Below are positions 1 through 64,000 of a stretch of DNA of 64,000 nt, in pieces (within the stretch, counting starts at the first letter, position 1; each line of letters opens with the position of its first letter). The stretch spans positions 496,001 through 560,000 of the forward strand of contig NZ_CP010523.2 in NCBI RefSeq assembly GCF_000828055.2, read 5' to 3'. Both the position numbers and the translations under genes were made by a program. The notes beneath the pieces are model-generated. The model saw only the letters and a list, made by a program, of their open reading frames with translations. It did not search any database and was not told the origin of the DNA. The stretch is from Klebsiella variicola. Lineage in GTDB: Bacteria > Pseudomonadota > Gammaproteobacteria > Enterobacterales > Enterobacteriaceae.

Positions 1-314
<314 letters not shown>

Positions 315-332
315 CCTCGCACGTGCAAAAAA

Positions 333-357
333 GCCGGAACCGTTGTTCCGGCTTTTT
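333..357 (+). terminator. Intrinsic terminator of mdh
   Basis: An 8-bp perfect stem (GCCGGAAC / GTTCCGGC) with a CGTT loop is followed by TTTTT. It lies 18 bases after the mdh stop and separates mdh from the GntR genes. Confidence 0.92.
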
Positions 358-445
358 ATTGCCTCACTTTTCGCCTCCATGCGCCAGCGGTCGGGCAAAT
401 CTGCTAAAATCCCCCGCGTTTTAAGCCACCAGCCATGAGGACAGC

Positions 446-1075
446 GTGAAAAAGATCGAAAGAAAACAGACCCGGGACCAAATCGCGCAGATGATTCGTT
501 ATCAGATCCTCTCCGGCGCCATGAAACCCGGGGAGGAACTGACTCAGGAGAACATCGCGGAACAATTGGGACTTTCACGTATGCCGGTTAGGGAAGCGCT
601 ACAGTCCCTTGAACAGGAAGGATTTCTGGTGCGCTTGCCTAACCGACATATGCAGGTCTCCACGCTGGCCGTCGAGGATGTGAGCCATATTTTTCGCGTT
701 ATCGCGGTGATGGCTGCTGAACTGTTTGCCCTCGTGCCGGCAAATCAGGGGGAATTACTTCGCGCGCGCGCGCAGGAGCTGGCGCGTGCTGGCGATAATG
801 CCGGTGAACTGGCGTTTCATCAGTTGCTGATTTCCTATCTTGATAACCGCTATCTGGCAAAGGCGTATCAGCAATTTTTGGACGGTTATATTTCCTATGT
901 CATTCTGTACCTGAAAGAGGATGGCCAGGAGTCGGCGCAGATCCTGAACGAACTGGCGAGCGCCATTGGCCATGGCGAAGGCGAAAAAATTGCTCAGGCA
1001 ACACAGCGTTATTTCCTTATGCTTGCGGAGATAATGCGTCAACATATGAAGGATTGGGAAAGTGCAGAAGCCTAA
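446..1075 (+). CDS. GntR-family transcriptional regulator, diverged effector domain
   Basis: A 209-residue DNA-binding regulator, probably of the neighbouring tartrate genes. Residues about 8-75 form the GntR winged helix (SGAMKPGEELTQENIAEQLG, then SRMPVREALQSLEQEGF). The C-terminal part resembles an FCD ligand domain, but of the usual metal-binding His positions only an FHQLL motif is visible and the later EH pair is missing, so effector sensing may be changed. The start is GTG at 446 with AGGA upstream; no in-frame ATG fits better. Its end overlaps the next GntR gene by 14 bases, so the two are translationally coupled. Salmonella carries a similar GntR pair at this locus (recalled, not searched). 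Confidence 0.85.
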   Translation: MKKIERKQTRDQIAQMIRYQILSGAMKPGEELTQENIAEQLGLSRMPVREALQSLEQEGFLVRLPNRHMQVSTLAVEDVSHIFRVIAVMAAELFALVPANQGELLRARAQELARAGDNAGELAFHQLLISYLDNRYLAKAYQQFLDGYISYVILYLKEDGQESAQILNELASAIGHGEGEKIAQATQRYFLMLAEIMRQHMKDWESAEA

Positions 1076-1727
1076 ATTAGGGAAAATTAAGCTTCTTTCC
1101 GCGAAGGAGCAGGTGGCGGCGGTTTTGCGTAAAGCGATCCTTTCGCGGGATTTAGTGGAAGGGCAGGAAATTACCCTTGAAGGGATTGCCAAAATGGTTG
1201 GCGTTTCCAGCATGCCGGTACGTGAAGCGTTTCAGATTTTAGCCGCCGATGGTCTGATTCAAGTGCGGCCGAATAAAGGTGCGGTGGTGCTGGGGATTAA
1301 TGAGCAGACTATCCGCGAGCATTACGAAATTCGCGCTGTACTGGAAAGTGAAGCGGTGGCGAAAGCTTCTCGTCCAGGGACCGATATTTCACGCATCGCT
1401 CAGGTTCACTATGCCGCAGAGAAGGCGCTGGCAGACAATAATTCTGCTGAATATTCCGACCTGAACCAGGCCTTCCACATGGAGATCTGGAACGCGGCGG
1501 GAAATGAAAAAATGAAGATGCTGCTCTGCAACATGTGGAACGGACTGTCGATGGGGCACAAGGTGACCGAAGAAGAGTACGCCGTCATTTCCCTCCGTGA
1601 ACATAAAGCGATCTTACAAGCGCTTGAGCAGCATAACGAAGCGCTGGCCCGTCAGCGAATGCATGAGCATATCATCCGCTCGATGGAGAATATGCTCACG
1701 CGTTACCTGCCCGATCCTGCTCCCTGA
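1062..1727 (+). CDS. GntR-family regulator of the FCD (FadR-like) type
   Basis: A 221-residue regulator. The winged helix spans about residues 15-80 (SSMPVREAFQILAADGLIQVRPNKGAVV). The helical FCD domain has the family's metal/ligand residues: FHMEIW, REHKAIL and MHEHI, all lacking or degenerate in the preceding paralogue. FCD regulators usually sense small carboxylates, which fits a tartrate cluster, but the ligand is inferred. Translation starts at GTG 1062, inside the end of the upstream gene. A stem-loop follows the stop, then the promoter and a near-palindrome of the transporter gene, a likely target for one or both regulators. Confidence 0.88.
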   Translation: MQKPKLGKIKLLSAKEQVAAVLRKAILSRDLVEGQEITLEGIAKMVGVSSMPVREAFQILAADGLIQVRPNKGAVVLGINEQTIREHYEIRAVLESEAVAKASRPGTDISRIAQVHYAAEKALADNNSAEYSDLNQAFHMEIWNAAGNEKMKMLLCNMWNGLSMGHKVTEEEYAVISLREHKAILQALEQHNEALARQRMHEHIIRSMENMLTRYLPDPAP

Positions 1728-1738
1728 CCGGATCGATC

Positions 1739-1763
1739 GCCAGCGAATAGCTGGCGTTTGTTA
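1739..1763 (+). terminator. Probable terminator after the GntR pair
   Basis: GCCAGC / GCTGGC stem with a GAATA loop, followed by the T-rich stretch GTTTGTTATATTT. It lies 12 bases after the GntR stop. Confidence 0.65.
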
Positions 1764-1852
1764 TATTTATCAACGTTATTAATTCCTCAACGTGACGATC
1801 TGCGCAGGATCTTGATGTAGATCTCATTGCGCGATCATTCCACAAAAACGCA

Positions 1853-1881
1853 TTGACTTACTTTTTGCATGGGAATAATTT
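1853..1881 (+). promoter_or_regulatory. Predicted promoter of the tartrate transporter operon
   Basis: TTGACT (1853-1858) and TAATTT (1876-1881) are spaced 17 bases apart in an AT-rich stretch. The start point would fall near 1888, about 50 bases before the transporter ATG and immediately before the palindrome at 1893-1908. Confidence 0.55.
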
Positions 1882-1892
1882 CTCCCTCGTCA

Positions 1893-1908
1893 ATATTGGA
1901 TACAATAT
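1893..1908. promoter_or_regulatory. Candidate GntR operator (near-perfect palindrome)
   Basis: ATATTGGATACAATAT has perfect 6-base arms (ATATTG/CAATAT) around a GATA centre. FCD-type GntR operators are often of the form TTGTATACAA, so this is a close match in kind. It sits just downstream of the predicted start point, a repressor position. Which of the two GntR proteins binds it is inference. Confidence 0.5.
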
Positions 1909-1938
1909 CATATATCATTGATAGGAAGAATTATAAGT

Positions 1939-3207
1939 ATGGAACCGATTACCATCACCCTATGTTTGCTGGTGTTCGCTATCGTCATGTTCGTCTGGGA
2001 GAAAGTGCCGCTGGCAGTGACTTCCATGGTGGTTTGTGTGGCGTTAGTGGTCACTGGCGTATTGGATCTGAAGCAGGCCTTTGCCGGTTTTATCGACAGC
2101 AATGTCATTCTTTTTGTCGCCATGTTCGTCGTCGGCGGGGCGTTATTTGAAACCGGGATGGCCAATAAAGTCGGCGGGGTGATCACTCACTTCGCCAAAA
2201 CCGAAAAACAGCTGATTTTCACCATCATGGTGGTGGTCGGCGTGATGTCGGGCTTTCTTTCCAACACCGGTACGGCGGCGGTGCTGATCCCGGTCGTCAT
2301 TGGCGTGGCCGCCAAATCGGGGTTTTCCCGCTCGCGTCTGCTGATGCCGCTGGTGTTTGCTGCCGCGTTGGGCGGCAACCTGTCGCTGATTGGCGCCCCG
2401 GGCAACCTGATCGCGCAATCGGCCTTACAGAACATCGGCAGCGGCTTCGGTTTCTTTGAGTATGCGAAAGTGGGTCTACCGATGCTGGTCTGCGGCATCC
2501 TCTATTTCCTGACCATCGGCTATAAGTTTTTGCCCAATAATCCAAACAGCGGGGAAGTGGGCAGCGTCGGCGAACAGCGGGATTACAGCCACGTTCCACG
2601 CTGGAAGCAGATCCTGTCCCTGGTGGTGTTGATCGCCACGATCCTCGGCATGATTTTCGAAAAACAGACCGGCATTAGCCTGGCGGTGGCCGGCTGTATC
2701 GGTGCCCTGGTGCTGGTGGTTACCGGGGTGCTGACGGAAAAGCAAGCTTACAAAGCTATTGATTCACAGACTATTTTTATTTTCGGCGGCACCCTGGCGC
2801 TGGCAAAGGCGCTGGAAATGACCGGGGCGGGCAAGCTGGTGGCTGACCAGGTTATCGGTCTGCTGGGCAACAACTCCTCGCCGTTCATGCTGCTGGTGGT
2901 GGTCTTTGCCCTCTCCGTGGTGATGACCAACTTTATGTCCAATACCGCCACCGTCGCGCTGTTGGTGCCGGTGAGCCTGTCGATTGCCGCCGGTATGGGC
3001 GCCGATCCGCGTGCGGTGCTGATGGCGACGGTGATTGGAAGCTCCTGCGCCTATGCGACGCCGATCGGGATGCCCGCCAATATGATGGTGCTGTCGGCCG
3101 GGGGCTATAAGTTCGTCGATTACGCCAAATCCGGCATCCCTCTGATTATCGTTTCCACCATTGTCAGCCTGATCCTGCTGCCAATCCTTTTCCCTTTTCA
3201 TCCGTAA
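1939..3207 (+). CDS. SLC13/DASS-family dicarboxylate transporter, probable tartrate uptake
   Basis: A 422-residue inner-membrane permease with about 11-12 hydrophobic segments. It has the two signature SNT motifs of the Na+-coupled SLC13 family: SNTGTAA (residues 108-114) and SNTATVA (about 334-340). The start chosen is ATG 1939, with AGGAAG 10 bases upstream; an in-frame start at 1918 has no ribosome site. It heads ttdA-ttdB, so L(+)-tartrate or a related dicarboxylate is the likely substrate. The Salmonella counterpart (STM3356, from memory) is the gene whose start-codon mutation is used to type tartrate-negative strains; the ATG here is intact. Na+ coupling would match the Na+ pump downstream. 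Confidence 0.85.
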   Translation: MEPITITLCLLVFAIVMFVWEKVPLAVTSMVVCVALVVTGVLDLKQAFAGFIDSNVILFVAMFVVGGALFETGMANKVGGVITHFAKTEKQLIFTIMVVVGVMSGFLSNTGTAAVLIPVVIGVAAKSGFSRSRLLMPLVFAAALGGNLSLIGAPGNLIAQSALQNIGSGFGFFEYAKVGLPMLVCGILYFLTIGYKFLPNNPNSGEVGSVGEQRDYSHVPRWKQILSLVVLIATILGMIFEKQTGISLAVAGCIGALVLVVTGVLTEKQAYKAIDSQTIFIFGGTLALAKALEMTGAGKLVADQVIGLLGNNSSPFMLLVVVFALSVVMTNFMSNTATVALLVPVSLSIAAGMGADPRAVLMATVIGSSCAYATPIGMPANMMVLSAGGYKFVDYAKSGIPLIIVSTIVSLILLPILFPFHP

Positions 3208-3239
3208 CTTACGGACGCTGTTCTGACTAAGGAGCCTTT

Positions 3240-4139
3240 ATGAGCAAAAGCGAACAGATATCCCGCATGACCGACATCATGGCCAGATTTGTGGGATATA
3301 CCGGCAAAGTATTGCCTGATGACGTCACGGCAAAACTAAAAGAGTTGCATAAGAAAGAGACCAGCCAGCTGGCGGACGTCATCTTTACCACCATGATTGA
3401 AAACCAGCGTCTGGCGAAAGAGCTGGATCGTCCCTCCTGCCAGGATACCGGCGTGATCCAGTTTCTGGTGGAGTGCGGCGCCAACTTTCCGCTGATCGGC
3501 GAACTGGAAGCGCTGCTGCGCGAATCGGTGATCAAAGCCACCGTCGACTCCCCGCTGCGTCATAACAGCGTCGAGACCTTTGATGAATACAACACCGGCA
3601 AAAACGTTGGCAAAGGGACACCCACCGTTTTCTGGGAGATCGTCCCGGATTCCGATCAGTGCAGCATCTACACCTATATGGCTGGCGGCGGCTGCTCGCT
3701 GCCGGGTAAAGCGATGGTGTTAATGCCTGGCGCTGGCTATGAAGGGGTGACCCGCTTTGTGCTGGATGTGATGACCAGCTATGGCCTGAACGCCTGTCCA
3801 CCATTGCTGGTTGGCGTTGGGGTGGCAACGTCGGTGGAAACCGCGGCGCTGCTGTCGAAGAAAGCGCTGATGCGCCCGATTGGCTCGCACAATGATAACG
3901 AACGGGCGGCATCGCTGGAAAAAATGCTCGAAGACGGCATCAACAAAATCGGTCTGGGCCCGCAGGGGATGTCCGGCAATACCTCCGTGATGGGCGTCAA
4001 TATCGAAAATACCGCACGCCATCCTTCCACCATTGGCGTGGCGGTCAACGTCGGCTGCTGGTCGCACCGCAAAGGACATATCGTTTTCGATAAAGACCTG
4101 AACTACACCATTACGTCTCACACAGGAGTGGCATTCTGA
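3240..4139 (+). CDS. ttdA: L(+)-tartrate dehydratase / class I fumarase-like, alpha subunit
   Basis: The 299-residue iron-sulfur subunit of an oxygen-sensitive hydro-lyase; with TtdB it dehydrates tartrate to oxaloacetate. Cys67 (PSCQDTG), Cys186 (NACPP) and Cys273 (VGCWSH) sit at the spacing of the three [4Fe-4S] ligands of E. coli TtdA, offset by four. Length matches TtdA (about 303) rather than the fused class I fumarases (about 550). The stop TGA overlaps the ATG of the next gene by one base, so the subunits are co-translated. A class I fumarase of split type is the alternative; the neighbouring oxaloacetate decarboxylase favours tartrate. Confidence 0.88.
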
Positions 4140-4756
4140 TGGCTAAAAAAATACTCACTACGCCCATTAAAGATGAAGATTTAGCTGATATTAAAGCGGG
4201 CGATATCATTTATCTCAACGGCCATATTGTGACCTGTCGCGATGTGGCTCATCGTCGCTTAATTGAGGGCGGGCGTGAATTACCGGTCAATGTTGCCGGT
4301 GGCGCGATATTGCATGCCGGGCCGATTGTGCGACCGATTAAAGGTTCGGAAGATAAATTTGAAATGGTCTCCGTTGGGCCGACCACCAGTATGCGCATGG
4401 AGAAATTTGAAAAAGAGTTTATTGCCAGGACTGGCGTGAAATTAATCGTTGGTAAAGGCGGTATGGGGAAGGGAACTGAAGAGGGTTGCGCCGAGCATAA
4501 AGCCTTGCACTGCGTGTTCCCGGCCGGCTGCGCGGTCGTCGCCGCGGTCTGCGTGGAAGAAATCGAAGATGCGCAGTGGCGTGATTTAGGGATGCCGGAA
4601 ACCTTATGGGTATGTCGGGTGAAAGAGTTCGGGCCGTTAATTGTCTCAATCGATACCCACGGCAATAACCTGTTTGAGCAGAATAAAGTGATCTTTAATC
4701 AGCGCAAAGACATTGTCGCCGATGAAATCTGCAAACATGTGAGCTTCATTAAATAA
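4139..4756 (+). CDS. ttdB: L(+)-tartrate dehydratase, beta subunit
   Basis: The 205-residue small subunit, equivalent to the C-terminal half of class I fumarases. The family's glycine-rich segment [12 protein letters not shown] (about 104-115) and the swivelling domain start [16 protein letters not shown] (about 27-42) are present. It begins on the A of the ttdA stop overlap (TGATG). The first part is noticeably AT-richer than the following oad genes. It has no independent promoter; a 142-base gap with a hairpin separates it from oadG. Confidence 0.88.
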
Positions 4757-4844
4757 CCCCGATTGAATATATAGCGCAGTAATGGCAGCGGCAGCTGACT
4801 GCTAAACAGAGGCTTCTGACCAGGCGGTCCGGGGAAATCCACTC

Positions 4845-4868
4845 GGCTAACGCGGTCTGCTGTTAGCC
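4845..4868. other. Hairpin in the ttdB-oadG gap
   Basis: GGCTAAC and GTTAGCC form a 7-bp perfect stem with a 10-base loop, 30 bases before oadG. There is no T run, so it is more likely an mRNA processing or stability element than a terminator. The rest of 4757-4898 shows no clear promoter. Confidence 0.4.
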
Positions 4869-4898
4869 ATTATTGCGCCCCCTCCCAAAGGCTATTTT

Positions 4899-5144
4899 AT
4901 GACTAACAATGCCGTCCTGTTAGGCGAAGGCTTCACCCTGATGTTTCTCGGCATGGGCTTTGTGCTGGTGTTCCTGCTGCTGCTCATCTTTGCCATCCGG
5001 GGAATGTCCCTCGCCGTCAACCGCCTGTTTCCCGAGCCGCCTGCCGCCCCCAAACCGGCCCCGGCCGCGCCCGCCGACGACTTCGCCCGCTTAAAGCCGG
5101 CGATTGTCGCCGCCATTCACCACCATCGCCGTCTTCACCCTTAA
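4899..5144 (+). CDS. oadG: Oxaloacetate decarboxylase, gamma subunit
   Basis: An 81-residue membrane anchor of the Na+-pumping oxaloacetate decarboxylase. One membrane helix lies at about residues 12-32 ([19 protein letters not shown]), followed by a Pro/Ala-rich cytoplasmic tail ([15 protein letters not shown]). The C-terminal HHHRRLHP carries the His cluster that binds Zn2+ and the alpha subunit in the family. The ribosome site AAAGG precedes the ATG. The next gene, oadA, starts 15 bases on. Wobble positions are very GC-rich from here to oadB, unlike ttdB. Confidence 0.9.
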
Positions 5145-5159
5145 TTCACGGAGGAATTT

Positions 5160-6929
5160 ATGACCGTTGCCATTACCGATGTCGTCCTGCGCGACGCCCA
5201 CCAGTCCCTGTTCGCCACCCGTCTGCGTCTCGACGATATGCTCCCCATCGCCGCTCAGTTGGATGACGTCGGCTACCGCTCGCTGGAGTGCTGGGGCGGC
5301 GCCACCTTTGACGCCTGCATCCGCTTCCTCGGCGAGGACCCGTGGGTCCGCCTGCGCGAGCTGAAAAAGGCGATGCCGAAGACCCCGCTGCAGATGCTGC
5401 TCCGCGGCCAGAACCTGCTCGGCTACCGCCACTACGCCGATGACGTGGTGGAGCGCTTCGTGGAGCGCGCCGTCAAAAACGGCATGGACGTCTTCCGCGT
5501 CTTCGACGCCATGAACGACCCGCGCAACATGCAGGCCGCCCTGCAGGCGGTCCGCCGCCACGGCGCCCACGCCCAGGGTACGCTTTCGTACACCACCAGC
5601 CCGGCGCACACCCTGCAGACCTGGCTCGACCTCACCGAACAGCTGCTGGAGACCGGCGTTGACTCCGTCGCCATCAAGGACATGTCCGGCATTCTGACGC
5701 CGGGGGCCGCCTTTGAGCTGGTCAGCGAAATCAAGAAGCGCTACGACGTCACCCTGCACCTGCACTGCCATGCCACCACCGGGATGGCGGAGATGGCGCT
5801 GCTGAAGGCCATTGAAGCCGGGGTCGACGGCGTGGATACGGCGATTTCGTCCATGAGCGCCACCTACGGCCACCCGGCCACCGAGGCGCTGGTCGCCACC
5901 CTCGCCGGCACGCAATATGACACCGGGCTGGATATCCACAAGCTGGAGAGCATCGCCGCGTACTTCCGCGAGGTGCGTAAGAAGTACCACGCCTTCGAAG
6001 GCCAGCTGAAGGGCACCGACAGCCGTATCCTCGTCGCCCAGGTCCCGGGCGGGATGCTCACCAACCTCGAAAGCCAGCTGAAGCAGCAGAATGCCGCGGA
6101 CAAACTCGACCTGGTGCTGGCGGAAATCCCCCGCGTGCGCGAGGACCTCGGCTTCATCCCGCTGGTCACCCCGACCTCGCAGATTGTCGGCACCCAGGCG
6201 GTGCTCAACGTCCTGACCGGCGAGCGCTACAAAACCATCGCGAAGGAGACCGCCGGTATCCTGAAGGGTGAGTACGGCCGCACCCCGGCGCCGGTGAACG
6301 CCGCCCTGCAGGCGCGGGTGCTTGACGGCGCTGACCCGGTGACCTGCCGCCCGGCCGACCTGCTGAAGCCGGAGCTGGCGCAGCTGGAAGCCGACGTCAG
6401 ACGCCAGGCGCAGGAGAAAGGCATCACCCTTGCCGAAAACGCCATCGACGACGTGCTCACCGTGGCCCTGTTCCCGCAGCCCGGCCTGAAGTTCCTCGAA
6501 AACCGCCACAACCCGGCGGCCTTTGAGCCCGTGCCGCAGGTGGAAGCCGCGCAGCCGCTGGCAAAAGCAGAAAAACCAGCCGCCTCCGGCGTCTACACCG
6601 TCGAAGTGGAAGGCAAAGCCTTTGTGGTCAAAGTCAGCGACGGCGGCGACGTCAGCCAGCTCAGCGCCGCGCCGGTGGCCGCTGCGCCTGCTGCCGCCCC
6701 GGCCCCGGCTGGCGCCGGCACCCCGGTGACCGCCCCGCTGGCGGGCACTATCTGGAAGGTGCTGGCCGCGGAAGGCCAGACGGTGGCCGAAGGCGAGGTG
6801 CTGCTGATTCTGGAAGCCATGAAGATGGAGACCGAAATCCGCGCCGCGCAGGCCGGGACCGTGCGCGGTATCGCGGTGAAAGCCGGCGACGCGGTGGCGG
6901 TCGGCGACACTCTGCTGCAGCTGGCGTAA
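5160..6929 (+). CDS. oadA: Oxaloacetate decarboxylase, biotin-carrying alpha subunit
   Basis: A 589-residue cytoplasmic carboxyltransferase that moves CO2 from oxaloacetate to biotin, giving pyruvate. The TIM-barrel domain (1 to about 450) starts [12 protein letters not shown], with metal ligands Asp12, His202 and His204 (HLHCH) and the key Lys173 (AIKDMSG). An Ala/Pro linker (about 500-520) leads to the biotinyl domain, with the biotin lysine at Lys555 in EAMKM, 34 residues from the C terminus. GGAGG precedes the ATG. It closely resembles the OadA of the citrate-fermentation locus of Klebsiella, so a second copy elsewhere is likely. The operon order G-A-B is standard. Confidence 0.95.
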
Positions 6930-6944
6930 GGACGAGGAGCGGAA

Positions 6945-8246
6945 ATGGAAAGTCTGAACGCCCTGATTCAGGGCATGGGGCTGATGCACCTGGGGGCCGG
7001 CCAGGCGGTGATGCTGCTGGTCAGCCTGCTGCTGCTGTGGCTGGCGATTGCGAAGAAGTTCGAGCCGTTACTGCTGCTGCCGATTGGCTTCGGCGGCCTG
7101 CTCTCCAATATCCCGGAGGCCGGGCTGGCGCTCACCGCCCTGGAGAGCCTGCTGGCCCACCACGACCCGGCGCAGCTGGCGGTGATTGCCGCGAAGCTCC
7201 ACTGCACGCCGGACGTCCACGCCATTAAGGAGGCGCTGGCGCTGGCCCTGCCGTCGGTGCAGGGGCAGATGGAGAGCCTCGCGGTGGACATGGGCTACTC
7301 CGCCGGGGTGCTGGCCATCTTCTATAAGGTGGCGATTGGCTCAGGCATTGCGCCGCTGGTCATCTTTATGGGCGTTGGGGCAATGACCGATTTCGGCCCG
7401 CTGCTGGCCAACCCGCGCACCCTGCTGCTGGGGGCGGCGGCGCAGTTCGGGATCTTCGCCACCGTCCTCGGGGCGCTGACGCTGAACTACTTCGGCATCA
7501 TCAGCTTCACCCTGCCGCAGGCGGCGGCCATCGGCATCATCGGCGGCGCCGACGGCCCGACGGCGATTTACCTGTCGGGCAAGCTGGCGCCGGAGCTGCT
7601 GGGGGCCATCGCGGTGGCGGCGTACTCCTATATGGCGCTGGTGCCGCTGATCCAGCCGCCGATCATGAAGGCGCTGACCACGGATAAGGAGCGGAAGATC
7701 CGCATGGTGCAGCTGCGCACGGTGAGTAAGCGGGAGAAGATCCTGTTCCCGGCGGTGCTGTTACTGCTGGTGGCGCTCCTGCTGCCGGACGCCGCGCCGC
7801 TGCTGGGGATGTTCTGCTTCGGCAACCTGATGCGCGAGAGCGGCGTGGTGGAGCGGCTGAGCGATACGGTGCAGAACGCGCTGATCAACATCGTGACCAT
7901 CTTCCTCGGACTGTCGGTGGGGGCCAAGCTGGTGGCGGACAAGTTCCTGCAGCCGCAGACGCTGGGGATCCTGGTGCTGGGGGTGATCGCCTTCTGCGTG
8001 GGCACCGCGGCCGGGGTGCTGATGGCGAAGCTGATGAACGTGTTCAGCCGGCACAAAATCAACCCGCTGATCGGCTCGGCGGGGGTGTCGGCGGTGCCGA
8101 TGGCGGCGCGGGTGTCGAACAAAGTGGGTCTGGAAGCGGACGGGCAGAACTTCCTGCTGATGCACGCCATGGGCCCGAATGTGGCCGGGGTGATCGGCTC
8201 GGCGATCGCCGCCGGGGTGATGCTCAAGTACGTGCTGGCGATGTAG
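6945..8246 (+). CDS. oadB: Oxaloacetate decarboxylase, Na+-pumping beta subunit
   Basis: A 433-residue polytopic membrane protein that decarboxylates carboxybiotin and exports Na+. The conserved [15 protein letters not shown] loop (about 200-214) contains the essential Asp203, and the family's [13 protein letters not shown] segment is near residue 385. About nine hydrophobic helices are visible. It follows oadA by 15 bases with GAGG before the ATG. Together with the SLC13 transporter upstream it could close a Na+ circuit for tartrate fermentation. Confidence 0.95.
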
Positions 8247-8305
8247 GCCAGCCTGTTCCCGCGGCTGGCATACCGGCCGCGGAGATTTCTCATAAGGAGA
8301 CGGTG

Positions 8306-9016
8306 ATGAATGAAGCCATAGCATGCTGTCCGGAAAACCGGACATCAACACGGGAGGCGGTGGTTGACGCCATGCTGGCGTCAGGCGATGAACTTGCACA
8401 ACTGCAGCCGGCGCTGAACCTGCTTTCGCCCCCGCTGAACGCCACGCCTGGTGAAGCGCTGCTGGCCAGCTGTTATGAGGCCGGCGCTGACCATAACGCT
8501 GACGAGGCGACACGGGCGGTGATCGCCTTACCGGCGGCGGTCGTGCGCTCTGCGACGCCCTCGCTGCAGCGCAGCGGTCTGCTGTGCATGGCGGCCGGGG
8601 CGCTCAGCGCCCGGCAACTTCCGCTGACGCACAACCGGCTGTGCGACGTGGCGGGGCAGTTCGCCCGCGCTATTCCTGAAGGCGATGAAGAGGCGGGCAG
8701 TGGATTTTATACTGTGCGCAGCGTGTCCCTGCCCGTTTACCGGCGGCTGCGGCGGGATAACCATTCTCACAGCGTCTGTCTGCAGCAGGCGCTGCTGCAT
8801 TTGCTGGCCTGGAAGAGTGAGTCGCCCTGGGCGCGGCAGCAGGCGCAGCGCCTGCTCTGGCAGGGTGGCGTGCTGGGTGAGAAGGGGGAATTTGCGCTAC
8901 TGACGCTGGATGATGAGCTTCGCGAGCGACAGATAGTCTGGCCCGGGCTGAGATCGCTGCTGGCGGTGACCGGGTTTCTGGTCAGATTCCCGGCCGGTCC
9001 GGTATTTAGCGATTAA
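8306..9016 (+). CDS. Diverged CitG/MdcB-like protein in the tartrate-oad cluster
   Basis: A 236-residue protein of unproven function. The second half matches the CitG/MdcB (triphosphoribosyl-dephospho-CoA synthase) pattern: GLLCMAAGALSA (91-102), EEAGSGFYTVRSVSLP (128-143), LLHLLAW (163-169), LLWQGGV (183-189) and WPGLRSLLAVTGFL (212-225), which parallels the family's SPGGSADLLxVTWFL. The family's N-terminal PKPGLVD motif and the DTNVLHRGG motif after LLxLMA are not seen; SESPWARQQ stands in the latter place. No acyl-carrier protein is encoded nearby, so the usual CitG role has no obvious client. AAGGAG lies 6 bases before ATG 8306; a GTG just before it is less well spaced. It closes the oad operon and is followed by a hairpin. 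Confidence 0.65.
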   Translation: MNEAIACCPENRTSTREAVVDAMLASGDELAQLQPALNLLSPPLNATPGEALLASCYEAGADHNADEATRAVIALPAAVVRSATPSLQRSGLLCMAAGALSARQLPLTHNRLCDVAGQFARAIPEGDEEAGSGFYTVRSVSLPVYRRLRRDNHSHSVCLQQALLHLLAWKSESPWARQQAQRLLWQGGVLGEKGEFALLTLDDELRERQIVWPGLRSLLAVTGFLVRFPAGPVFSD

Positions 9017-9019
9017 CGT

Positions 9020-9043
9020 GGCTCCCCAAACGGGGAGCCGTTT
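9020..9043. terminator. Hairpin between converging oad cluster and degS
   Basis: GGCTCCCC / GGGGAGCC stem of 8 bp with an AAAC loop, followed by GTTTAG on the plus strand. It occupies the 25-base gap between converging genes. The T run is short, so termination is likely but not certain. Confidence 0.55.
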
Positions 9044-10100
9044 AGTTGGTGGCCGGGTATTCCTGAACGGCGATATGGAGCGTAATTTTCTTATCATCAC
9101 GCATGATGACTACCGGAATTTCCGATCCCGGGCGGATCTCGGCCACCTGATCCATCGTCTCCAGTGCAGAAACTGCAGGTTTGTCATTCACGGAGATGAT
9201 CACGTCGTTGGCGCGGATCCCGGCTTGTGCTGCGGGGCCATCAGGCGCCACATCGTTAACCACGATCCCCTGGATCTGATCGATCCCGCCGCCCTGCGCG
9301 TGCAGCGGGGCGATCTCCCGGCCGCTAATGCCGATATAGCCGCGGATCACCCGGCCATCCCGGATCAGCTTATCCATAATTTTGGTCGCTAACTGGAACG
9401 GGATCGCAAAGCCAATGCCTTCCGGCGTTTCGCCGTCATTGCTTTTGTCAAAGGAGAGGGTGTTAATCCCCATCAGCTCGCCGAGGGAGTTCACCAGGGC
9501 CCCACCCGAGTTACCGTGGTTAATCGAGGCGTCAGTTTGCAGGAAGTTCTGGCGGCCGGTCGGGTTGAGGCCAATGCGCCCTGTGGCGCTGATGATCCCC
9601 TGAGTGATGGTCTGCCCCAGGTTATAGGGGTTGCCAATCGCCAGGACGACATCGCCAATATGCGGCGTGCGTTTCGGGTTGATCGGGATCACCGGCAGCC
9701 CGCCGGTGGCGTTGATCTTCAGCACGGCGAGGTCAGTCAGGGTGTCGGATCCGACCAGCAGCGCTTCGAAGACGCGGCCGTCCTGCAGTGCGACAATGAT
9801 CTGATCGGCATCATTGATAACATGCTTGTTGGTCAGGATATAGCCGCGCTGATCCATGATCACCCCGGAGCCAAGCGTCAGCTGATTATGGCTGGTGCTG
9901 TTCAGGGCGCGGTTATAGACGTTCACCACGGCGGGCGCCGCGCGGCGTACGGCGGCGTTATAGCTCACAGGGGAGTCGTCTGCCGTATCGTTTTGGGTGG
10001 TCGGCGTCAGCTGCCACTGGCGCAGCGATGGCATCAGGGCCAGCAGCAGTCCCCCGACAATCAAACCGATGAGTATCGAACGTAATAACTTTCCAGGCAT
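9042..10100 (-). CDS. degS: Site-1 periplasmic serine protease DegS
   Basis: A 352-residue inner-membrane-anchored protease that senses misfolded porin C termini and cuts RseA to start the sigma-E response. An uncleaved N-terminal helix (about 5-24) anchors it. The catalytic triad is His93 (NKHVIND), Asp123 and Ser198 (NHGNSGG), each three less than in E. coli because of a small deletion before LGSGV. One PDZ domain follows (about 250-345). It lies downstream of degQ on the same strand with 87 bases between, including a palindrome. Confidence 0.97.
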   Translation of the reverse strand: MPGKLLRSILIGLIVGGLLLALMPSLRQWQLTPTTQNDTADDSPVSYNAAVRRAAPAVVNVYNRALNSTSHNQLTLGSGVIMDQRGYILTNKHVINDADQIIVALQDGRVFEALLVGSDTLTDLAVLKINATGGLPVIPINPKRTPHIGDVVLAIGNPYNLGQTITQGIISATGRIGLNPTGRQNFLQTDASINHGNSGGALVNSLGELMGINTLSFDKSNDGETPEGIGFAIPFQLATKIMDKLIRDGRVIRGYIGISGREIAPLHAQGGGIDQIQGIVVNDVAPDGPAAQAGIRANDVIISVNDKPAVSALETMDQVAEIRPGSEIPVVIMRDDKKITLHIAVQEYPATN

Positions 10101-10149
10101 GATGCAAATATCGTTAATGAATGGTCAGACGCAGCATAGCATGAGTTGT

Positions 10150-10179
10150 CCGGACATCGCACATGGCGGCGATGTCCGG
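10150..10179. repeat. Intergenic palindrome, copy A
   Basis: CCGGACATCG and CGATGTCCGG form perfect 10-bp arms around a 10-base loop, 8 bases past the degQ stop. The same arm sequences recur in opposite order at 24384-24410. There is no T run, so it is not a standard terminator; a small dispersed palindromic repeat or mRNA end stabiliser is possible. Confidence 0.55.
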
Positions 10180-10187
10180 GAAGACAA

Positions 10188-11555
10188 TCAGCGTAGCAGC
10201 AGATAGATGCTTTCGTTGCCGCGGATCACATTCAGGGCGATGACCGGCGGTTTGCCTTCAAGCACTTTGCGCAGTTCGGCAATCGAATGAATACGTTCCC
10301 GGTTAAGGCCAATGATAATGTCATCCTTATGCAGGCCGACCTGGGCGGCGGCGCTGCCTTTATCGACATTATCGATCACCACGCCTTTGGTACCGTCCTT
10401 CATCTGACCATCGCTGAACGAGGCTCCCTGCAGGGCAGGGATAATCAGCTCGGCGCTGGCGGTGGAGGAGGTGCTCTTATCCAGCGTCACTTCGACATCG
10501 ACCGGTTTTCCGTCGCGCAGCAGGCCAAGTTTGACCTTGGTCCCCGGTTCGGTGGTGGCGATGCGCGAGCGCAGTTCGGCAAAACTGTTCAGCGGCTTGC
10601 CGTTCAGACTGACAATGACGTCGCCGGATTTGATCCCTGCTTTGGCGGAACCGGAGTTTGGTAACACTTCACTGACGAAGGCGCCGCGCTGAACGTCGAG
10701 ATTCATCGCCTTGGCGATATCGGCGCTCATTTCCATGCCTTTAATGCCCAGCAGGCCGCGCTTGATTTCGCCAAACTGAATGAGCTGGTCGGCGAGGGTT
10801 TTCGCCATGTTGCTTGGAATGGCGAAGCCGATACCGATGCTACCGCCGCCCGGCGCCAGGATCGCGGTGTTGATCCCGATAAGCTCGCCGTTGAGGTTCA
10901 ACAGCGCGCCGCCGGAGTTACCGCGGTTAATCGAGGCATCGGTCTGGATGAAATTCTCCAGCCCTTCCAAGTTCAGGCCGCTGCGGCCAAGGGCAGAGAT
11001 AATGCCGGAGGTGGCGGTCTGGCCAAGGCCGAACGGGTTGCCGACGGCGACGGCGAAGTCGCCGACGCGGAGTTTATCGGAGTCAGCAATGGCGATTTGC
11101 GTCAGGTTCGCCGGCTTGATCAGCTGCAGCAGAGCGATATCGCTCTGTTCATCGCTGCCGACCAGTTTGGCATCAAATTCACGGCCATCGTTCAGCTGGA
11201 CGCTGATCTTCTGCGCCTGATTGATGACGTGATTATTGGTTAGCACGTAGCCTTTCGCTGCGTCGATGATGACGCCGGAGCCGAGCCCTTCAAACGGCTG
11301 CGCCTGCTCCTGCGGGGCGTTATCACCAAAATATTTCTTCAGCTCTTCCGGCATATTGAGCGTCGGCGAGGCGGTGCCTTCCACCTGCACGCTGACCACC
11401 GCTGGCAGGACCTTTTCCAGCATCGGCGCCAGGCTCGGTAACGCGCCCTGGCCGGGCACCTGAGTCGGTAAGGATGCTGCTGCCGGAGGCAGGGCCGACA
11501 ACGATAACCCAATGCTTAACGCTAACGCACTCAACAGCAAAGTCTGTTTCTTCAT
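10188..11555 (-). CDS. degQ: Periplasmic serine endoprotease DegQ
   Basis: A 455-residue HtrA-family protease and chaperone that degrades misfolded periplasmic proteins. The signal peptide (residues 1-27, ending PPAAASLP) is clear. The triad is His109 (TNNHVIN), Asp139 and Ser214 (NRGNSGG), at the same numbers as E. coli DegQ. Two PDZ domains follow (about 260-350 and 365-450). It is upstream of degS as in E. coli. The 173 bases before it hold a GC-rich hairpin (11684-11702) that may end zapG transcripts running the same way. Confidence 0.97.
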   Translation of the reverse strand: MKKQTLLLSALALSIGLSLSALPPAAASLPTQVPGQGALPSLAPMLEKVLPAVVSVQVEGTASPTLNMPEELKKYFGDNAPQEQAQPFEGLGSGVIIDAAKGYVLTNNHVINQAQKISVQLNDGREFDAKLVGSDEQSDIALLQLIKPANLTQIAIADSDKLRVGDFAVAVGNPFGLGQTATSGIISALGRSGLNLEGLENFIQTDASINRGNSGGALLNLNGELIGINTAILAPGGGSIGIGFAIPSNMAKTLADQLIQFGEIKRGLLGIKGMEMSADIAKAMNLDVQRGAFVSEVLPNSGSAKAGIKSGDVIVSLNGKPLNSFAELRSRIATTEPGTKVKLGLLRDGKPVDVEVTLDKSTSSTASAELIIPALQGASFSDGQMKDGTKGVVIDNVDKGSAAAQVGLHKDDIIIGLNRERIHSIAELRKVLEGKPPVIALNVIRGNESIYLLLR

Positions 11556-11683
11556 TAGATGCTGGCTCTCGTAACCTGAGGTGTATGGAAAAACGTCCTG
11601 AATAACCTGATGTTATTGAATTTTTGCACAGGTAACAATGTGGGTACTGGTTTAAATTGTAGCCGGGAAGTGGGGGAAGGAGC

Positions 11684-11702
11684 GGGCGCGGTGGGCGCGC
11701 CC
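11684..11702. other. GC-rich hairpin between zapG and degQ
   Basis: GGGCGCG / CGCGCCC stem with a 5-base loop, downstream of zapG on the minus strand and upstream of degQ. No T run follows, so its termination activity is uncertain. Confidence 0.4.
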
Positions 11703-11728
11703 GGAGATATTTTATCAGACGCGATCAG

Positions 11729-12127
11729 TTAATCGCGTTTTGCGCCACCGCGCAGTAAACCGGATGCGCCTTCAGAGTAGTCGCGCGGCATCTGGACCGG
11801 CGCCTGATCGTTGCTGGCTTCAGACTCTTCCAGACGGTTGCGGAACGGGTTGGCGTCTGCCATAGAGTCCGGCAGCAGGTTGTTAGAGCTTTTCGCCATA
11901 TGCTGATACAGCTGACGATAGTCATGCGCCATGTTATCCAGCAACTCGGCGCTGCGCGCGAAGTGGCTGACCAGCTCTTCACGGTATTCTTCAAGCTCGG
12001 CTTTATTCTTTTCCAGTTCGAACTGCAGCGCCTGCTGCTGGCGCAGTTTGCGGTTGCCGAAACGCATGGCGACGGCACCAATAATGATACCGACGACTAA
12101 CCCAATTAGCGCGTATTCCCAGGTCAT
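11729..12127 (-). CDS. zapG: Z-ring-associated / cell-envelope protein ZapG (YhcB, DUF1043)
   Basis: A 132-residue inner-membrane protein that links division and envelope growth in E. coli. An N-terminal membrane helix (MTWEYALIGLVVGIIIGAVA) is followed by a long coiled coil (about 25-85) and a conserved C-terminal PVQMPRDYSEGASGLLR. The start is set at 12127: GGGAG ends 5 bases before that ATG, while it abuts the other in-frame ATG at 12133. It is divergent from zapE; the 190 bases between hold the promoters for both. Confidence 0.94.
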   Translation of the reverse strand: MTWEYALIGLVVGIIIGAVAMRFGNRKLRQQQALQFELEKNKAELEEYREELVSHFARSAELLDNMAHDYRQLYQHMAKSSNNLLPDSMADANPFRNRLEESEASNDQAPVQMPRDYSEGASGLLRGGAKRD

Positions 12128-12317
12128 GAACATCTCCCGTTGTTTTGTGGTTCCGTAGGGTGGCTCTTAGGCTCTCCGCCTGCGCCCGATAGTGCCACTA
12201 TAACCGCTAATTCCACAGAAGTGGAATCCTGGCGTATCATCGCGTAGTGTAGAACGGCCTTTTTTTCGTCAATCGTGAGCTTCGGCATTACGGTTTTCAA
12301 GGAATAACAATTAGATC

Positions 12318-13448
12318 ATGCAAAGCCTGTCTCCAACATCGCGTTACCTTTTAGCCCTGAAAGAGGGCAGCCATCAACCCGACGACGTCCAGCAAGAAGC
12401 GGTGAGCCGCCTTGATACCATTTACCAGGAACTGCAGACTCAGCCCGCGCCCGTCGCGTCAGGCGGCGGTTTGCGCGCGAAATTCGGCAAACTGCTGGGT
12501 AAGCGCGAACCGGCTGCCGAGGCGGCGCCTGTCCGCGGCCTGTATATGTGGGGCGGCGTGGGGCGGGGAAAAACCTGGCTGATGGACCTGTTTTACCAGA
12601 GCCTGCCGGGCGAGCGTAAGCAGCGCCTGCATTTCCATCGCTTCATGCTGCGCGTGCACGAAGAGCTGACCACCCTGCAGGGACATAGCGACCCGCTGGA
12701 GATTGTCGCCGACCGTTTCAAGGCGGAAACGGATGTGCTCTGTTTTGACGAGTTTTTCGTCTCTGATATTACCGATGCCATGCTGTTAGGCGGGTTGATG
12801 AAAGCCCTGTTTGCCCGCGGCATCACCCTGGTCGCCACTTCCAATATTCCGCCGGATGAGCTCTATCGCAATGGCCTGCAACGGGCCCGTTTTCTGCCGG
12901 CGATCGACGCCATCAAGCAGCATTGCGATATTATGAACGTCGATGCCGGCATCGATTATCGTCTGCGTACGCTGACGCAGGCGCACCTGTGGCTGTCGCC
13001 ACTGAACAGCGAAACCCGCGAACAGATGGATAAACTGTGGCTGGCGCTGGCCGGGGCGCCGCGCGCTGCTGCCGGGCCGACGCTGGAGATCAATCACCGT
13101 GAGCTGCCCACGCTTGGCGTCGAAAACCAGACGCTGGCGGCGTCGTTCGCCACGCTGTGTGTGGATGCCCGTAGCCAGCATGACTATATTGCCCTCTCCC
13201 GTCTGTTCCACACCGTGATGCTGCTCGATGTGCCGGTGATGACCGCGCAGCTGGAGAGCGAAGCGCGGCGCTTTATCGCCCTGGTGGATGAGTTCTATGA
13301 GCGCCACGTGAAGCTGGTGGTCAGCGCCGCGGTGCCGCTGTACGACATTTATCAGGGAGAGCGGCTGAAGTTTGAGTTCCAGCGCTGTCTGTCGCGTCTG
13401 CAGGAGATGCAGAGCGAAGAGTATCTCAAGCGTCCGCATATGCCCTGA
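12318..13448 (+). CDS. zapE: Cell-division AFG1-like ATPase ZapE
   Basis: A 376-residue cytoplasmic P-loop ATPase that affects Z-ring stability under anaerobic or heat stress in E. coli. Walker A is GGVGRGKTWL (about 75-84), and Walker B is LCFDEFFVSD (about 140). Length and ends match E. coli ZapE (375). A small stem-loop overlaps its stop codon. Next comes the rplM promoter. Confidence 0.95.
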   Translation: MQSLSPTSRYLLALKEGSHQPDDVQQEAVSRLDTIYQELQTQPAPVASGGGLRAKFGKLLGKREPAAEAAPVRGLYMWGGVGRGKTWLMDLFYQSLPGERKQRLHFHRFMLRVHEELTTLQGHSDPLEIVADRFKAETDVLCFDEFFVSDITDAMLLGGLMKALFARGITLVATSNIPPDELYRNGLQRARFLPAIDAIKQHCDIMNVDAGIDYRLRTLTQAHLWLSPLNSETREQMDKLWLALAGAPRAAAGPTLEINHRELPTLGVENQTLAASFATLCVDARSQHDYIALSRLFHTVMLLDVPVMTAQLESEARRFIALVDEFYERHVKLVVSAAVPLYDIYQGERLKFEFQRCLSRLQEMQSEEYLKRPHMP

Positions 13449-13461
13449 CAGGGCGCTTTTT
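13442..13461 (+). terminator. Short stem-loop at the zapE stop
   Basis: GCCCT / AGGGC stem with a 3-base loop, then GCTTTTT. The stem includes the stop codon. Five base pairs make it a weak to moderate terminator. Confidence 0.55.
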
Positions 13462-13545
13462 CCCGACGGATTGAGAGCCGGAAGGCCACCCCGGGGCCTG
13501 CCTGAAAAATCTCATAAAGGGGTCGATCTTTGACCCCGACTTCTC

Positions 13546-14143
<598 letters not shown>

Positions 14144-14155
14144 TCGGGATTATAG

Positions 14156-14551
<396 letters not shown>

Positions 14552-14586
14552 TTGTCTTCTGCTCACGCAGAACAATTTGCGAAAAA

Positions 14587-14608
14587 ACCCGCTCCGGCGG
14601 GTTTTTTT
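14587..14608 (+). terminator. Terminator of the rplM-rpsI operon
   Basis: ACCCGC / GCGGGT stem with TCCG loop, followed by seven T. A weaker hairpin lies just before it in 14552-14575. Confidence 0.92.
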
Positions 14609-14862
14609 ATGGATAAAACGGCTGTTATCCACAATCATGCCGCCGGTTTTCGCCACTTTTTCAGCATTTCCAGAATCCCCTCACCACAACGTCTTCAAAA
14701 TCTGGTAAACTATCATCCAATTTTCTGCCCAAATGCTGGTGATTGTTCATTTTTTGTTTTATTCGTGAACGAAGGTGACATCGCGCTACTGGGGTTTTTA
14801 CATCTGGCCGGTCATGAGTGACTGGCAGCAGTACAAAATTCTGAATATACCTGGAGGTTTTC
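14609..14862 (+). promoter_or_regulatory. rpsI-sspA intergenic region with the sspA promoter
   Basis: About 250 non-coding bases. TAAACT at 14706-14711 is a plausible -10 with only a weak -35 (ACCACA, 14683-14688), suggesting an activator or growth-phase control. CTGGAGG 5 bases before ATG 14863 is the ribosome site. Nothing else is evident. Confidence 0.4.
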
Positions 14863-15501
14863 ATGGCTGTCGCTGCCAACAAACGTTCGGTAATGACGCT
14901 GTTTTCTGGTCCTACTGACATCTATAGCCATCAGGTCCGCATTGTGCTGGCTGAGAAGGGTGTCAGTTTTGAGATAGAGCACGTGGAGAAGGACAACCCA
15001 CCTCAGGATCTGATTGACCTCAACCCGAATCAAAGCGTACCGACGCTGGTGGATCGTGAGCTCACTCTGTGGGAATCTCGCATCATTATGGAGTATCTGG
15101 ATGAGCGTTTCCCGCATCCGCCGTTAATGCCGGTTTATCCGGTGGCGCGTGGAGAAAGCCGCCTGTATATGCAACGTATCGAGAAGGACTGGTATTCGCT
15201 GATGAACACCATCCAGAGCGGTACCGCAGCGCAAGCTGATGCTGCGCGTAAGCAGCTGCGTGAAGAACTGCTGGCCATCGCGCCGGTCTTCACCCAGAAA
15301 CCTTACTTCCTGAGCGACGAGTTCAGCCTGGTGGATTGCTACCTGGCGCCGCTGCTGTGGCGTTTGCCGGTTCTCGGTGTGGAACTGGTTGGCGCAGGCG
15401 CGAAAGAGCTCAAAGGCTACATGACTCGCGTATTTGAGCGTGATTCCTTCCTCGCTTCTTTAACTGAAGCCGAGCGTGAAATGCGCCTCGGTCGGGGCTA
15501 A
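14863..15501 (+). CDS. sspA: Stringent starvation protein A
   Basis: A 212-residue RNA-polymerase-associated protein with a glutathione-S-transferase fold but no GST activity; it supports acid tolerance and stationary-phase gene expression. The thioredoxin-like part (about 10-85) includes FSGPTDIYSHQVRIVLAEKG and SVPTLVDRELTLWES; the helical C-terminal part covers about 90-205. The TGG-AGG ribosome site is strong. It is followed after 3 bases by sspB in one operon. Confidence 0.96.
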   Translation: MAVAANKRSVMTLFSGPTDIYSHQVRIVLAEKGVSFEIEHVEKDNPPQDLIDLNPNQSVPTLVDRELTLWESRIIMEYLDERFPHPPLMPVYPVARGESRLYMQRIEKDWYSLMNTIQSGTAAQADAARKQLREELLAIAPVFTQKPYFLSDEFSLVDCYLAPLLWRLPVLGVELVGAGAKELKGYMTRVFERDSFLASLTEAEREMRLGRG

Positions 15502-15504
15502 ATA

Positions 15505-15999
15505 ATGGATGTATCACAGCTGACGCCGCGTCGCCCGTATCTGTTACGGGCGTTTTATGAGTGGCTGCTGGATAACCAGCTGACGCCGCACCTGGTGGTG
15601 GATGTCACTCTGCCGGGCGTGCTCGTACCGATGGAGTACGCGCGCGACGGACAAATCGTTCTCAATATTGCCCCGCGTGCGGTCGGCAATCTGGAGCTGG
15701 CGAATGACGAGGTGCGTTTTAACGCGCGCTTTGGCGGCGTGCCGCGTAACGTGTCTGTTCCGCTGGCTGCGGTACTCGCCATCTATGCCCGTGAGAACGG
15801 CGCCGGCACGATGTTTGAACCGGAAGCGGCCTATGACGAAGATGTCAGCAGCCTCAACGATGATGACGTCGCGCCTGAGAGTGAAAGCGAAACGGTGATG
15901 TCGGTGATCGATGGCGATAAGCCGGATAATCACGACGACGATCCTGACGACACGCCGCCGCCGCGCGGTGGTCGCCCGGCGCTCCGCGTTGTGAAGTAA
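15505..15999 (+). CDS. sspB: ClpXP adaptor SspB
   Basis: A 164-residue adaptor that delivers ssrA-tagged proteins to ClpXP and also presents RseA fragments for degradation. The N-terminal substrate domain (about 5-110) contains YLLRAFYEWLLDNQLTPHLVVD. An acidic unstructured linker follows (about 115-155). The C-terminal ClpX-binding tail RGGRPALRVVK is intact. A strong terminator ends the operon. Confidence 0.96.
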   Translation: MDVSQLTPRRPYLLRAFYEWLLDNQLTPHLVVDVTLPGVLVPMEYARDGQIVLNIAPRAVGNLELANDEVRFNARFGGVPRNVSVPLAAVLAIYARENGAGTMFEPEAAYDEDVSSLNDDDVAPESESETVMSVIDGDKPDNHDDDPDDTPPPRGGRPALRVVK

Positions 16000-16006
16000 C
16001 GCCTGA

Positions 16007-16032
16007 CAGGCCCTCCGGGGCCTGTTTTTTTT
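16007..16032 (+). terminator. Terminator of sspAB
   Basis: CAGGCCC / GGGCCTG stem with a TCCG loop followed by eight T. Confidence 0.93.
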
Positions 16033-16118
16033 CCTGCCTGCTTTGTTAACCCCGCCACACACGACGCGCCCCTGCGGCTGGTACTGTTATTGCCACACTT
16101 ATCTTTCAGGGAGCAGTC

Positions 16119-16823
16119 ATGTCTTTACTTGCACAACTGGATCGGCGTATTCGCTATTACGGTGGGTTAATTGTCTCCTGTCAGCCGGTGCCGGGCAGCC
16201 CGCTGGATAACCCCGCCATCGTCGCGGCGATGGCGCTGGCGGCGGAACAGGCGGGGGCGGTGGCGCTGCGCATAGAAGGTCTGGCCAACCTGCAGGCCGT
16301 TCGTCCGTTAGTGACGGTGCCTGTTATCGCGCTGATTAAGCGCGATCTGCATGATAGCCCGGTGCGTATTACGCCGTGGCTTGAGGATGTGAATGCCCTG
16401 GCGCAGGCGGGGGCCGATATCATTGCGGTTGACGGCACGCGGCGCCAGCGTCCGGCCTCTGTCGCATCGTTGTTGGCGGCAATTCACCGCCAGGGGAAAA
16501 ACGCGATGGCAGATTGTTCCTCTCTCGACGATGCCCTGGAATGCTGGCAGTTGGGCTTCGATATGGTTGGCACTACTCTCTCCGGCTATACCGCAGAGGA
16601 GACACCGGACGAACCGGACCTGGCGCTGGTGAAAAGCCTGAGCGCCGCGGGCTGCCGAGTGGTCGCAGAGGGGCGCTACAATACGCCTGCGCAGGCGGCT
16701 GAAGCGATGCGCTGCGGCGCGTGGGCGGTGACCGTCGGCTCGGCGATCACCCGCTTAGAGCATATCTGCGGCTGGTATAATACGGCGCTGAAAGCGGCGG
16801 TTTGCCCGGCGAATGAGCAATAA
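16119..16823 (+). CDS. nanE: N-acetylmannosamine-6-phosphate 2-epimerase
   Basis: A 234-residue TIM-barrel enzyme that converts ManNAc-6-P to GlcNAc-6-P in sialic acid catabolism. Family motifs are [16 protein letters not shown] (about 15-30), the catalytic lysine in ALIKRD and the VGTTLSGYT loop (about 152-160). In E. coli this site holds nanR-nanA-nanT-nanE-nanK; here nanE stands alone between sspB and gltD, so the lyase, transporter and kinase must lie elsewhere or be absent. It has its own AGGGAG ribosome site, and a terminator follows. Confidence 0.93.
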
Positions 16824-16828
16824 AAAAA

Positions 16829-16855
16829 CCCGATGGCGTTAACCATCGGGCTTTT
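16829..16855. terminator. Bidirectional terminator between nanE and gltD
   Basis: CCCGATGG / CCATCGGG stem of 8 bp with a 6-base loop. It has CTTTT on the plus side and a run of seven A on the other, so it can end both converging transcripts. Confidence 0.9.
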
Positions 16856-16878
16856 ATGCGCTGAGGCTCAGAGTCTAA

Positions 16879-18306
<1,428 letters not shown>

Positions 18307-21300
18307 TTACTGCGCCTGCACCCGCAGCTCAGCTGCGGAACGACTACGGTGACCCAACAGTGCTTTAACATCGCTGGACTTCGGTTTAACCAGCGCAAAC
18401 TTCGCGGAGAAGGCCGGCCAGTTGGCGAGGATCTCTTCGCCACGTTGCGAACCGGTAAGCTGCACATGTTCGGTGATTAAACCGCGCAGGTGCTCTTCAT
18501 GGATAGCCAGAGAATCAACGTCCAGCACTTCCACCAGTTCCGGGTTCACGCGTTTACGGAAGTCGCCATCTTCATCCAGGACATAAGCAAAGCCGCCGGT
18601 CATCCCTGCGCCAAAGTTGACGCCGGTTTTACCGAGCACGCAGACGATGCCGCCGGTCATATATTCACAGCCGTTGTCACCGATGCCTTCCACCACGGTA
18701 ATGGCGCCGGAGTTACGCACGGCGAAACGCTCGCCTGCGCGGCCTGCGGCGTACAGACGACCACCGGTCGCGCCGTACAGGCAGGTGTTGCCGATAATGC
18801 TGGCTTCATGGCTGCGGAACGCAGAGCCGACCGGAGGACGAATGGCCAGCAGACCGCCCGCCATGCCTTTCCCGACATAGTCGTTGGCATCGCCGGTCAG
18901 ATGCAGCTCTACGCCACCGGCGTTCCACACGCCGAAGCTCTGGCCTGCGGTGCCGCTAAAGTGGGCGACGATCGGATCCCCGGCCAGTCCCTGGTCACCA
19001 TGGGTCTGGGCAATATACCCGGACAGCGAGGCCCCCACGGAGCGGTCGGTATTGCGGATATCGAACCAGAACGTTTTGCTCTGCTTTTCATCCACGTACG
19101 GTTTCGCCTGCTGCAGCAGCTGCGCGTTGAGTACACCGTTATCGAACGGTGGGTTGTTCTCGGTGCAGTACAGCGCTTTCCCCGGATGCGGCTCTGCGGT
19201 CTCCAGCAGTTTACCCAGATCCAGTTTCTGCTGTTTGGCAGTAAACCCATCCAGCTCTTTGAGCAGATCGGTGCGGCCAATCAGATCCACCAGACGCTTG
19301 ACGCCCAGCTGGGCCATCAGCTCGCGGGTCTCACGGGCGATAAATTCAAAGTAGTTGGTCACTTTGAACGGCAGACCGTGATAGTGGTTCTTACGCAGTT
19401 TGTCATCCTGAGTCGCCACGCCGGTCGCGCAGTTATTCAGGTGGCAAATACGCAGGTATTTACAGCCCAGCGCGACCATCGGGCCGGTTCCGAAACCGAA
19501 GCTCTCTGCGCCAAGGATCGCCGCTTTGATGATATCGAGGCCGGTTTTCAGGCCACCGTCCACCTGCAGACGGATCTTGTGACGCAGACCGTTAGCGACC
19601 AGCGCCTGCTGGGTTTCCACCAGGCCAAGCTCCCACGGACAGCCGGCATATTTCACCGACGAGAGCGGGCTCGCCCCGGTACCGCCGTCGTAGCCGGCGA
19701 TGGTGATCAGGTCGGCATAGGCTTTGGCCACGCCGGTGGCGATGGTGCCAACGCCCGGTTCAGAAACCAGTTTGACCGAAATCATCGCTTTCGGGTTGAC
19801 CTGCTTGAGGTCGAAAATCAGCTGCGCCAAATCCTCGATAGAGTAGATATCGTGGTGCGGCGGCGGGGAAATCAGCGTCACGCCCGGTACGGAATAGCGC
19901 AGTTTGGCGATATATGGGGTGACTTTATCACCCGGCAACTGACCGCCTTCACCCGGTTTCGCCCCCTGGGCGACTTTGATCTGGATGACGTCGGCATTGA
20001 CCAGATAGGCTGGCGTGACGCCGAAGCGGCCGGACGCGACCTGCTTGATGCGCGACACTTTATTGGTGCCGTAGCGCGCCGGGTCTTCACCGCCTTCACC
20101 GGAGTTAGAGAAACCGCCGATGCTGTTCATCGCTTCCGCCAGCGATTCGTGTGCTTCCGGGCTCAGCGCGCCGATCGACATCGCCGCGGTATCGAAGCGT
20201 TTGAACAGCTCTTTCGCCGGTTCTACGTCGTCGATACTGATTGCGTCTTCGCCTGGATTGAGCGCCAGCAGATCGCGCAGCGTGGCCGCCGGACGTTCGT
20301 TAACCAGTTTCGCGTATTGTTGATAGTCGCTGTATTCGCCGCTCTGCACGGCCTTCTGCAGGGTCTGAACCACGTCCGGGTTGTAGGCGTGATATTCACC
20401 GCCGTGCACGAACTTCAGCAGGCCGCCCTGAGCCAGTGGCTTACGTGCCAGCCAGGCGCGTTTCGACAGATTCAGCAGATCCTGCTGGAAATCATCGAAG
20501 CCGGCGCCGCCGATGCGGCTGACCACGCCCTGGAAGCAGAGATCGGAAACCTCGCGATGCAGACCGACGGCTTCGAACAGCTTCGAGCAGCGGTAGGACG
20601 CGATGGTGGAGATCCCCATCTTCGACATGATTTTGTACAGACCTTTGTTGATACCGTTGCGATAGTTCAGCATCACCGCACGGTAGGCTTTATCGATAGC
20701 TTTGCTGTCGACCAGCTTCGCCAGCGTTTCATAGGCGAGGTACGGATAAATAGCGGTCGCGCCGAAGCCGAGCAGGACCGCAAAGTGATGCGGATCGCGG
20801 GCACTGGCGGTTTCAACGATGATGTTGGCATCGCAGCGCAGACTTTTATCGACCAGACGGGTCTGGATCGCGCCAACGGCCATCGGCGCCGGTACCGGCA
20901 GACGGTCTTTGGCGATGTTGCGGTCGGACAGCACCAGCAGCACGGTACCCTCGCGCACCATTTGCTCTGCTTTGTCACACAGGGCTTTCACCGTCTCGCT
21001 GAGCGAGGCCTCTGCCGGGTTAAACGTGATGTCGAGGACGTCGGCACGATAGTGCTCTTCTTCCATCGTCGTCAGCTGTTTGAAATCGGAGTACAGCAGG
21101 ATCGGCGATTTGAAGCTCAGGCGATGGGCCTGGCCTTCCGCTTCGCAGAAGACGTTCATTTCGCGACCGATGCTGGTGGCCAGCGACATGACGTGCGCTT
21201 CACGCAGCGGATCGATAGGCGGGTTAGTCACCTGGGCGAACTGCTGACGGAAGTAATCGTAGATAATGCGCGGCTGGCTGGAGAGCACGGCGAAAGGCGT

Positions 21301-22767
21301 GTCATCGCCCATCGAACCGACTGCTTCCTGGCCATTTTCGCCGAGCACGCGCAGGACGGAGTCCAGCTCTTCCGCGCTGTAGTTAAACTGTTTCTGGTAG
21401 CTGGCGAGCGTGTCGTCATCCAGTTGGCGGCTGCCGACTTCTTCTTCCGGCAGATCTTCGAACGGCACCAGGCGACGAACGTTTTTCTCCATCCACTCTT
21501 TGTACGGGTGGCGGCTCTTCAGATCGTCATCGGTTTCCGCCGAGTGCAGAATGCGTCCGGCGCGGGTATCGATAACCATCAGCTCGCCTGGGCCCACGCG
21601 GCCTTTCTCGACCACTTCGTCCGGCTGGTAGTCCCAGATACCGACTTCAGAGGCGCAGGTGATGAGCTTATCTTTGGTAATGACGTAGCGCGCCGGGCGC
21701 AGGCCATTACGATCGAGGTTACAGGCAGCGTAGCGGCCATCGGACATGACGATGCCCGCCGGGCCGTCCCACGGCTCCATATGCATGGAGTTAAAGTCGA
21801 AGAACGAACGCAGCTCCGGATCCATATCCGGGTTGTTCTGCCAGGCTGGCGGCACCAGCAGGCGCATGGCGCGCACGATATCCATCCCGCCGGCCAGCAG
21901 CAGCTCCAGCATGTTGTCCATTGAACTGGAGTCAGAGCCGGTTTCGTTAACGAACGGCGCGGCGTCATGCAGATCCGGGATCAGCGGGGTCTGGAACTTA
22001 TAGGTACGGGCGCGGGCCCACTGGCGGTTGCCGGTGATGGTGTTGATTTCACCGTTGTGCGCCAGGTAACGGAACGGCTGCGCCAGCGGCCAGCGCGGCA
22101 CGGTGTTGGTGGAGAAGCGCTGGTGGAACAGGCAGATAGCCGACTCCAGGCGCAGGTCCGCGAGGTCCAGGTAGAAGCGCGGCAAATCCGCCGGCATACA
22201 CAGACCTTTATAGATGTTGACCAGGTTGGACAGGCTACAAACGTAGAAATCTTTGTCTTCCTGCAGGCGTTTTTCAATGCGACGACGCGCAATAAACAGA
22301 CGGCGCTCCATATCGCGCGGGCGCCAGCCAGCCGGGGCGTTCACAAAGATTTGCTCAATACGGGGCAGCGAGGAGAGGGCGATTTCACCGAGGACGCCTT
22401 CGTTGGTCGGCACATCGCGCCAGCCGACAATCGACAGGGTCTCAAGCTGAAGTTCTTCTTCAACGATGCGGCGCGCCGCTTTAGCCAGCTCAGGATCTTT
22501 ATTCAGGAACAGCATCCCAACGGCGTAGTTTTTGGCTAAACGCCAGCCGCGCTCTTCAGCAACGATGCGGAAGAAACGATCGGGTTTTTGCAGCAGCAGA
22601 CCGCAACCGTCGCCGGTTTTACCATCGGCAAGGATTGCGCCACGGTGCTGCATGCGGGCCAGTGCGTGTATCGCGGTTCGCACTACCTTGTGGCTAGGTT
22701 CGCCTTCTATGTGGGCGATCAGGCCGAAACCACAGTTATCCCTCTCAAGGGATTTGTCGTACAACAT
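18307..22767 (-). CDS. gltB: Glutamate synthase (NADPH), large subunit
   Basis: The 1486-residue subunit that hydrolyses glutamine and makes glutamate on an FMN domain. The N-terminal nucleophile is Cys12 (ERDNCGFG), exposed by removal of the first 11 residues. The FMN/synthase domain (about 790-1190) ends with the 3Fe-4S ligands in CHLNNCATG, and the C-terminal GXGXG beta-helix covers about 1240-1480. The start is ATG 22767, where GGGGAGG lies 9 bases upstream; the frame is open for 31 further codons (to 22860) but that stretch has no family similarity beyond the ribosome-site region. The leader contains two hairpins and the promoter region a CRP site. Confidence 0.97.
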
Positions 22768-22929
22768 ATCAGTGAACCTCCCCAGGCTCTGCGGACACCC
22801 TCCGATACCGATTGCGCACAGGCACAGAAAGAGTATGGCGACGGGGTTTGCACCTCGCATTCGCCCTCTTTAAATCCTTTTCGCATCGGTACACAAGTTT
22901 GAGGACTTGCTGTTAAGAGGGAATCTCAA

Positions 22930-22962
22930 TTACTGCATAAATATGATGAGCAGAGTGCTCAT
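22930..22962 (-). other. Possible 10-codon leader ORF upstream of gltB
   Basis: ATG at 22962 opens a frame reading MSTLLIIFMQ and stops at 22930. GGAAG lies 8 bases upstream. The start codon is inside the 22945-22963 hairpin. Whether it is translated is unknown; it is listed because of its ribosome site and its place in a structured leader. Confidence 0.2.
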
Positions 22963-23002
22963 CCAGAAAGCTTCCAGCGGATTCCCAACTTATCGGGAAT
23001 CC
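22945..23002 (-). promoter_or_regulatory. Tandem hairpins in the gltB leader
   Basis: Two perfect 8-bp stems lie 180-235 bases before gltB: GGATTCCC/GGGAATCC (22979-23002, 8-base loop) and GATGAGCA/TGCTCATC (22945-22963, 3-base loop). Neither is followed by a T run. They could be transcribed as an RNA leader of gltB if the promoter is near 23050, where TTAAAA and TATAGC are spaced 17 bases on the minus strand. Confidence 0.45.
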
Positions 23003-23126
23003 ACACTTACGTCAAATGGCAATCTTATTAATACAAAAATGTGCTATACAGGTGTTAACTTGTTGTTTTAAAAATAAATAGTGCCATTTTTCGTGCTATG
23101 AATACGCCTCAGGAAGGTCAGGCTAG

Positions 23127-23142
23127 TGTGATCTGTCTCACT
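23127..23142. promoter_or_regulatory. Predicted CRP site between gltB and yhcC
   Basis: TGTGATCTGTCTCACT matches the CRP consensus TGTGA-N6-TCACA at 9 of 10 core positions. It lies in the 673-base divergent region (22768-23440), which is AT-rich. In E. coli cAMP-CRP, Lrp and IHF act on gltB from this region; Lrp and IHF sites could not be placed by eye. Confidence 0.65.
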
Positions 23143-23440
23143 GTGCACGCGGCTTTGCATTACCGTTATGCGCTGAAATGCATGTCATCATTAGCATATT
23201 TGACTGCCATATATTTTCTAAATGGATATTAATACTGTTTTTTACCGTGAAGAAGATTAGGGCTATCCGCAGGTGAAATATAAGGAAAACTCATCACCGC
23301 AGAGGTGAATGAAATTGCAGTAATCATGATTGTTTATGCAATGAGGGTAGCCGCCGCGCTGACGATTGATCCAGGTCATCGCCGTCGGTGACAAAAAGTG
23401 GCAGGCTTGGCCCCCTTTGTTGAGGCCGGTCTATCAGATT

Positions 23441-24376
23441 ATGCAGTTACAGAAATTAGTCAATATGTTTGGTGGGGATCTTATGCGCCGCTATGGCGAA
23501 AAGGTCCATAAGCTGACGCTGCACGGCGGTTTTAGCTGCCCGAACCGCGACGGCACGCTGGGCCGCGGCGGTTGCACTTTCTGTAATGTGGCTTCCTTTG
23601 CCGATGAGGCGCAGCAGCATCGCTCCATCGCCGAACAGCTCGCTCATCAGGCGCAGCTCGTCAACCGGGCAAAGCGCTATCTGGCCTATTTCCAGGCCTA
23701 TACCAGCACCTTCGCTGAAGTGCAGGTGCTCCGCTCGATGTATCGTCAGGCCATCAGCCAGGCGAATATTGTCGGCCTCTGCGTCGGCACCCGCCCGGAC
23801 TGCGTGCCGGAGGCAGTCCTCGATCTGCTGAGTGAATATCATGAGCAAGGATATGAGGTATGGCTGGAGCTGGGACTGCAAACCGCGCACGATAAAACCC
23901 TGCATCGGATTAACCGTGGGCATGATTTCGCTTGCTACCAGCGTACTGCGCGTCTGGCGCGAGCGCGAGGGCTGAAGGTCTGCGTACATCTGATCGTCGG
24001 CCTGCCCGGAGAGACCCAGGGCCATTGCCTGGAGACGCTGGAGCGGGTGGTGGCGACCGGCGTGGACGGCATCAAGCTGCACCCGCTGCACATTGTCAAA
24101 GGCAGTATTATGGCCAAAGCGTGGCAGGCCGGGCGTCTCAATGGCATTGAGCTGGAGGCGTATACCGTGACCGCCGGGGAGATGATTCGCCATACGCCGC
24201 CGGAGGTGATCTATCACCGGATATCGGCCAGCGCCCGTCGACCCACGCTATTGGCGCCGCTGTGGTGCGAAAATCGCTGGACCGGAATGGTTGAACTGGA
24301 TCGCTATCTGAATGAGCAGGGCGCTCAGGGCTCGGCGCTAGGCCGCAGCTGGGCTGTGCCCCTGGCGGAGAAGTAG
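23441..24376 (+). CDS. yhcC: Radical SAM protein YhcC
   Basis: A 311-residue radical SAM enzyme of the TIGR01212 family; the substrate was long unknown, with a role in tRNA modification proposed. The cluster Cys residues lie in CPNRDGTLGRGGCTFC (about 32-47), and the SAM fold continues through VGTRPDCVPEAVLDLL and LIVGLPGET. The start at 23441 gives the E. coli N terminus MQLQKLVNMFGGDL; an in-frame start at 23366 adds 25 unrelated residues. The ribosome site at 23441 is poor. It is divergent from gltB. Confidence 0.93.
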   Translation: MQLQKLVNMFGGDLMRRYGEKVHKLTLHGGFSCPNRDGTLGRGGCTFCNVASFADEAQQHRSIAEQLAHQAQLVNRAKRYLAYFQAYTSTFAEVQVLRSMYRQAISQANIVGLCVGTRPDCVPEAVLDLLSEYHEQGYEVWLELGLQTAHDKTLHRINRGHDFACYQRTARLARARGLKVCVHLIVGLPGETQGHCLETLERVVATGVDGIKLHPLHIVKGSIMAKAWQAGRLNGIELEAYTVTAGEMIRHTPPEVIYHRISASARRPTLLAPLWCENRWTGMVELDRYLNEQGAQGSALGRSWAVPLAEK

Positions 24377-24383
24377 AAGCAGA

Positions 24384-24410
24384 CGATGTCCGGGCCAAGG
24401 CCGGACATCG
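24384..24410. repeat. Intergenic palindrome, copy B
   Basis: CGATGTCCGG and CCGGACATCG are perfect 10-bp arms around GCCAAGG, between the converging ends of yhcC and the MFS gene. The arms are those of copy A at 10150-10179 in swapped order. It could work as a bidirectional mRNA end, though T runs are lacking. Confidence 0.55.
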
Positions 24411-24422
24411 CTCTTCAGCCAT

Positions 24423-25706
24423 TTATGCCTGACTGGCTTTCATCGTCATCCGCGGGGTTTTAATCACCAGCAGCACCAGCACGGCGCCAAGCGCGGCGAT
24501 AGTGCCGGCGAGAATAAAGGCGCTGTCGAATTTGCCGGTGGACTGCACGATATAGCCCGTGACAATCGGCCCCACGATGCCGGAGACGCTGCCGATAAGA
24601 TGGATAAAGCCGCTGGCGCCGCCGACGCGGGATTTATGCACCACGTCCTGAATAATCGCCCAGTAGATCGCCCCGGTCACATAGAGGAAAAAGATGGAGA
24701 CCGACATCAGCAGAACGGCAGGAACGACGCTGCTAACGGTACCGGCGAGCCCCACGCAGAGCGCGGCCATTAGCAGGCATACCACCAGCACGATTTTGCG
24801 CGACAGCAGCAGCCTTCCGGTAAGGTTAAATATTTTATCGGATATATAACCCCCCAGCGCCAGACCGACAAAACCGACGATCCACGGGATCATGGTGGTG
24901 AGACTCATCTGTTTAATATCCAGATGGTGCTGCTGGACCAGATAGGACGGAAACCAGCTGAGAAAGAAAAACAGAATATAGTTGTAGCAGAAGAAGGCAA
25001 ATGCCGTCACCAGAATAATAGGCTGCTTGAGATAATAACCCAGTGAGTGGGCCGTTTGATTTTCTACGGTTTCCAGGGCGTCCTCCTCTTGCTTCATTTT
25101 ATTAATGAGCATGAGCTCTTCCTGACTGACATGCTTATGTTTGTCAGGCGAGTTGGCGGCAATAAAAAACCACACGACCATCCACACAATACCGATGGCG
25201 AAAATAATCATAAACGCGGGACGCCAGCCGAAAGCCAGGGCCAGATAACCGACGATAGGTCCGGCGACCGCGCCGCCCAGCGGAGAGCCGGCGCTGAGGA
25301 ACCCCACTGCGGTTGCTGCTTGCTTTTTAGGAAACCAGCCGTTAATCATCTTGTTCGCTGAGGCGCAAATCGGGCCCTCTGCCATCCCGAAGAGCACGCG
25401 GAGCACCAGCATGGAATAAAAGCCGGTGGCAACCGCGGTTAAGCCGCAAAACAGCGACCATAACCCAACCGCCAGGCCCATCACCAATGTGGCGCCAAAT
25501 TTATCGACGGCGAGGCCGCCAATAAAATTAAAGACCGCGTAGCCGAAGAAAAAGCTGCCGAAAATCATACCAAATTGTTCAGCGTTAAGTGCAAGGTCCT
25601 TTTCAATCATCGGCACCGTAATGGATAACGCCACCCGGTCCAGATAATTTATCATATACACTAAAAATAATAACAGGACGATAATCCAGCGAATATTTTT
25701 TCCCAT
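24423..25706 (-). CDS. MFS transporter of the anion:cation symporter (hexuronate/glucarate) type
   Basis: A 427-residue inner-membrane protein with 12 hydrophobic helices and a central charged loop (about 190-225, SPDKHKHVSQEELMLINKM). The first helix and loop (INYLDRVALSITVPMIEKDL) and the RVLFGMAEGP segment are typical of the ACS family that carries hexuronates, glucarate, galactarate and galactonate. Its neighbours are a sugar-acid-type dehydrogenase and a mannonate dehydratase, so an aldonate or hexuronate-derived acid is the likely substrate. It runs with the dehydrogenase gene, 86 bases downstream. Confidence 0.85.
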   Translation of the reverse strand: MGKNIRWIIVLLLFLVYMINYLDRVALSITVPMIEKDLALNAEQFGMIFGSFFFGYAVFNFIGGLAVDKFGATLVMGLAVGLWSLFCGLTAVATGFYSMLVLRVLFGMAEGPICASANKMINGWFPKKQAATAVGFLSAGSPLGGAVAGPIVGYLALAFGWRPAFMIIFAIGIVWMVVWFFIAANSPDKHKHVSQEELMLINKMKQEEDALETVENQTAHSLGYYLKQPIILVTAFAFFCYNYILFFFLSWFPSYLVQQHHLDIKQMSLTTMIPWIVGFVGLALGGYISDKIFNLTGRLLLSRKIVLVVCLLMAALCVGLAGTVSSVVPAVLLMSVSIFFLYVTGAIYWAIIQDVVHKSRVGGASGFIHLIGSVSGIVGPIVTGYIVQSTGKFDSAFILAGTIAALGAVLVLLVIKTPRMTMKASQA

Positions 25707-25792
25707 GATAACACCATGCTCATTATATGATTTATATCAGGCGCGGCGGATCTACAGATATCCGTCGGCCGTTATTTAAAAATAATGTCGGC

Positions 25793-26809
25793 TTAGCCTA
25801 ATTGCAGCAGCACTTTGCAGCAGGTCTTCCGATCGTTGGCGAAAATCTCCATGGCTTCTTTCACCTGCTCCAGCGGCATACAGTGGGTGATTAACGCCTC
25901 AGGATGGATAAGGCCTTTTTCCATCCAGTCGATGACCAGCGGAAAGCGCCCGCTGTTCAGCCGCGAGGAGAAAATGGAGATCTCTTTACTGGTGATGCTT
26001 TGCTGGGTCAGCGTGGACGCCTCGCCGGAGAAACCGAGTATGCCGATGCGGGCTGCAGGGGAGGCGAGGAGGATTGCCTCCTGCAGAATGGCTGGGTGGC
26101 AGGCGGCATCAATGACCAGCGTGGGGGCTATCTGCCGCTGCGCCAGCTGATCCGCCAGCGGCTGATGGGTGTTATCGAGCGTCAGATCGGCGCCGTTGTC
26201 CCGTGCCATCTGTAGACGTTCGGCAATGCGGTCCACGACGATCACCTGCTTAACGCCATACACCCCCTTCAGCGCCTGGATCACCGTCAGGCCCATTGGG
26301 CCAGCGCCGTAAACCAGGGCGATATCCTGCGGCGTGGGCTGCAGCTGGGCGGTAATATTTGCCGCAATAGTAAAAGGCTCAACCATTGTCGCCTGACGAT
26401 CGCTGATAGCCTCCGGAATGCGCCAGGCATTTTTGGCCGGCACGCAGGCATAGTCGCTGAATCCCCCATCGCGGTGCACCCCGATGACCTGGAGCTGCGC
26501 GCAAACATTCGGCCGACCAACCGAGCAGGGATAACAATGGCCGCAGCTGACCACCGGATCGACCGCGACGCGTTCGCCAATACGCGCCGGAGAGACCTGC
26601 TCGCCGACGGCATCGACAATGCCGAAGAATTCATGACCAATAACGCGGGGATATTTCGCGAAGGGGTTGTGGCCCTGATAGATGTGTACATCGGAACCGC
26701 AGATCCCGGCAAAGGCGATTTTCACCCGTACTTCATGGCTGCCCGGAACGGGAACCGGACGTGATGCAATGTTCAGTTGGCCTGGCTCTTTGACGATGAC
26801 GCTTCTCAT
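25793..26809 (-). CDS. Zinc-dependent alcohol dehydrogenase, RspB-like
   Basis: A 338-residue medium-chain dehydrogenase. The catalytic zinc motif is AGICGSD with IGHEFFG, structural zinc is held by the four Cys of CGHCYPCSVGRPNVC, and the NAD(P) motif is YGAGPMGL (about 168). It is very like E. coli RspB throughout and also resembles LgoD, L-galactonate oxidoreductase. The start at 26809 has GGAAGGA 6 bases upstream and gives the family N terminus MRSVIVKEPGQL; an earlier in-frame ATG at 26869 adds 20 unmatched residues. In E. coli rspB pairs with the mannonate dehydratase-like rspA; here a UxuA-type enzyme takes that place, divergently. Confidence 0.88.
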   Translation of the reverse strand: MRSVIVKEPGQLNIASRPVPVPGSHEVRVKIAFAGICGSDVHIYQGHNPFAKYPRVIGHEFFGIVDAVGEQVSPARIGERVAVDPVVSCGHCYPCSVGRPNVCAQLQVIGVHRDGGFSDYACVPAKNAWRIPEAISDRQATMVEPFTIAANITAQLQPTPQDIALVYGAGPMGLTVIQALKGVYGVKQVIVVDRIAERLQMARDNGADLTLDNTHQPLADQLAQRQIAPTLVIDAACHPAILQEAILLASPAARIGILGFSGEASTLTQQSITSKEISIFSSRLNSGRFPLVIDWMEKGLIHPEALITHCMPLEQVKEAMEIFANDRKTCCKVLLQLG

Positions 26810-27004
26810 TTCTGTTCCTTCCATTGTCTGTTTCGCGAACGAATTTCGCCTGTTTTTATTACCATACAAGTATGCATTTGATCATAAATAGCTCTGGATC
26901 ACATTTGGAAGAGGTCGTCAGAAAAAGCCAGACTATTATTAATCTATTGAAATAAATTGAAAAAAAATATGAATGCGCCGGGATGGGCTTGCCCGGTGCA
27001 GGAA

Positions 27005-27020
27005 TGTGATCGTTATCACG
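27005..27020. promoter_or_regulatory. Predicted CRP site of the sugar-acid cassette
   Basis: TGTGATCGTTATCACG matches TGTGA-N6-TCACA at 9 of 10 core bases and is itself nearly palindromic. It lies 78 bases before the uxuA-like start in the 288-base divergent region, with a weaker half site near 26899. Carbon catabolite control of both arms is therefore likely. A short GC hairpin is also visible at about 26975-26999. Confidence 0.65.
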
Positions 27021-27097
27021 ACAGGAAAGGGCAATTCGATTATGATTACTGGTATGGTAGTAGGGTAAAAACACAAATTATGAAGCAGGTGATAACG

Positions 27098-28162
27098 ATG
27101 CAGATGACAATGCGCTGGTTTGGGCCAGAGGAAGACAAGGTTTCATTAGAGCATATACGACAGGTGCCCGGCGTGGAGGGGGTCGTCGGCGCGCTCTATG
27201 ACGTCGCGGTGGGTGAGGTATGGCCAGTCGATAAAATTGAGCGTCTGGTCAGCCAGGCCCATGCCGCGGGCCTGAAAATGGAGGTGATAGAGAGCGTCAA
27301 CATTCATGATGACATTAAAATCGGCCTTCCTTCCCGTGACCGCTATATTGCCAACTATCAGCAGACCATTCGCCACCTTGCCCGCTTCGGCGTCAAAGTT
27401 ATCTGTTATAACTTCATGCCGGTTTTTGACTGGATGAAGACGGATATGAACTACGTCCTGCCGGATGGTTCGTTGACGATGGCTTTTGAGAAGAAAGATA
27501 TCGATAAACGGCTGGAAGACGTAGTGAAAGAGGTACTGGAGAACTCAAACGGCTTCGCCTTGCCGGGCTGGGAGCCAGAAAGGCTGGCGGAGGTGCAGAC
27601 CCTGTTTGCCAAATATAGCGCGGTGGATGACCACAAGCTGCGGGAGAACCTGGTCTATTTTCTGCGGGCGGTGATCCCGGTCTGTGAAGAGGTCGGGGTG
27701 AAAATGGCGATCCATCCGGACGATCCGCCGTACTCCATTTTTGGCCTGCCGCGGGTGGTCAAAAACCGCGACGATCTGGACTGGATCTGCCGGGCCGTCG
27801 ATTCGCCCGCCAACGGCATCACGCTCTGCACCGGCTCGATTGCCGAAGATCCGGATAACGATGTGTACGCCATCCTGGCCGAGTTTACCCGGCGCAAACG
27901 GATCCACTTTGCCCACGTCCGCAATATTAAGCTGATACGGGATAAAGATTTTTACGAGTGCGCCCATCCGTCAGAGTACGGTTCCCTGGATATGTACAAG
28001 GTGATGCAAGCGCTGTATGACAACGGGTTCGACGGCTATATTCGCCCGGATCATGGCCGTTTTATCTGGGGAGAGACCGGACGGCCAGGCTATGGCTTGT
28101 ACGACCGCGCTCTCGGCGTGACCTACCTGAAGGGGCTCTGGGAGGCGTTAAGCAAGCGCTAA
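27098..28162 (+). CDS. Mannonate dehydratase, UxuA family
   Basis: A 354-residue TIM-barrel enzyme expected to dehydrate D-mannonate to 2-keto-3-deoxygluconate. Metal ligands of the family are present: His in HPDDPP, Cys in TLCTGS, His in HFAHVRN and Asp in RPDHGRF. E. coli UxuA is longer (394); this matches the shorter UxuA forms (about 360). The start is ATG 27098, with AGGTG 6 bases upstream; in-frame ATGs at 26957 and 27080 lack ribosome sites and add non-family residues. It is probably not the main uxuA of the genome but a second copy tied to the adjacent dehydrogenase and transporter. Confidence 0.88.
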
Positions 28163-28190
28163 CCGTTCTCCTGACCTTGCCTCTTTTTAG

Positions 28191-28217
28191 CGGCTGGTTC
28201 GCCTTGGCGACCAGCCG
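28191..28217. other. Hairpin between the uxuA-like gene and arcB
   Basis: CGGCTGGTTCGCC and GGCGACCAGCCG pair with one bulged base around a TT loop. There is no T run on the plus side (TTTTT lies on the left), so activity as a terminator of the cassette is uncertain. It marks the right end of the inserted segment. Confidence 0.4.
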
Positions 28218-28311
28218 TCATATCAGCGCCTTCCCGCATTTTTTGCACAACTTACAGCGCATTGCTCAGAATTGAGTATTATTGTGCGGAGTTGTCGTGA
28301 AGGAATCCTCT

Positions 28312-30651
28312 ATGAAGCAAATTCGTATGCTGGCGCAGTATTATGTCGACCTGATGATGAAGCTGGGTCTGGTCCGCTTTTCGATGCTGTTGGCTCTTGC
28401 GCTGGTGGTGCTGGCCATTGTGGTACAGATGGCGGTCACCATGGTGCTGCATGGCCAGGTAGAAAGTATCGACGTTATCCGCTCTATCTTCTTTGGTCTG
28501 TTGATTACCCCCTGGGCGGTCTACTTTCTCTCGGTGGTGGTGGAGCAACTCGAAGAATCTCGCCAGCGTCTTTCGCGGCTGGTGGACAAGCTGGAGGAGA
28601 TGCGCGAGCGCGATCTGAAGCTGAACGTGCAGCTGAAAGATAACATCGCGCAGTTGAATCAGGAGATAGGCGAACGTGAAAAAGCAGAAGCCGAGCGCGA
28701 GACCACTCTCGAGCAGTTGAAGATCGAGATGAAAGAGCGTGAAGAGACGCAGATCCAACTCGAACAGCAATCCTCCTTTCTGCGCTCTTTCCTTGATGCT
28801 TCCCCGGACCTGGTCTTCTATCGCAATGAAGATAAGGAGTTTTCAGGCTGTAACCGGGCGATGGAGCTGTTGACCGGCAAAAGTGAGAAACAGCTGATCC
28901 ATCTCAAACCGCAGGACGTCTATAGCGAAGAGGCCGCAGAAAAGGTGCTGGAAACCGACGAGAAGGTGTTCCGCCACAATGTATCGCTGACCTATGAGCA
29001 GTGGCTGGACTATCCCGATGGCCGCAAAGCGTGCTTCGAAATCCGCAAGGTCCCGTACTACGATCGCGTCGGTAAGCGTCGCGGCCTGATGGGCTTCGGG
29101 CGCGATATCACCGAACGAAAACGCTATCAGGATGCCCTCGAGCGCGCCAGCCGGGATAAAACTACCTTTATCTCGACCATCAGCCATGAGCTGCGTACCC
29201 CGCTAAACGGGATCGTCGGGCTGAGCCGTATTTTGCTGGATACCGAACTGACCAGCGAGCAGGAGAAATACCTGAAAACCATCCATGTCTCGGCGGTGAC
29301 GCTGGGGAATATCTTCAATGATATTATCGACATGGATAAAATGGAGCGCCGTAAGGTACAGCTCGATAACCAGCCGGTGGACTTCACCAGCTTCCTTGCC
29401 GACCTTGAAAACCTCTCCGGTCTGCAGGCCCAGCAGAAGGGCCTGCGCTTTGTGCTGGAGCCGAGCCTGCCGCTACCGCATAAAGTGATCACCGACGGTA
29501 CGCGTTTGCGCCAGATCCTGTGGAACCTTATCAGCAACGCCGTGAAGTTTACCCCCCAGGGCGGCGGGGTGAATGTCCGCGTGCGCTATGACGAAGGCGA
29601 TATCCTGCACTTCGAAGTGGAAGACTCCGGAATTGGTATTCCTGAAGCGGAACAGGACAAAATTTTCGCCATGTATTACCAGGTCAAAGACAGCCACGGC
29701 GGCAAACCAGCCACCGGAACCGGCATTGGTCTCGCCGTCTCGCGTCGCCTGGCGCGCAATATGGGCGGCGATATCAGCGTAACCAGCCAGCCGGGTAAAG
29801 GGGCGACCTTTACGCTCACCGTCCATGCGCCTGCCATTGCGGAAGAAGTGGAAGATACGTTGGCGGAAGACGACATGCCATTACCCGCGCTTAACGTGCT
29901 GCTGGTGGAAGACATTGAGCTCAACGTCATTGTGGCCCGTTCGGTGCTGGAAAAGCTGGGCAACAGCGTGGATGTCGCCATGACCGGGAAAGCCGCGCTG
30001 GAGATGTTTGAGCCAGGCGAGTACGACCTGGTGTTGCTGGATATTCAATTGCCGGATATGACGGGGCTGGATATCTCTCGCCAGCTAAAACAGAACTTTG
30101 CCGCGGATGAGCTGCCGCCGCTGGTGGCCCTGACCGCCAACGTACTGAAGAATAAGAAAGAGTATCTCGACGCCGGGATGGACGATGTGCTGAGCAAGCC
30201 GTTGTCGGTGCCAGCGCTCACGGCCATGATCAAGAAATTCTGGGATGCGCCGGAAGAGGAAGCGCAGGAAGCGCCGGCGGCCGATCTGCATAAAGCCGAC
30301 GCGGTGCTGGATACCGATATGCTGGAGCAATATATCGAACTGGTGGGACCGAAGCTTATCAACGATGGCCTCGCGGTGTTTGAGAAGATGATGCCGGGCT
30401 ATATGTCTGTCCTCGAGTCCAATCTCACCGCCCGCGATCAAAAAGGGATTGTCGAAGAGGGGCATAAGATCAAAGGGGCGGCGGGTTCTATTGGTCTGCG
30501 CCACATCCAGCAGCTGGGGCAGCAGATCCAGACGCCGGATCTGCCAGCCTGGTCTGATAATGTCGCTGAATGGGTTGAAGAGATGAAATCTGAGTGGCAA
30601 AACGACGTGGCGGTACTGAAGGCGTGGGTGGCGAAGGCCGGGAAAAAATGA
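28312..30651 (+). CDS. arcB: Anaerobic sensor histidine kinase ArcB (hybrid)
   Basis: A 779-residue membrane kinase that phosphorylates ArcA when quinones are reduced. Two membrane helices (about 23-77) are followed by a coiled-coil linker, a PAS domain (about 153-270), the kinase core with His292 (ISHELRTPLNG) and ATP-binding N, G1 and G2 boxes, a receiver domain with Asp577 (LLDIQLPDM), and an HPt domain with His718 (EEGHKIKGAAGS). One residue is inserted after KFTPQG relative to E. coli (778). The start at 28312 has AAGGAA upstream and gives MKQIRMLAQYY; an earlier in-frame ATG at 28282 is not supported. Its 3' end is overlapped by ArcZ on the other strand. Confidence 0.97.
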   Translation: MKQIRMLAQYYVDLMMKLGLVRFSMLLALALVVLAIVVQMAVTMVLHGQVESIDVIRSIFFGLLITPWAVYFLSVVVEQLEESRQRLSRLVDKLEEMRERDLKLNVQLKDNIAQLNQEIGEREKAEAERETTLEQLKIEMKEREETQIQLEQQSSFLRSFLDASPDLVFYRNEDKEFSGCNRAMELLTGKSEKQLIHLKPQDVYSEEAAEKVLETDEKVFRHNVSLTYEQWLDYPDGRKACFEIRKVPYYDRVGKRRGLMGFGRDITERKRYQDALERASRDKTTFISTISHELRTPLNGIVGLSRILLDTELTSEQEKYLKTIHVSAVTLGNIFNDIIDMDKMERRKVQLDNQPVDFTSFLADLENLSGLQAQQKGLRFVLEPSLPLPHKVITDGTRLRQILWNLISNAVKFTPQGGGVNVRVRYDEGDILHFEVEDSGIGIPEAEQDKIFAMYYQVKDSHGGKPATGTGIGLAVSRRLARNMGGDISVTSQPGKGATFTLTVHAPAIAEEVEDTLAEDDMPLPALNVLLVEDIELNVIVARSVLEKLGNSVDVAMTGKAALEMFEPGEYDLVLLDIQLPDMTGLDISRQLKQNFAADELPPLVALTANVLKNKKEYLDAGMDDVLSKPLSVPALTAMIKKFWDAPEEEAQEAPAADLHKADAVLDTDMLEQYIELVGPKLINDGLAVFEKMMPGYMSVLESNLTARDQKGIVEEGHKIKGAAGSIGLRHIQQLGQQIQTPDLPAWSDNVAEWVEEMKSEWQNDVAVLKAWVAKAGKK

Positions 30652-30765
30652 CCCCGGACAGACCGGGGTGCGCGAATACTGCGCCAACACCAGGGAACTG
30701 GTGGTTGAGCCAGTGTTATTTGAGTGATGTTGTTACGTGGCGCAACCTGAGAAGTGGATTGCTCG
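30643..30765 (-). ncRNA. arcZ: Hfq-dependent small RNA ArcZ (SraH)
   Basis: On the minus strand between arcB and elbB, the position of E. coli arcZ. The conserved 3' part reads CCCTGGTGTTGGCGCAGTAT, and continues TCGCGCACCCCGGTC before a CCCCGG/CCGGGG terminator stem and six T (30648-30643). An extended -10 TGCTATCTT with GTAACA 17 bases upstream (30772-30800) predicts a start near 30765, giving about 121 nt as in E. coli. ArcZ activates rpoS and represses flhDC and other mRNAs via Hfq. Its last bases are antisense to the end of arcB. The 5' half differs from E. coli, as usual for this RNA. Confidence 0.88.
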
Positions 30766-30884
30766 CTCATTAAGATAGCAAAGCTTAACTAATTTGTTAC
30801 ATGAATCAGTAAAATATGTGAAGCATAGCGAGTAAATCGACATTTTTGACTGGTTTCAGCGAGTTGCATGGAGGAGCGAAAGCG

Positions 30885-31538
30885 ATGAAAAAAATTGGTG
30901 TGGTACTGAGCGGCTGCGGCGTGTACGACGGCAGTGAAATTCATGAAGCGGTGATTACCCTGCTGGCGATCGCGCGCAACGGCGCGCAGGCGGTGTGCTT
31001 TGCACCCGATAAACCGCAGCGCGACGTCATCAACCATCTGACGGGGGAACCGCTGACGGAGCAACGCAATGTGCTGGTGGAAGCGGCGCGAATTGCCCGC
31101 GGCGACATCTTACCGCTGACGCAGGCGCGTGCGGAGACGCTGGACGCGCTGATCGTCCCCGGCGGCTTCGGCGCGGCGAAAAATTTAAGCAGCTTCGCCG
31201 CCGAGGGCAGCGAATGTCAGGTGGACCGCGATCTGCAGGCTCTGGCACTGGCGATGCATCAGGCCGGCAAACCGCTGGGTTTCATGTGCATTGCCCCGGC
31301 GCTGCTGCCGAAGATTTTTGCGTTTCCGCTGCGCATAACCATCGGGACCGATCTCGATACTGCCGATGTGGTCGAAGAGATGGGGGCGGAGCACGTGCCT
31401 TGTCCGGTCGACGACATCGTGGTGGATGAAGAGAACAAAGTGGTCACCACCCCGGCGTATATGCTGGCAGAGAATATTGCTCAAGCCGCCACCGGGATCG
31501 AAAAGCTGGTCGCCCGCGTGCTGGCGCTGAGCGCATGA
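30885..31538 (+). CDS. elbB: Isoprenoid biosynthesis-associated glyoxalase ElbB
   Basis: A 217-residue DJ-1/PfpI-family protein with weak glyoxalase activity, linked to isoprenoid production. The nucleophile-elbow region is [14 protein letters not shown] (Cys at about 136), and the N terminus is [21 protein letters not shown]. The ATG at 30885 has AGGAG 8 bases upstream; an in-frame GTG/ATG region 39 bases earlier is not needed. It overlaps mtgA by 4 bases (ATGA), so the two are co-translated. Confidence 0.94.
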
Positions 31539-32260
31539 GGCTCCGCGTTGCGCCCTTTGCGCTGCTAAAACGACTGGCGCTGCGTCTGCTGCTGATCGCC
31601 GCCGTCTTATGGGGCGGGGGGATCGCGCTGTTTAGCGTGCTGCCGGTGCCGTTTTCGGCGGTGATGCTTGAGCGGCAGGTGAGCGCCTGGCTCTCCGGAG
31701 ATGTCCACTATCTGGCGCACTCTGATTGGGTCGGCATGGATGAGATCTCTCCGTGGATGGGGCTGGCGGTGATTGCCGCCGAAGATCAAAAGTTCCCGGA
31801 ACATTGGGGGTTCGACGTATCGGCGATAGAAAAAGCGCTGGCGCACAATGAGCGTCATGATACCCGCATCCGCGGCGCGTCAACGCTGTCGCAGCAGACG
31901 GCGAAAAACCTGTTTTTATGGGATGGCCGCAGCTGGTTGCGTAAGGGGCTGGAAGCCGGGCTGACGGTCGGTATAGAAACCGTCTGGAGTAAAAAGCGGA
32001 TCCTGACCGTCTACCTGAATATTGCCGAGTTTGGCGATGGGATATTTGGTGTGGAAGCGGCCGCGCAGCGCTATTTTCATAAGCCTGCCAGCCAGCTGAC
32101 GCCGGGGGAAGCGGCTCTGCTGGCCGCGGTGCTGCCAAATCCGATCCGCTATCGCGCTGACGCGCCTTCGGGCTATGTGCGCAGCCGCCAGGCTTGGATC
32201 TTACGCCAGATGCGACAGCTGGGCGGGGAAGGGTTTATGCGCGAGCATAAGCTGTATTAG
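31535..32260 (+). CDS. mtgA: Monofunctional peptidoglycan glycosyltransferase
   Basis: A 241-residue inner-membrane enzyme that polymerises lipid II without a transpeptidase domain. A membrane anchor covers about residues 13-33. The GT51 domain has the catalytic Glu in [14 protein letters not shown] (about 83) and the conserved [17 protein letters not shown] (about 111-127). It is coupled to elbB through a 4-base overlap and converges on npr; no strong terminator is seen in the 63 bases between them. Confidence 0.95.
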
Positions 32261-32323
32261 CGCGTGAATCCGGCGCCGGGGCTGGCACTGTCGCCAGTCG
32301 GCCGTCGCCGGGAAGCGTGACGC

Positions 32324-32596
32324 TTAGTCTTCATCAAATCCGGCATTAAAAAGAGCAATCACCGCGGCGAGCGCCTCAACTTCCTGCGGACCGCTGGCTT
32401 CCACCTCTATCTGCCGCCCTTTCGCGGAGTCCAGCATCAGCAGGGCAATCACGCTGTTTGCTTCCGCCTCCGTGCCTTCATCGTTGCGCAGCAGTACTTC
32501 GGCATCGAAATTCTGCATCAGCTCAAACAGTTTCATCGCCGGGCGGGCGTGCATGCCCAGCTTATTGGTGATTTCAACGGTCTGCTTTACGGTCAT
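32324..32596 (-). CDS. npr: Nitrogen PTS phosphocarrier NPr
   Basis: A 90-residue HPr paralogue (PtsO) that passes phosphate from PtsP (EI-Ntr) to PtsN. The phosphorylated His16 lies in [11 protein letters not shown]. It ends the rpoN operon and overlaps rapZ by 4 bases. The regulatory Ser region of HPr is replaced by [13 protein letters not shown], as in NPr. Confidence 0.95.
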
Positions 32597-33447
32597 GATT
32601 TACGTTTTTCCAGCGTCCGATGACGAGACTGTACGTTCTTGCCGCGGGAGCGGAAGTAGTCAGCCAGTTGTTCAGCAATATAAACCGAACGATGTTTACC
32701 GCCGGTGCAGCCAATGGCCACCGTCAGATAGCTGCGATTGTTGGTCTCCAGCATCGGTAACCATAGCTCAAGATAGCTCCGGGTCTGGTAAATAAAGTTG
32801 TGCACTTCAGTGTGCCGGTCAAGGAAGGCGGCCACCGGTTTATCCAGACCGGTCATTGGACGCAGTTTCGGATCCCAGTGCGGGTTTGGCAGAAAGCGCA
32901 CGTCAAAGACGTAATCAGCATCGATCGGAATACCGTGCTTGAAGCCGAAGGATTCGAAGACCATCGTCAGTTCGCGCTCGCGTTTGCCTAACAAGCGAGT
33001 ACGCAGCATTTCCGCCAGCTCATGCACCGACATTTCGGACGTATCGACGATCAGATCCGCACGGGAGCGCAGTGGCTCCAGCAAGTCGCTCTCTTCGTCG
33101 ATGGCGCTTTCGAGCGACAGGTTCTTGCTGGAGAGCGGGTGTAAGCGACGAGTATCGCTGTAACGGCGGATCAGGGTATTACGATCGGCATCAAGGAACA
33201 GCAATTGCGGAGAAAAGCATTCCGGCAGGTTCTGCATCGCCTGTTCAAAGATTTCCGGTGATTCCGGCATGTTACGCACGTCGATGCTGACGGCCGCGGA
33301 GATATTGCGGTCAGCCAGCGACCGCGCCAGATCGGGCAGCAGCACGACCGGCAGGTTATCCACGCAGTAAAAGCCCATATCTTCCAGCGCTCGCAGAGCG
33401 ACGGATTTCCCCGAGCCCGAGCGGCCGCTGACGATCATCAGTACCAT
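32593..33447 (-). CDS. rapZ: RNase adapter RapZ
   Basis: A 284-residue RNA-binding protein that guides RNase E to the sRNA GlmZ and so lowers glmS expression when GlcN-6-P is plentiful. Walker A is GRSGSGKS (about 8-15). The C-terminal RNA-binding end is rich in basic residues ([16 protein letters not shown]) and the [10 protein letters not shown] motif sits at about 249. It lies between ptsN and npr, as in E. coli. Confidence 0.96.
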
Positions 33448-33492
33448 GTACCGTTTCTCCTCAGTACGATAAAGGATAAGGTGCGACTGCCG

Positions 33493-33981
33493 TTATGCGT
33501 CATCGCTGCTTCCTGCTTCGGTGATGATCTCATACAACTCTTCATCGCTCTGCGCCGCGCGCAGGCGACGGCAAATCGCTTTGTCCGCCAGCCGTTTGGC
33601 CACCAGGGAGAGCGTATGCAGGTGAGTCTTTGTCTGGTCGGCTGGCACCAGCAGCGCGAACAGCAGGTCGACAGGCTGATTGTCGATCGCGTCGAAGGCG
33701 ATGGGGGTTTCCAGCTGGACAAAAACGCCGACAGCGCGCAGCGTATCCTCTTCCAGTTTACCGTGAGGAATGGCGATACCATTGCCAATCCCGGTACTGC
33801 CCATTTTTTCGCGGGTGAGGATCGCTTCGAACACCACCTGCGGCGGCAAACTTAACTGTTTGGCGGCCAGTTCGCTAATGATTTCCAGAGCACGCTTCTT
33901 GCTCTGACAGTGAACCTGGCTACGGGTACATTCCTGGTTCAGGACGTTGCTCAGTTGTAGAGCCGAATCGTTGTTCATCAT
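33493..33981 (-). CDS. ptsN: Nitrogen PTS regulatory protein EIIA-Ntr
   Basis: A 162-residue EIIA that tunes K+ transport and other targets according to its phosphorylation. The phosphorylated His73 is in GIAIPHGK. The start at 33981 has AGGTGA 5 bases upstream; a second ATG follows immediately. It is 70 bases after hpf on the same strand. The C terminus (TEAGSSDDA) is shorter than in E. coli (163). Confidence 0.95.
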   Translation of the reverse strand: MMNNDSALQLSNVLNQECTRSQVHCQSKKRALEIISELAAKQLSLPPQVVFEAILTREKMGSTGIGNGIAIPHGKLEEDTLRAVGVFVQLETPIAFDAIDNQPVDLLFALLVPADQTKTHLHTLSLVAKRLADKAICRRLRAAQSDEELYEIITEAGSSDDA

Positions 33982-34051
33982 AATTTCACCTGAGCGCCCC
34001 CGCGCCCGCCGCCGATGTTAAACCACGACGGACGCAGGGGGGCCCGGACAA

Positions 34052-34339
34052 TTAGTGTTGTTTTAGTTTATCTTTGTGCTTCGTTAACTGCCTTGCCAGC
34101 TTGTCGATAAGACCATCGACAGCTGCATACATATCCTGCCCTTCCGCACTGGCATGGATTTCGCCACCGTTGACATGCAGATTCGCGTCCGCAATTTGCG
34201 TCACTTTCTCTACTTTTAACACAATATAGACCTGATTGATCCGGTCGAAAAATTGCTCCAGTTTGCTGAACTTCGCCGTGACGAAGTCGCGCATCGCGGG
34301 GGTGATCTCGACGTTGTGTCCTGTAATGTTGAGCTGCAT
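34052..34339 (-). CDS. hpf: Ribosome hibernation promoting factor
   Basis: A 95-residue short-form HPF that dimerises 70S ribosomes with RMF in stationary phase. The fold is that of RaiA (MQLNITGHNVEITPAMRDFV), ending in a basic tail KHKDKLKQH. It follows rpoN by 22 bases in the same operon. Confidence 0.95.
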   Translation of the reverse strand: MQLNITGHNVEITPAMRDFVTAKFSKLEQFFDRINQVYIVLKVEKVTQIADANLHVNGGEIHASAEGQDMYAAVDGLIDKLARQLTKHKDKLKQH

Positions 34340-34361
34340 AGTGTCTTCCTTATCGGTTGTG

Positions 34362-35795
34362 TCAGACCAGTTGTTTACGCTGGTTTGACGGCGGAATGGA
34401 TAAAGACTCTCTGTACTTCGCGACAGTGCGGCGCGCGACCATGATACCCTGCTCGGACAGCATGGAGGTGAGCTTACTGTCGCTCAACGGCTTCGCGGGG
34501 TTTTCCGCGGCGATTAACTTCTTCACCAACGCGCGAATGGCCGTCGACGAGGCTTCGCCGCCGCCTTCGGTATTCACATGGCTGGAGAAGAAATACTTCA
34601 GTTCAAAAATACCGCGCGGACTGTGCAGATATTTTTGCGTGGTGACACGGGAAATGGTGGATTCATGCATCTCGACAGCCTGGGCGATATCGGCCAGCAC
34701 CATCGGCTTCATATACTCTTCACCCTGTTCGAAAAAAGCCTGCTGCTGTTCAACGATGCAGCGGCTGACGCGCAGCAGCGTATCGTTGCGGCTTTCGAGA
34801 CTTTTGATTAGCCAGCGGGCTTCCTGCAGATTGCTGCGAATGAACTGGCCGTCGGCGTCATTGCGGGCGCTGTTGCCCATTGCCGCATATTGCTGATTAA
34901 TCTTCAGCCGGGGAATGCTGTCGGCGTTGAGCTCCACGGTCCAGCGGCCGCTGACTTTGCGGACCAGTACGTCGGGAATGACATATTCCGGTTCACTGGT
35001 ATGAATGGACTGGCCAGGGCGGGGATCCAGCGACTGGATCAGATTCACCGCCTCTTTCAGCACCTCTTCTTTCAGGCGCGTTACTCGCATCAGGGTGCGG
35101 AAATCGTGGTTAGCCAGCAGATCGAGATGGTCGCTGATAATCAACCGGGCCTCTTCCAGCCACGGCGTCTCTTTAGCGAATTGCGACAGCTGGATCAGCA
35201 GGCAGTCGCGCAGATCTTTCGCCGCGACGCCAACCGGATCAAAACGCTGGATGCGCTTCAGAACGGCCTCCACCTCTTCCAGGCCGATTTCGTCATCGCC
35301 AATGCTGTCGACGATGTCTTCAATCTGAATGGTGAGATAGCCCGTATCGTCGACGGCGTCGACGATGGAGGTGGCAATGGCGCGGTCGGTGTCGGTGAAG
35401 GGCGTCAGCTCGACCTGCCACATCAGATAATCCTGCAGCGTCTGAGTGGTTTCGCCTTGATAGACGGGCAGCTCGTCGTCCTGATAATCCACGCCGTTGC
35501 CTGACGGCGTACCGGCGGTATAGATTTCATCCCAGCTGGCATCGAGAGGGAGCTCGTCCGGCATCTCTTTTTGCTCAAGCGCATCGACGGTATCGAGGGA
35601 CTCGCGGTCCTCCACTTCTTTCGCCTCTACCTCGTCGTGAAGATCGGTTTGCTCAAGCAATGGGTTACTTTCCAGCGCTTGCTGGAGCTCTTGCTGGAGT
35701 TCTAACGTGGACAACTGCAGCAAACGAATAGCCTGCTGCAGTTGCGGCGTCATGGCAAGCTGTTGGCTAAGCCTTAATTGCAAACCTTGCTTCAT
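34362..35795 (-). CDS. rpoN: RNA polymerase sigma-54 factor
   Basis: A 477-residue sigma factor for nitrogen-regulated and other enhancer-dependent promoters. The Gln-rich activator-interacting region I covers residues 1-50 ([20 protein letters not shown]), an acidic region II about 50-110, and the DNA-binding part ends with the RpoN box [10 protein letters not shown] (about 454-463). It is 47 bases downstream of lptB. It links to the ptsN-npr genes that follow. Confidence 0.97.
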
Positions 35796-35842
35796 GTTCA
35801 GGGTAAATATCTCCGGCTAAAACGTCTGTAACCTCTACCCTA

Positions 35843-36568
35843 TCAGAGTCTGAAGTCTTCCCCAAGATACACGCGCTTAACCTGCTCATCTTCGAGGATC
35901 TGCTGCGGCGTACCATGAGCAATAAGGTGTCCCTGACTGACAATATACGCCCGTTCGCAGACGGCGAGGGTCTCTCTGACGTTATGGTCGGTGATCAGTA
36001 CGCCGAGGCCGCTGTCGCGCAGGTGCTCAATGATGCGTTTGATATCGATAACGGAGATGGGGTCAACACCGGCAAAGGGTTCATCCAGAAGGATAAATTT
36101 CGGGTTCGCCGCCAGCGCGCGCGCGATTTCGACACGGCGGCGTTCACCACCGGAGAGCGCCTGACCGAGGCTGTCGCGCAGGTGCTCAATATGAAACTCT
36201 TCCATCAGCTCTTTAGCGCGATCTTCCCGCTGTTCGCTGGTTAAATCGTCACGGATCTGCAGGACCGCCATCAGGTTGTCATAGACGCTCAGACGACGAA
36301 AAATAGAGGCTTCCTGCGGCAGATAGCCGATGCCCCGGCGCGCGCGCGCGTGCAGCGGTAGCAGACTGATGTCTTCGTCATCGATAATAATATTGCCCGC
36401 GTCGCGCGGCACAATGCCGACCACCATGTAGAAGGTGGTGGTTTTACCGGCGCCGTTCGGGCCGAGCAAGCCGACAATCTCTCCGGAGTTAACGGTGAGA
36501 CTGACATCTTCCACCACGCGGCGGCCTTTATAAGCTTTGGCGAGATTCTTCGCAGTTAAGGTTGCCAT
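35843..36568 (-). CDS. lptB: LPS export ABC transporter ATPase LptB
   Basis: A 241-residue ATPase of the LptB2FG extractor that powers LPS movement across the envelope. Walker A is GPNGAGKTT (about 36-44), the signature LSGGERRR (about 139), Walker [13 protein letters not shown], and the H loop TDHNVRE. It follows lptA by 6 bases. It is essential in E. coli. Confidence 0.97.
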
Positions 36569-36574
36569 AACGAA

Positions 36575-37120
36575 TTAGTTACTCTTCTTTTGCTGATTGC
36601 CGCTTTTATCCTGCAGCTCAGACGGCACCAGAACGGTGGTGACGCGTCGACCTTTGTCGCTGAAGGCCTGCATTTTTTGCTCTTTCACCAGATAGGTGAT
36701 CTTATCGCCCTTGATATTGCTGTCGAGCTGCTCAAGGTAAGCATTGCCGGTCAGCACGACGTAATCATTCTGCAGCTCGTAGCGCATTTTCGACGCCCGG
36801 CCTTTTACCGGCTTGCCGTTATCCTGCATCTGGTAGAAGGTGGCCGGGTTACCGAAGCCTTCGATCACCTCTTTACCTTTCTCATTGCCCGGACGGGTGA
36901 CCACCACTTTATCAGCGTTAATTTTGATCGTCCCCTGGGTGACGACCACGTTACCGGTGAAAGTGACGACGTTGCCCTGCATATCCAGTGACTGCTGATC
37001 GGACTCGATATGGATCGGCTGATCGGTATCTCCCGTCTTGGCCAGGGCCGGCAGGCTGGCGGCCAGTAAAGCGCCGGCGAGCGCAATCTTAAGGCTGAGT
37101 TTGTTTGTTCTGAATTTCAT
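36575..37120 (-). CDS. lptA: Periplasmic LPS-bridge protein LptA
   Basis: A 181-residue beta-jellyroll protein that joins LptC to LptD as the LPS bridge. The signal peptide (1-27) ends LPALAKTGD. The OstA-like fold follows (QSLDMQGNVVTFTGNVVVTQGTI). The start lies inside the end of lptC (32-base overlap). Confidence 0.96.
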   Translation of the reverse strand: MKFRTNKLSLKIALAGALLAASLPALAKTGDTDQPIHIESDQQSLDMQGNVVTFTGNVVVTQGTIKINADKVVVTRPGNEKGKEVIEGFGNPATFYQMQDNGKPVKGRASKMRYELQNDYVVLTGNAYLEQLDSNIKGDKITYLVKEQKMQAFSDKGRRVTTVLVPSELQDKSGNQQKKSN

Positions 37121-37664
37121 AAGAGGTTCTCACCTTTTCAATCAGCTCGGCATTTTTGCTGCGAAGGTTTCCACGCATTTTCAGGCCGCTGGAATTAAAT
37201 GTGGTGCCGTATAACGTCACCATGTCATCGGAGGTAACGTCCTGTGTGACCAGATTTATCTGGGCGTTATCCGTCGTAATTTTGCGCAGTTGAGAGTCAG
37301 GCGCGAGCGCATTCACCTCAACGTGCCCGTAAAGATAGAGCATACGGTCATTCGTCAGCTTCGCTTTATCTGCCCTGATTGACCAGGTTGGCACCTTATT
37401 GGTATCAAAGGTGGTCATCACCGGCTTGGTAAACCAGGAAACCTCCTGATCGGAAAAGTATTCCACATGCTCGGCAATCAGCCGATAGCTCAGGGCGCCT
37501 TCCGGGCTGTACACGACGGTGTCGGTATGTTCGCTTTTATACGTCGGGTCGTTGGGATTGACCTCCGGCTGGGCCGTGTCGTCCGTATTCGCCAGATTCA
37601 GGCCGATGAGGATCAGCGCGAGCAGCGACAGTAAAATGATAACCCAACGTCTGGTTTTACTCAT
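37089..37664 (-). CDS. lptC: LPS export protein LptC
   Basis: A 191-residue bitopic protein whose periplasmic domain takes LPS from LptB2FG and hands it to LptA. The membrane anchor is residues 7-24 (WVIILLSLLALILIGLNL). It overlaps kdsC by 4 bases and lptA by 32, keeping the three translationally coupled. Confidence 0.96.
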   Translation of the reverse strand: MSKTRRWVIILLSLLALILIGLNLANTDDTAQPEVNPNDPTYKSEHTDTVVYSPEGALSYRLIAEHVEYFSDQEVSWFTKPVMTTFDTNKVPTWSIRADKAKLTNDRMLYLYGHVEVNALAPDSQLRKITTDNAQINLVTQDVTSDDMVTLYGTTFNSSGLKMRGNLRSKNAELIEKVRTSYEIQNKQTQP

Positions 37665-38227
37665 ATTGATTGCCCTTTGGCCTCATCCAACTTGCCCTGC
37701 GCCAATAGTAACAAATCGCAGACTTCGCGTACCGCGCCGCGTCCGCCGTTAATGCGCGTGACATAATTCGCCCGCGGCAGCAGCAGCGGATGCGCATCGG
37801 CGACGGCGACGCTTAAACCCACTTCCGCCATCACCGGCCAGTCGATCAGATCGTCGCCGATATACGCCACTTCATCCGGACGAACCGCCAGTTTGCTGAC
37901 TAATTCGCGAAACGCCAACAGCTTATCCGACTGACCTTGATAGAGATGCGTAATGCCCAGCGTCTGGCAGCGGTCTTCTACCAGTTTAGCTTTTCTCCCG
38001 GTAATAATCGCCACTTCGATGCCGGAGGTCAGCGCGCAGCGGATACCATAGCCATCGCGGACGTTGAACGCTTTCAGCTCCTCGCCGTGATTACCCATAT
38101 AGATAAGTCCGTCGGATAATACACCGTCAACATCGAGGATCAGTAGACGGATCTTAGCCGCGCGATCGAGAAACGCCTGGCTTACCGGCCCATAGCATGT
38201 CGCTAACTGAGCATCAGCATTATTCAT
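37661..38227 (-). CDS. kdsC: 3-deoxy-D-manno-octulosonate 8-phosphate phosphatase
   Basis: A 188-residue HAD phosphatase that makes Kdo from Kdo-8-P for LPS inner core. HAD motif I is LLILDVDGVLSDG (nucleophile Asp at about 32), and motif III/IV is AYIGDDLIDWPVM. It is between kdsD and lptC, all serving LPS. Confidence 0.96.
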   Translation of the reverse strand: MNNADAQLATCYGPVSQAFLDRAAKIRLLILDVDGVLSDGLIYMGNHGEELKAFNVRDGYGIRCALTSGIEVAIITGRKAKLVEDRCQTLGITHLYQGQSDKLLAFRELVSKLAVRPDEVAYIGDDLIDWPVMAEVGLSVAVADAHPLLLPRANYVTRINGGRGAVREVCDLLLLAQGKLDEAKGQSI

Positions 38228-38241
38228 TATTTTTTCCTTAC

Positions 38242-39228
38242 TTACACTACGCCCGCGCGCAGGAGATCGTGCATATGTACCACACCTAGCAGGTGGTCGC
38301 CATCGGCAACCAGCACGCAGGTGATATGACGGGATTGCATCAGGTTTAGCGCATCTACCGCCAGGGTGCCGGGACGGATGCGGATCCCTCCCCGGGTCAT
38401 GACATCGGCAATGCTGGCATTACGCATATCGACGCCGGTATCAAAGACCCGGCGCAGGTCACCATCGGTGAAGATCCCGATGATGTTCATATCGTCATCG
38501 CAAACGGCGGTCATGCCTAAATTTTTACGCGTGATTTCCAGCAGCGCATCGCGCAGGGTGGCCTGCAGGCCGACGTGCGGGATTTCATCACCGGTATGCA
38601 TAATATCATTGACGCGCAGCAACAGCTTACGACCGAGTGCGCCGCCAGGATGAGACAGGGCGAAATCTTCGGCGGTAAAGCCACGGGCTTCCAGCAGAGC
38701 GACGGCGAGGGCATCACCCATCACCAGCGCCGCGGTGGTGCTGGAGGTGGGCGCCAGCCCTAACGGGCAGGCCTCTTTGGGCACTTTCACGCACAGATGG
38801 ATATCCGCTGCGCGCGCCATGCTGCTCTCAGGCCGGCTGGTGATGCAGATAAGCTTCACCTGCTGGCGCTTCAGGACCGGGATCAGCGCCAGAATTTCAT
38901 TCGATTCGCCGGAATTCGACAGCGCAATCACCACATCCTGTGGAGTGACCATTCCTAAATCGCCGTGCGCCGCTTCGCCGGGGTGGACAAAAAAAGCCGA
39001 GGTGCCGGTACTGGCGAACGTCGCCGCCATTTTGCGGCCGATGTGGCCGGATTTGCCCATCCCCATCACCACGACTTTGCCGCCGCAGCGGAAAATCGTT
39101 TCGCAAGCATGGGTAAAGTCTTCATTTATATATTGATCGAGCTGGGCCAGACCTTCGCGTTCAATTTCCAGCACCTGACGGCCTGCCTGTTGAAAGTCAA
39201 AATCCGTGGGCAAATCTATTTGCGACAT
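38242..39228 (-). CDS. kdsD: D-arabinose 5-phosphate isomerase KdsD
   Basis: A 328-residue isomerase that turns ribulose-5-P into arabinose-5-P, the first step toward Kdo. The SIS domain (about 40-175) contains GMGKSGHIGRKMAATFASTG; two CBS domains follow (about 205-328). The start at 39228 (MSQIDLPTDFDFQQAG) matches E. coli length; an ATG at 39246 overlaps the yrbG stop (ATGA) and would add six residues. The ribosome site of both is weak, so coupling to yrbG is likely. Confidence 0.94.
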   Translation of the reverse strand: MSQIDLPTDFDFQQAGRQVLEIEREGLAQLDQYINEDFTHACETIFRCGGKVVVMGMGKSGHIGRKMAATFASTGTSAFFVHPGEAAHGDLGMVTPQDVVIALSNSGESNEILALIPVLKRQQVKLICITSRPESSMARAADIHLCVKVPKEACPLGLAPTSSTTAALVMGDALAVALLEARGFTAEDFALSHPGGALGRKLLLRVNDIMHTGDEIPHVGLQATLRDALLEITRKNLGMTAVCDDDMNIIGIFTDGDLRRVFDTGVDMRNASIADVMTRGGIRIRPGTLAVDALNLMQSRHITCVLVADGDHLLGVVHMHDLLRAGVV

Positions 39229-39242
39229 GATGTTATCCCGAG

Positions 39243-40220
39243 TCATTCAACGAAGAGCGGCGCTGTCCAGAACAGCATCGCCAACCAAACCACAAAGCCG
39301 CCGACCAGCAGTGCGCCAACCAGCCGTCCCGGCTGCTGCTGGCGGCGCCAGCACAGCACCGCGAAGATCAGGCTGACCAGCAGCATCACGCCATAATCGC
39401 GAGTGAAGGCTTCGCTCGCAAAGCTCCCCGGCGCGATCAGCGCCGGTAAACCCAGCACCAGCGCAATATTGAGGATATTGGCGCCGATGATATTGCCGAT
39501 AGCAATGTCATCTTCCCCTTTCCGCGCCCCGGCGATAGCGGTGGCCAGCTCTGGCAGGCTGGTACCTATCGCCACCACCGTCAGACCGACGGTCAGCTCG
39601 CTAATGGCAAAAAAGTTTGCCAATACCGTGGTGTTATCCACCACCATACGGGTAGCCATGGGCATGACAATCATCGCGACCCCTAACCAGAGCAGAGCGA
39701 CCGGCAGCGATCCTTCACGCGGCAGCTCCGCCAGCTGTTCGCGAGTCAGGCTATCGCTGCCCTGGCGCTCCGCCAGACGGGCGATTTTGATGGTAAACAG
39801 CAGCCACAGAAGCGCTAACGCCAGTAAAAACAGCCCGTCGAGACGGGACAGCTGTCCATCGTAGAGCACCAGCCCGGCCAGCACACTGACCAGCAACATT
39901 AGCGGTAATTCGCGGCGCAGAATATCAGAATGCACGGTAAATGGCCTGAGTAAGGCGGCGAGTCCGAGGATCAGAAGAATATTGGTAATGTTGGAGCCGA
40001 GCGCGGTGCCGACCGCCAGATCGATCTGCCCATGCAGCGAGGCCGTGGTGGAAACCATGATCTCGGGCAGGCTGGTGCCGATACTCACCACCGTCATACC
40101 GATGATCAGCGGCGGGATCCCCAACATACGACACAGGATGGAAGCGGCATAGACCAGACGATCGGCGCTGTAGACAACCAGCAGTAAACCAATAATTAAC
40201 AGAGCCGTCGCTAAGAGCAT
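39243..40220 (-). CDS. yrbG: Calcium/sodium antiporter family protein YrbG
   Basis: A 325-residue membrane exchanger of the CaCA family; its physiological role in enterobacteria is unclear. The two inverted alpha repeats are visible: SIGTSLPEIMVST (about 46) and AIGTSLPELATAI (about 217), each in a run of hydrophobic helices. It opens the minus-strand run leading to kdsD and the lpt genes, divergent from mlaF over 209 bases. Confidence 0.94.
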   Translation of the reverse strand: MLLATALLIIGLLLVVYSADRLVYAASILCRMLGIPPLIIGMTVVSIGTSLPEIMVSTTASLHGQIDLAVGTALGSNITNILLILGLAALLRPFTVHSDILRRELPLMLLVSVLAGLVLYDGQLSRLDGLFLLALALLWLLFTIKIARLAERQGSDSLTREQLAELPREGSLPVALLWLGVAMIVMPMATRMVVDNTTVLANFFAISELTVGLTVVAIGTSLPELATAIAGARKGEDDIAIGNIIGANILNIALVLGLPALIAPGSFASEAFTRDYGVMLLVSLIFAVLCWRRQQQPGRLVGALLVGGFVVWLAMLFWTAPLFVE

Positions 40221-40429
40221 CTAAAGTCCTTTCTTCAGGTATAATCGTCGCCTCGCTGGGTTATCCCTACGCAGCGTAACGAATTCTTAATTTTGACTTT
40301 ATGTGTGCCAAAAGTAAAACAAATGCCAGCTTTCGCTAACCTGTGCAGGTAAGATTCTGTAAAAATGTTGTGATTGTGGCGCAAGAAAGGGCCATGCTTG
40401 CCCGTCAGGTGTTTAGTAAGGATGATTTT

Positions 40430-42032
<1,603 letters not shown>

Positions 42033-42036
42033 GTTC

Positions 42037-42588
42037 ATGCAAACGAAAAAAAATGAAATCTGGGTAGGGGTGTTCTTACTGGTGGCGCTGCTGGCGGCGC
42101 TGTTTGTCTGCCTGAAGGCGGCGAACGTCACCTCGCTACGTACTGAGCCGACTTACCGCCTTTACGCGACCTTCGATAACATCGGCGGCCTGAAGGCGCG
42201 TTCGCCGGTACGCATCGGCGGTGTGGTTGTGGGACGGGTAGCGGACATCACTCTCGACCCGAAAACCTATCTGCCACGCGTGGAGCTCGATATCGATGAG
42301 CGCTACAACCATATCCCGGATACCAGTTCGTTGGCGATCCGCACCTCGGGTCTGCTGGGCGAACAGTATCTGGCGCTGAACGTCGGTTTTGAAGACCCGG
42401 ACCTTGGGACGACTATCCTTAAAGACGGCGGTACTATCCAGGACACCAAGTCCGCCATGGTGCTGGAAGATCTGATTGGTCAGTTCCTTTATAACAGCAA
42501 GGGCGGCGACAATCAGAATTCTGGCAATGATAAGGCCGAGGCAGAAGGTCATACTGACGCGACGCCGGCAGCCGGCACGACGCATTAA
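42037..42588 (+). CDS. mlaD: Phospholipid-binding MCE protein MlaD
   Basis: A 183-residue membrane-anchored MCE protein that forms a hexameric ring on MlaE. One membrane helix (about 8-28) precedes the MCE domain (FDNIGGLKARSPVRIGGVVVG, about 46-66). The start at 42037 (MQTKKNEIWVG) matches E. coli; an upstream ATG at 42022 lies within mlaE. The Asn/Gly/Glu-rich tail is unstructured. Confidence 0.95.
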   Translation: MQTKKNEIWVGVFLLVALLAALFVCLKAANVTSLRTEPTYRLYATFDNIGGLKARSPVRIGGVVVGRVADITLDPKTYLPRVELDIDERYNHIPDTSSLAIRTSGLLGEQYLALNVGFEDPDLGTTILKDGGTIQDTKSAMVLEDLIGQFLYNSKGGDNQNSGNDKAEAEGHTDATPAAGTTH

Positions 42589-42606
42589 TTTCAGGAGAAA
42601 CACGAT

Positions 42607-43242
42607 ATGTTTAAACGCTTACTCATGGTCGCCATGCTGGTGATTGCCCCGCTGACCGCTGTCCAGGCGGCAGACCAGTCCAACCCGTATAAGCTGATGA
42701 ATGAAGCGGCGCAGAAAACCTTCGATCGCCTGAAGAATGAACAGCCGAAGATCAAAGCCAACCCTAACTATCTGCGCGACATCGTCGACCAGGAGCTGTT
42801 GCCGTATGTGCAGGTGAAATATGCTGGCGCGCTGGTGCTGGGCCGCTATTACAAAGAAGCGACCCCCGCGCAGCGTGAGGCCTACTTTGCCGCCTTCCGT
42901 GAATATCTGAAGCAGGCCTACGGCCAGGCGCTGGCGATGTACCACGGGCAGACTTACCAGATTGCGCCGGAGCAGCCGCTGGGCAGCGCAACCATCGTTC
43001 CGATCCGCGTCACTATCATCGACCCGAACGGTCGTCCGCCGGTGCGTCTGGACTTCCAGTGGCGTAAAAATACCCAGACCGGTAACTGGCAGGCCTACGA
43101 TATGATCGCCGAAGGCGTCAGTATGATCACTACCAAACAGAATGAGTGGAGCGATCTGCTGCGCACCAAGGGCGTTGACGGCCTGACCGCGCAGCTGAAA
43201 GCGATCTCCGCTCAGCCGATCACGCTGGAACAGAAAAAATAA
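42607..43242 (+). CDS. mlaC: Periplasmic phospholipid carrier MlaC
   Basis: A 211-residue periplasmic shuttle between the MlaA-porin complex and MlaD. The signal peptide (1-21) ends AVQAADQSN. The Tol-Tol-Ttg2 domain continues to the end ([20 protein letters not shown]). Its last base overlaps the ATG of mlaB. Confidence 0.96.
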
Positions 43243-43532
43243 TGACCGGGCAGCTGAGCTGGACTCGCGAGGGCGAGACGCTGGCGCTGCACGGAGAGCT
43301 GGACCAGGATCTGCTGGTCCCGCTCTGGGAAGCACGCGCCAGGGCGACGGAGGGGGCGACGATCATCGATCTCAGCCAGACTACGCGCGTGGACACGGCG
43401 GGCCTGGCGCTGTTAGTGCATTTTGTGGCACTGATCCGCCGTCAGGGGCGGGAAGCGCAGCTGATCGCGAAGAGCGAAAATCTGCAAACGCTGATCGGTC
43501 TTTACAACCTGCCTGTCGATATGATCCCATAA
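43242..43532 (+). CDS. mlaB: Mla STAS-domain subunit MlaB
   Basis: A 96-residue cytoplasmic STAS protein that supports assembly and activity of MlaF. The conserved DTAGLALLVHF motif (about 50-60) includes the Thr/Ser region needed for function. It overlaps mlaC by one base and ends the mla operon before a terminator. Confidence 0.95.
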   Translation: MTGQLSWTREGETLALHGELDQDLLVPLWEARARATEGATIIDLSQTTRVDTAGLALLVHFVALIRRQGREAQLIAKSENLQTLIGLYNLPVDMIP

Positions 43533-43567
43533 TCTTTTCAGTGCCTTAGCGTTGAAGCTATTCCGAA

Positions 43568-43598
43568 AGCCCCGGCAATCTTTTCGTCGGGGCTTTTT
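43568..43598 (+). terminator. Terminator of the mla operon
   Basis: AGCCCCG / CGGGGCT stem around a U-rich loop, then TTTTT. It separates mlaB from ibaG-murA. Confidence 0.88.
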
Positions 43599-43668
43599 GC
43601 TTGTTTAAGACCGCGCCACTTTCCTCTAAGATGTTGGGCTGTTTTCACTATCAGATAAATTTGAGCCC

Positions 43669-43923
43669 ATGGAAAATCATGAAATTCAGACCGTGCTGAT
43701 GAACGCACTCCCCCTCCAGGAAGTCCACGTCTCTGGCGATGGCAGCCACTTTCAGGTTATTGCTGTGGGTGAGATGTTCGATGGCATGAGTCGGGTTAAA
43801 AAGCAGCAGAGCGTCTACGCGCCGCTGATGGAATATATTGCTGACAACCGTATCCATGCGCTGTCGATCAAGGCCTTCACTCCGCAGGAGTGGGCGCGAG
43901 ACCGCAAACTAAATGGCTTCTAA
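43669..43923 (+). CDS. ibaG: BolA-family iron metabolism protein IbaG
   Basis: An 84-residue BolA-like protein (YrbA) that binds [2Fe-2S] with monothiol glutaredoxin and is induced by acid. The conserved [20 protein letters not shown] (about 20-39) holds the cluster His. It is nearly identical to E. coli IbaG and precedes murA by 53 bases. Confidence 0.95.
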
Positions 43924-43964
43924 GCTGTGGGGGGTCCCCTGCAGCGTATGTGAATTTTTAATAG

Positions 43965-45236
<1,272 letters not shown>

Positions 45237-45290
45237 CCGTGTCCTGACAGGGCCCCGGGGCGTTGGTTCGGGACCCTGTCGATTATCACA

Positions 45291-45563
45291 TCACCTGTCT
45301 GTCTTCTTTTGACGCATCATCTGCGTTCTGTCGATAAACTCATGAGTCACCGGGTCGTGGTAGCGTGACGGCCAGATGACCCACGGCTGCGTTTCCAGCG
45401 CCGTGGCGATAATCAACTCGCCTTTCGGCCAGGGGCGGGTCAGGGCGTTCGCCAGCGTTGAAGAACTCAGGCCGTGCCGTCGCGACTCTGCCGCCAGCGA
45501 TGTTCCCCGTTTACGTAACCCAGCAACAATATCGGCGGGATGCCAGTCGATGAACTTATCCAT
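45291..45563 (-). CDS. sfsB: Ner/Nlp-family DNA-binding protein SfsB
   Basis: A 90-residue helix-turn-helix protein related to the phage Mu Ner repressor (Nlp); in E. coli it was linked to maltose gene expression when overproduced. The HTH lies at about 15-45 (VAGLRKRGTSLAAESRRHGLSSSTLANAL). It converges on murA; the 54 bases between carry an imperfect GACAGGG...CCCTGTC stem. Confidence 0.88.
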   Translation of the reverse strand: MDKFIDWHPADIVAGLRKRGTSLAAESRRHGLSSSTLANALTRPWPKGELIIATALETQPWVIWPSRYHDPVTHEFIDRTQMMRQKKTDR

Positions 45564-45725
45564 AAATTCTCCTGGTGTTAAAGGTCCAGATCGTCCACAT
45601 GGGCGATGGGGACACTATACCCGCGTACTATGTAGGGTTCTAACAAGTTCTGTTAAGGCGCCAGAATATTCAGAATCTATCAAGATATTCGGAAGTTTAG
45701 GGAAAGAAGTGGCATTTTACTGGAA

Positions 45726-45750
45726 CTTTCCCGCGCATCGCGCGGGAAAG
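45726..45750 (-). terminator. Strong hairpin after ispB
   Basis: An 11-bp perfect stem (CTTTCCCGCGC / GCGCGGGAAAG) with a 3-base loop lies 10 bases past the ispB stop. Only TT follows on the minus strand, so it may protect the mRNA end as much as terminate. Confidence 0.6.
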
Positions 45751-45759
45751 GAGGGGGGA

Positions 45760-46731
45760 TTAATGATCGCGCTGGACCGCAATATGTGCCAGTCCAATCA
45801 AAGCTTCGCGCCACGGTGTGTCCGGGAGGATCTGCAGGGCTGCAATCGCTTTATCGGCTTCTTCTTCAGCACGCTTCTGCGTCCACTCCAGCGAACCGCA
45901 GGTGGCCATGGTTTCCAGAACAGCATCCAGCAGATGGCGACCATTGCCCTGCTCGATCGCCCCGCGGATCATCGCCGCCTGATCGGGGGTGCCATGATGC
46001 ATAGCATGCAGCAGCGGTAGCGTCGGTTTGCCTTCGTTCAGGTCATCACCGACGTTTTTACCGAGTCGTTCTCCGTCGGAGCTGTAGTCGAGTAAATCGT
46101 CGATCAGCTGGAAAGCGGTGCCGAGATAGCGACCATAATCCTGCAATGCGCGCTCTTCTTCCGCGGAGCAGTCGGCCAGCATTCCCGCACACTGCGAGGC
46201 CGCCTCAAACAGGCGCGCCGTCTTGCTGTAGATGACGCGCATATAGTTCTCTTCCGTGATATCCGGATCGTTGACGTTCATCAACTGCAGCACTTCGCCT
46301 TCGGCAATGACGTTCACCGCCTCCGACATGACCTCGAGGATCTTCAGTGAGCCTAGCTGGGTCATCATCTGGAAGGCGCGGGTATAGATGAAATCGCCAA
46401 CCAGCACGCTGGCGGCATTGCCGAACGCCGCATTGGCCGTGGCTTTGCCGCGACGCATGTCAGACTCATCGACGACGTCGTCATGCAGTAGCGTGGCGGT
46501 ATGAATAAATTCAATCAGCGCAGCAATAGTGACATGCGCGCTCCCTTGATAGCCCACCGCGCGCGCGGCAAGCACAGCAATCATCGGGCGAATGCGTTTG
46601 CCGCCGCCGCTGACGATGTAATAGCCTAACTGATTGATAAGCTGAACATCGGAGTTGAGTTGCTCAAGAATCGTCGCATTGACACCCGCCATATCTTGCG
46701 CGGTTAACTCATTGATTTTTTCTAAATTCAT
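45760..46731 (-). CDS. ispB: Octaprenyl diphosphate synthase
   Basis: A 323-residue trans-prenyltransferase that makes the C40 side chain of ubiquinone and menaquinone. The first Asp-rich motif is LLHDDVVDESD (about 81-91) and the second LIDDLLDYSSD (about 208-218). It is divergent from rplU across 260 bases. Essential in E. coli. Confidence 0.96.
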   Translation of the reverse strand: MNLEKINELTAQDMAGVNATILEQLNSDVQLINQLGYYIVSGGGKRIRPMIAVLAARAVGYQGSAHVTIAALIEFIHTATLLHDDVVDESDMRRGKATANAAFGNAASVLVGDFIYTRAFQMMTQLGSLKILEVMSEAVNVIAEGEVLQLMNVNDPDITEENYMRVIYSKTARLFEAASQCAGMLADCSAEEERALQDYGRYLGTAFQLIDDLLDYSSDGERLGKNVGDDLNEGKPTLPLLHAMHHGTPDQAAMIRGAIEQGNGRHLLDAVLETMATCGSLEWTQKRAEEEADKAIAALQILPDTPWREALIGLAHIAVQRDH

Positions 46732-46891
46732 CGCAAAAGCCGGGCCAAATGTCCTGTTACCATGAATCCAGGTGGGATCACAGAAGGATTAAGACAGAAT
46801 TAAAAGAAGATATGATTGTACTGAAAAATTGCCGTAGATAAACGTTGTCGTGAAAGTTGTGTTTTTTTTCTGCATTGATCGCTAATCGCTC

Positions 46892-46920
46892 TTGTCAAAG
46901 GCTCGCGTTTTGCGTAATAT
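46892..46920 (+). promoter_or_regulatory. rplU promoter
   Basis: TTGTCA (46892-46897) and TAATAT (46915-46920) are 17 bases apart. The start would be near 46927, with a leader of about 65 bases. AAGCGGAG just before the ATG is the ribosome site. Confidence 0.75.
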
Positions 46921-46946
46921 TCGCGCCCTATTGTGAATATTTATAG

Positions 46947-47303
<357 letters not shown>

Positions 47304-47323
47304 GACCTGAGGAGTAGATTTAA

Positions 47324-47581
<258 letters not shown>

Positions 47582-47609
47582 GTTTTTCGCGTCCCGGTAA
47601 CGGATGAAA

Positions 47610-47635
47610 GCCCCGCAACACGTTGCGGGGCTTTT
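47610..47635 (+). terminator. Terminator after rpmA
   Basis: GCCCCGCAAC / GTTGCGGGGC, a 10-bp perfect stem with a 2-base gap, then TTTTT. Confidence 0.92.
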
Positions 47636-47673
47636 TACATTCGTCTACTGGAAAATTTTGCAGGGAAACAGGC

Positions 47674-48639
47674 ATGAAGCAGCAGGCTGGGATTGGCATT
47701 ATTCTGGCGCTTACCACCGCGATGTGTTGGGGAGCGTTGCCGATTGCGATGAAACAGGTTCTTGAGGTGATGGAGCCGCCTACGGTGGTGTTTTATCGCT
47801 TCCTGATGGCCAGCATTGGGCTTGGCGCGATCCTCGCGATCAAAGGCAAACTGCCGCCGCTGCGAATTTTTCGCAAGCCGCGCTGGCTGGTTTTGTTAGC
47901 CATTGCCACCGGTGGCCTGTTCGGTAACTTCATTCTGTTCAGTTCTTCCCTGCAATATCTCAGCCCCACTGCTTCTCAGGTCATCGGCCAGCTATCGCCG
48001 GTGGGCATGATGGTGGCAAGCGTCGTGATTCTGAAAGAGCGCATGCGCGGTACCCAGGTGGTGGGCGCGTTGATGTTGCTCAGCGGGCTGGTGATGTTTT
48101 TCAACACCAGCCTGATTGAAATCTTTACCCGCCTGACGGATTACACATGGGGGGTAATTTTCGGCGTTGCTGCTGCAACGGTGTGGGTAAGCTATGGCGT
48201 CGCGCAAAAGGTGTTATTGCGCCGTCTGGCATCACAGCAGATACTATTTTTGCTGTACACTTTATGTACGATTGCATTACTGCCGCTCGCTAAGCCCGGG
48301 GTGATATCCCAGCTAAGCGACTGGCAACTGGCATGCCTGATTTTTTGCGGGCTAAATACCCTGGTCGGCTACGGGGCGCTGGCGGAAGCCATGGCGCGCT
48401 GGCAGGCGGCGCAGGTCAGCGCGTTAATCACCTTGACGCCACTGTTTACGCTACTGTTTTCTGATTTATTATCAATGGCCTGGCCCGATGTTTTCGCCAG
48501 ACCGATGTTAAACCTGATTGGTTATCTCGGTGCGTTTGTCGTGGTTGCGGGCGCGATGTATTCCGCCATCGGCCATCGTCTTTGGGGGCGTTGGCGTAAG
48601 CGAGAGGCGGTAGTACCGCTGCCCCGCTCAGGCGAATGA
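47674..48639 (+). CDS. yhbE: EamA-family inner membrane transporter YhbE
   Basis: A 321-residue DMT/EamA permease with ten predicted helices; the substrate is unknown. Two EamA repeats are seen: about 6-140 (MCWGALPIAMKQVLE) and 155-300 (ATVWVSYGVAQKVLLRR). The start at 47674 (MKQQAGIGI) has AGGGAAACAGGC upstream; an in-frame start at 47623 runs through the terminator and is rejected. It precedes obgE by 15 bases. Confidence 0.92.
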   Translation: MKQQAGIGIILALTTAMCWGALPIAMKQVLEVMEPPTVVFYRFLMASIGLGAILAIKGKLPPLRIFRKPRWLVLLAIATGGLFGNFILFSSSLQYLSPTASQVIGQLSPVGMMVASVVILKERMRGTQVVGALMLLSGLVMFFNTSLIEIFTRLTDYTWGVIFGVAAATVWVSYGVAQKVLLRRLASQQILFLLYTLCTIALLPLAKPGVISQLSDWQLACLIFCGLNTLVGYGALAEAMARWQAAQVSALITLTPLFTLLFSDLLSMAWPDVFARPMLNLIGYLGAFVVVAGAMYSAIGHRLWGRWRKREAVVPLPRSGE

Positions 48640-49833
<1,194 letters not shown>

Positions 49834-49856
49834 TCCTGACTTCGCTGGATCAAAAA

Positions 49857-49884
49857 GGGCCGCATCTGATGCGGCCCTTTTGTT
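49857..49884. terminator. Bidirectional terminator between obgE and dacB
   Basis: GGGCCGCATC and GATGCGGCCC form the stem, with CTTTTGTTTT on the plus side and AAAAA on the left, so both converging genes can end here. Confidence 0.9.
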
Positions 49885-51318
49885 TTAGTTGTTCTGGTAC
49901 AAATCTTTATACAAGCGGCTTTCAAAGCGGACCAGCGGGATGCGGCGATTACGCTGGTCGGCGGGTTCCACGGCGTAACCGGAGAGATATTGCACGAAGG
50001 CCACCTTTTGTCCGCTGGCGGTAGTGATAAAGCCTGCAAGGTTATAAACCCCCTGCAACGAACCTGTTTTCGCCGAGACTTTGCCATCCACGCCCGCCTG
50101 GTGGAGACCGGCGCGGTATTGCAGCGACCCGTCGTGGCCCGCCAGCGGCAGCATGGAGATGAAGTTGAGCTCGGTATCGTGCTGGGCGATATACTGCAGC
50201 ACCTGCATCATGGTCGCCGGGGCGATCAGGTTGTGGCGCGACAAGCCAGAGCCGTCGGCGATGATCGTATTGCCGAGATCGACCCCAGCCTGTTGACGCA
50301 GGATCTGGCGTACGGCATCGGATCCTGCCCGCCAGGTGCCTGGTACGCCGAAGCGGGCGTGGCCGATGGTACGAAAGACGGTGTCGGCAATCATGTTATC
50401 TGACTTCTTCAGCATGATCCGCAGCAGATCGTGCAGTGGAGCCGACTGGGTGGTGGCTAATACCGTTCCGGGGTCATTGGCCAGCGTCTGGCGCAGCAGC
50501 GTGCCGCTATAGGTGATCCCCGCCTGGGTCAGCTCCGCTTTGAGGATCGCCCCGGCGTAGCTGGCGCCATCCTGAATGGCGAAGGCCAGCGGCAGCGGCT
50601 CGCTACGCTGCGGCAGGCAGCCAGTGAGGGTATAGCGATTGAGATCGCCTGGCACTACGTCGAGCTCGCAGTACTGTGCTTCTGCTGAGCCGCGCGCCAG
50701 CGTTCGCACCTGGCTGAACATGGTGACCGGATAATAGGACGCAACGCGAATGAAGGCGAGATCGCCCGGTTTCTGCGCGCTATACAGCGAGACAGAGAAG
50801 CAGTTACGGTCGACAATTGCGGCCGCCGGCGGGGCGCTGAAGCACTGCGTCAGGTCGTTCCACGGCCAGCCCGGCGCTTTGTCATGGCTGGCGAAGACCG
50901 AGGTATCGATGAGCACATTGCCTTCGATACGCTGCACGCCAGCTTTTTTCAGCGTCGCCACCATATTGCGAATATCCTGCCGTTTGAGCGTCGGATCGCC
51001 GCCGAAGCGCGCAATCAGATCGCCTTTCAGCACGCCGCCGTCAAGTGAGCCTTTGGTTTCCAGCGTGGTGGTAAAGCGGAAATCGGGCCCCAGCTGCAGC
51101 AGAGCCGCCAGCGCGGTGATAACCTTTTGCGTACTGGCCGGGAGCGCCATTTGCTGGCTGTGATAGTCGATTTCCGGCGTCGATGCGCCGACCTTTTGCG
51201 CCATAAAGGCAAGGTTCGCACCGGCGGGAAGCTGGTTGATGTACTCGTCAATATTCGCCGCCTGAGCGCTAAGCGCTATACCGGCAGTCAATCCGATGAT
51301 AAATCTGGGAAATCGCAT
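49885..51318 (-). CDS. dacB: D-alanyl-D-alanine carboxypeptidase/endopeptidase PBP4
   Basis: A 477-residue periplasmic class C penicillin-binding protein that cuts peptide cross-links. The signal peptide is 1-20 (ALSAQA). The SXXK motif is Ser62-Lys65 (PASTQK), SXN is in KKSDN (about 306) and KTG in SAKTGS (about 418). The inserted domains II and III between SXXK and SXN are present. It is divergent from greA across 235 bases. Confidence 0.97.
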   Translation of the reverse strand: MRFPRFIIGLTAGIALSAQAANIDEYINQLPAGANLAFMAQKVGASTPEIDYHSQQMALPASTQKVITALAALLQLGPDFRFTTTLETKGSLDGGVLKGDLIARFGGDPTLKRQDIRNMVATLKKAGVQRIEGNVLIDTSVFASHDKAPGWPWNDLTQCFSAPPAAAIVDRNCFSVSLYSAQKPGDLAFIRVASYYPVTMFSQVRTLARGSAEAQYCELDVVPGDLNRYTLTGCLPQRSEPLPLAFAIQDGASYAGAILKAELTQAGITYSGTLLRQTLANDPGTVLATTQSAPLHDLLRIMLKKSDNMIADTVFRTIGHARFGVPGTWRAGSDAVRQILRQQAGVDLGNTIIADGSGLSRHNLIAPATMMQVLQYIAQHDTELNFISMLPLAGHDGSLQYRAGLHQAGVDGKVSAKTGSLQGVYNLAGFITTASGQKVAFVQYLSGYAVEPADQRNRRIPLVRFESRLYKDLYQNN

Positions 51319-51383
51319 AATCTCGCGCTAACAACCTGAAGCCAGGCCGTCATACTACGGTGCAACGCCCAGTAAAGTAAACG

Positions 51384-51472
51384 ATGACCCATAATGAACT
51401 TCGGGGTAAAATACCTATCAAATGAAAAATTGCTGCTGACCTGGGGAGTGTTTCCCGGGTCGGTTTCTTTTT
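51384..51472 (+). promoter_or_regulatory. greA promoter and terminated leader (GraL-like)
   Basis: ATGACC (51384-51389) and TAAAAT (51407-51412), 17 bases apart, predict a start near 51419. A GACCTGGG/CCCGGGTC stem (51438-51461) followed by a T-rich tract ends at 51472, 81 bases before the greA ATG. This gives a leader RNA of about 54 nt, like the GraL transcripts described upstream of E. coli greA, so part of the transcription may stop before greA. Confidence 0.6.
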
Positions 51473-51553
51473 GCTCGTGTCCTGCCTGTGGGCAGGGCAG
51501 GTGGCGGGGCGGAGCTCTCCGTTCCCTGAAGGAATGATAAAGAGGTATAACTA

Positions 51554-52030
51554 ATGCAAGCGATTCCGATGACCTTACGTGGCGCTGAGAAACTGCGCGA
51601 AGAACTGGATTATCTGAAGTCTGTGCGTCGTCCTGAAATCATTGCCGCTATTGCTGACGCTCGTGAACACGGCGATCTGAAAGAGAATGCTGAGTATCAT
51701 GCTGCGCGTGAGCAGCAGGGCTTCTGCGAAGGGCGTATCAAAGATATTGAAGCGAAGCTGTCCAATGCCCAGGTGATCGATATCACCAAAATGCCGAACA
51801 ATGGCCGGGTAATTTTTGGCTCAACCGTCAGCGTGCTCAACCTCGATACCGATGAGGAACAGACCTACCGCATCGTGGGTGATGATGAAGCTGATTTTAA
51901 GCAGAATCTGATCTCCGTGAACTCGCCGATCGCCCGTGGTCTGATCGGCAAAGAGCAGGATGACGTCGTGACTATCCGTACCCCGGGTGGTGAAGTGGAA
52001 TACGAAATTACTAAGGTTGAATACCTGTAA
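51554..52030 (+). CDS. greA: Transcript cleavage factor GreA
   Basis: A 158-residue factor that rescues backtracked RNA polymerase. The N-terminal coiled coil (about 1-75) has the acidic tip in [15 protein letters not shown] (Asp41 and Glu44 region). The globular C-terminal domain covers about 80-158. AAAGAGG is the ribosome site. Its leader carries an early terminator. Confidence 0.97.
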
Positions 52031-52072
52031 GGCGTATTTCCCGCTACGATGTTTATAGATTGTAAAGAAAGG

Positions 52073-52096
52073 AAAAAGGCCGCATAGCGGCCTTTT
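52073..52096 (+). terminator. Terminator of greA
   Basis: GGCCGC / GCGGCC stem with ATA loop, preceded by AAAAA and followed by TTTT. Confidence 0.85.
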
Positions 52097-52182
52097 ATCA
52101 ACGTCAGGAGCATGGCATTTTGCTCGCCTGGCCGCAGAAATCCCTCGTTTTACACAAAGTTGTGTCGAGATTCAGGATATTC

Positions 52183-52476
52183 TTAGCGTGGCAGCGAGAT
52201 CTTACGCTCTGGCGTTGGGCGGTACAGAACCAGCGTTTTACCGATGACCTGTACGTTACAGGCGCCGGTTTCACGTACGATGGCTTCCACGATCAAGGCT
52301 TTAGTTTCGCGATCTTCTGAGGCGATCTTCACCTTGATGAGCTCATGGTGCCCTAACGCTTGTTCGATCTCGGCCAGTACCCCTTCGGTCAAACCATTAT
52401 TGCCAAGCATAACTACCGGCTTGAGCGGATGTGCCAGACCTTTCAGGTGCTGTTTTTGTTTAGTACTCAGATTCAT
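52183..52476 (-). CDS. yhbY: Ribosome assembly RNA-binding protein YhbY
   Basis: A 97-residue CRM-domain protein that binds pre-50S particles. The GLAHPLKPVVMLGNNGLTEGV (here residues about 12-32, with the GxxG-type loop) is the family core. The start at 52476 (MNLSTKQKQHLKGLA) matches E. coli; an in-frame ATG at 52533 adds 19 residues without family match. It is divergent from rlmE. Confidence 0.94.
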   Translation of the reverse strand: MNLSTKQKQHLKGLAHPLKPVVMLGNNGLTEGVLAEIEQALGHHELIKVKIASEDRETKALIVEAIVRETGACNVQVIGKTLVLYRPTPERKISLPR

Positions 52477-52599
52477 CGTGTTTTTTTGCTTACGTTGGGA
52501 TTGAAAACGGGTCATTCTACCGCCATCTCCCATATATCGCCAAACTACCGCGTCGATTTTTACGCAGTAAAGTACGATGAACCCGAACGGGAATGTTAA

Positions 52600-53229
52600 A
52601 TGACAGGTAAAAAGCGTTCTGCCAGCTCAAGCCGCTGGCTTCAGGAACACTTTAGCGATAAATATGTTCAACAGGCACAGAAAAAGGGGTTACGTTCCCG
52701 TGCCTGGTTTAAACTTGATGAAATACAGCAAAGTGACAAAATTTTTAAGCCGGGGATGACGATAGTCGATCTCGGTGCTGCTCCCGGTGGCTGGTCGCAG
52801 TATGCGGTCACGCAGATCGGCAACAGCGGCCGCATCATCGCTTGCGATCTTTTACCAATGGATCCAATCGTTGGTGTGGACTTCCTTCAGGGCGATTTTC
52901 GTGATGAATTAGTCCTGAAAGCGTTACTTGAGCGAGTGGGCGACAGTAAAGTCCAAGTTGTCATGTCCGATATGGCGCCGAATATGTGCGGAACACCGGC
53001 GGTGGATATTCCCCGGGCTATGTATCTGGTAGAACTGGCGCTTGAAATGTCTCGTGATGTATTAGCGCCAGGTGGTAGTTTTGTAGTGAAGGTGTTCCAG
53101 GGCGAAGGCTTCGATGAGTATCTTCGAGAAATTCGCTCCCTGTTTACGAAGGTCAAAGTTCGTAAACCGGACTCTTCCCGCGCTCGTTCGCGTGAAGTGT
53201 ATATTGTAGCGACCGGGCGTAAACCATAA
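52600..53229 (+). CDS. rlmE: 23S rRNA 2'-O-ribose U2552 methyltransferase RlmE
   Basis: A 209-residue heat-induced methyltransferase (RrmJ/FtsJ) that modifies U2552 in the A loop. The SAM motif is [14 protein letters not shown] (about 57-70), and the catalytic tetrad K-D-K-E is covered by Lys38, Asp124 (SDMAPN), Lys164 (VKVFQG) and Glu199 by family alignment. ftsH follows after 90 bases, with an AU-rich hairpin between. Confidence 0.96.
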
Positions 53230-53237
53230 CCGGCAGA

Positions 53238-53257
53238 TTTCAAACGAAAGTTTGAAA
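53238..53257 (+). other. AU-rich hairpin between rlmE and ftsH
   Basis: TTTCAAAC / GTTTGAAA, a perfect 8-bp stem with a GAAA loop, 9 bases after the rlmE stop. Without a T run it is not a standard terminator; it may mark an mRNA processing site within the operon. Confidence 0.45.
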
Positions 53258-53319
53258 GAAACTGGATATAGAGTATCCTGACGCTGTTTTTAACACAGTT
53301 GTAATAAGAGGTTAATCCC

Positions 53320-55263
53320 TTGAGTGACATGGCGAAAAACCTAATACTCTGGCTGGTCATTGCCGTTGTGCTGATGTCAGTATTCCAGAGCTTTGGGCCC
53401 AGCGAGTCGAATGGCCGCAAGGTGGATTATTCTACCTTCCTGCAAGAGGTCAATCAGGACCAGGTTCGCGAAGCGCGTATCAACGGACGTGAGATCAACG
53501 TTACCAAGAAAGATAGTAACCGTTACACGACTTACATTCCGGTTAACGATCCGAAGCTGCTCGATAACCTGTTGACTAAAAACGTCAAAGTTATTGGCGA
53601 ACCACCAGAAGAGCCAAGCCTGCTGGCTTCCATCTTCATCTCCTGGTTCCCAATGCTGCTGTTGATCGGCGTCTGGATCTTCTTTATGCGGCAAATGCAG
53701 GGCGGTGGCGGGAAGGGCGCGATGTCCTTCGGCAAAAGCAAAGCCCGTATGCTGACGGAAGACCAGATCAAAACCACTTTTGCCGACGTTGCCGGGTGTG
53801 ACGAAGCGAAAGAGGAAGTCGGTGAGCTGGTGGAATACCTGCGTGAGCCGAGCCGCTTCCAGAAACTGGGCGGTAAGATCCCGAAAGGCGTCCTGATGGT
53901 CGGCCCTCCGGGTACCGGTAAAACGCTGCTGGCGAAAGCGATCGCTGGCGAAGCAAAAGTACCGTTCTTCACAATTTCCGGTTCTGATTTCGTCGAAATG
54001 TTCGTCGGTGTCGGTGCATCTCGTGTGCGTGACATGTTCGAGCAGGCTAAGAAAGCAGCGCCTTGCATCATCTTCATCGATGAAATCGACGCCGTCGGCC
54101 GCCAGCGTGGCGCGGGTCTTGGCGGTGGTCACGATGAACGTGAGCAGACCCTGAACCAGATGCTGGTTGAAATGGACGGCTTCGAAGGTAACGAAGGTAT
54201 TATCGTTATCGCGGCGACTAACCGTCCGGACGTTCTGGACCCCGCGCTGCTGCGTCCAGGCCGCTTCGACCGTCAGGTTGTCGTTGGTCTGCCGGATGTT
54301 CGCGGTCGTGAACAGATCCTGAAAGTGCATATGCGTCGCGTACCGCTGGCGCCGGATATCGACGCGGCGATCATTGCGCGCGGTACCCCTGGCTTCTCTG
54401 GTGCGGACCTGGCGAACCTGGTCAACGAAGCGGCGCTGTTTGCTGCTCGCGGCAACAAACGTGTTGTTTCGATGGTTGAGTTCGAAAAAGCGAAAGACAA
54501 AATCATGATGGGTGCGGAACGTCGCTCCATGGTGATGACGGAAGCGCAGAAAGAATCGACCGCTTACCACGAAGCAGGCCACGCCATTATCGGCCGTCTG
54601 GTTCCGGAACACGATCCAGTCCATAAAGTGACGATTATCCCGCGCGGTCGTGCGCTGGGTGTGACCTTCTTCCTGCCGGAAGGCGATGCGATCAGCGCCA
54701 GCCGTCAGAAACTGGAAAGTCAGATCTCCACCCTGTACGGCGGTCGTCTGGCGGAAGAGATTATCTACGGTCCGGAACATGTTTCTACCGGCGCGTCCAA
54801 CGACATTAAAGTGGCGACGAACCTGGCGCGTAACATGGTGACCCAGTGGGGCTTCTCCGACAAACTCGGTCCGCTGCTGTATGCGGAAGAAGAAGGCGAA
54901 GTCTTCCTCGGCCGTAGCGTAGCGAAAGCGAAGCATATGTCCGATGAAACCGCGCGTATCATCGACCAGGAAGTGAAATCGCTGATCGAGCGTAACTACG
55001 GTCGTGCTCGCCAACTGCTGAACGACAACATGGATATCCTGCACGCGATGAAAGATGCGCTCATGAAATATGAGACTATCGATGCGCCGCAGATTGACGA
55101 CCTGATGGCTCGTCGCGATGTTCGTCCGCCGGCGGGTTGGGAAGAACCGGGTTCTTCGAATAACTCTGACAACAATGGCACGCCTCGTGCGCCGCGTCCG
55201 GTTGATGAACCGCGTACGCCGAACCCGGGCAACACCATGTCAGAGCAGCTGGGCGACAAGTAA
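53320..55263 (+). CDS. ftsH: ATP-dependent zinc metalloprotease FtsH
   Basis: A membrane-bound AAA+ protease that degrades LpxC, sigma-32, SecY and other targets. Two membrane helices (about 5-25 and 99-120) flank a periplasmic domain; Walker A is GPPGTGKT (about 195), SRH follows, and the zinc site is HEAGH (about 417). Two starts are possible: TTG at 53320 (647 residues), 9 bases after AAGAGG, and ATG at 53329 (644), which is the usual annotation but 18 bases from that site. Spacing favours TTG. The C-terminal recognition tail is intact. It is transcribed with rlmE. Confidence 0.97.
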
Positions 55264-55297
55264 GCTACCGCTGTTGATGTCTTGTTTTAACCTTAAA

Positions 55298-55334
55298 AAC
55301 CCCGGGGCGCCCGCTCCGGGGTTTTTCTTTTTTT
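55298..55334 (+). terminator. Terminator after ftsH
   Basis: AACCCCGG / CCGGGGTT stem with a GC-rich internal loop, then TTTTTCTTTTTTT. folP starts 28 bases beyond, so read-through or its own promoter is needed for folP-glmM. Confidence 0.9.
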
Positions 55335-55361
55335 AACCTCTTCAGTCTCAGGGATTTTGTG

Positions 55362-56210
55362 ATGAAACTTGTAGCCCAGGGCTCAACCCTCGATCTCTCT
55401 CATCCGCATGTGATGGGCATTCTTAATGTGACGCCCGACTCTTTCTCCGATGGCGGCGCTCACAACTCGCTGGTTGAGGCGGTGAAGCATGCCAATCTGA
55501 TGATTAACGCAGGGGCGACCATCATTGATATCGGCGGTGAATCCACGCGGCCAGGGGCGGCTGAGGTGAGCGTAGAAGAGGAACTCGCGCGGGTGATCCC
55601 GGTTGTCGAAGCGATCGCTCAGCGCTTTGAAGTGTGGATCTCGGTGGATACGTCCAAACCGGAGGTTATCCGCGAATCGGCCCGGGCCGGGGCGCATATC
55701 ATTAACGATATTCGTTCGCTGACCGAACCTGGCGCGCTGCAGGCCGCTGCGGAAACCGGGCTGCCGGTGTGTCTGATGCATATGCAGGGTCAGCCGAAAA
55801 CCATGCAGGAGGCGCCGAAATATGAGGATGTCTTCGCCGATGTCGAGCGCTTTTTTGCAGAACATATTGTGCGCTGCGAGCAGGCGGGGATCGCAAAAGA
55901 AAAATTGCTGCTCGACCCGGGATTCGGTTTCGGTAAAAATCTCTCCCATAATTATCAACTGCTGGCCAGGCTGGGTGAATTTCACCACTTTGGGCTGCCT
56001 CTGCTGGTCGGTATGTCGCGTAAGTCGATGGTAGGTCAGTTGCTGAACGTCGGGCCGTCGGAACGGCTGAACGGCAGCCTGGCGTGTGCCGTCATTGCAG
56101 CAATGCAGGGCGCGCAGATAATCCGCGTCCATGATGTCAAAGAAACGGTAGAAGCGCTGCGCGTGGTGGAAGCCACCCTCGCCGCTAAGGGAAAAAAACG
56201 TTATGAGTAA
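55362..56210 (+). CDS. folP: Dihydropteroate synthase
   Basis: A 282-residue enzyme that joins pABA to dihydropterin pyrophosphate; the target of sulfonamides. Motifs [15 protein letters not shown] (about 18-32), GGESTRPGA (about 58-66) and the DPGFGFGK loop are conserved. The ATG at 55362 has AGGGA 7 bases upstream; a GTG one codon earlier is less likely. It overlaps glmM by 8 bases. Confidence 0.97.
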
Positions 56211-57540
56211 CCGCAAGTATTTTGGCACCGATGGTATTCGTGGCCGCGTCGGCGATGCGCCGATCACTCCGGAATTTGTGCTTAAGCTGGGCTGGGCGGC
56301 GGGGAAAGTGTTAGCGCGCCACGGCTCGCGTAAAATTATCATCGGCAAGGATACCCGTATTTCGGGCTATATGCTGGAGTCCGCGCTGGAAGCTGGGCTG
56401 GCGGCCGCGGGGCTCTCTGCGTCGTTCACCGGGCCAATGCCGACACCGGCCATCGCCTACCTGACGCGCGCATTCCGCGCCGAGGCGGGGATCGTTATTT
56501 CAGCTTCACATAACCCTTTCTACGACAACGGTATTAAATTCTTCTCCATTGAGGGCACCAAGCTGCCGGATGATGTGGAAGAGGCGATTGAAGCCGAAAT
56601 GGAGAAAGAACTCACCTGCGTGGATTCGGCAGAGCTGGGCAAAGCCAGCCGTATCGTTGATGCCGCCGGGCGCTACATTGAATTTTGTAAAGGCACCTTT
56701 CCCAACGAACTGAGCCTCGGCACGCTGAAAGTGGTGGTGGATTGCGCGCACGGTGCGACCTATCACATTGCCCCCAATGTCTTCCGCGAGCTGGGCGCTC
56801 AGGTTATCGCGATGGGCTGCGAGCCTGATGGCCTCAACATCAACGAAGAGGTCGGCGCCACCGACGTGCGTGCGCTGCAGGCGCGCGTGCTGGCGGAGAA
56901 AGCCGATCTGGGTATTGCCTACGACGGCGATGGCGATCGGGTGATCATGGTTGACCATGAAGGCAATAAAGTCGATGGCGACCAGATCCTCTACATCATC
57001 GCCCGGGAAGGGCTGCGTCAGGGGCAGCTGCGCGGCGGCGCCGTGGGCACGCTGATGAGTAATATGGGACTGGAGCTGGCGCTCAAGCAGTTAGGCATCC
57101 CGTTTGCCCGCGCGAAGGTCGGTGACCGTTATGTACTGGAGATGCTGCAGGAAAAAGGCTGGCGCATTGGTGCGGAAAACTCAGGCCATGTGATCCTGCT
57201 GGATAAAACCACCACCGGCGATGGCATCGTCGCCAGTCTGCAGGTGGTCGCGGCGATGGTACGTAACCATATGAGTCTGCATGACCTTTGCAGTGGCATG
57301 AAGATGTTCCCTCAGTTACTGGTGAATGTGCGTTTTACTGAAGGCAGCGGTAACCCACTGGAGAACGAGCATGTCAAAGCGGTGACCGCAGAAGTGGAAG
57401 CAGCGTTAGGGAAACGCGGCCGTGTCCTGCTGCGTAAATCCGGAACGGAGCCGCTGATCCGCGTCATGGTGGAAGGCGAGCATGAAGATCAGGTGCACGA
57501 GTTTGCGCATCGCATCGCCGAAGCGGTAAAAAGCGTCTAA
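56203..57540 (+). CDS. glmM: Phosphoglucosamine mutase
   Basis: A 445-residue enzyme converting GlcN-6-P to GlcN-1-P for UDP-GlcNAc. The phosphorylated Ser102 lies in [12 protein letters not shown], the metal loop is DGDGDRV (about 243), and the substrate loop GEnSGH appears as AENSGHV. It is coupled to folP by an 8-base overlap and followed by a strong terminator. Confidence 0.97.
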
Positions 57541-57564
57541 GCTTGCCGGCTAAGTGGTTAAAAA

Positions 57565-57586
57565 GGCGGCGCTTGCCGCCTTTTTT
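57565..57586 (+). terminator. Terminator of folP-glmM
   Basis: GGCGGC / GCCGCC stem with GCTT loop, flanked by AAAAA and TTTTTT. Confidence 0.93.
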
Positions 57587-57769
57587 ATGATCGAATACCG
57601 GCTTTTTGCTGTTTTTTTCTGCAGTTGATACAATGTGTCGAAATTGCCCTTGCGAAGGTCATTCGCTTTGGTTAGTATTCACACCCGCTTCAGTGGGAAA
57701 CGTTAAAACGTCCCGCTTTATTGGTCGAAGCACTTGGTATGCGGCAAATCCGCAAGGAACAGGTTGATT

Positions 57770-58099
57770 ATGTACGAAGCTCTTTTGGTTGTTTTCCTTA
57801 TTGTAGCGATTGGCCTTGTTGGTCTGGTTATGCTGCAGCAAGGTAAAGGCGCTGATATGGGAGCCTCCTTCGGTGCAGGCGCTTCCGGCACACTGTTTGG
57901 GTCCAGCGGTTCTGGCAACTTCATGACCCGTATGACCGGTATCCTGGCTGCGCTGTTCTTCATCATCAGTCTGGCGCTGGGTAACATCAACAGCAACAAG
58001 ACCAGTAAAGGAAGTGAGTGGGATAACCTGAGTGCACCGAAAACGGAGCAAACTCAGCCAACTGCGCCGGCTCAGCCGACCAGCGACATCCCGCACTAA
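57770..58099 (+). CDS. secG: Protein-export membrane protein SecG
   Basis: A 109-residue subunit of the SecYEG translocon. Two membrane helices (about 3-22 and 53-72) are joined by the glycine-rich loop GKGADMGASFGAGASGTLFG. The start at 57770 gives MYEALLVVFLIV as in E. coli; the in-frame ATG at 57734 is upstream of the ribosome site. tRNA-Leu follows after 9 bases and may share the transcript. Confidence 0.96.
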   Translation: MYEALLVVFLIVAIGLVGLVMLQQGKGADMGASFGAGASGTLFGSSGSGNFMTRMTGILAALFFIISLALGNINSNKTSKGSEWDNLSAPKTEQTQPTAPAQPTSDIPH

Positions 58100-58108
58100 G
58101 TATTCTGT

Positions 58109-58195
58109 ACCGAGGTGGTGGAATTGGTAGACACGCTACCTTGAGGTGGTAGTGCCCTAACGGGCTTGTGGGTTCGAGTCCCATCCTCGGTACCA
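58109..58195 (+). tRNA. leuU: tRNA-Leu (anticodon GAG)
   Basis: An 87-base class II tRNA with CCA encoded. The acceptor stem is ACCGAGG / CCTCGGT, the anticodon loop TTGAGGT has GAG at 58143-58145, there is a long variable arm (GTGCCCTAACGGGCTTGT region), and the T loop is GGTTCGAGTCC. secG-leuU is the E. coli arrangement. The first pair is A1-U72 instead of the G1 seen in E. coli leuU. Confidence 0.97.
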
Positions 58196-58210
58196 ATATT
58201 CCAGAAAAAA

Positions 58211-58234
58211 GACGCTGAAAAGCGTCTTTTTTTG
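58211..58234 (+). terminator. Terminator after leuU
   Basis: GACGCT / AGCGTC stem with GAAA loop followed by seven T. Confidence 0.93.
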
Positions 58235-58339
58235 TTTTTGTCCCCTCCGGCCATTTAATTATAAACATCTCTTTGCTGGTTCCCTTCTTTTACTGTCGTT
58301 AAAGTCGCCTCGTCAAATTAACAGAGGTGAAGTGACATA

Positions 58340-58741
58340 ATGAACAAGATCGGGTTGCTTATCGTCGCCGGTGTGCTCGGTTTAGCAGGGTGCAGTTCAA
58401 CATCGCCCTCCCAAACGGTGGAGACGATTAATGCGCTAACGGTACCGGTATCGCACAGTGAGCCTGGGGCGACAGCGAATAATGCCCAGGCGGTGACGCG
58501 CTATTTCCAGGACAATACGGCGCTGATTGGTCGCCTTAACCATTCGTTGAAAAATCATTATTTGCAGGATGTGGAGCGCCGCGATGTGTTTGACAGACAT
58601 AGTGAGGCGTACCAGGTGTATGGCGCCCTGACCCGTCTGGAGCAGATGGCGTCCATGAATGATGTTTACCGTAAAGAGAATAATGTTGCCGGTCTGCAGG
58701 AGATCAACCGCGTGCTGAAAAGCGTGCCGTTGGCCAGCTGA
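58340..58741 (+). CDS. Small putative lipoprotein, unrecognised family
   Basis: A 133-residue protein with a lipoprotein signal: a short hydrophobic stretch and the lipobox LAGCSS (Cys18). Ser19 follows the Cys, which favours sorting to the outer membrane. The mature part is helical and hydrophilic, with a Ser/Thr/Pro-rich start (about 19-50) and a helix-rich rest. AGAGGTGAAG lies before the ATG. I do not recognise a family. It is absent from this position in E. coli and lies in the block between leuU and argG, converging on yfaZ. Confidence 0.75.
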   Translation: MNKIGLLIVAGVLGLAGCSSTSPSQTVETINALTVPVSHSEPGATANNAQAVTRYFQDNTALIGRLNHSLKNHYLQDVERRDVFDRHSEAYQVYGALTRLEQMASMNDVYRKENNVAGLQEINRVLKSVPLAS

Positions 58742-58748
58742 GAGAAGA

Positions 58749-58774
58749 CAGGGACTGCCGGACAGCAATCCCTG
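58749..58774. other. Hairpin between the lipoprotein gene and yfaZ
   Basis: CAGGGA/TCCCTG with further TGC/GCA pairing forms a stem in the gap between converging genes. T runs are weak in both directions, so termination is possible but not strong. Confidence 0.45.
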
Positions 58775-58782
58775 TGTAAGGA

Positions 58783-59334
58783 TTAAAAGCGGAAGTTAAC
58801 CCCGGCATAGACCCCGTCGGCAAGGGTGTTGTCACGATTGCCATCTTTCCCCGCCATATCGATATAACGATAGCCTGCTTCGATATTCAGAGACGGGAGT
58901 ACGTTAATACGTAATCCGGCATTGGCCTCCACATAATCATCGACGCCGCTGGACATTGAGTCCGGCGAATAATACCCCTCACCGAAGAGCGTGAAGTACT
59001 GGCCGAGGGGCAGCTCCGCGCCGCCGCCAGCGGCGATGGCGTAGCCTTCATCACCATCTTTGGGATTCAGATAGACGCCTTTACCGCCCAGCGTCATCAG
59101 AAAAGGTCCAAGGTTAAAGTTGTAGCCCATTCCCAGCCCTACGCTGTCCCCGTCATTGTCGCTGTGAGCCCACTGGGTATTGAACGTCATACCCGGTTCC
59201 CCGGCGCCAAAGCTGGCGGACAGATTGGTGAACTCGGCACCGGCTTCACCATGCAGGTTAACGGATGCGCAGACGGCGCTGCTGGCCCCCAGGGCGATCA
59301 TCACGGCAAACAATTTTGGAGCAATCGACTTCAT
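58783..59334 (-). CDS. YfaZ-family outer membrane beta-barrel protein
   Basis: A 183-residue protein of the YfaZ family, of unknown function. A signal peptide (1-23, ending SAVCASVN) precedes alternating beta strands. The family signature AHSDNDGDSVGLGMGYNFNLGP, seen in two parts near residues 56-77, the KGVYLNPKDGDEGYAIAAGGG block and the GYRYIDMAGKDGNRDN segment are typical, and the chain ends in aromatic Phe (VNFRF), the usual barrel sorting signal. AAGGA precedes the ATG directly after a transcription terminator, so expression may be controlled by read-through. E. coli yfaZ lies elsewhere. Confidence 0.88.
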   Translation of the reverse strand: MKSIAPKLFAVMIALGASSAVCASVNLHGEAGAEFTNLSASFGAGEPGMTFNTQWAHSDNDGDSVGLGMGYNFNLGPFLMTLGGKGVYLNPKDGDEGYAIAAGGGAELPLGQYFTLFGEGYYSPDSMSSGVDDYVEANAGLRINVLPSLNIEAGYRYIDMAGKDGNRDNTLADGVYAGVNFRF

Positions 59335-59352
59335 TGTTGAATTCCTTCAGAT

Positions 59353-59381
59353 AAAAAAAAGCCCGATACGGGCGTTCGGGC
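59353..59381 (-). terminator. Intrinsic terminator just before yfaZ
   Basis: Minus strand: GCCCG-AAC-GCCCG-TAT-CGGGC followed by eight T, ending 19 bases before the yfaZ start. Two identical 5' arms (381-377 and 373-369) can pair with the single 3' arm (365-361), which allows alternative foldings. Confidence 0.8.
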
Positions 59382-59590
59382 AAAATTAACGGGTTCTTGG
59401 ATCTCATCGTTATGGTCGCTGCAGACGGCAGGCGAGGGGGTCAACTCCCGCTACCGCTGCTCACGCCTGGCCGATTTCCGGGGCATATCCTGAGCCGGTG
59501 CAGGCCCGGCGGTTAACGCCGTGAGTGGTTGCCTGCTGGTCGAGCCCAGGGACATGTTGTCCGCCGGTAAATTCAGGTGCTCAGCATAAA
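59382..59590 (-). ncRNA. Candidate structured leader RNA or sRNA upstream of yfaZ
   Basis: A GC-rich block inside an otherwise AT-rich 349-base gap, on the strand that leads into yfaZ. Visible nested helices on the minus strand: GCAGGC (59536-59531) with GCCTGC (59433-59428); CTCACG (59525-59520) with CGTGAG (59465-59460); an internal GGCGTTAACCGCC hairpin (59520-59508) and a GGGAGTTGACCC hairpin near 59450-59437. The terminator at 59353-59381 closes it. It could be a riboswitch-like attenuator for yfaZ or a free sRNA of about 200 nt. The promoter is probably in the AT-rich 59590-59640 stretch, but only a weak -10 (TATGCT) is seen. Confidence 0.5.
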
Positions 59591-59683
59591 ATTTTTCTTT
59601 TTTTACCGTTAGCGTTTATTAATTTAAATTTAAACATTTTCAACATTGAGGCGAGTAACAACAAATAAAGGTGACTGACGCGG

Positions 59684-60313
59684 TCAAAATTTTTCAGGAA
59701 GTGAGGTGATGCTTTGCAAATAACCGCCGCGGGCGAAAGCAATATAACCGCCTTTCTTTAATGCTGACAAGACATTGAGAATACTGCTGCGCGACAGGTG
59801 GGTCCTGTCCTGAATATATTCAAGAATAGACACGCGCAGTCGGGTCTCTGCGGTTAATAGCATCATTTCCAGCAGATGGTTACGGATCACTGAATAGGTT
59901 CGCTGTTGCAGGACCAGATCGTCACGATATACCAGGTAAGAAGTATGATAGGCCAGCAGGCTGGTCACCTCCTCCCACAGGTTATGCTGACGAAAGAGCG
60001 CGGAAGCCAGGTCATAGTCGATGCGTAGCAGTTCGGAAGAGACTTCCGCTCGCAGGCTATGGCTGCGGCTGGGCTGTAGCATTTCCGCCACGCCGAAAAG
60101 GTGGGGCTCATAGACGGTCACCATCAATAGCTTGTCGGAATTCCGAATAATCGATAGCTCGCCTTTTTTAAAAATAAAGAGCTGGGTTTTGCCTTTATAT
60201 TCCCAGGTGAGTCTTTTTCTGGCGATCGCGTTAACGGGCGTCGCGTGTGGCTCAAGCACATCGATCAGTCGGTCAATGGCCTTTTGCGGCCTGATCGGCG
60301 GTTTAATATTCAT
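59684..60313 (-). CDS. IprA (YaiV)-like helix-turn-helix regulator
   Basis: A 209-residue protein resembling IprA, which in E. coli and Salmonella lowers peroxide resistance. The N-terminal part (about 5-130) looks like a degenerate cyclic-nucleotide-binding fold; the C-terminal winged helix is YIQDRTHLSRSSILNVLSALKKGGYI (about 167-192, seen as two adjoining helices). The start at 60313 has GGTGAT 7 bases upstream; a TTG-type start at 60343 is weaker. It reads toward the structured yfaZ leader, 103 bases away. Regulation of yfaZ by it is conjecture. Confidence 0.75.
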   Translation of the reverse strand: MNIKPPIRPQKAIDRLIDVLEPHATPVNAIARKRLTWEYKGKTQLFIFKKGELSIIRNSDKLLMVTVYEPHLFGVAEMLQPSRSHSLRAEVSSELLRIDYDLASALFRQHNLWEEVTSLLAYHTSYLVYRDDLVLQQRTYSVIRNHLLEMMLLTAETRLRVSILEYIQDRTHLSRSSILNVLSALKKGGYIAFARGGYLQSITSLPEKF

Positions 60314-60430
60314 GATGTTTATCACCAGATATGAATTAATCAATTGAGGCTATTATAATCAACAATTTTGCTGACCGGGCGATAAGGAAAAAATGCCTCT
60401 TTTCAATTTTTCTGGCGCTGACAGGGAACA

Positions 60431-60461
60431 AAAAATAAAAAGCCGGCGGAGGGCCGCCGGC
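60431..60461 (-). terminator. Terminator of argG
   Basis: GCCGGCGG / CCGCCGGC, 8-bp stem, CCCT loop on the minus strand, followed by TTTTTATTTTTT. It lies 23 bases past the argG stop. Confidence 0.93.
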
Positions 60462-60484
60462 GGGGAGCAAACATCGTCAGGCGA

Positions 60485-61867
<1,383 letters not shown>

Positions 61868-61879
61868 TCAACAACCTTA

Positions 61880-61918
61880 ACTGCATTTTTATGCATTAAT
61901 TGTGAGTATTCATTTAAC
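61880..61918. promoter_or_regulatory. Pair of ARG boxes (ArgR operators) before argG
   Basis: Box 1 has TGCATTTTTATGCA (61882-61895) and box 2 TGAGTATTCATTTA (61903-61916). Their centres are 21 bases apart, the fixed spacing of paired 18-bp ARG boxes. They lie 52-90 bases upstream of the ATG and overlap the likely promoter (CATAAA -10 on the minus strand), as expected for arginine repression. Confidence 0.75.
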
Positions 61919-62014
61919 CATCTTTTACTGGCGACAGGAAGGGCTTCATCATCTTTTTGCTAAAAAAGCCTGAAATACCAGCATAAACGGCAATCGGGGG
62001 CGATAAAAAGCATG

Positions 62015-62044
62015 TTGACAAAATATACTAATTGCCGATACAAT
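62015..62044 (+). promoter_or_regulatory. metY-rimP-nusA promoter
   Basis: TTGACA (62015-62020) and TACAAT (62039-62044) with an 18-base spacer, followed by a C-rich discriminator (TCACCCCG). Such a discriminator fits growth-rate control, as is usual for tRNA operons. The remainder of 61829-62135 shows only this promoter and the argG operators. Confidence 0.8.
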
Positions 62045-62135
62045 TCACCCCGATTTTATGTCCCGTCTTCGGTACCAAATCCCAGCAGTATTTGCGTCTT
62101 TTGCTCAATAAGAGTAAAATATGCCACGTTTCAGG

Positions 62136-62212
<77 letters not shown>

Positions 62213-62301
62213 CTTTCCCATTAAGTACTTTTTCAAATATACTGTGAGGACTAAGTGTCCTTCGTAGCCGAATTTGAAAGAATTCTTGCGGAAGGTGTTC
62301 C

Positions 62302-62361
62302 AGATCGCCATGGCGATCTCAGGGTTCAGTTATCTAAAGCCCCGATTTATCGGGGTTTTTT
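62302..62361 (+). promoter_or_regulatory. rimP leader: palindrome plus intrinsic terminator
   Basis: A perfect 18-bp palindrome AGATCGCCATGGCGATCT (62302-62319) is followed by a terminator, AGCCCCGAT/ATCGGGGT with six T (62338-62361). A second short stem GGGC/GCCC with seven T (62384-62403) ends just before rimP. A rimP leader with premature termination has been described in gammaproteobacteria, and these elements match such an attenuator. Confidence 0.65.
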
Positions 62362-62420
62362 GTTATCTGACTTCAGAATAACTGGGCTATACGCCCTTTT
62401 TTTATGTCTTGGGGGTGGGT

Positions 62421-62873
62421 TTGTCCACATTAGAGCAAAAATTGACAGAGATGCTCACAGCGCCGGTTGAAGCGCTTGGCTTTGAGCTGGTCGGCATCGA
62501 ATTTATTCGCGGTCGCACATCCACACTGCGCATCTATATTGATAGTGAAGATGGCATCAACGTTGATGATTGTGCTGATGTGAGCCACCAGGTAAGCGCC
62601 GTCATGGATGTTGAAGACCCGATCACTGTCGCTTACAACCTGGAAGTCTCTTCGCCTGGTCTCGACCGTCCGATGTTCACCGCCGAACACTACCAACGTT
62701 TCACTGGCGAAGAAGTTGCGCTGGTGCTGCGCATGGCGGTTCAGAACCGTCGCAAATGGCAGGGCATTATCAAAGCGGTAGACGGTGAAATGATCACGGT
62801 AACCGTCGAAGGCAAAGATGAAGTGTTCGCGCTGAGTAACATCCAGAAGGCGAACCTGGTTCCCCACTTTTAA
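62421..62873 (+). CDS. rimP: Ribosome maturation factor RimP
   Basis: A 150-residue 30S assembly factor that helps load S12. The start is TTG at 62421, giving (M)[11 protein letters not shown] as in E. coli, preceded by the G-rich GGGGGTGGG; in-frame GTG 62415 and TTG 62409 would add two or four residues. The N-terminal alpha/beta domain (1-90) and Sm-like C-terminal domain (about 95-150) are intact. nusA follows after 27 bases. Confidence 0.95.
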
Positions 62874-62900
62874 CAGTCTGGATTGAGGTGAAAGGCCCCG

Positions 62901-64000
62901 ATGAACAAAGAAATTTTGGCTGTTGTTGAAGCCGTTTCCAACGAAAAAGCGCTGCCGCGCGAGAAAATTTTCGAAGCGCTGGAAAGCGCGCTGGCAACGG
63001 CCACCAAGAAAAAATACGAACAAGAGATCGACGTTCGCGTAGAAATCGACCGTAAGAGCGGCGATTTCGACACCTTCCGTCGCTGGCTGGTTGTTGAAGA
63101 GGTGACTCAGCCGACGCGCGAGATCACGCTGGAAGCAGCGCGTTACGAAGATGAAAGCATGAACGTCGGCGACTATGTCGAAGATCAGATTGAATCTGTT
63201 ACCTTCGACCGTATCACCACGCAGACCGCTAAACAGGTTATCGTGCAGAAAGTCCGCGAAGCCGAGCGCGCGATGGTGGTCGATCAGTTCCGCGAGCACG
63301 AAGGTGAGATCATCACCGGCGTGGTGAAAAAAGTGAACCGCGACAACATCACCCTGGATCTGGGCAACAACGCTGAAGCCGTGATCCTGCGTGAAGATAT
63401 GCTGCCGCGTGAAAACTTCCGTCCGGGCGACCGCATCCGCGGCGTACTGTACGCTGTCCGTCCGGAAGCGCGTGGCGCCCAGCTGTTCGTGACCCGTTCC
63501 AAACCTGAGATGCTGATCGAATTGTTCCGCATTGAAGTGCCGGAAATCGGTGAAGAAGTGCTGGAGATCAAAGCGGCGGCTCGCGATCCGGGCTCTCGTG
63601 CCAAAATCGCGGTGAAAACCAACGACAAGCGCATCGACCCGGTTGGCGCTTGCGTCGGTATGCGCGGTGCGCGCGTGCAGGCCGTCTCTACTGAGCTGGG
63701 CGGCGAACGCATCGATATCGTCCTGTGGGATGATAACCCGGCGCAGTTCGTGATCAACGCCATGGCGCCGGCAGACGTCGCGTCTATCGTGGTGGATGAA
63801 GATAAACACACCATGGATATCGCGGTAGAAGCGGGCAACCTGGCGCAGGCGATTGGCCGTAACGGTCAGAACGTTCGTCTGGCTTCGCAGCTCAGCGGCT
63901 GGGAACTCAACGTGATGACCGTTGACGACCTGCAGGCTAAGCACCAGGCGGAAGCGCATGCCGCTATCGATACCTTCACCAAATATCTCGATATTGATGA
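62901..64000 (+). CDS. nusA: Transcription termination/antitermination factor NusA (cut by window edge)
   Basis: The first 366 codons of about 495. NusA binds RNA polymerase and affects pausing, termination and antitermination. The N-terminal polymerase-binding domain (1-125), S1 domain (about 135-200, [21 protein letters not shown]) and two KH domains (about 230-345, [14 protein letters not shown] and [11 protein letters not shown]) are present; the C-terminal acidic repeats are outside. GAGGTGAAAGG precedes ATG 62901. Confidence 0.97.

What the first reader, a model, noticed from the sequence alone, without database searches (positions are those of the whole stretch)
59353..59600. GC-rich multi-helix leader with terminator directly upstream of a YfaZ-family porin
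On the minus strand a block of about 200 GC-rich bases carries nested complementary arms (59531-59536 with 59428-59433; 59520-59525 with 59460-59465) and internal hairpins, then a terminator with eight T that ends just before the yfaZ ribosome site. The terminator has two identical 5' arms competing for one 3' arm, a layout that allows switching. I do not recognise it as any riboswitch or sRNA class I know. It may be a cis-acting attenuator of an outer-membrane protein gene, or a stand-alone sRNA.
Basis: partly seen in the sequence, partly recalled or inferred. Interest (0 to 1): 0.7.

Follow-up and report, generated by a model that had tools for sequence, protein, structure and literature searches.

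The report
Leader left by a lost porin
The odd stretch in front of this outer-membrane protein gene looks like the promoter, worn-down remains and stop signal of an older OmpA-like gene that these bacteria have lost, rather than a new kind of RNA switch.

Summary
The reading as a conserved multi-helix switch is not supported. In relatives with the same order (argG, HTH_46 regulator, X, yfaZ), X is an OmpA-like gene, with a TTTAAA(A/T)TTAAA box before it and a GCCCGA...TCGGGC terminator between it and yfaZ. Nine of 20 Klebsiella-genus genomes have regulator and yfaZ here, and none of the nine has X. Raoultella keeps decayed, collinear pieces of X; K. aerogenes keeps almost nothing. The K. pneumoniae complex has about 150 nt of GC-rich sequence whose middle matches nothing found outside the complex. 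The terminator is old and conserved, so yfaZ is probably expressed by read-through from the lost gene's promoter (inferred; no transcript data seen). One loose end: 59446-59499 varies less than four-fold sites (7 of 54 against 110 of 283 columns; stretch chosen after looking), so part of the relic may have gained a function, perhaps as a small RNA. Interest is modest.

The parts
59684..60313 (-). winged-helix regulator (HTH_46; weak cNMP-binding-like part), gene upstream
   Evidence: Pfam HTH_46 E 2.1e-24, cNMP_binding 2.5e-5 (below its cut-off); start as in the 630-nt CDS of a K. pneumoniae record
59623..59634 (.). palindrome TTTAAATTTAAA, probable operator of the regulator (inferred)
   Evidence: exact TTTAAA(A/T)TTAAA in 17 of 18 argG-adjacent rows, 20 of 31 rows in all (no shuffle control)
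59583..59592 (-). -10-like TTTTATGCTG; transcript start inferred near 59576; no -35 found
   Evidence: TT(T/C)TAT(T/G)CTG at the same place in the Klebsiella/Raoultella intervals (read by eye); the sigma-70 scan found no promoter-like site
59420..59574 (-). GC-rich block of the finding, confined in these searches to the K. pneumoniae complex; place of the lost OmpA-like gene
59446..59499 (-). slowly varying core of the block, function unknown
   Evidence: 7 of 54 columns vary among three species against 110 of 283 four-fold columns, p 1.5e-4, stretch chosen after looking
59384..59419 (-). tail shared with Raoultella relics, probably the 3' end and downstream part of the old gene
   Evidence: 31 nt 84% identical to R. 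planticola and R. ornithinolytica; 5 of 36 columns vary
59353..59381 (-). intrinsic terminator: stem GCCCGA/TCGGGC and eight T
59343..59347 (-). yfaZ ribosome-binding site AAGGA
   Evidence: sequence
58783..59334 (-). yfaZ, 183 codons, outer-membrane barrel protein
   Evidence: Pfam YfaZ E 2.9e-56

Best explanation
The region is the leftover of an older transcription unit: regulator, then box and promoter, then an OmpA-like barrel gene, then an intrinsic terminator, then yfaZ. In the Klebsiella/Raoultella lineage the OmpA-like gene was lost, while the promoter region and the terminator stayed. The GC-rich block is what now fills the gap in the K. pneumoniae complex, either the far-decayed gene or sequence that replaced it. 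Shown by comparison: the gene order in relatives, the absence of the gene here, the kept box, the kept terminator, decayed pieces in Raoultella. Inferred: the regulator acts at the box; transcription starts near 59576; most transcripts stop near 59353 as an untranslated RNA of roughly 220 nt, and those that read through express yfaZ. The helices are mostly incidental folds of a GC-rich relic and not a sensing switch.
For: An OmpA-like gene lies between regulator and yfaZ in L045, L046, L047, L049, G059 and G102 (argG-adjacent, stop codon checked) and in G050 and G037 (no argG in the fetched flank); L048 has a broken copy. Its product in L045 has OmpA_membrane and OmpA domains. None of the nine Klebsiella-genus loci with regulator and yfaZ has it. 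Raoultella intervals match the intact-gene profile in order on one strand: R. planticola E 4.4e-6 and 0.013, R. ornithinolytica 6.5e-4 and 0.53, R. terrigena 0.0033; 0 of 300 shuffles reached the real score in each of the three. Box kept in 17 of 18 argG-adjacent rows. Terminator kept in 19 of 19 loci. The T run ends 18 nt before the yfaZ ATG, which leaves no room for a promoter after it.
Against: The window, G014, K. pneumoniae, JUb54 and G002 score 0 bits against the intact-gene profile, so descent of the block itself from the gene rests on place and flanks only. The E-values are for a set of nine short sequences, and two of the five matches are weak. The core 59446-59499 varies less than four-fold sites, which plain decay does not explain. 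No transcript data were seen; read-through is inferred.
Confidence: 0.6

Rival explanations
1. A new non-coding RNA has been made from the relic: promoter, about 200 structured nt and a T8 terminator act as a stand-alone small RNA in the K. pneumoniae complex.
For: Promoter-like region, block and terminator are in the right order. The block as a whole varies less than four-fold sites (36 of 146 against 110 of 283 columns, p 0.0036) and its core much less (7 of 54). A published K. pneumoniae study reports 75 sRNAs with own promoters in intergenic regions (passage of PMC10907235); whether this locus is among them could not be seen.
Against: The 5' half of the block varies like four-fold sites (24 of 74, p 0.35). 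Helix covariation is weak (2 pairs changed on both sides; 181 of 500 shuffles reach that). K. pneumoniae folds no better than shuffles. No RNA evidence.
Confidence: 0.18
2. A cis-acting switch: the nested helices choose between terminator and antiterminator and so sense a signal for yfaZ.
For: The terminator stands in the leader; alternative arms exist in the window.
Against: The listed helices have covariation at shuffle level; no listed arm was found that covaries with the terminator; the second terminator arm is broken in K. pneumoniae; six other Klebsiella/Raoultella genomes keep terminator and yfaZ without the block.
Confidence: 0.08
3. yfaZ has its own promoter in the tail next to the terminator stem, with the start inside the stem; the terminator only ends the upstream transcript.
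For: The tail varies little (5 of 36 columns), and a start inside the stem would remove its first arm.
Against: The consensus scan found no promoter-like site in 59300-59760 (covers sigma-70 type only). AT-rich sequence beside a terminator is common (general knowledge).
Confidence: 0.14

Closest known systems
Intrinsic terminator between two genes of one unit, with partial read-through (general knowledge)
   Same: Hairpin and T run between an upstream unit and a gene whose ribosome site follows at once; kept in 19 of 19 loci
   Different: The upstream gene is gone in Klebsiella/Raoultella, so the terminator now lies in the yfaZ leader; read-through was not measured
Enterobacterial leaders such as greA (RF01769) and rimP (RF01770)
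   Same: Untranslated stretch with hairpins on the coding strand of the gene it precedes; both families have matches elsewhere in this window
   Different: Those are curated families; this block matches none and was found only in the K. pneumoniae complex
5'UTR-derived or intergenic small RNAs of K. pneumoniae (PMC10907235, passages read)
   Same: Possible origin by early termination; T-rich 3' end
   Different: No transcript seen here; the supplement that lists the RNAs could not be read

Membership tests
Known Rfam riboswitch, leader or sRNA family | Covariance-model score at or above the family's gathering score | tested here: not met
   No match at gathering score in this stretch; best weak match E 0.33, far below its gathering score
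Structured cis-regulatory RNA kept by selection on pairing | Compensatory changes in the proposed helices | tested here: inconclusive
Consensus fold: 97.3% of cells paired (18 of 500 shuffles as high) but 2 pairs changed on both sides (181 of 500). Three species and two further K. pneumoniae records only
Intrinsic (Rho-independent) terminator | GC-rich stem followed by a T run | tested here: met
Transcription attenuator with terminator/antiterminator switch | Conserved alternative pairing that excludes the terminator | tested here: not met
   The second arm is complete in 4 of 19 rows, has G-U pairs in 5, is broken in K. pneumoniae and not seen in 9 (read by eye). Other antiterminators were not searched systematically
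Stand-alone small RNA | Discrete transcript with its own start and end | not testable with these tools
   No RNA data; supplements of PMC10907235 and PMC3415461 could not be read
Relic of an OmpA-like gene | Same place as the intact gene and residual similarity to it | tested here: inconclusive
   Place and flanks met in the window; similarity met in three Raoultella species, not met in the window's own block (0 bits)

The most novel reading that the evidence does not exclude
A small RNA born from a dead outer-membrane protein gene: the OmpA-like gene decayed, but its regulator, promoter box and terminator were kept, and in the K. pneumoniae complex the untranslated product came under selection (core 59446-59499 and tail) as an envelope-linked regulatory RNA that also limits yfaZ.
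Probability: 0.18. Interest if true: 0.65.

Novelty: new member of a known kind. Interest (0 to 1): 0.3.

Why it matters
It explains a puzzling structured leader by gene loss and shows several states side by side in living species: intact gene, broken copy, decayed pieces, GC-rich remnant, almost nothing. If the remnant is transcribed and selected, the locus would be a clear example of a regulatory RNA arising from a lost protein gene. It also points to a probable operator (TTTAAA(A/T)TTAAA) for a little-studied regulator family next to outer-membrane protein genes.

Tried and rejected
Rejected: a known Rfam family. A repeat or mobile element: no second copy in its own genome better than E 0.137; three plasmid-collection hits, all with argG beside them and two with secG, so probably chromosomal sequence; no phage match, no match in E. 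coli genomes, no viral contig with the core pattern. A conserved small ORF: the longest ATG frames are 34, 40 and 48 aa at different places in the three species. Descent from nuoH: 46 nt resemble the antisense strand of nuoH in other genera, but the own genome shows no such match up to E 10 and 13 of 198 genomes give some hit at E 0.01, so this is probably chance in GC-rich sequence. Pairing as the cause of slow change: one arm of the long hairpin varies little, the other varies like four-fold sites.

A covariance model of the block (R1, 150 positions) found only the five sequences it was built from among 21 loci, 3 of 20 genus genomes (150 of roughly 1,200-1,700 first-look candidates scored in each) and 3 of 60 relatives (stricter filters). 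Weak relatives can have been missed.

Led nowhere: papers. Seven searches were run; I saw listings and starts of abstracts and noticed no paper on this leader. Passages only were read of PMC4404324, PMC10687069, PMC10907235 and PMC3415461; the last two have no 'yfaZ' or 'argG' in the main text. Their supplements could not be read.

Full report
What is there. On the minus strand the order is argG (60485-61828), a winged-helix regulator (59684-60313), the finding, and yfaZ (58783-59334). The interval holds a TTTAAATTTAAA palindrome (59623-59634), a -10-like TTTTATGCTG (59583-59592), a GC-rich block (59420-59574, 65.8% G+C), a tail, and a terminator whose eight T end 18 nt before the yfaZ start codon. 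No Rfam family reaches its gathering score. The consensus scan found no sigma-70 promoter-like site.

Is the fold more than chance? Partly. The whole 248 nt folds better than 196 of 200 shuffles (z -2.53). The result depends on the cut: 59455-59590 gives -2.78 and -2.65, 59435-59584 gives -0.08. G014 gives -4.54 for 138 nt and -2.15 for 150 nt. In two K. pneumoniae sequences the hairpin is ordinary (z -0.67 and +0.21). The first 150 nt of Raoultella relics, which have a different sequence, give -2.62, -0.59 and -1.82, so a fold of this strength is not special to the block.

What relatives show. An OmpA-like gene lies between regulator and yfaZ in L045, L046, L047, L049, G059 and G102, beside argG, with 343-347 codons and a stop codon; also in G050 and G037, where no argG was in the fetched flank and the stop was not checked. 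L046, L047 and G059 are close to each other. The L045 product has OmpA_membrane and OmpA domains. A Pluralibacter metagenome assembly (L048) has a broken copy. The regulator stands next to an OmpA-like gene in 18 of the 31 rows; the other 13 are nine Klebsiella-genus loci, L044 (probably the same genome as one of them) and L110, L112 and L119.

Loss in Klebsiella. Nine of 20 Klebsiella-genus genomes have regulator and yfaZ beside argG; the other 11 have only more distant copies. None of the nine has the OmpA-like gene in the interval. The interval, counted with the regulator's stop codon, is 689-692 nt in R. ornithinolytica and R. planticola, 454 in R. terrigena, 483 in JUb54, 344-356 in the K. 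pneumoniae complex, 279 in G002 and 176 in G001. A K. aerogenes record has 173 nt without the stop codon. Raoultella interiors match a profile of intact genes in order and on one strand: R. planticola E 4.4e-6 and 0.013, R. ornithinolytica 6.5e-4 and 0.53, R. terrigena 0.0033 (E-values for nine short sequences). With the first profile 0 of 300 shuffles reached the real score in each of these three, but the window, G014, K. pneumoniae, JUb54 and G002 scored 0. So decay is shown for Raoultella and inferred from place and flanks for the window. JUb54 shares three pieces with the Raoultella relics. The window's interior shares only its edges with them: 56 nt on the promoter side with R. terrigena (73%) and 31 nt at the tail with R. 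planticola and R. ornithinolytica (84%).

What was kept. TTTAAA(A/T)TTAAA is present in 17 of 18 argG-adjacent rows (not L108) and in 20 of 31 rows in all (no shuffle control). A terminator stem GCCCGA...TCGGG(C/T) with a T run stands before yfaZ in 19 of 19 loci, 18 by pattern and G037 by eye; in the 18 it ends 24-46 nt before an ATG candidate of yfaZ. The rows include near-duplicates such as G001 and K. aerogenes. The second GCCCG arm is complete only in the window, G014, R. ornithinolytica and R. planticola; it has G-U pairs in five rows, is broken in K. pneumoniae and is not seen in the other nine (read by eye).

Does the block look selected? Among window, G014 and K. pneumoniae ATCC 13883, 36 of 146 block columns vary against 110 of 283 four-fold columns of yfaZ, the regulator and part of argG (p 0.0036). 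By parts: 5' half 24 of 74 (p 0.35), core 59446-59499 7 of 54 (p 1.5e-4), repeat part 5 of 18 (p 0.46), tail 5 of 36 (p 0.003), terminator 2 of 31 (p 1.3e-4), promoter part 5 of 25 (p 0.08). The parts were chosen after looking, columns with gaps were left out, and no correction was made. Pair by pair, the block differs by 0.12-0.22 per site, four-fold sites by 0.19-0.41, and the spacer upstream of the box by 0.23-0.43.

Helix evidence. The consensus fold of five sequences (A1) has 66 pairs; 97.3% of cells are paired (18 of 500 shuffles as high), the covariation score is as high in 18 of 500, but 2 pairs changed on both sides (181 of 500) and 12 further pair types (458 of 500) are ordinary. Placing substitutions at random gives P 0.012-0.133 for six comparisons among three species, and 0.08-0.87 for the three comparisons with a further K. 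pneumoniae record. Helix B is 5 of 6 in the other four. Together they are at shuffle level. The local pair 59536-59531 with 59505-59500 does better: 6 of 6 in four sequences, with one G-C to A-U exchange, and 5 of 6 in one K. pneumoniae record.

Reach of the block. A covariance model of the block finds it in 3 of 20 genus genomes, 3 of 60 relatives and, of 21 loci, in the five used to build it. In these searches it is a single-copy feature of the K. pneumoniae complex.

Mechanism. The simplest account is an old regulator, OmpA-like gene, terminator, yfaZ unit that lost its first outer-membrane gene. Because the T run ends only 18 nt before yfaZ, transcripts of yfaZ most likely start upstream and pass the terminator, or start inside it (inferred). 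Regulator and yfaZ stay intact and the box is kept where the gene is lost, which fits a promoter that still serves yfaZ (inferred). In G001 only about 37 nt lie between the -10-like site and the stem (sequence), so the GC-rich block is not needed for this arrangement. Whether the block has gained a function is open; the slowly varying core is the one observation that plain decay does not explain.

Verdict. A real, conserved terminator in a leader made by gene loss. A new switch is not supported; a new small RNA is possible but unproven.

Noticed in passing
window 59623-59634 and the same place in L045-L049, L109, L113, L114, L115, L117: The AT palindrome TTTAAA(A/T)TTAAA follows the regulator gene in 20 of 31 rows, also where the neighbour is another OmpA-like gene elsewhere in the genome; it looks like the regulator's own operator.
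   Followed up: partly
L143-L146: Four other Klebsiella-genus genomes carry a related regulator (62-63%) followed by a barrel-only OmpA-like gene of 193 codons, without argG or yfaZ in the fetched flanks.
   Followed up: partly
L163 (CP125156.1) 2460-3651: In K. pneumoniae strain 176 an ISKpn18 element is annotated where the second half of yfaZ would lie, judging from L162, so yfaZ may be interrupted there (not checked in the sequence).
   Followed up: no
window 59500-59545 (minus strand) and L165-L167: 46 nt of the block are 83-85% identical to the antisense strand of nuoH in three fetched genomes; no such match in the own genome. Probably chance.
   Followed up: partly
   Followed up: partly
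L046: The record is titled Chryseobacterium but carries an enterobacterial argG, regulator, OmpA-like gene and yfaZ; it is probably mislabelled.
   Followed up: no
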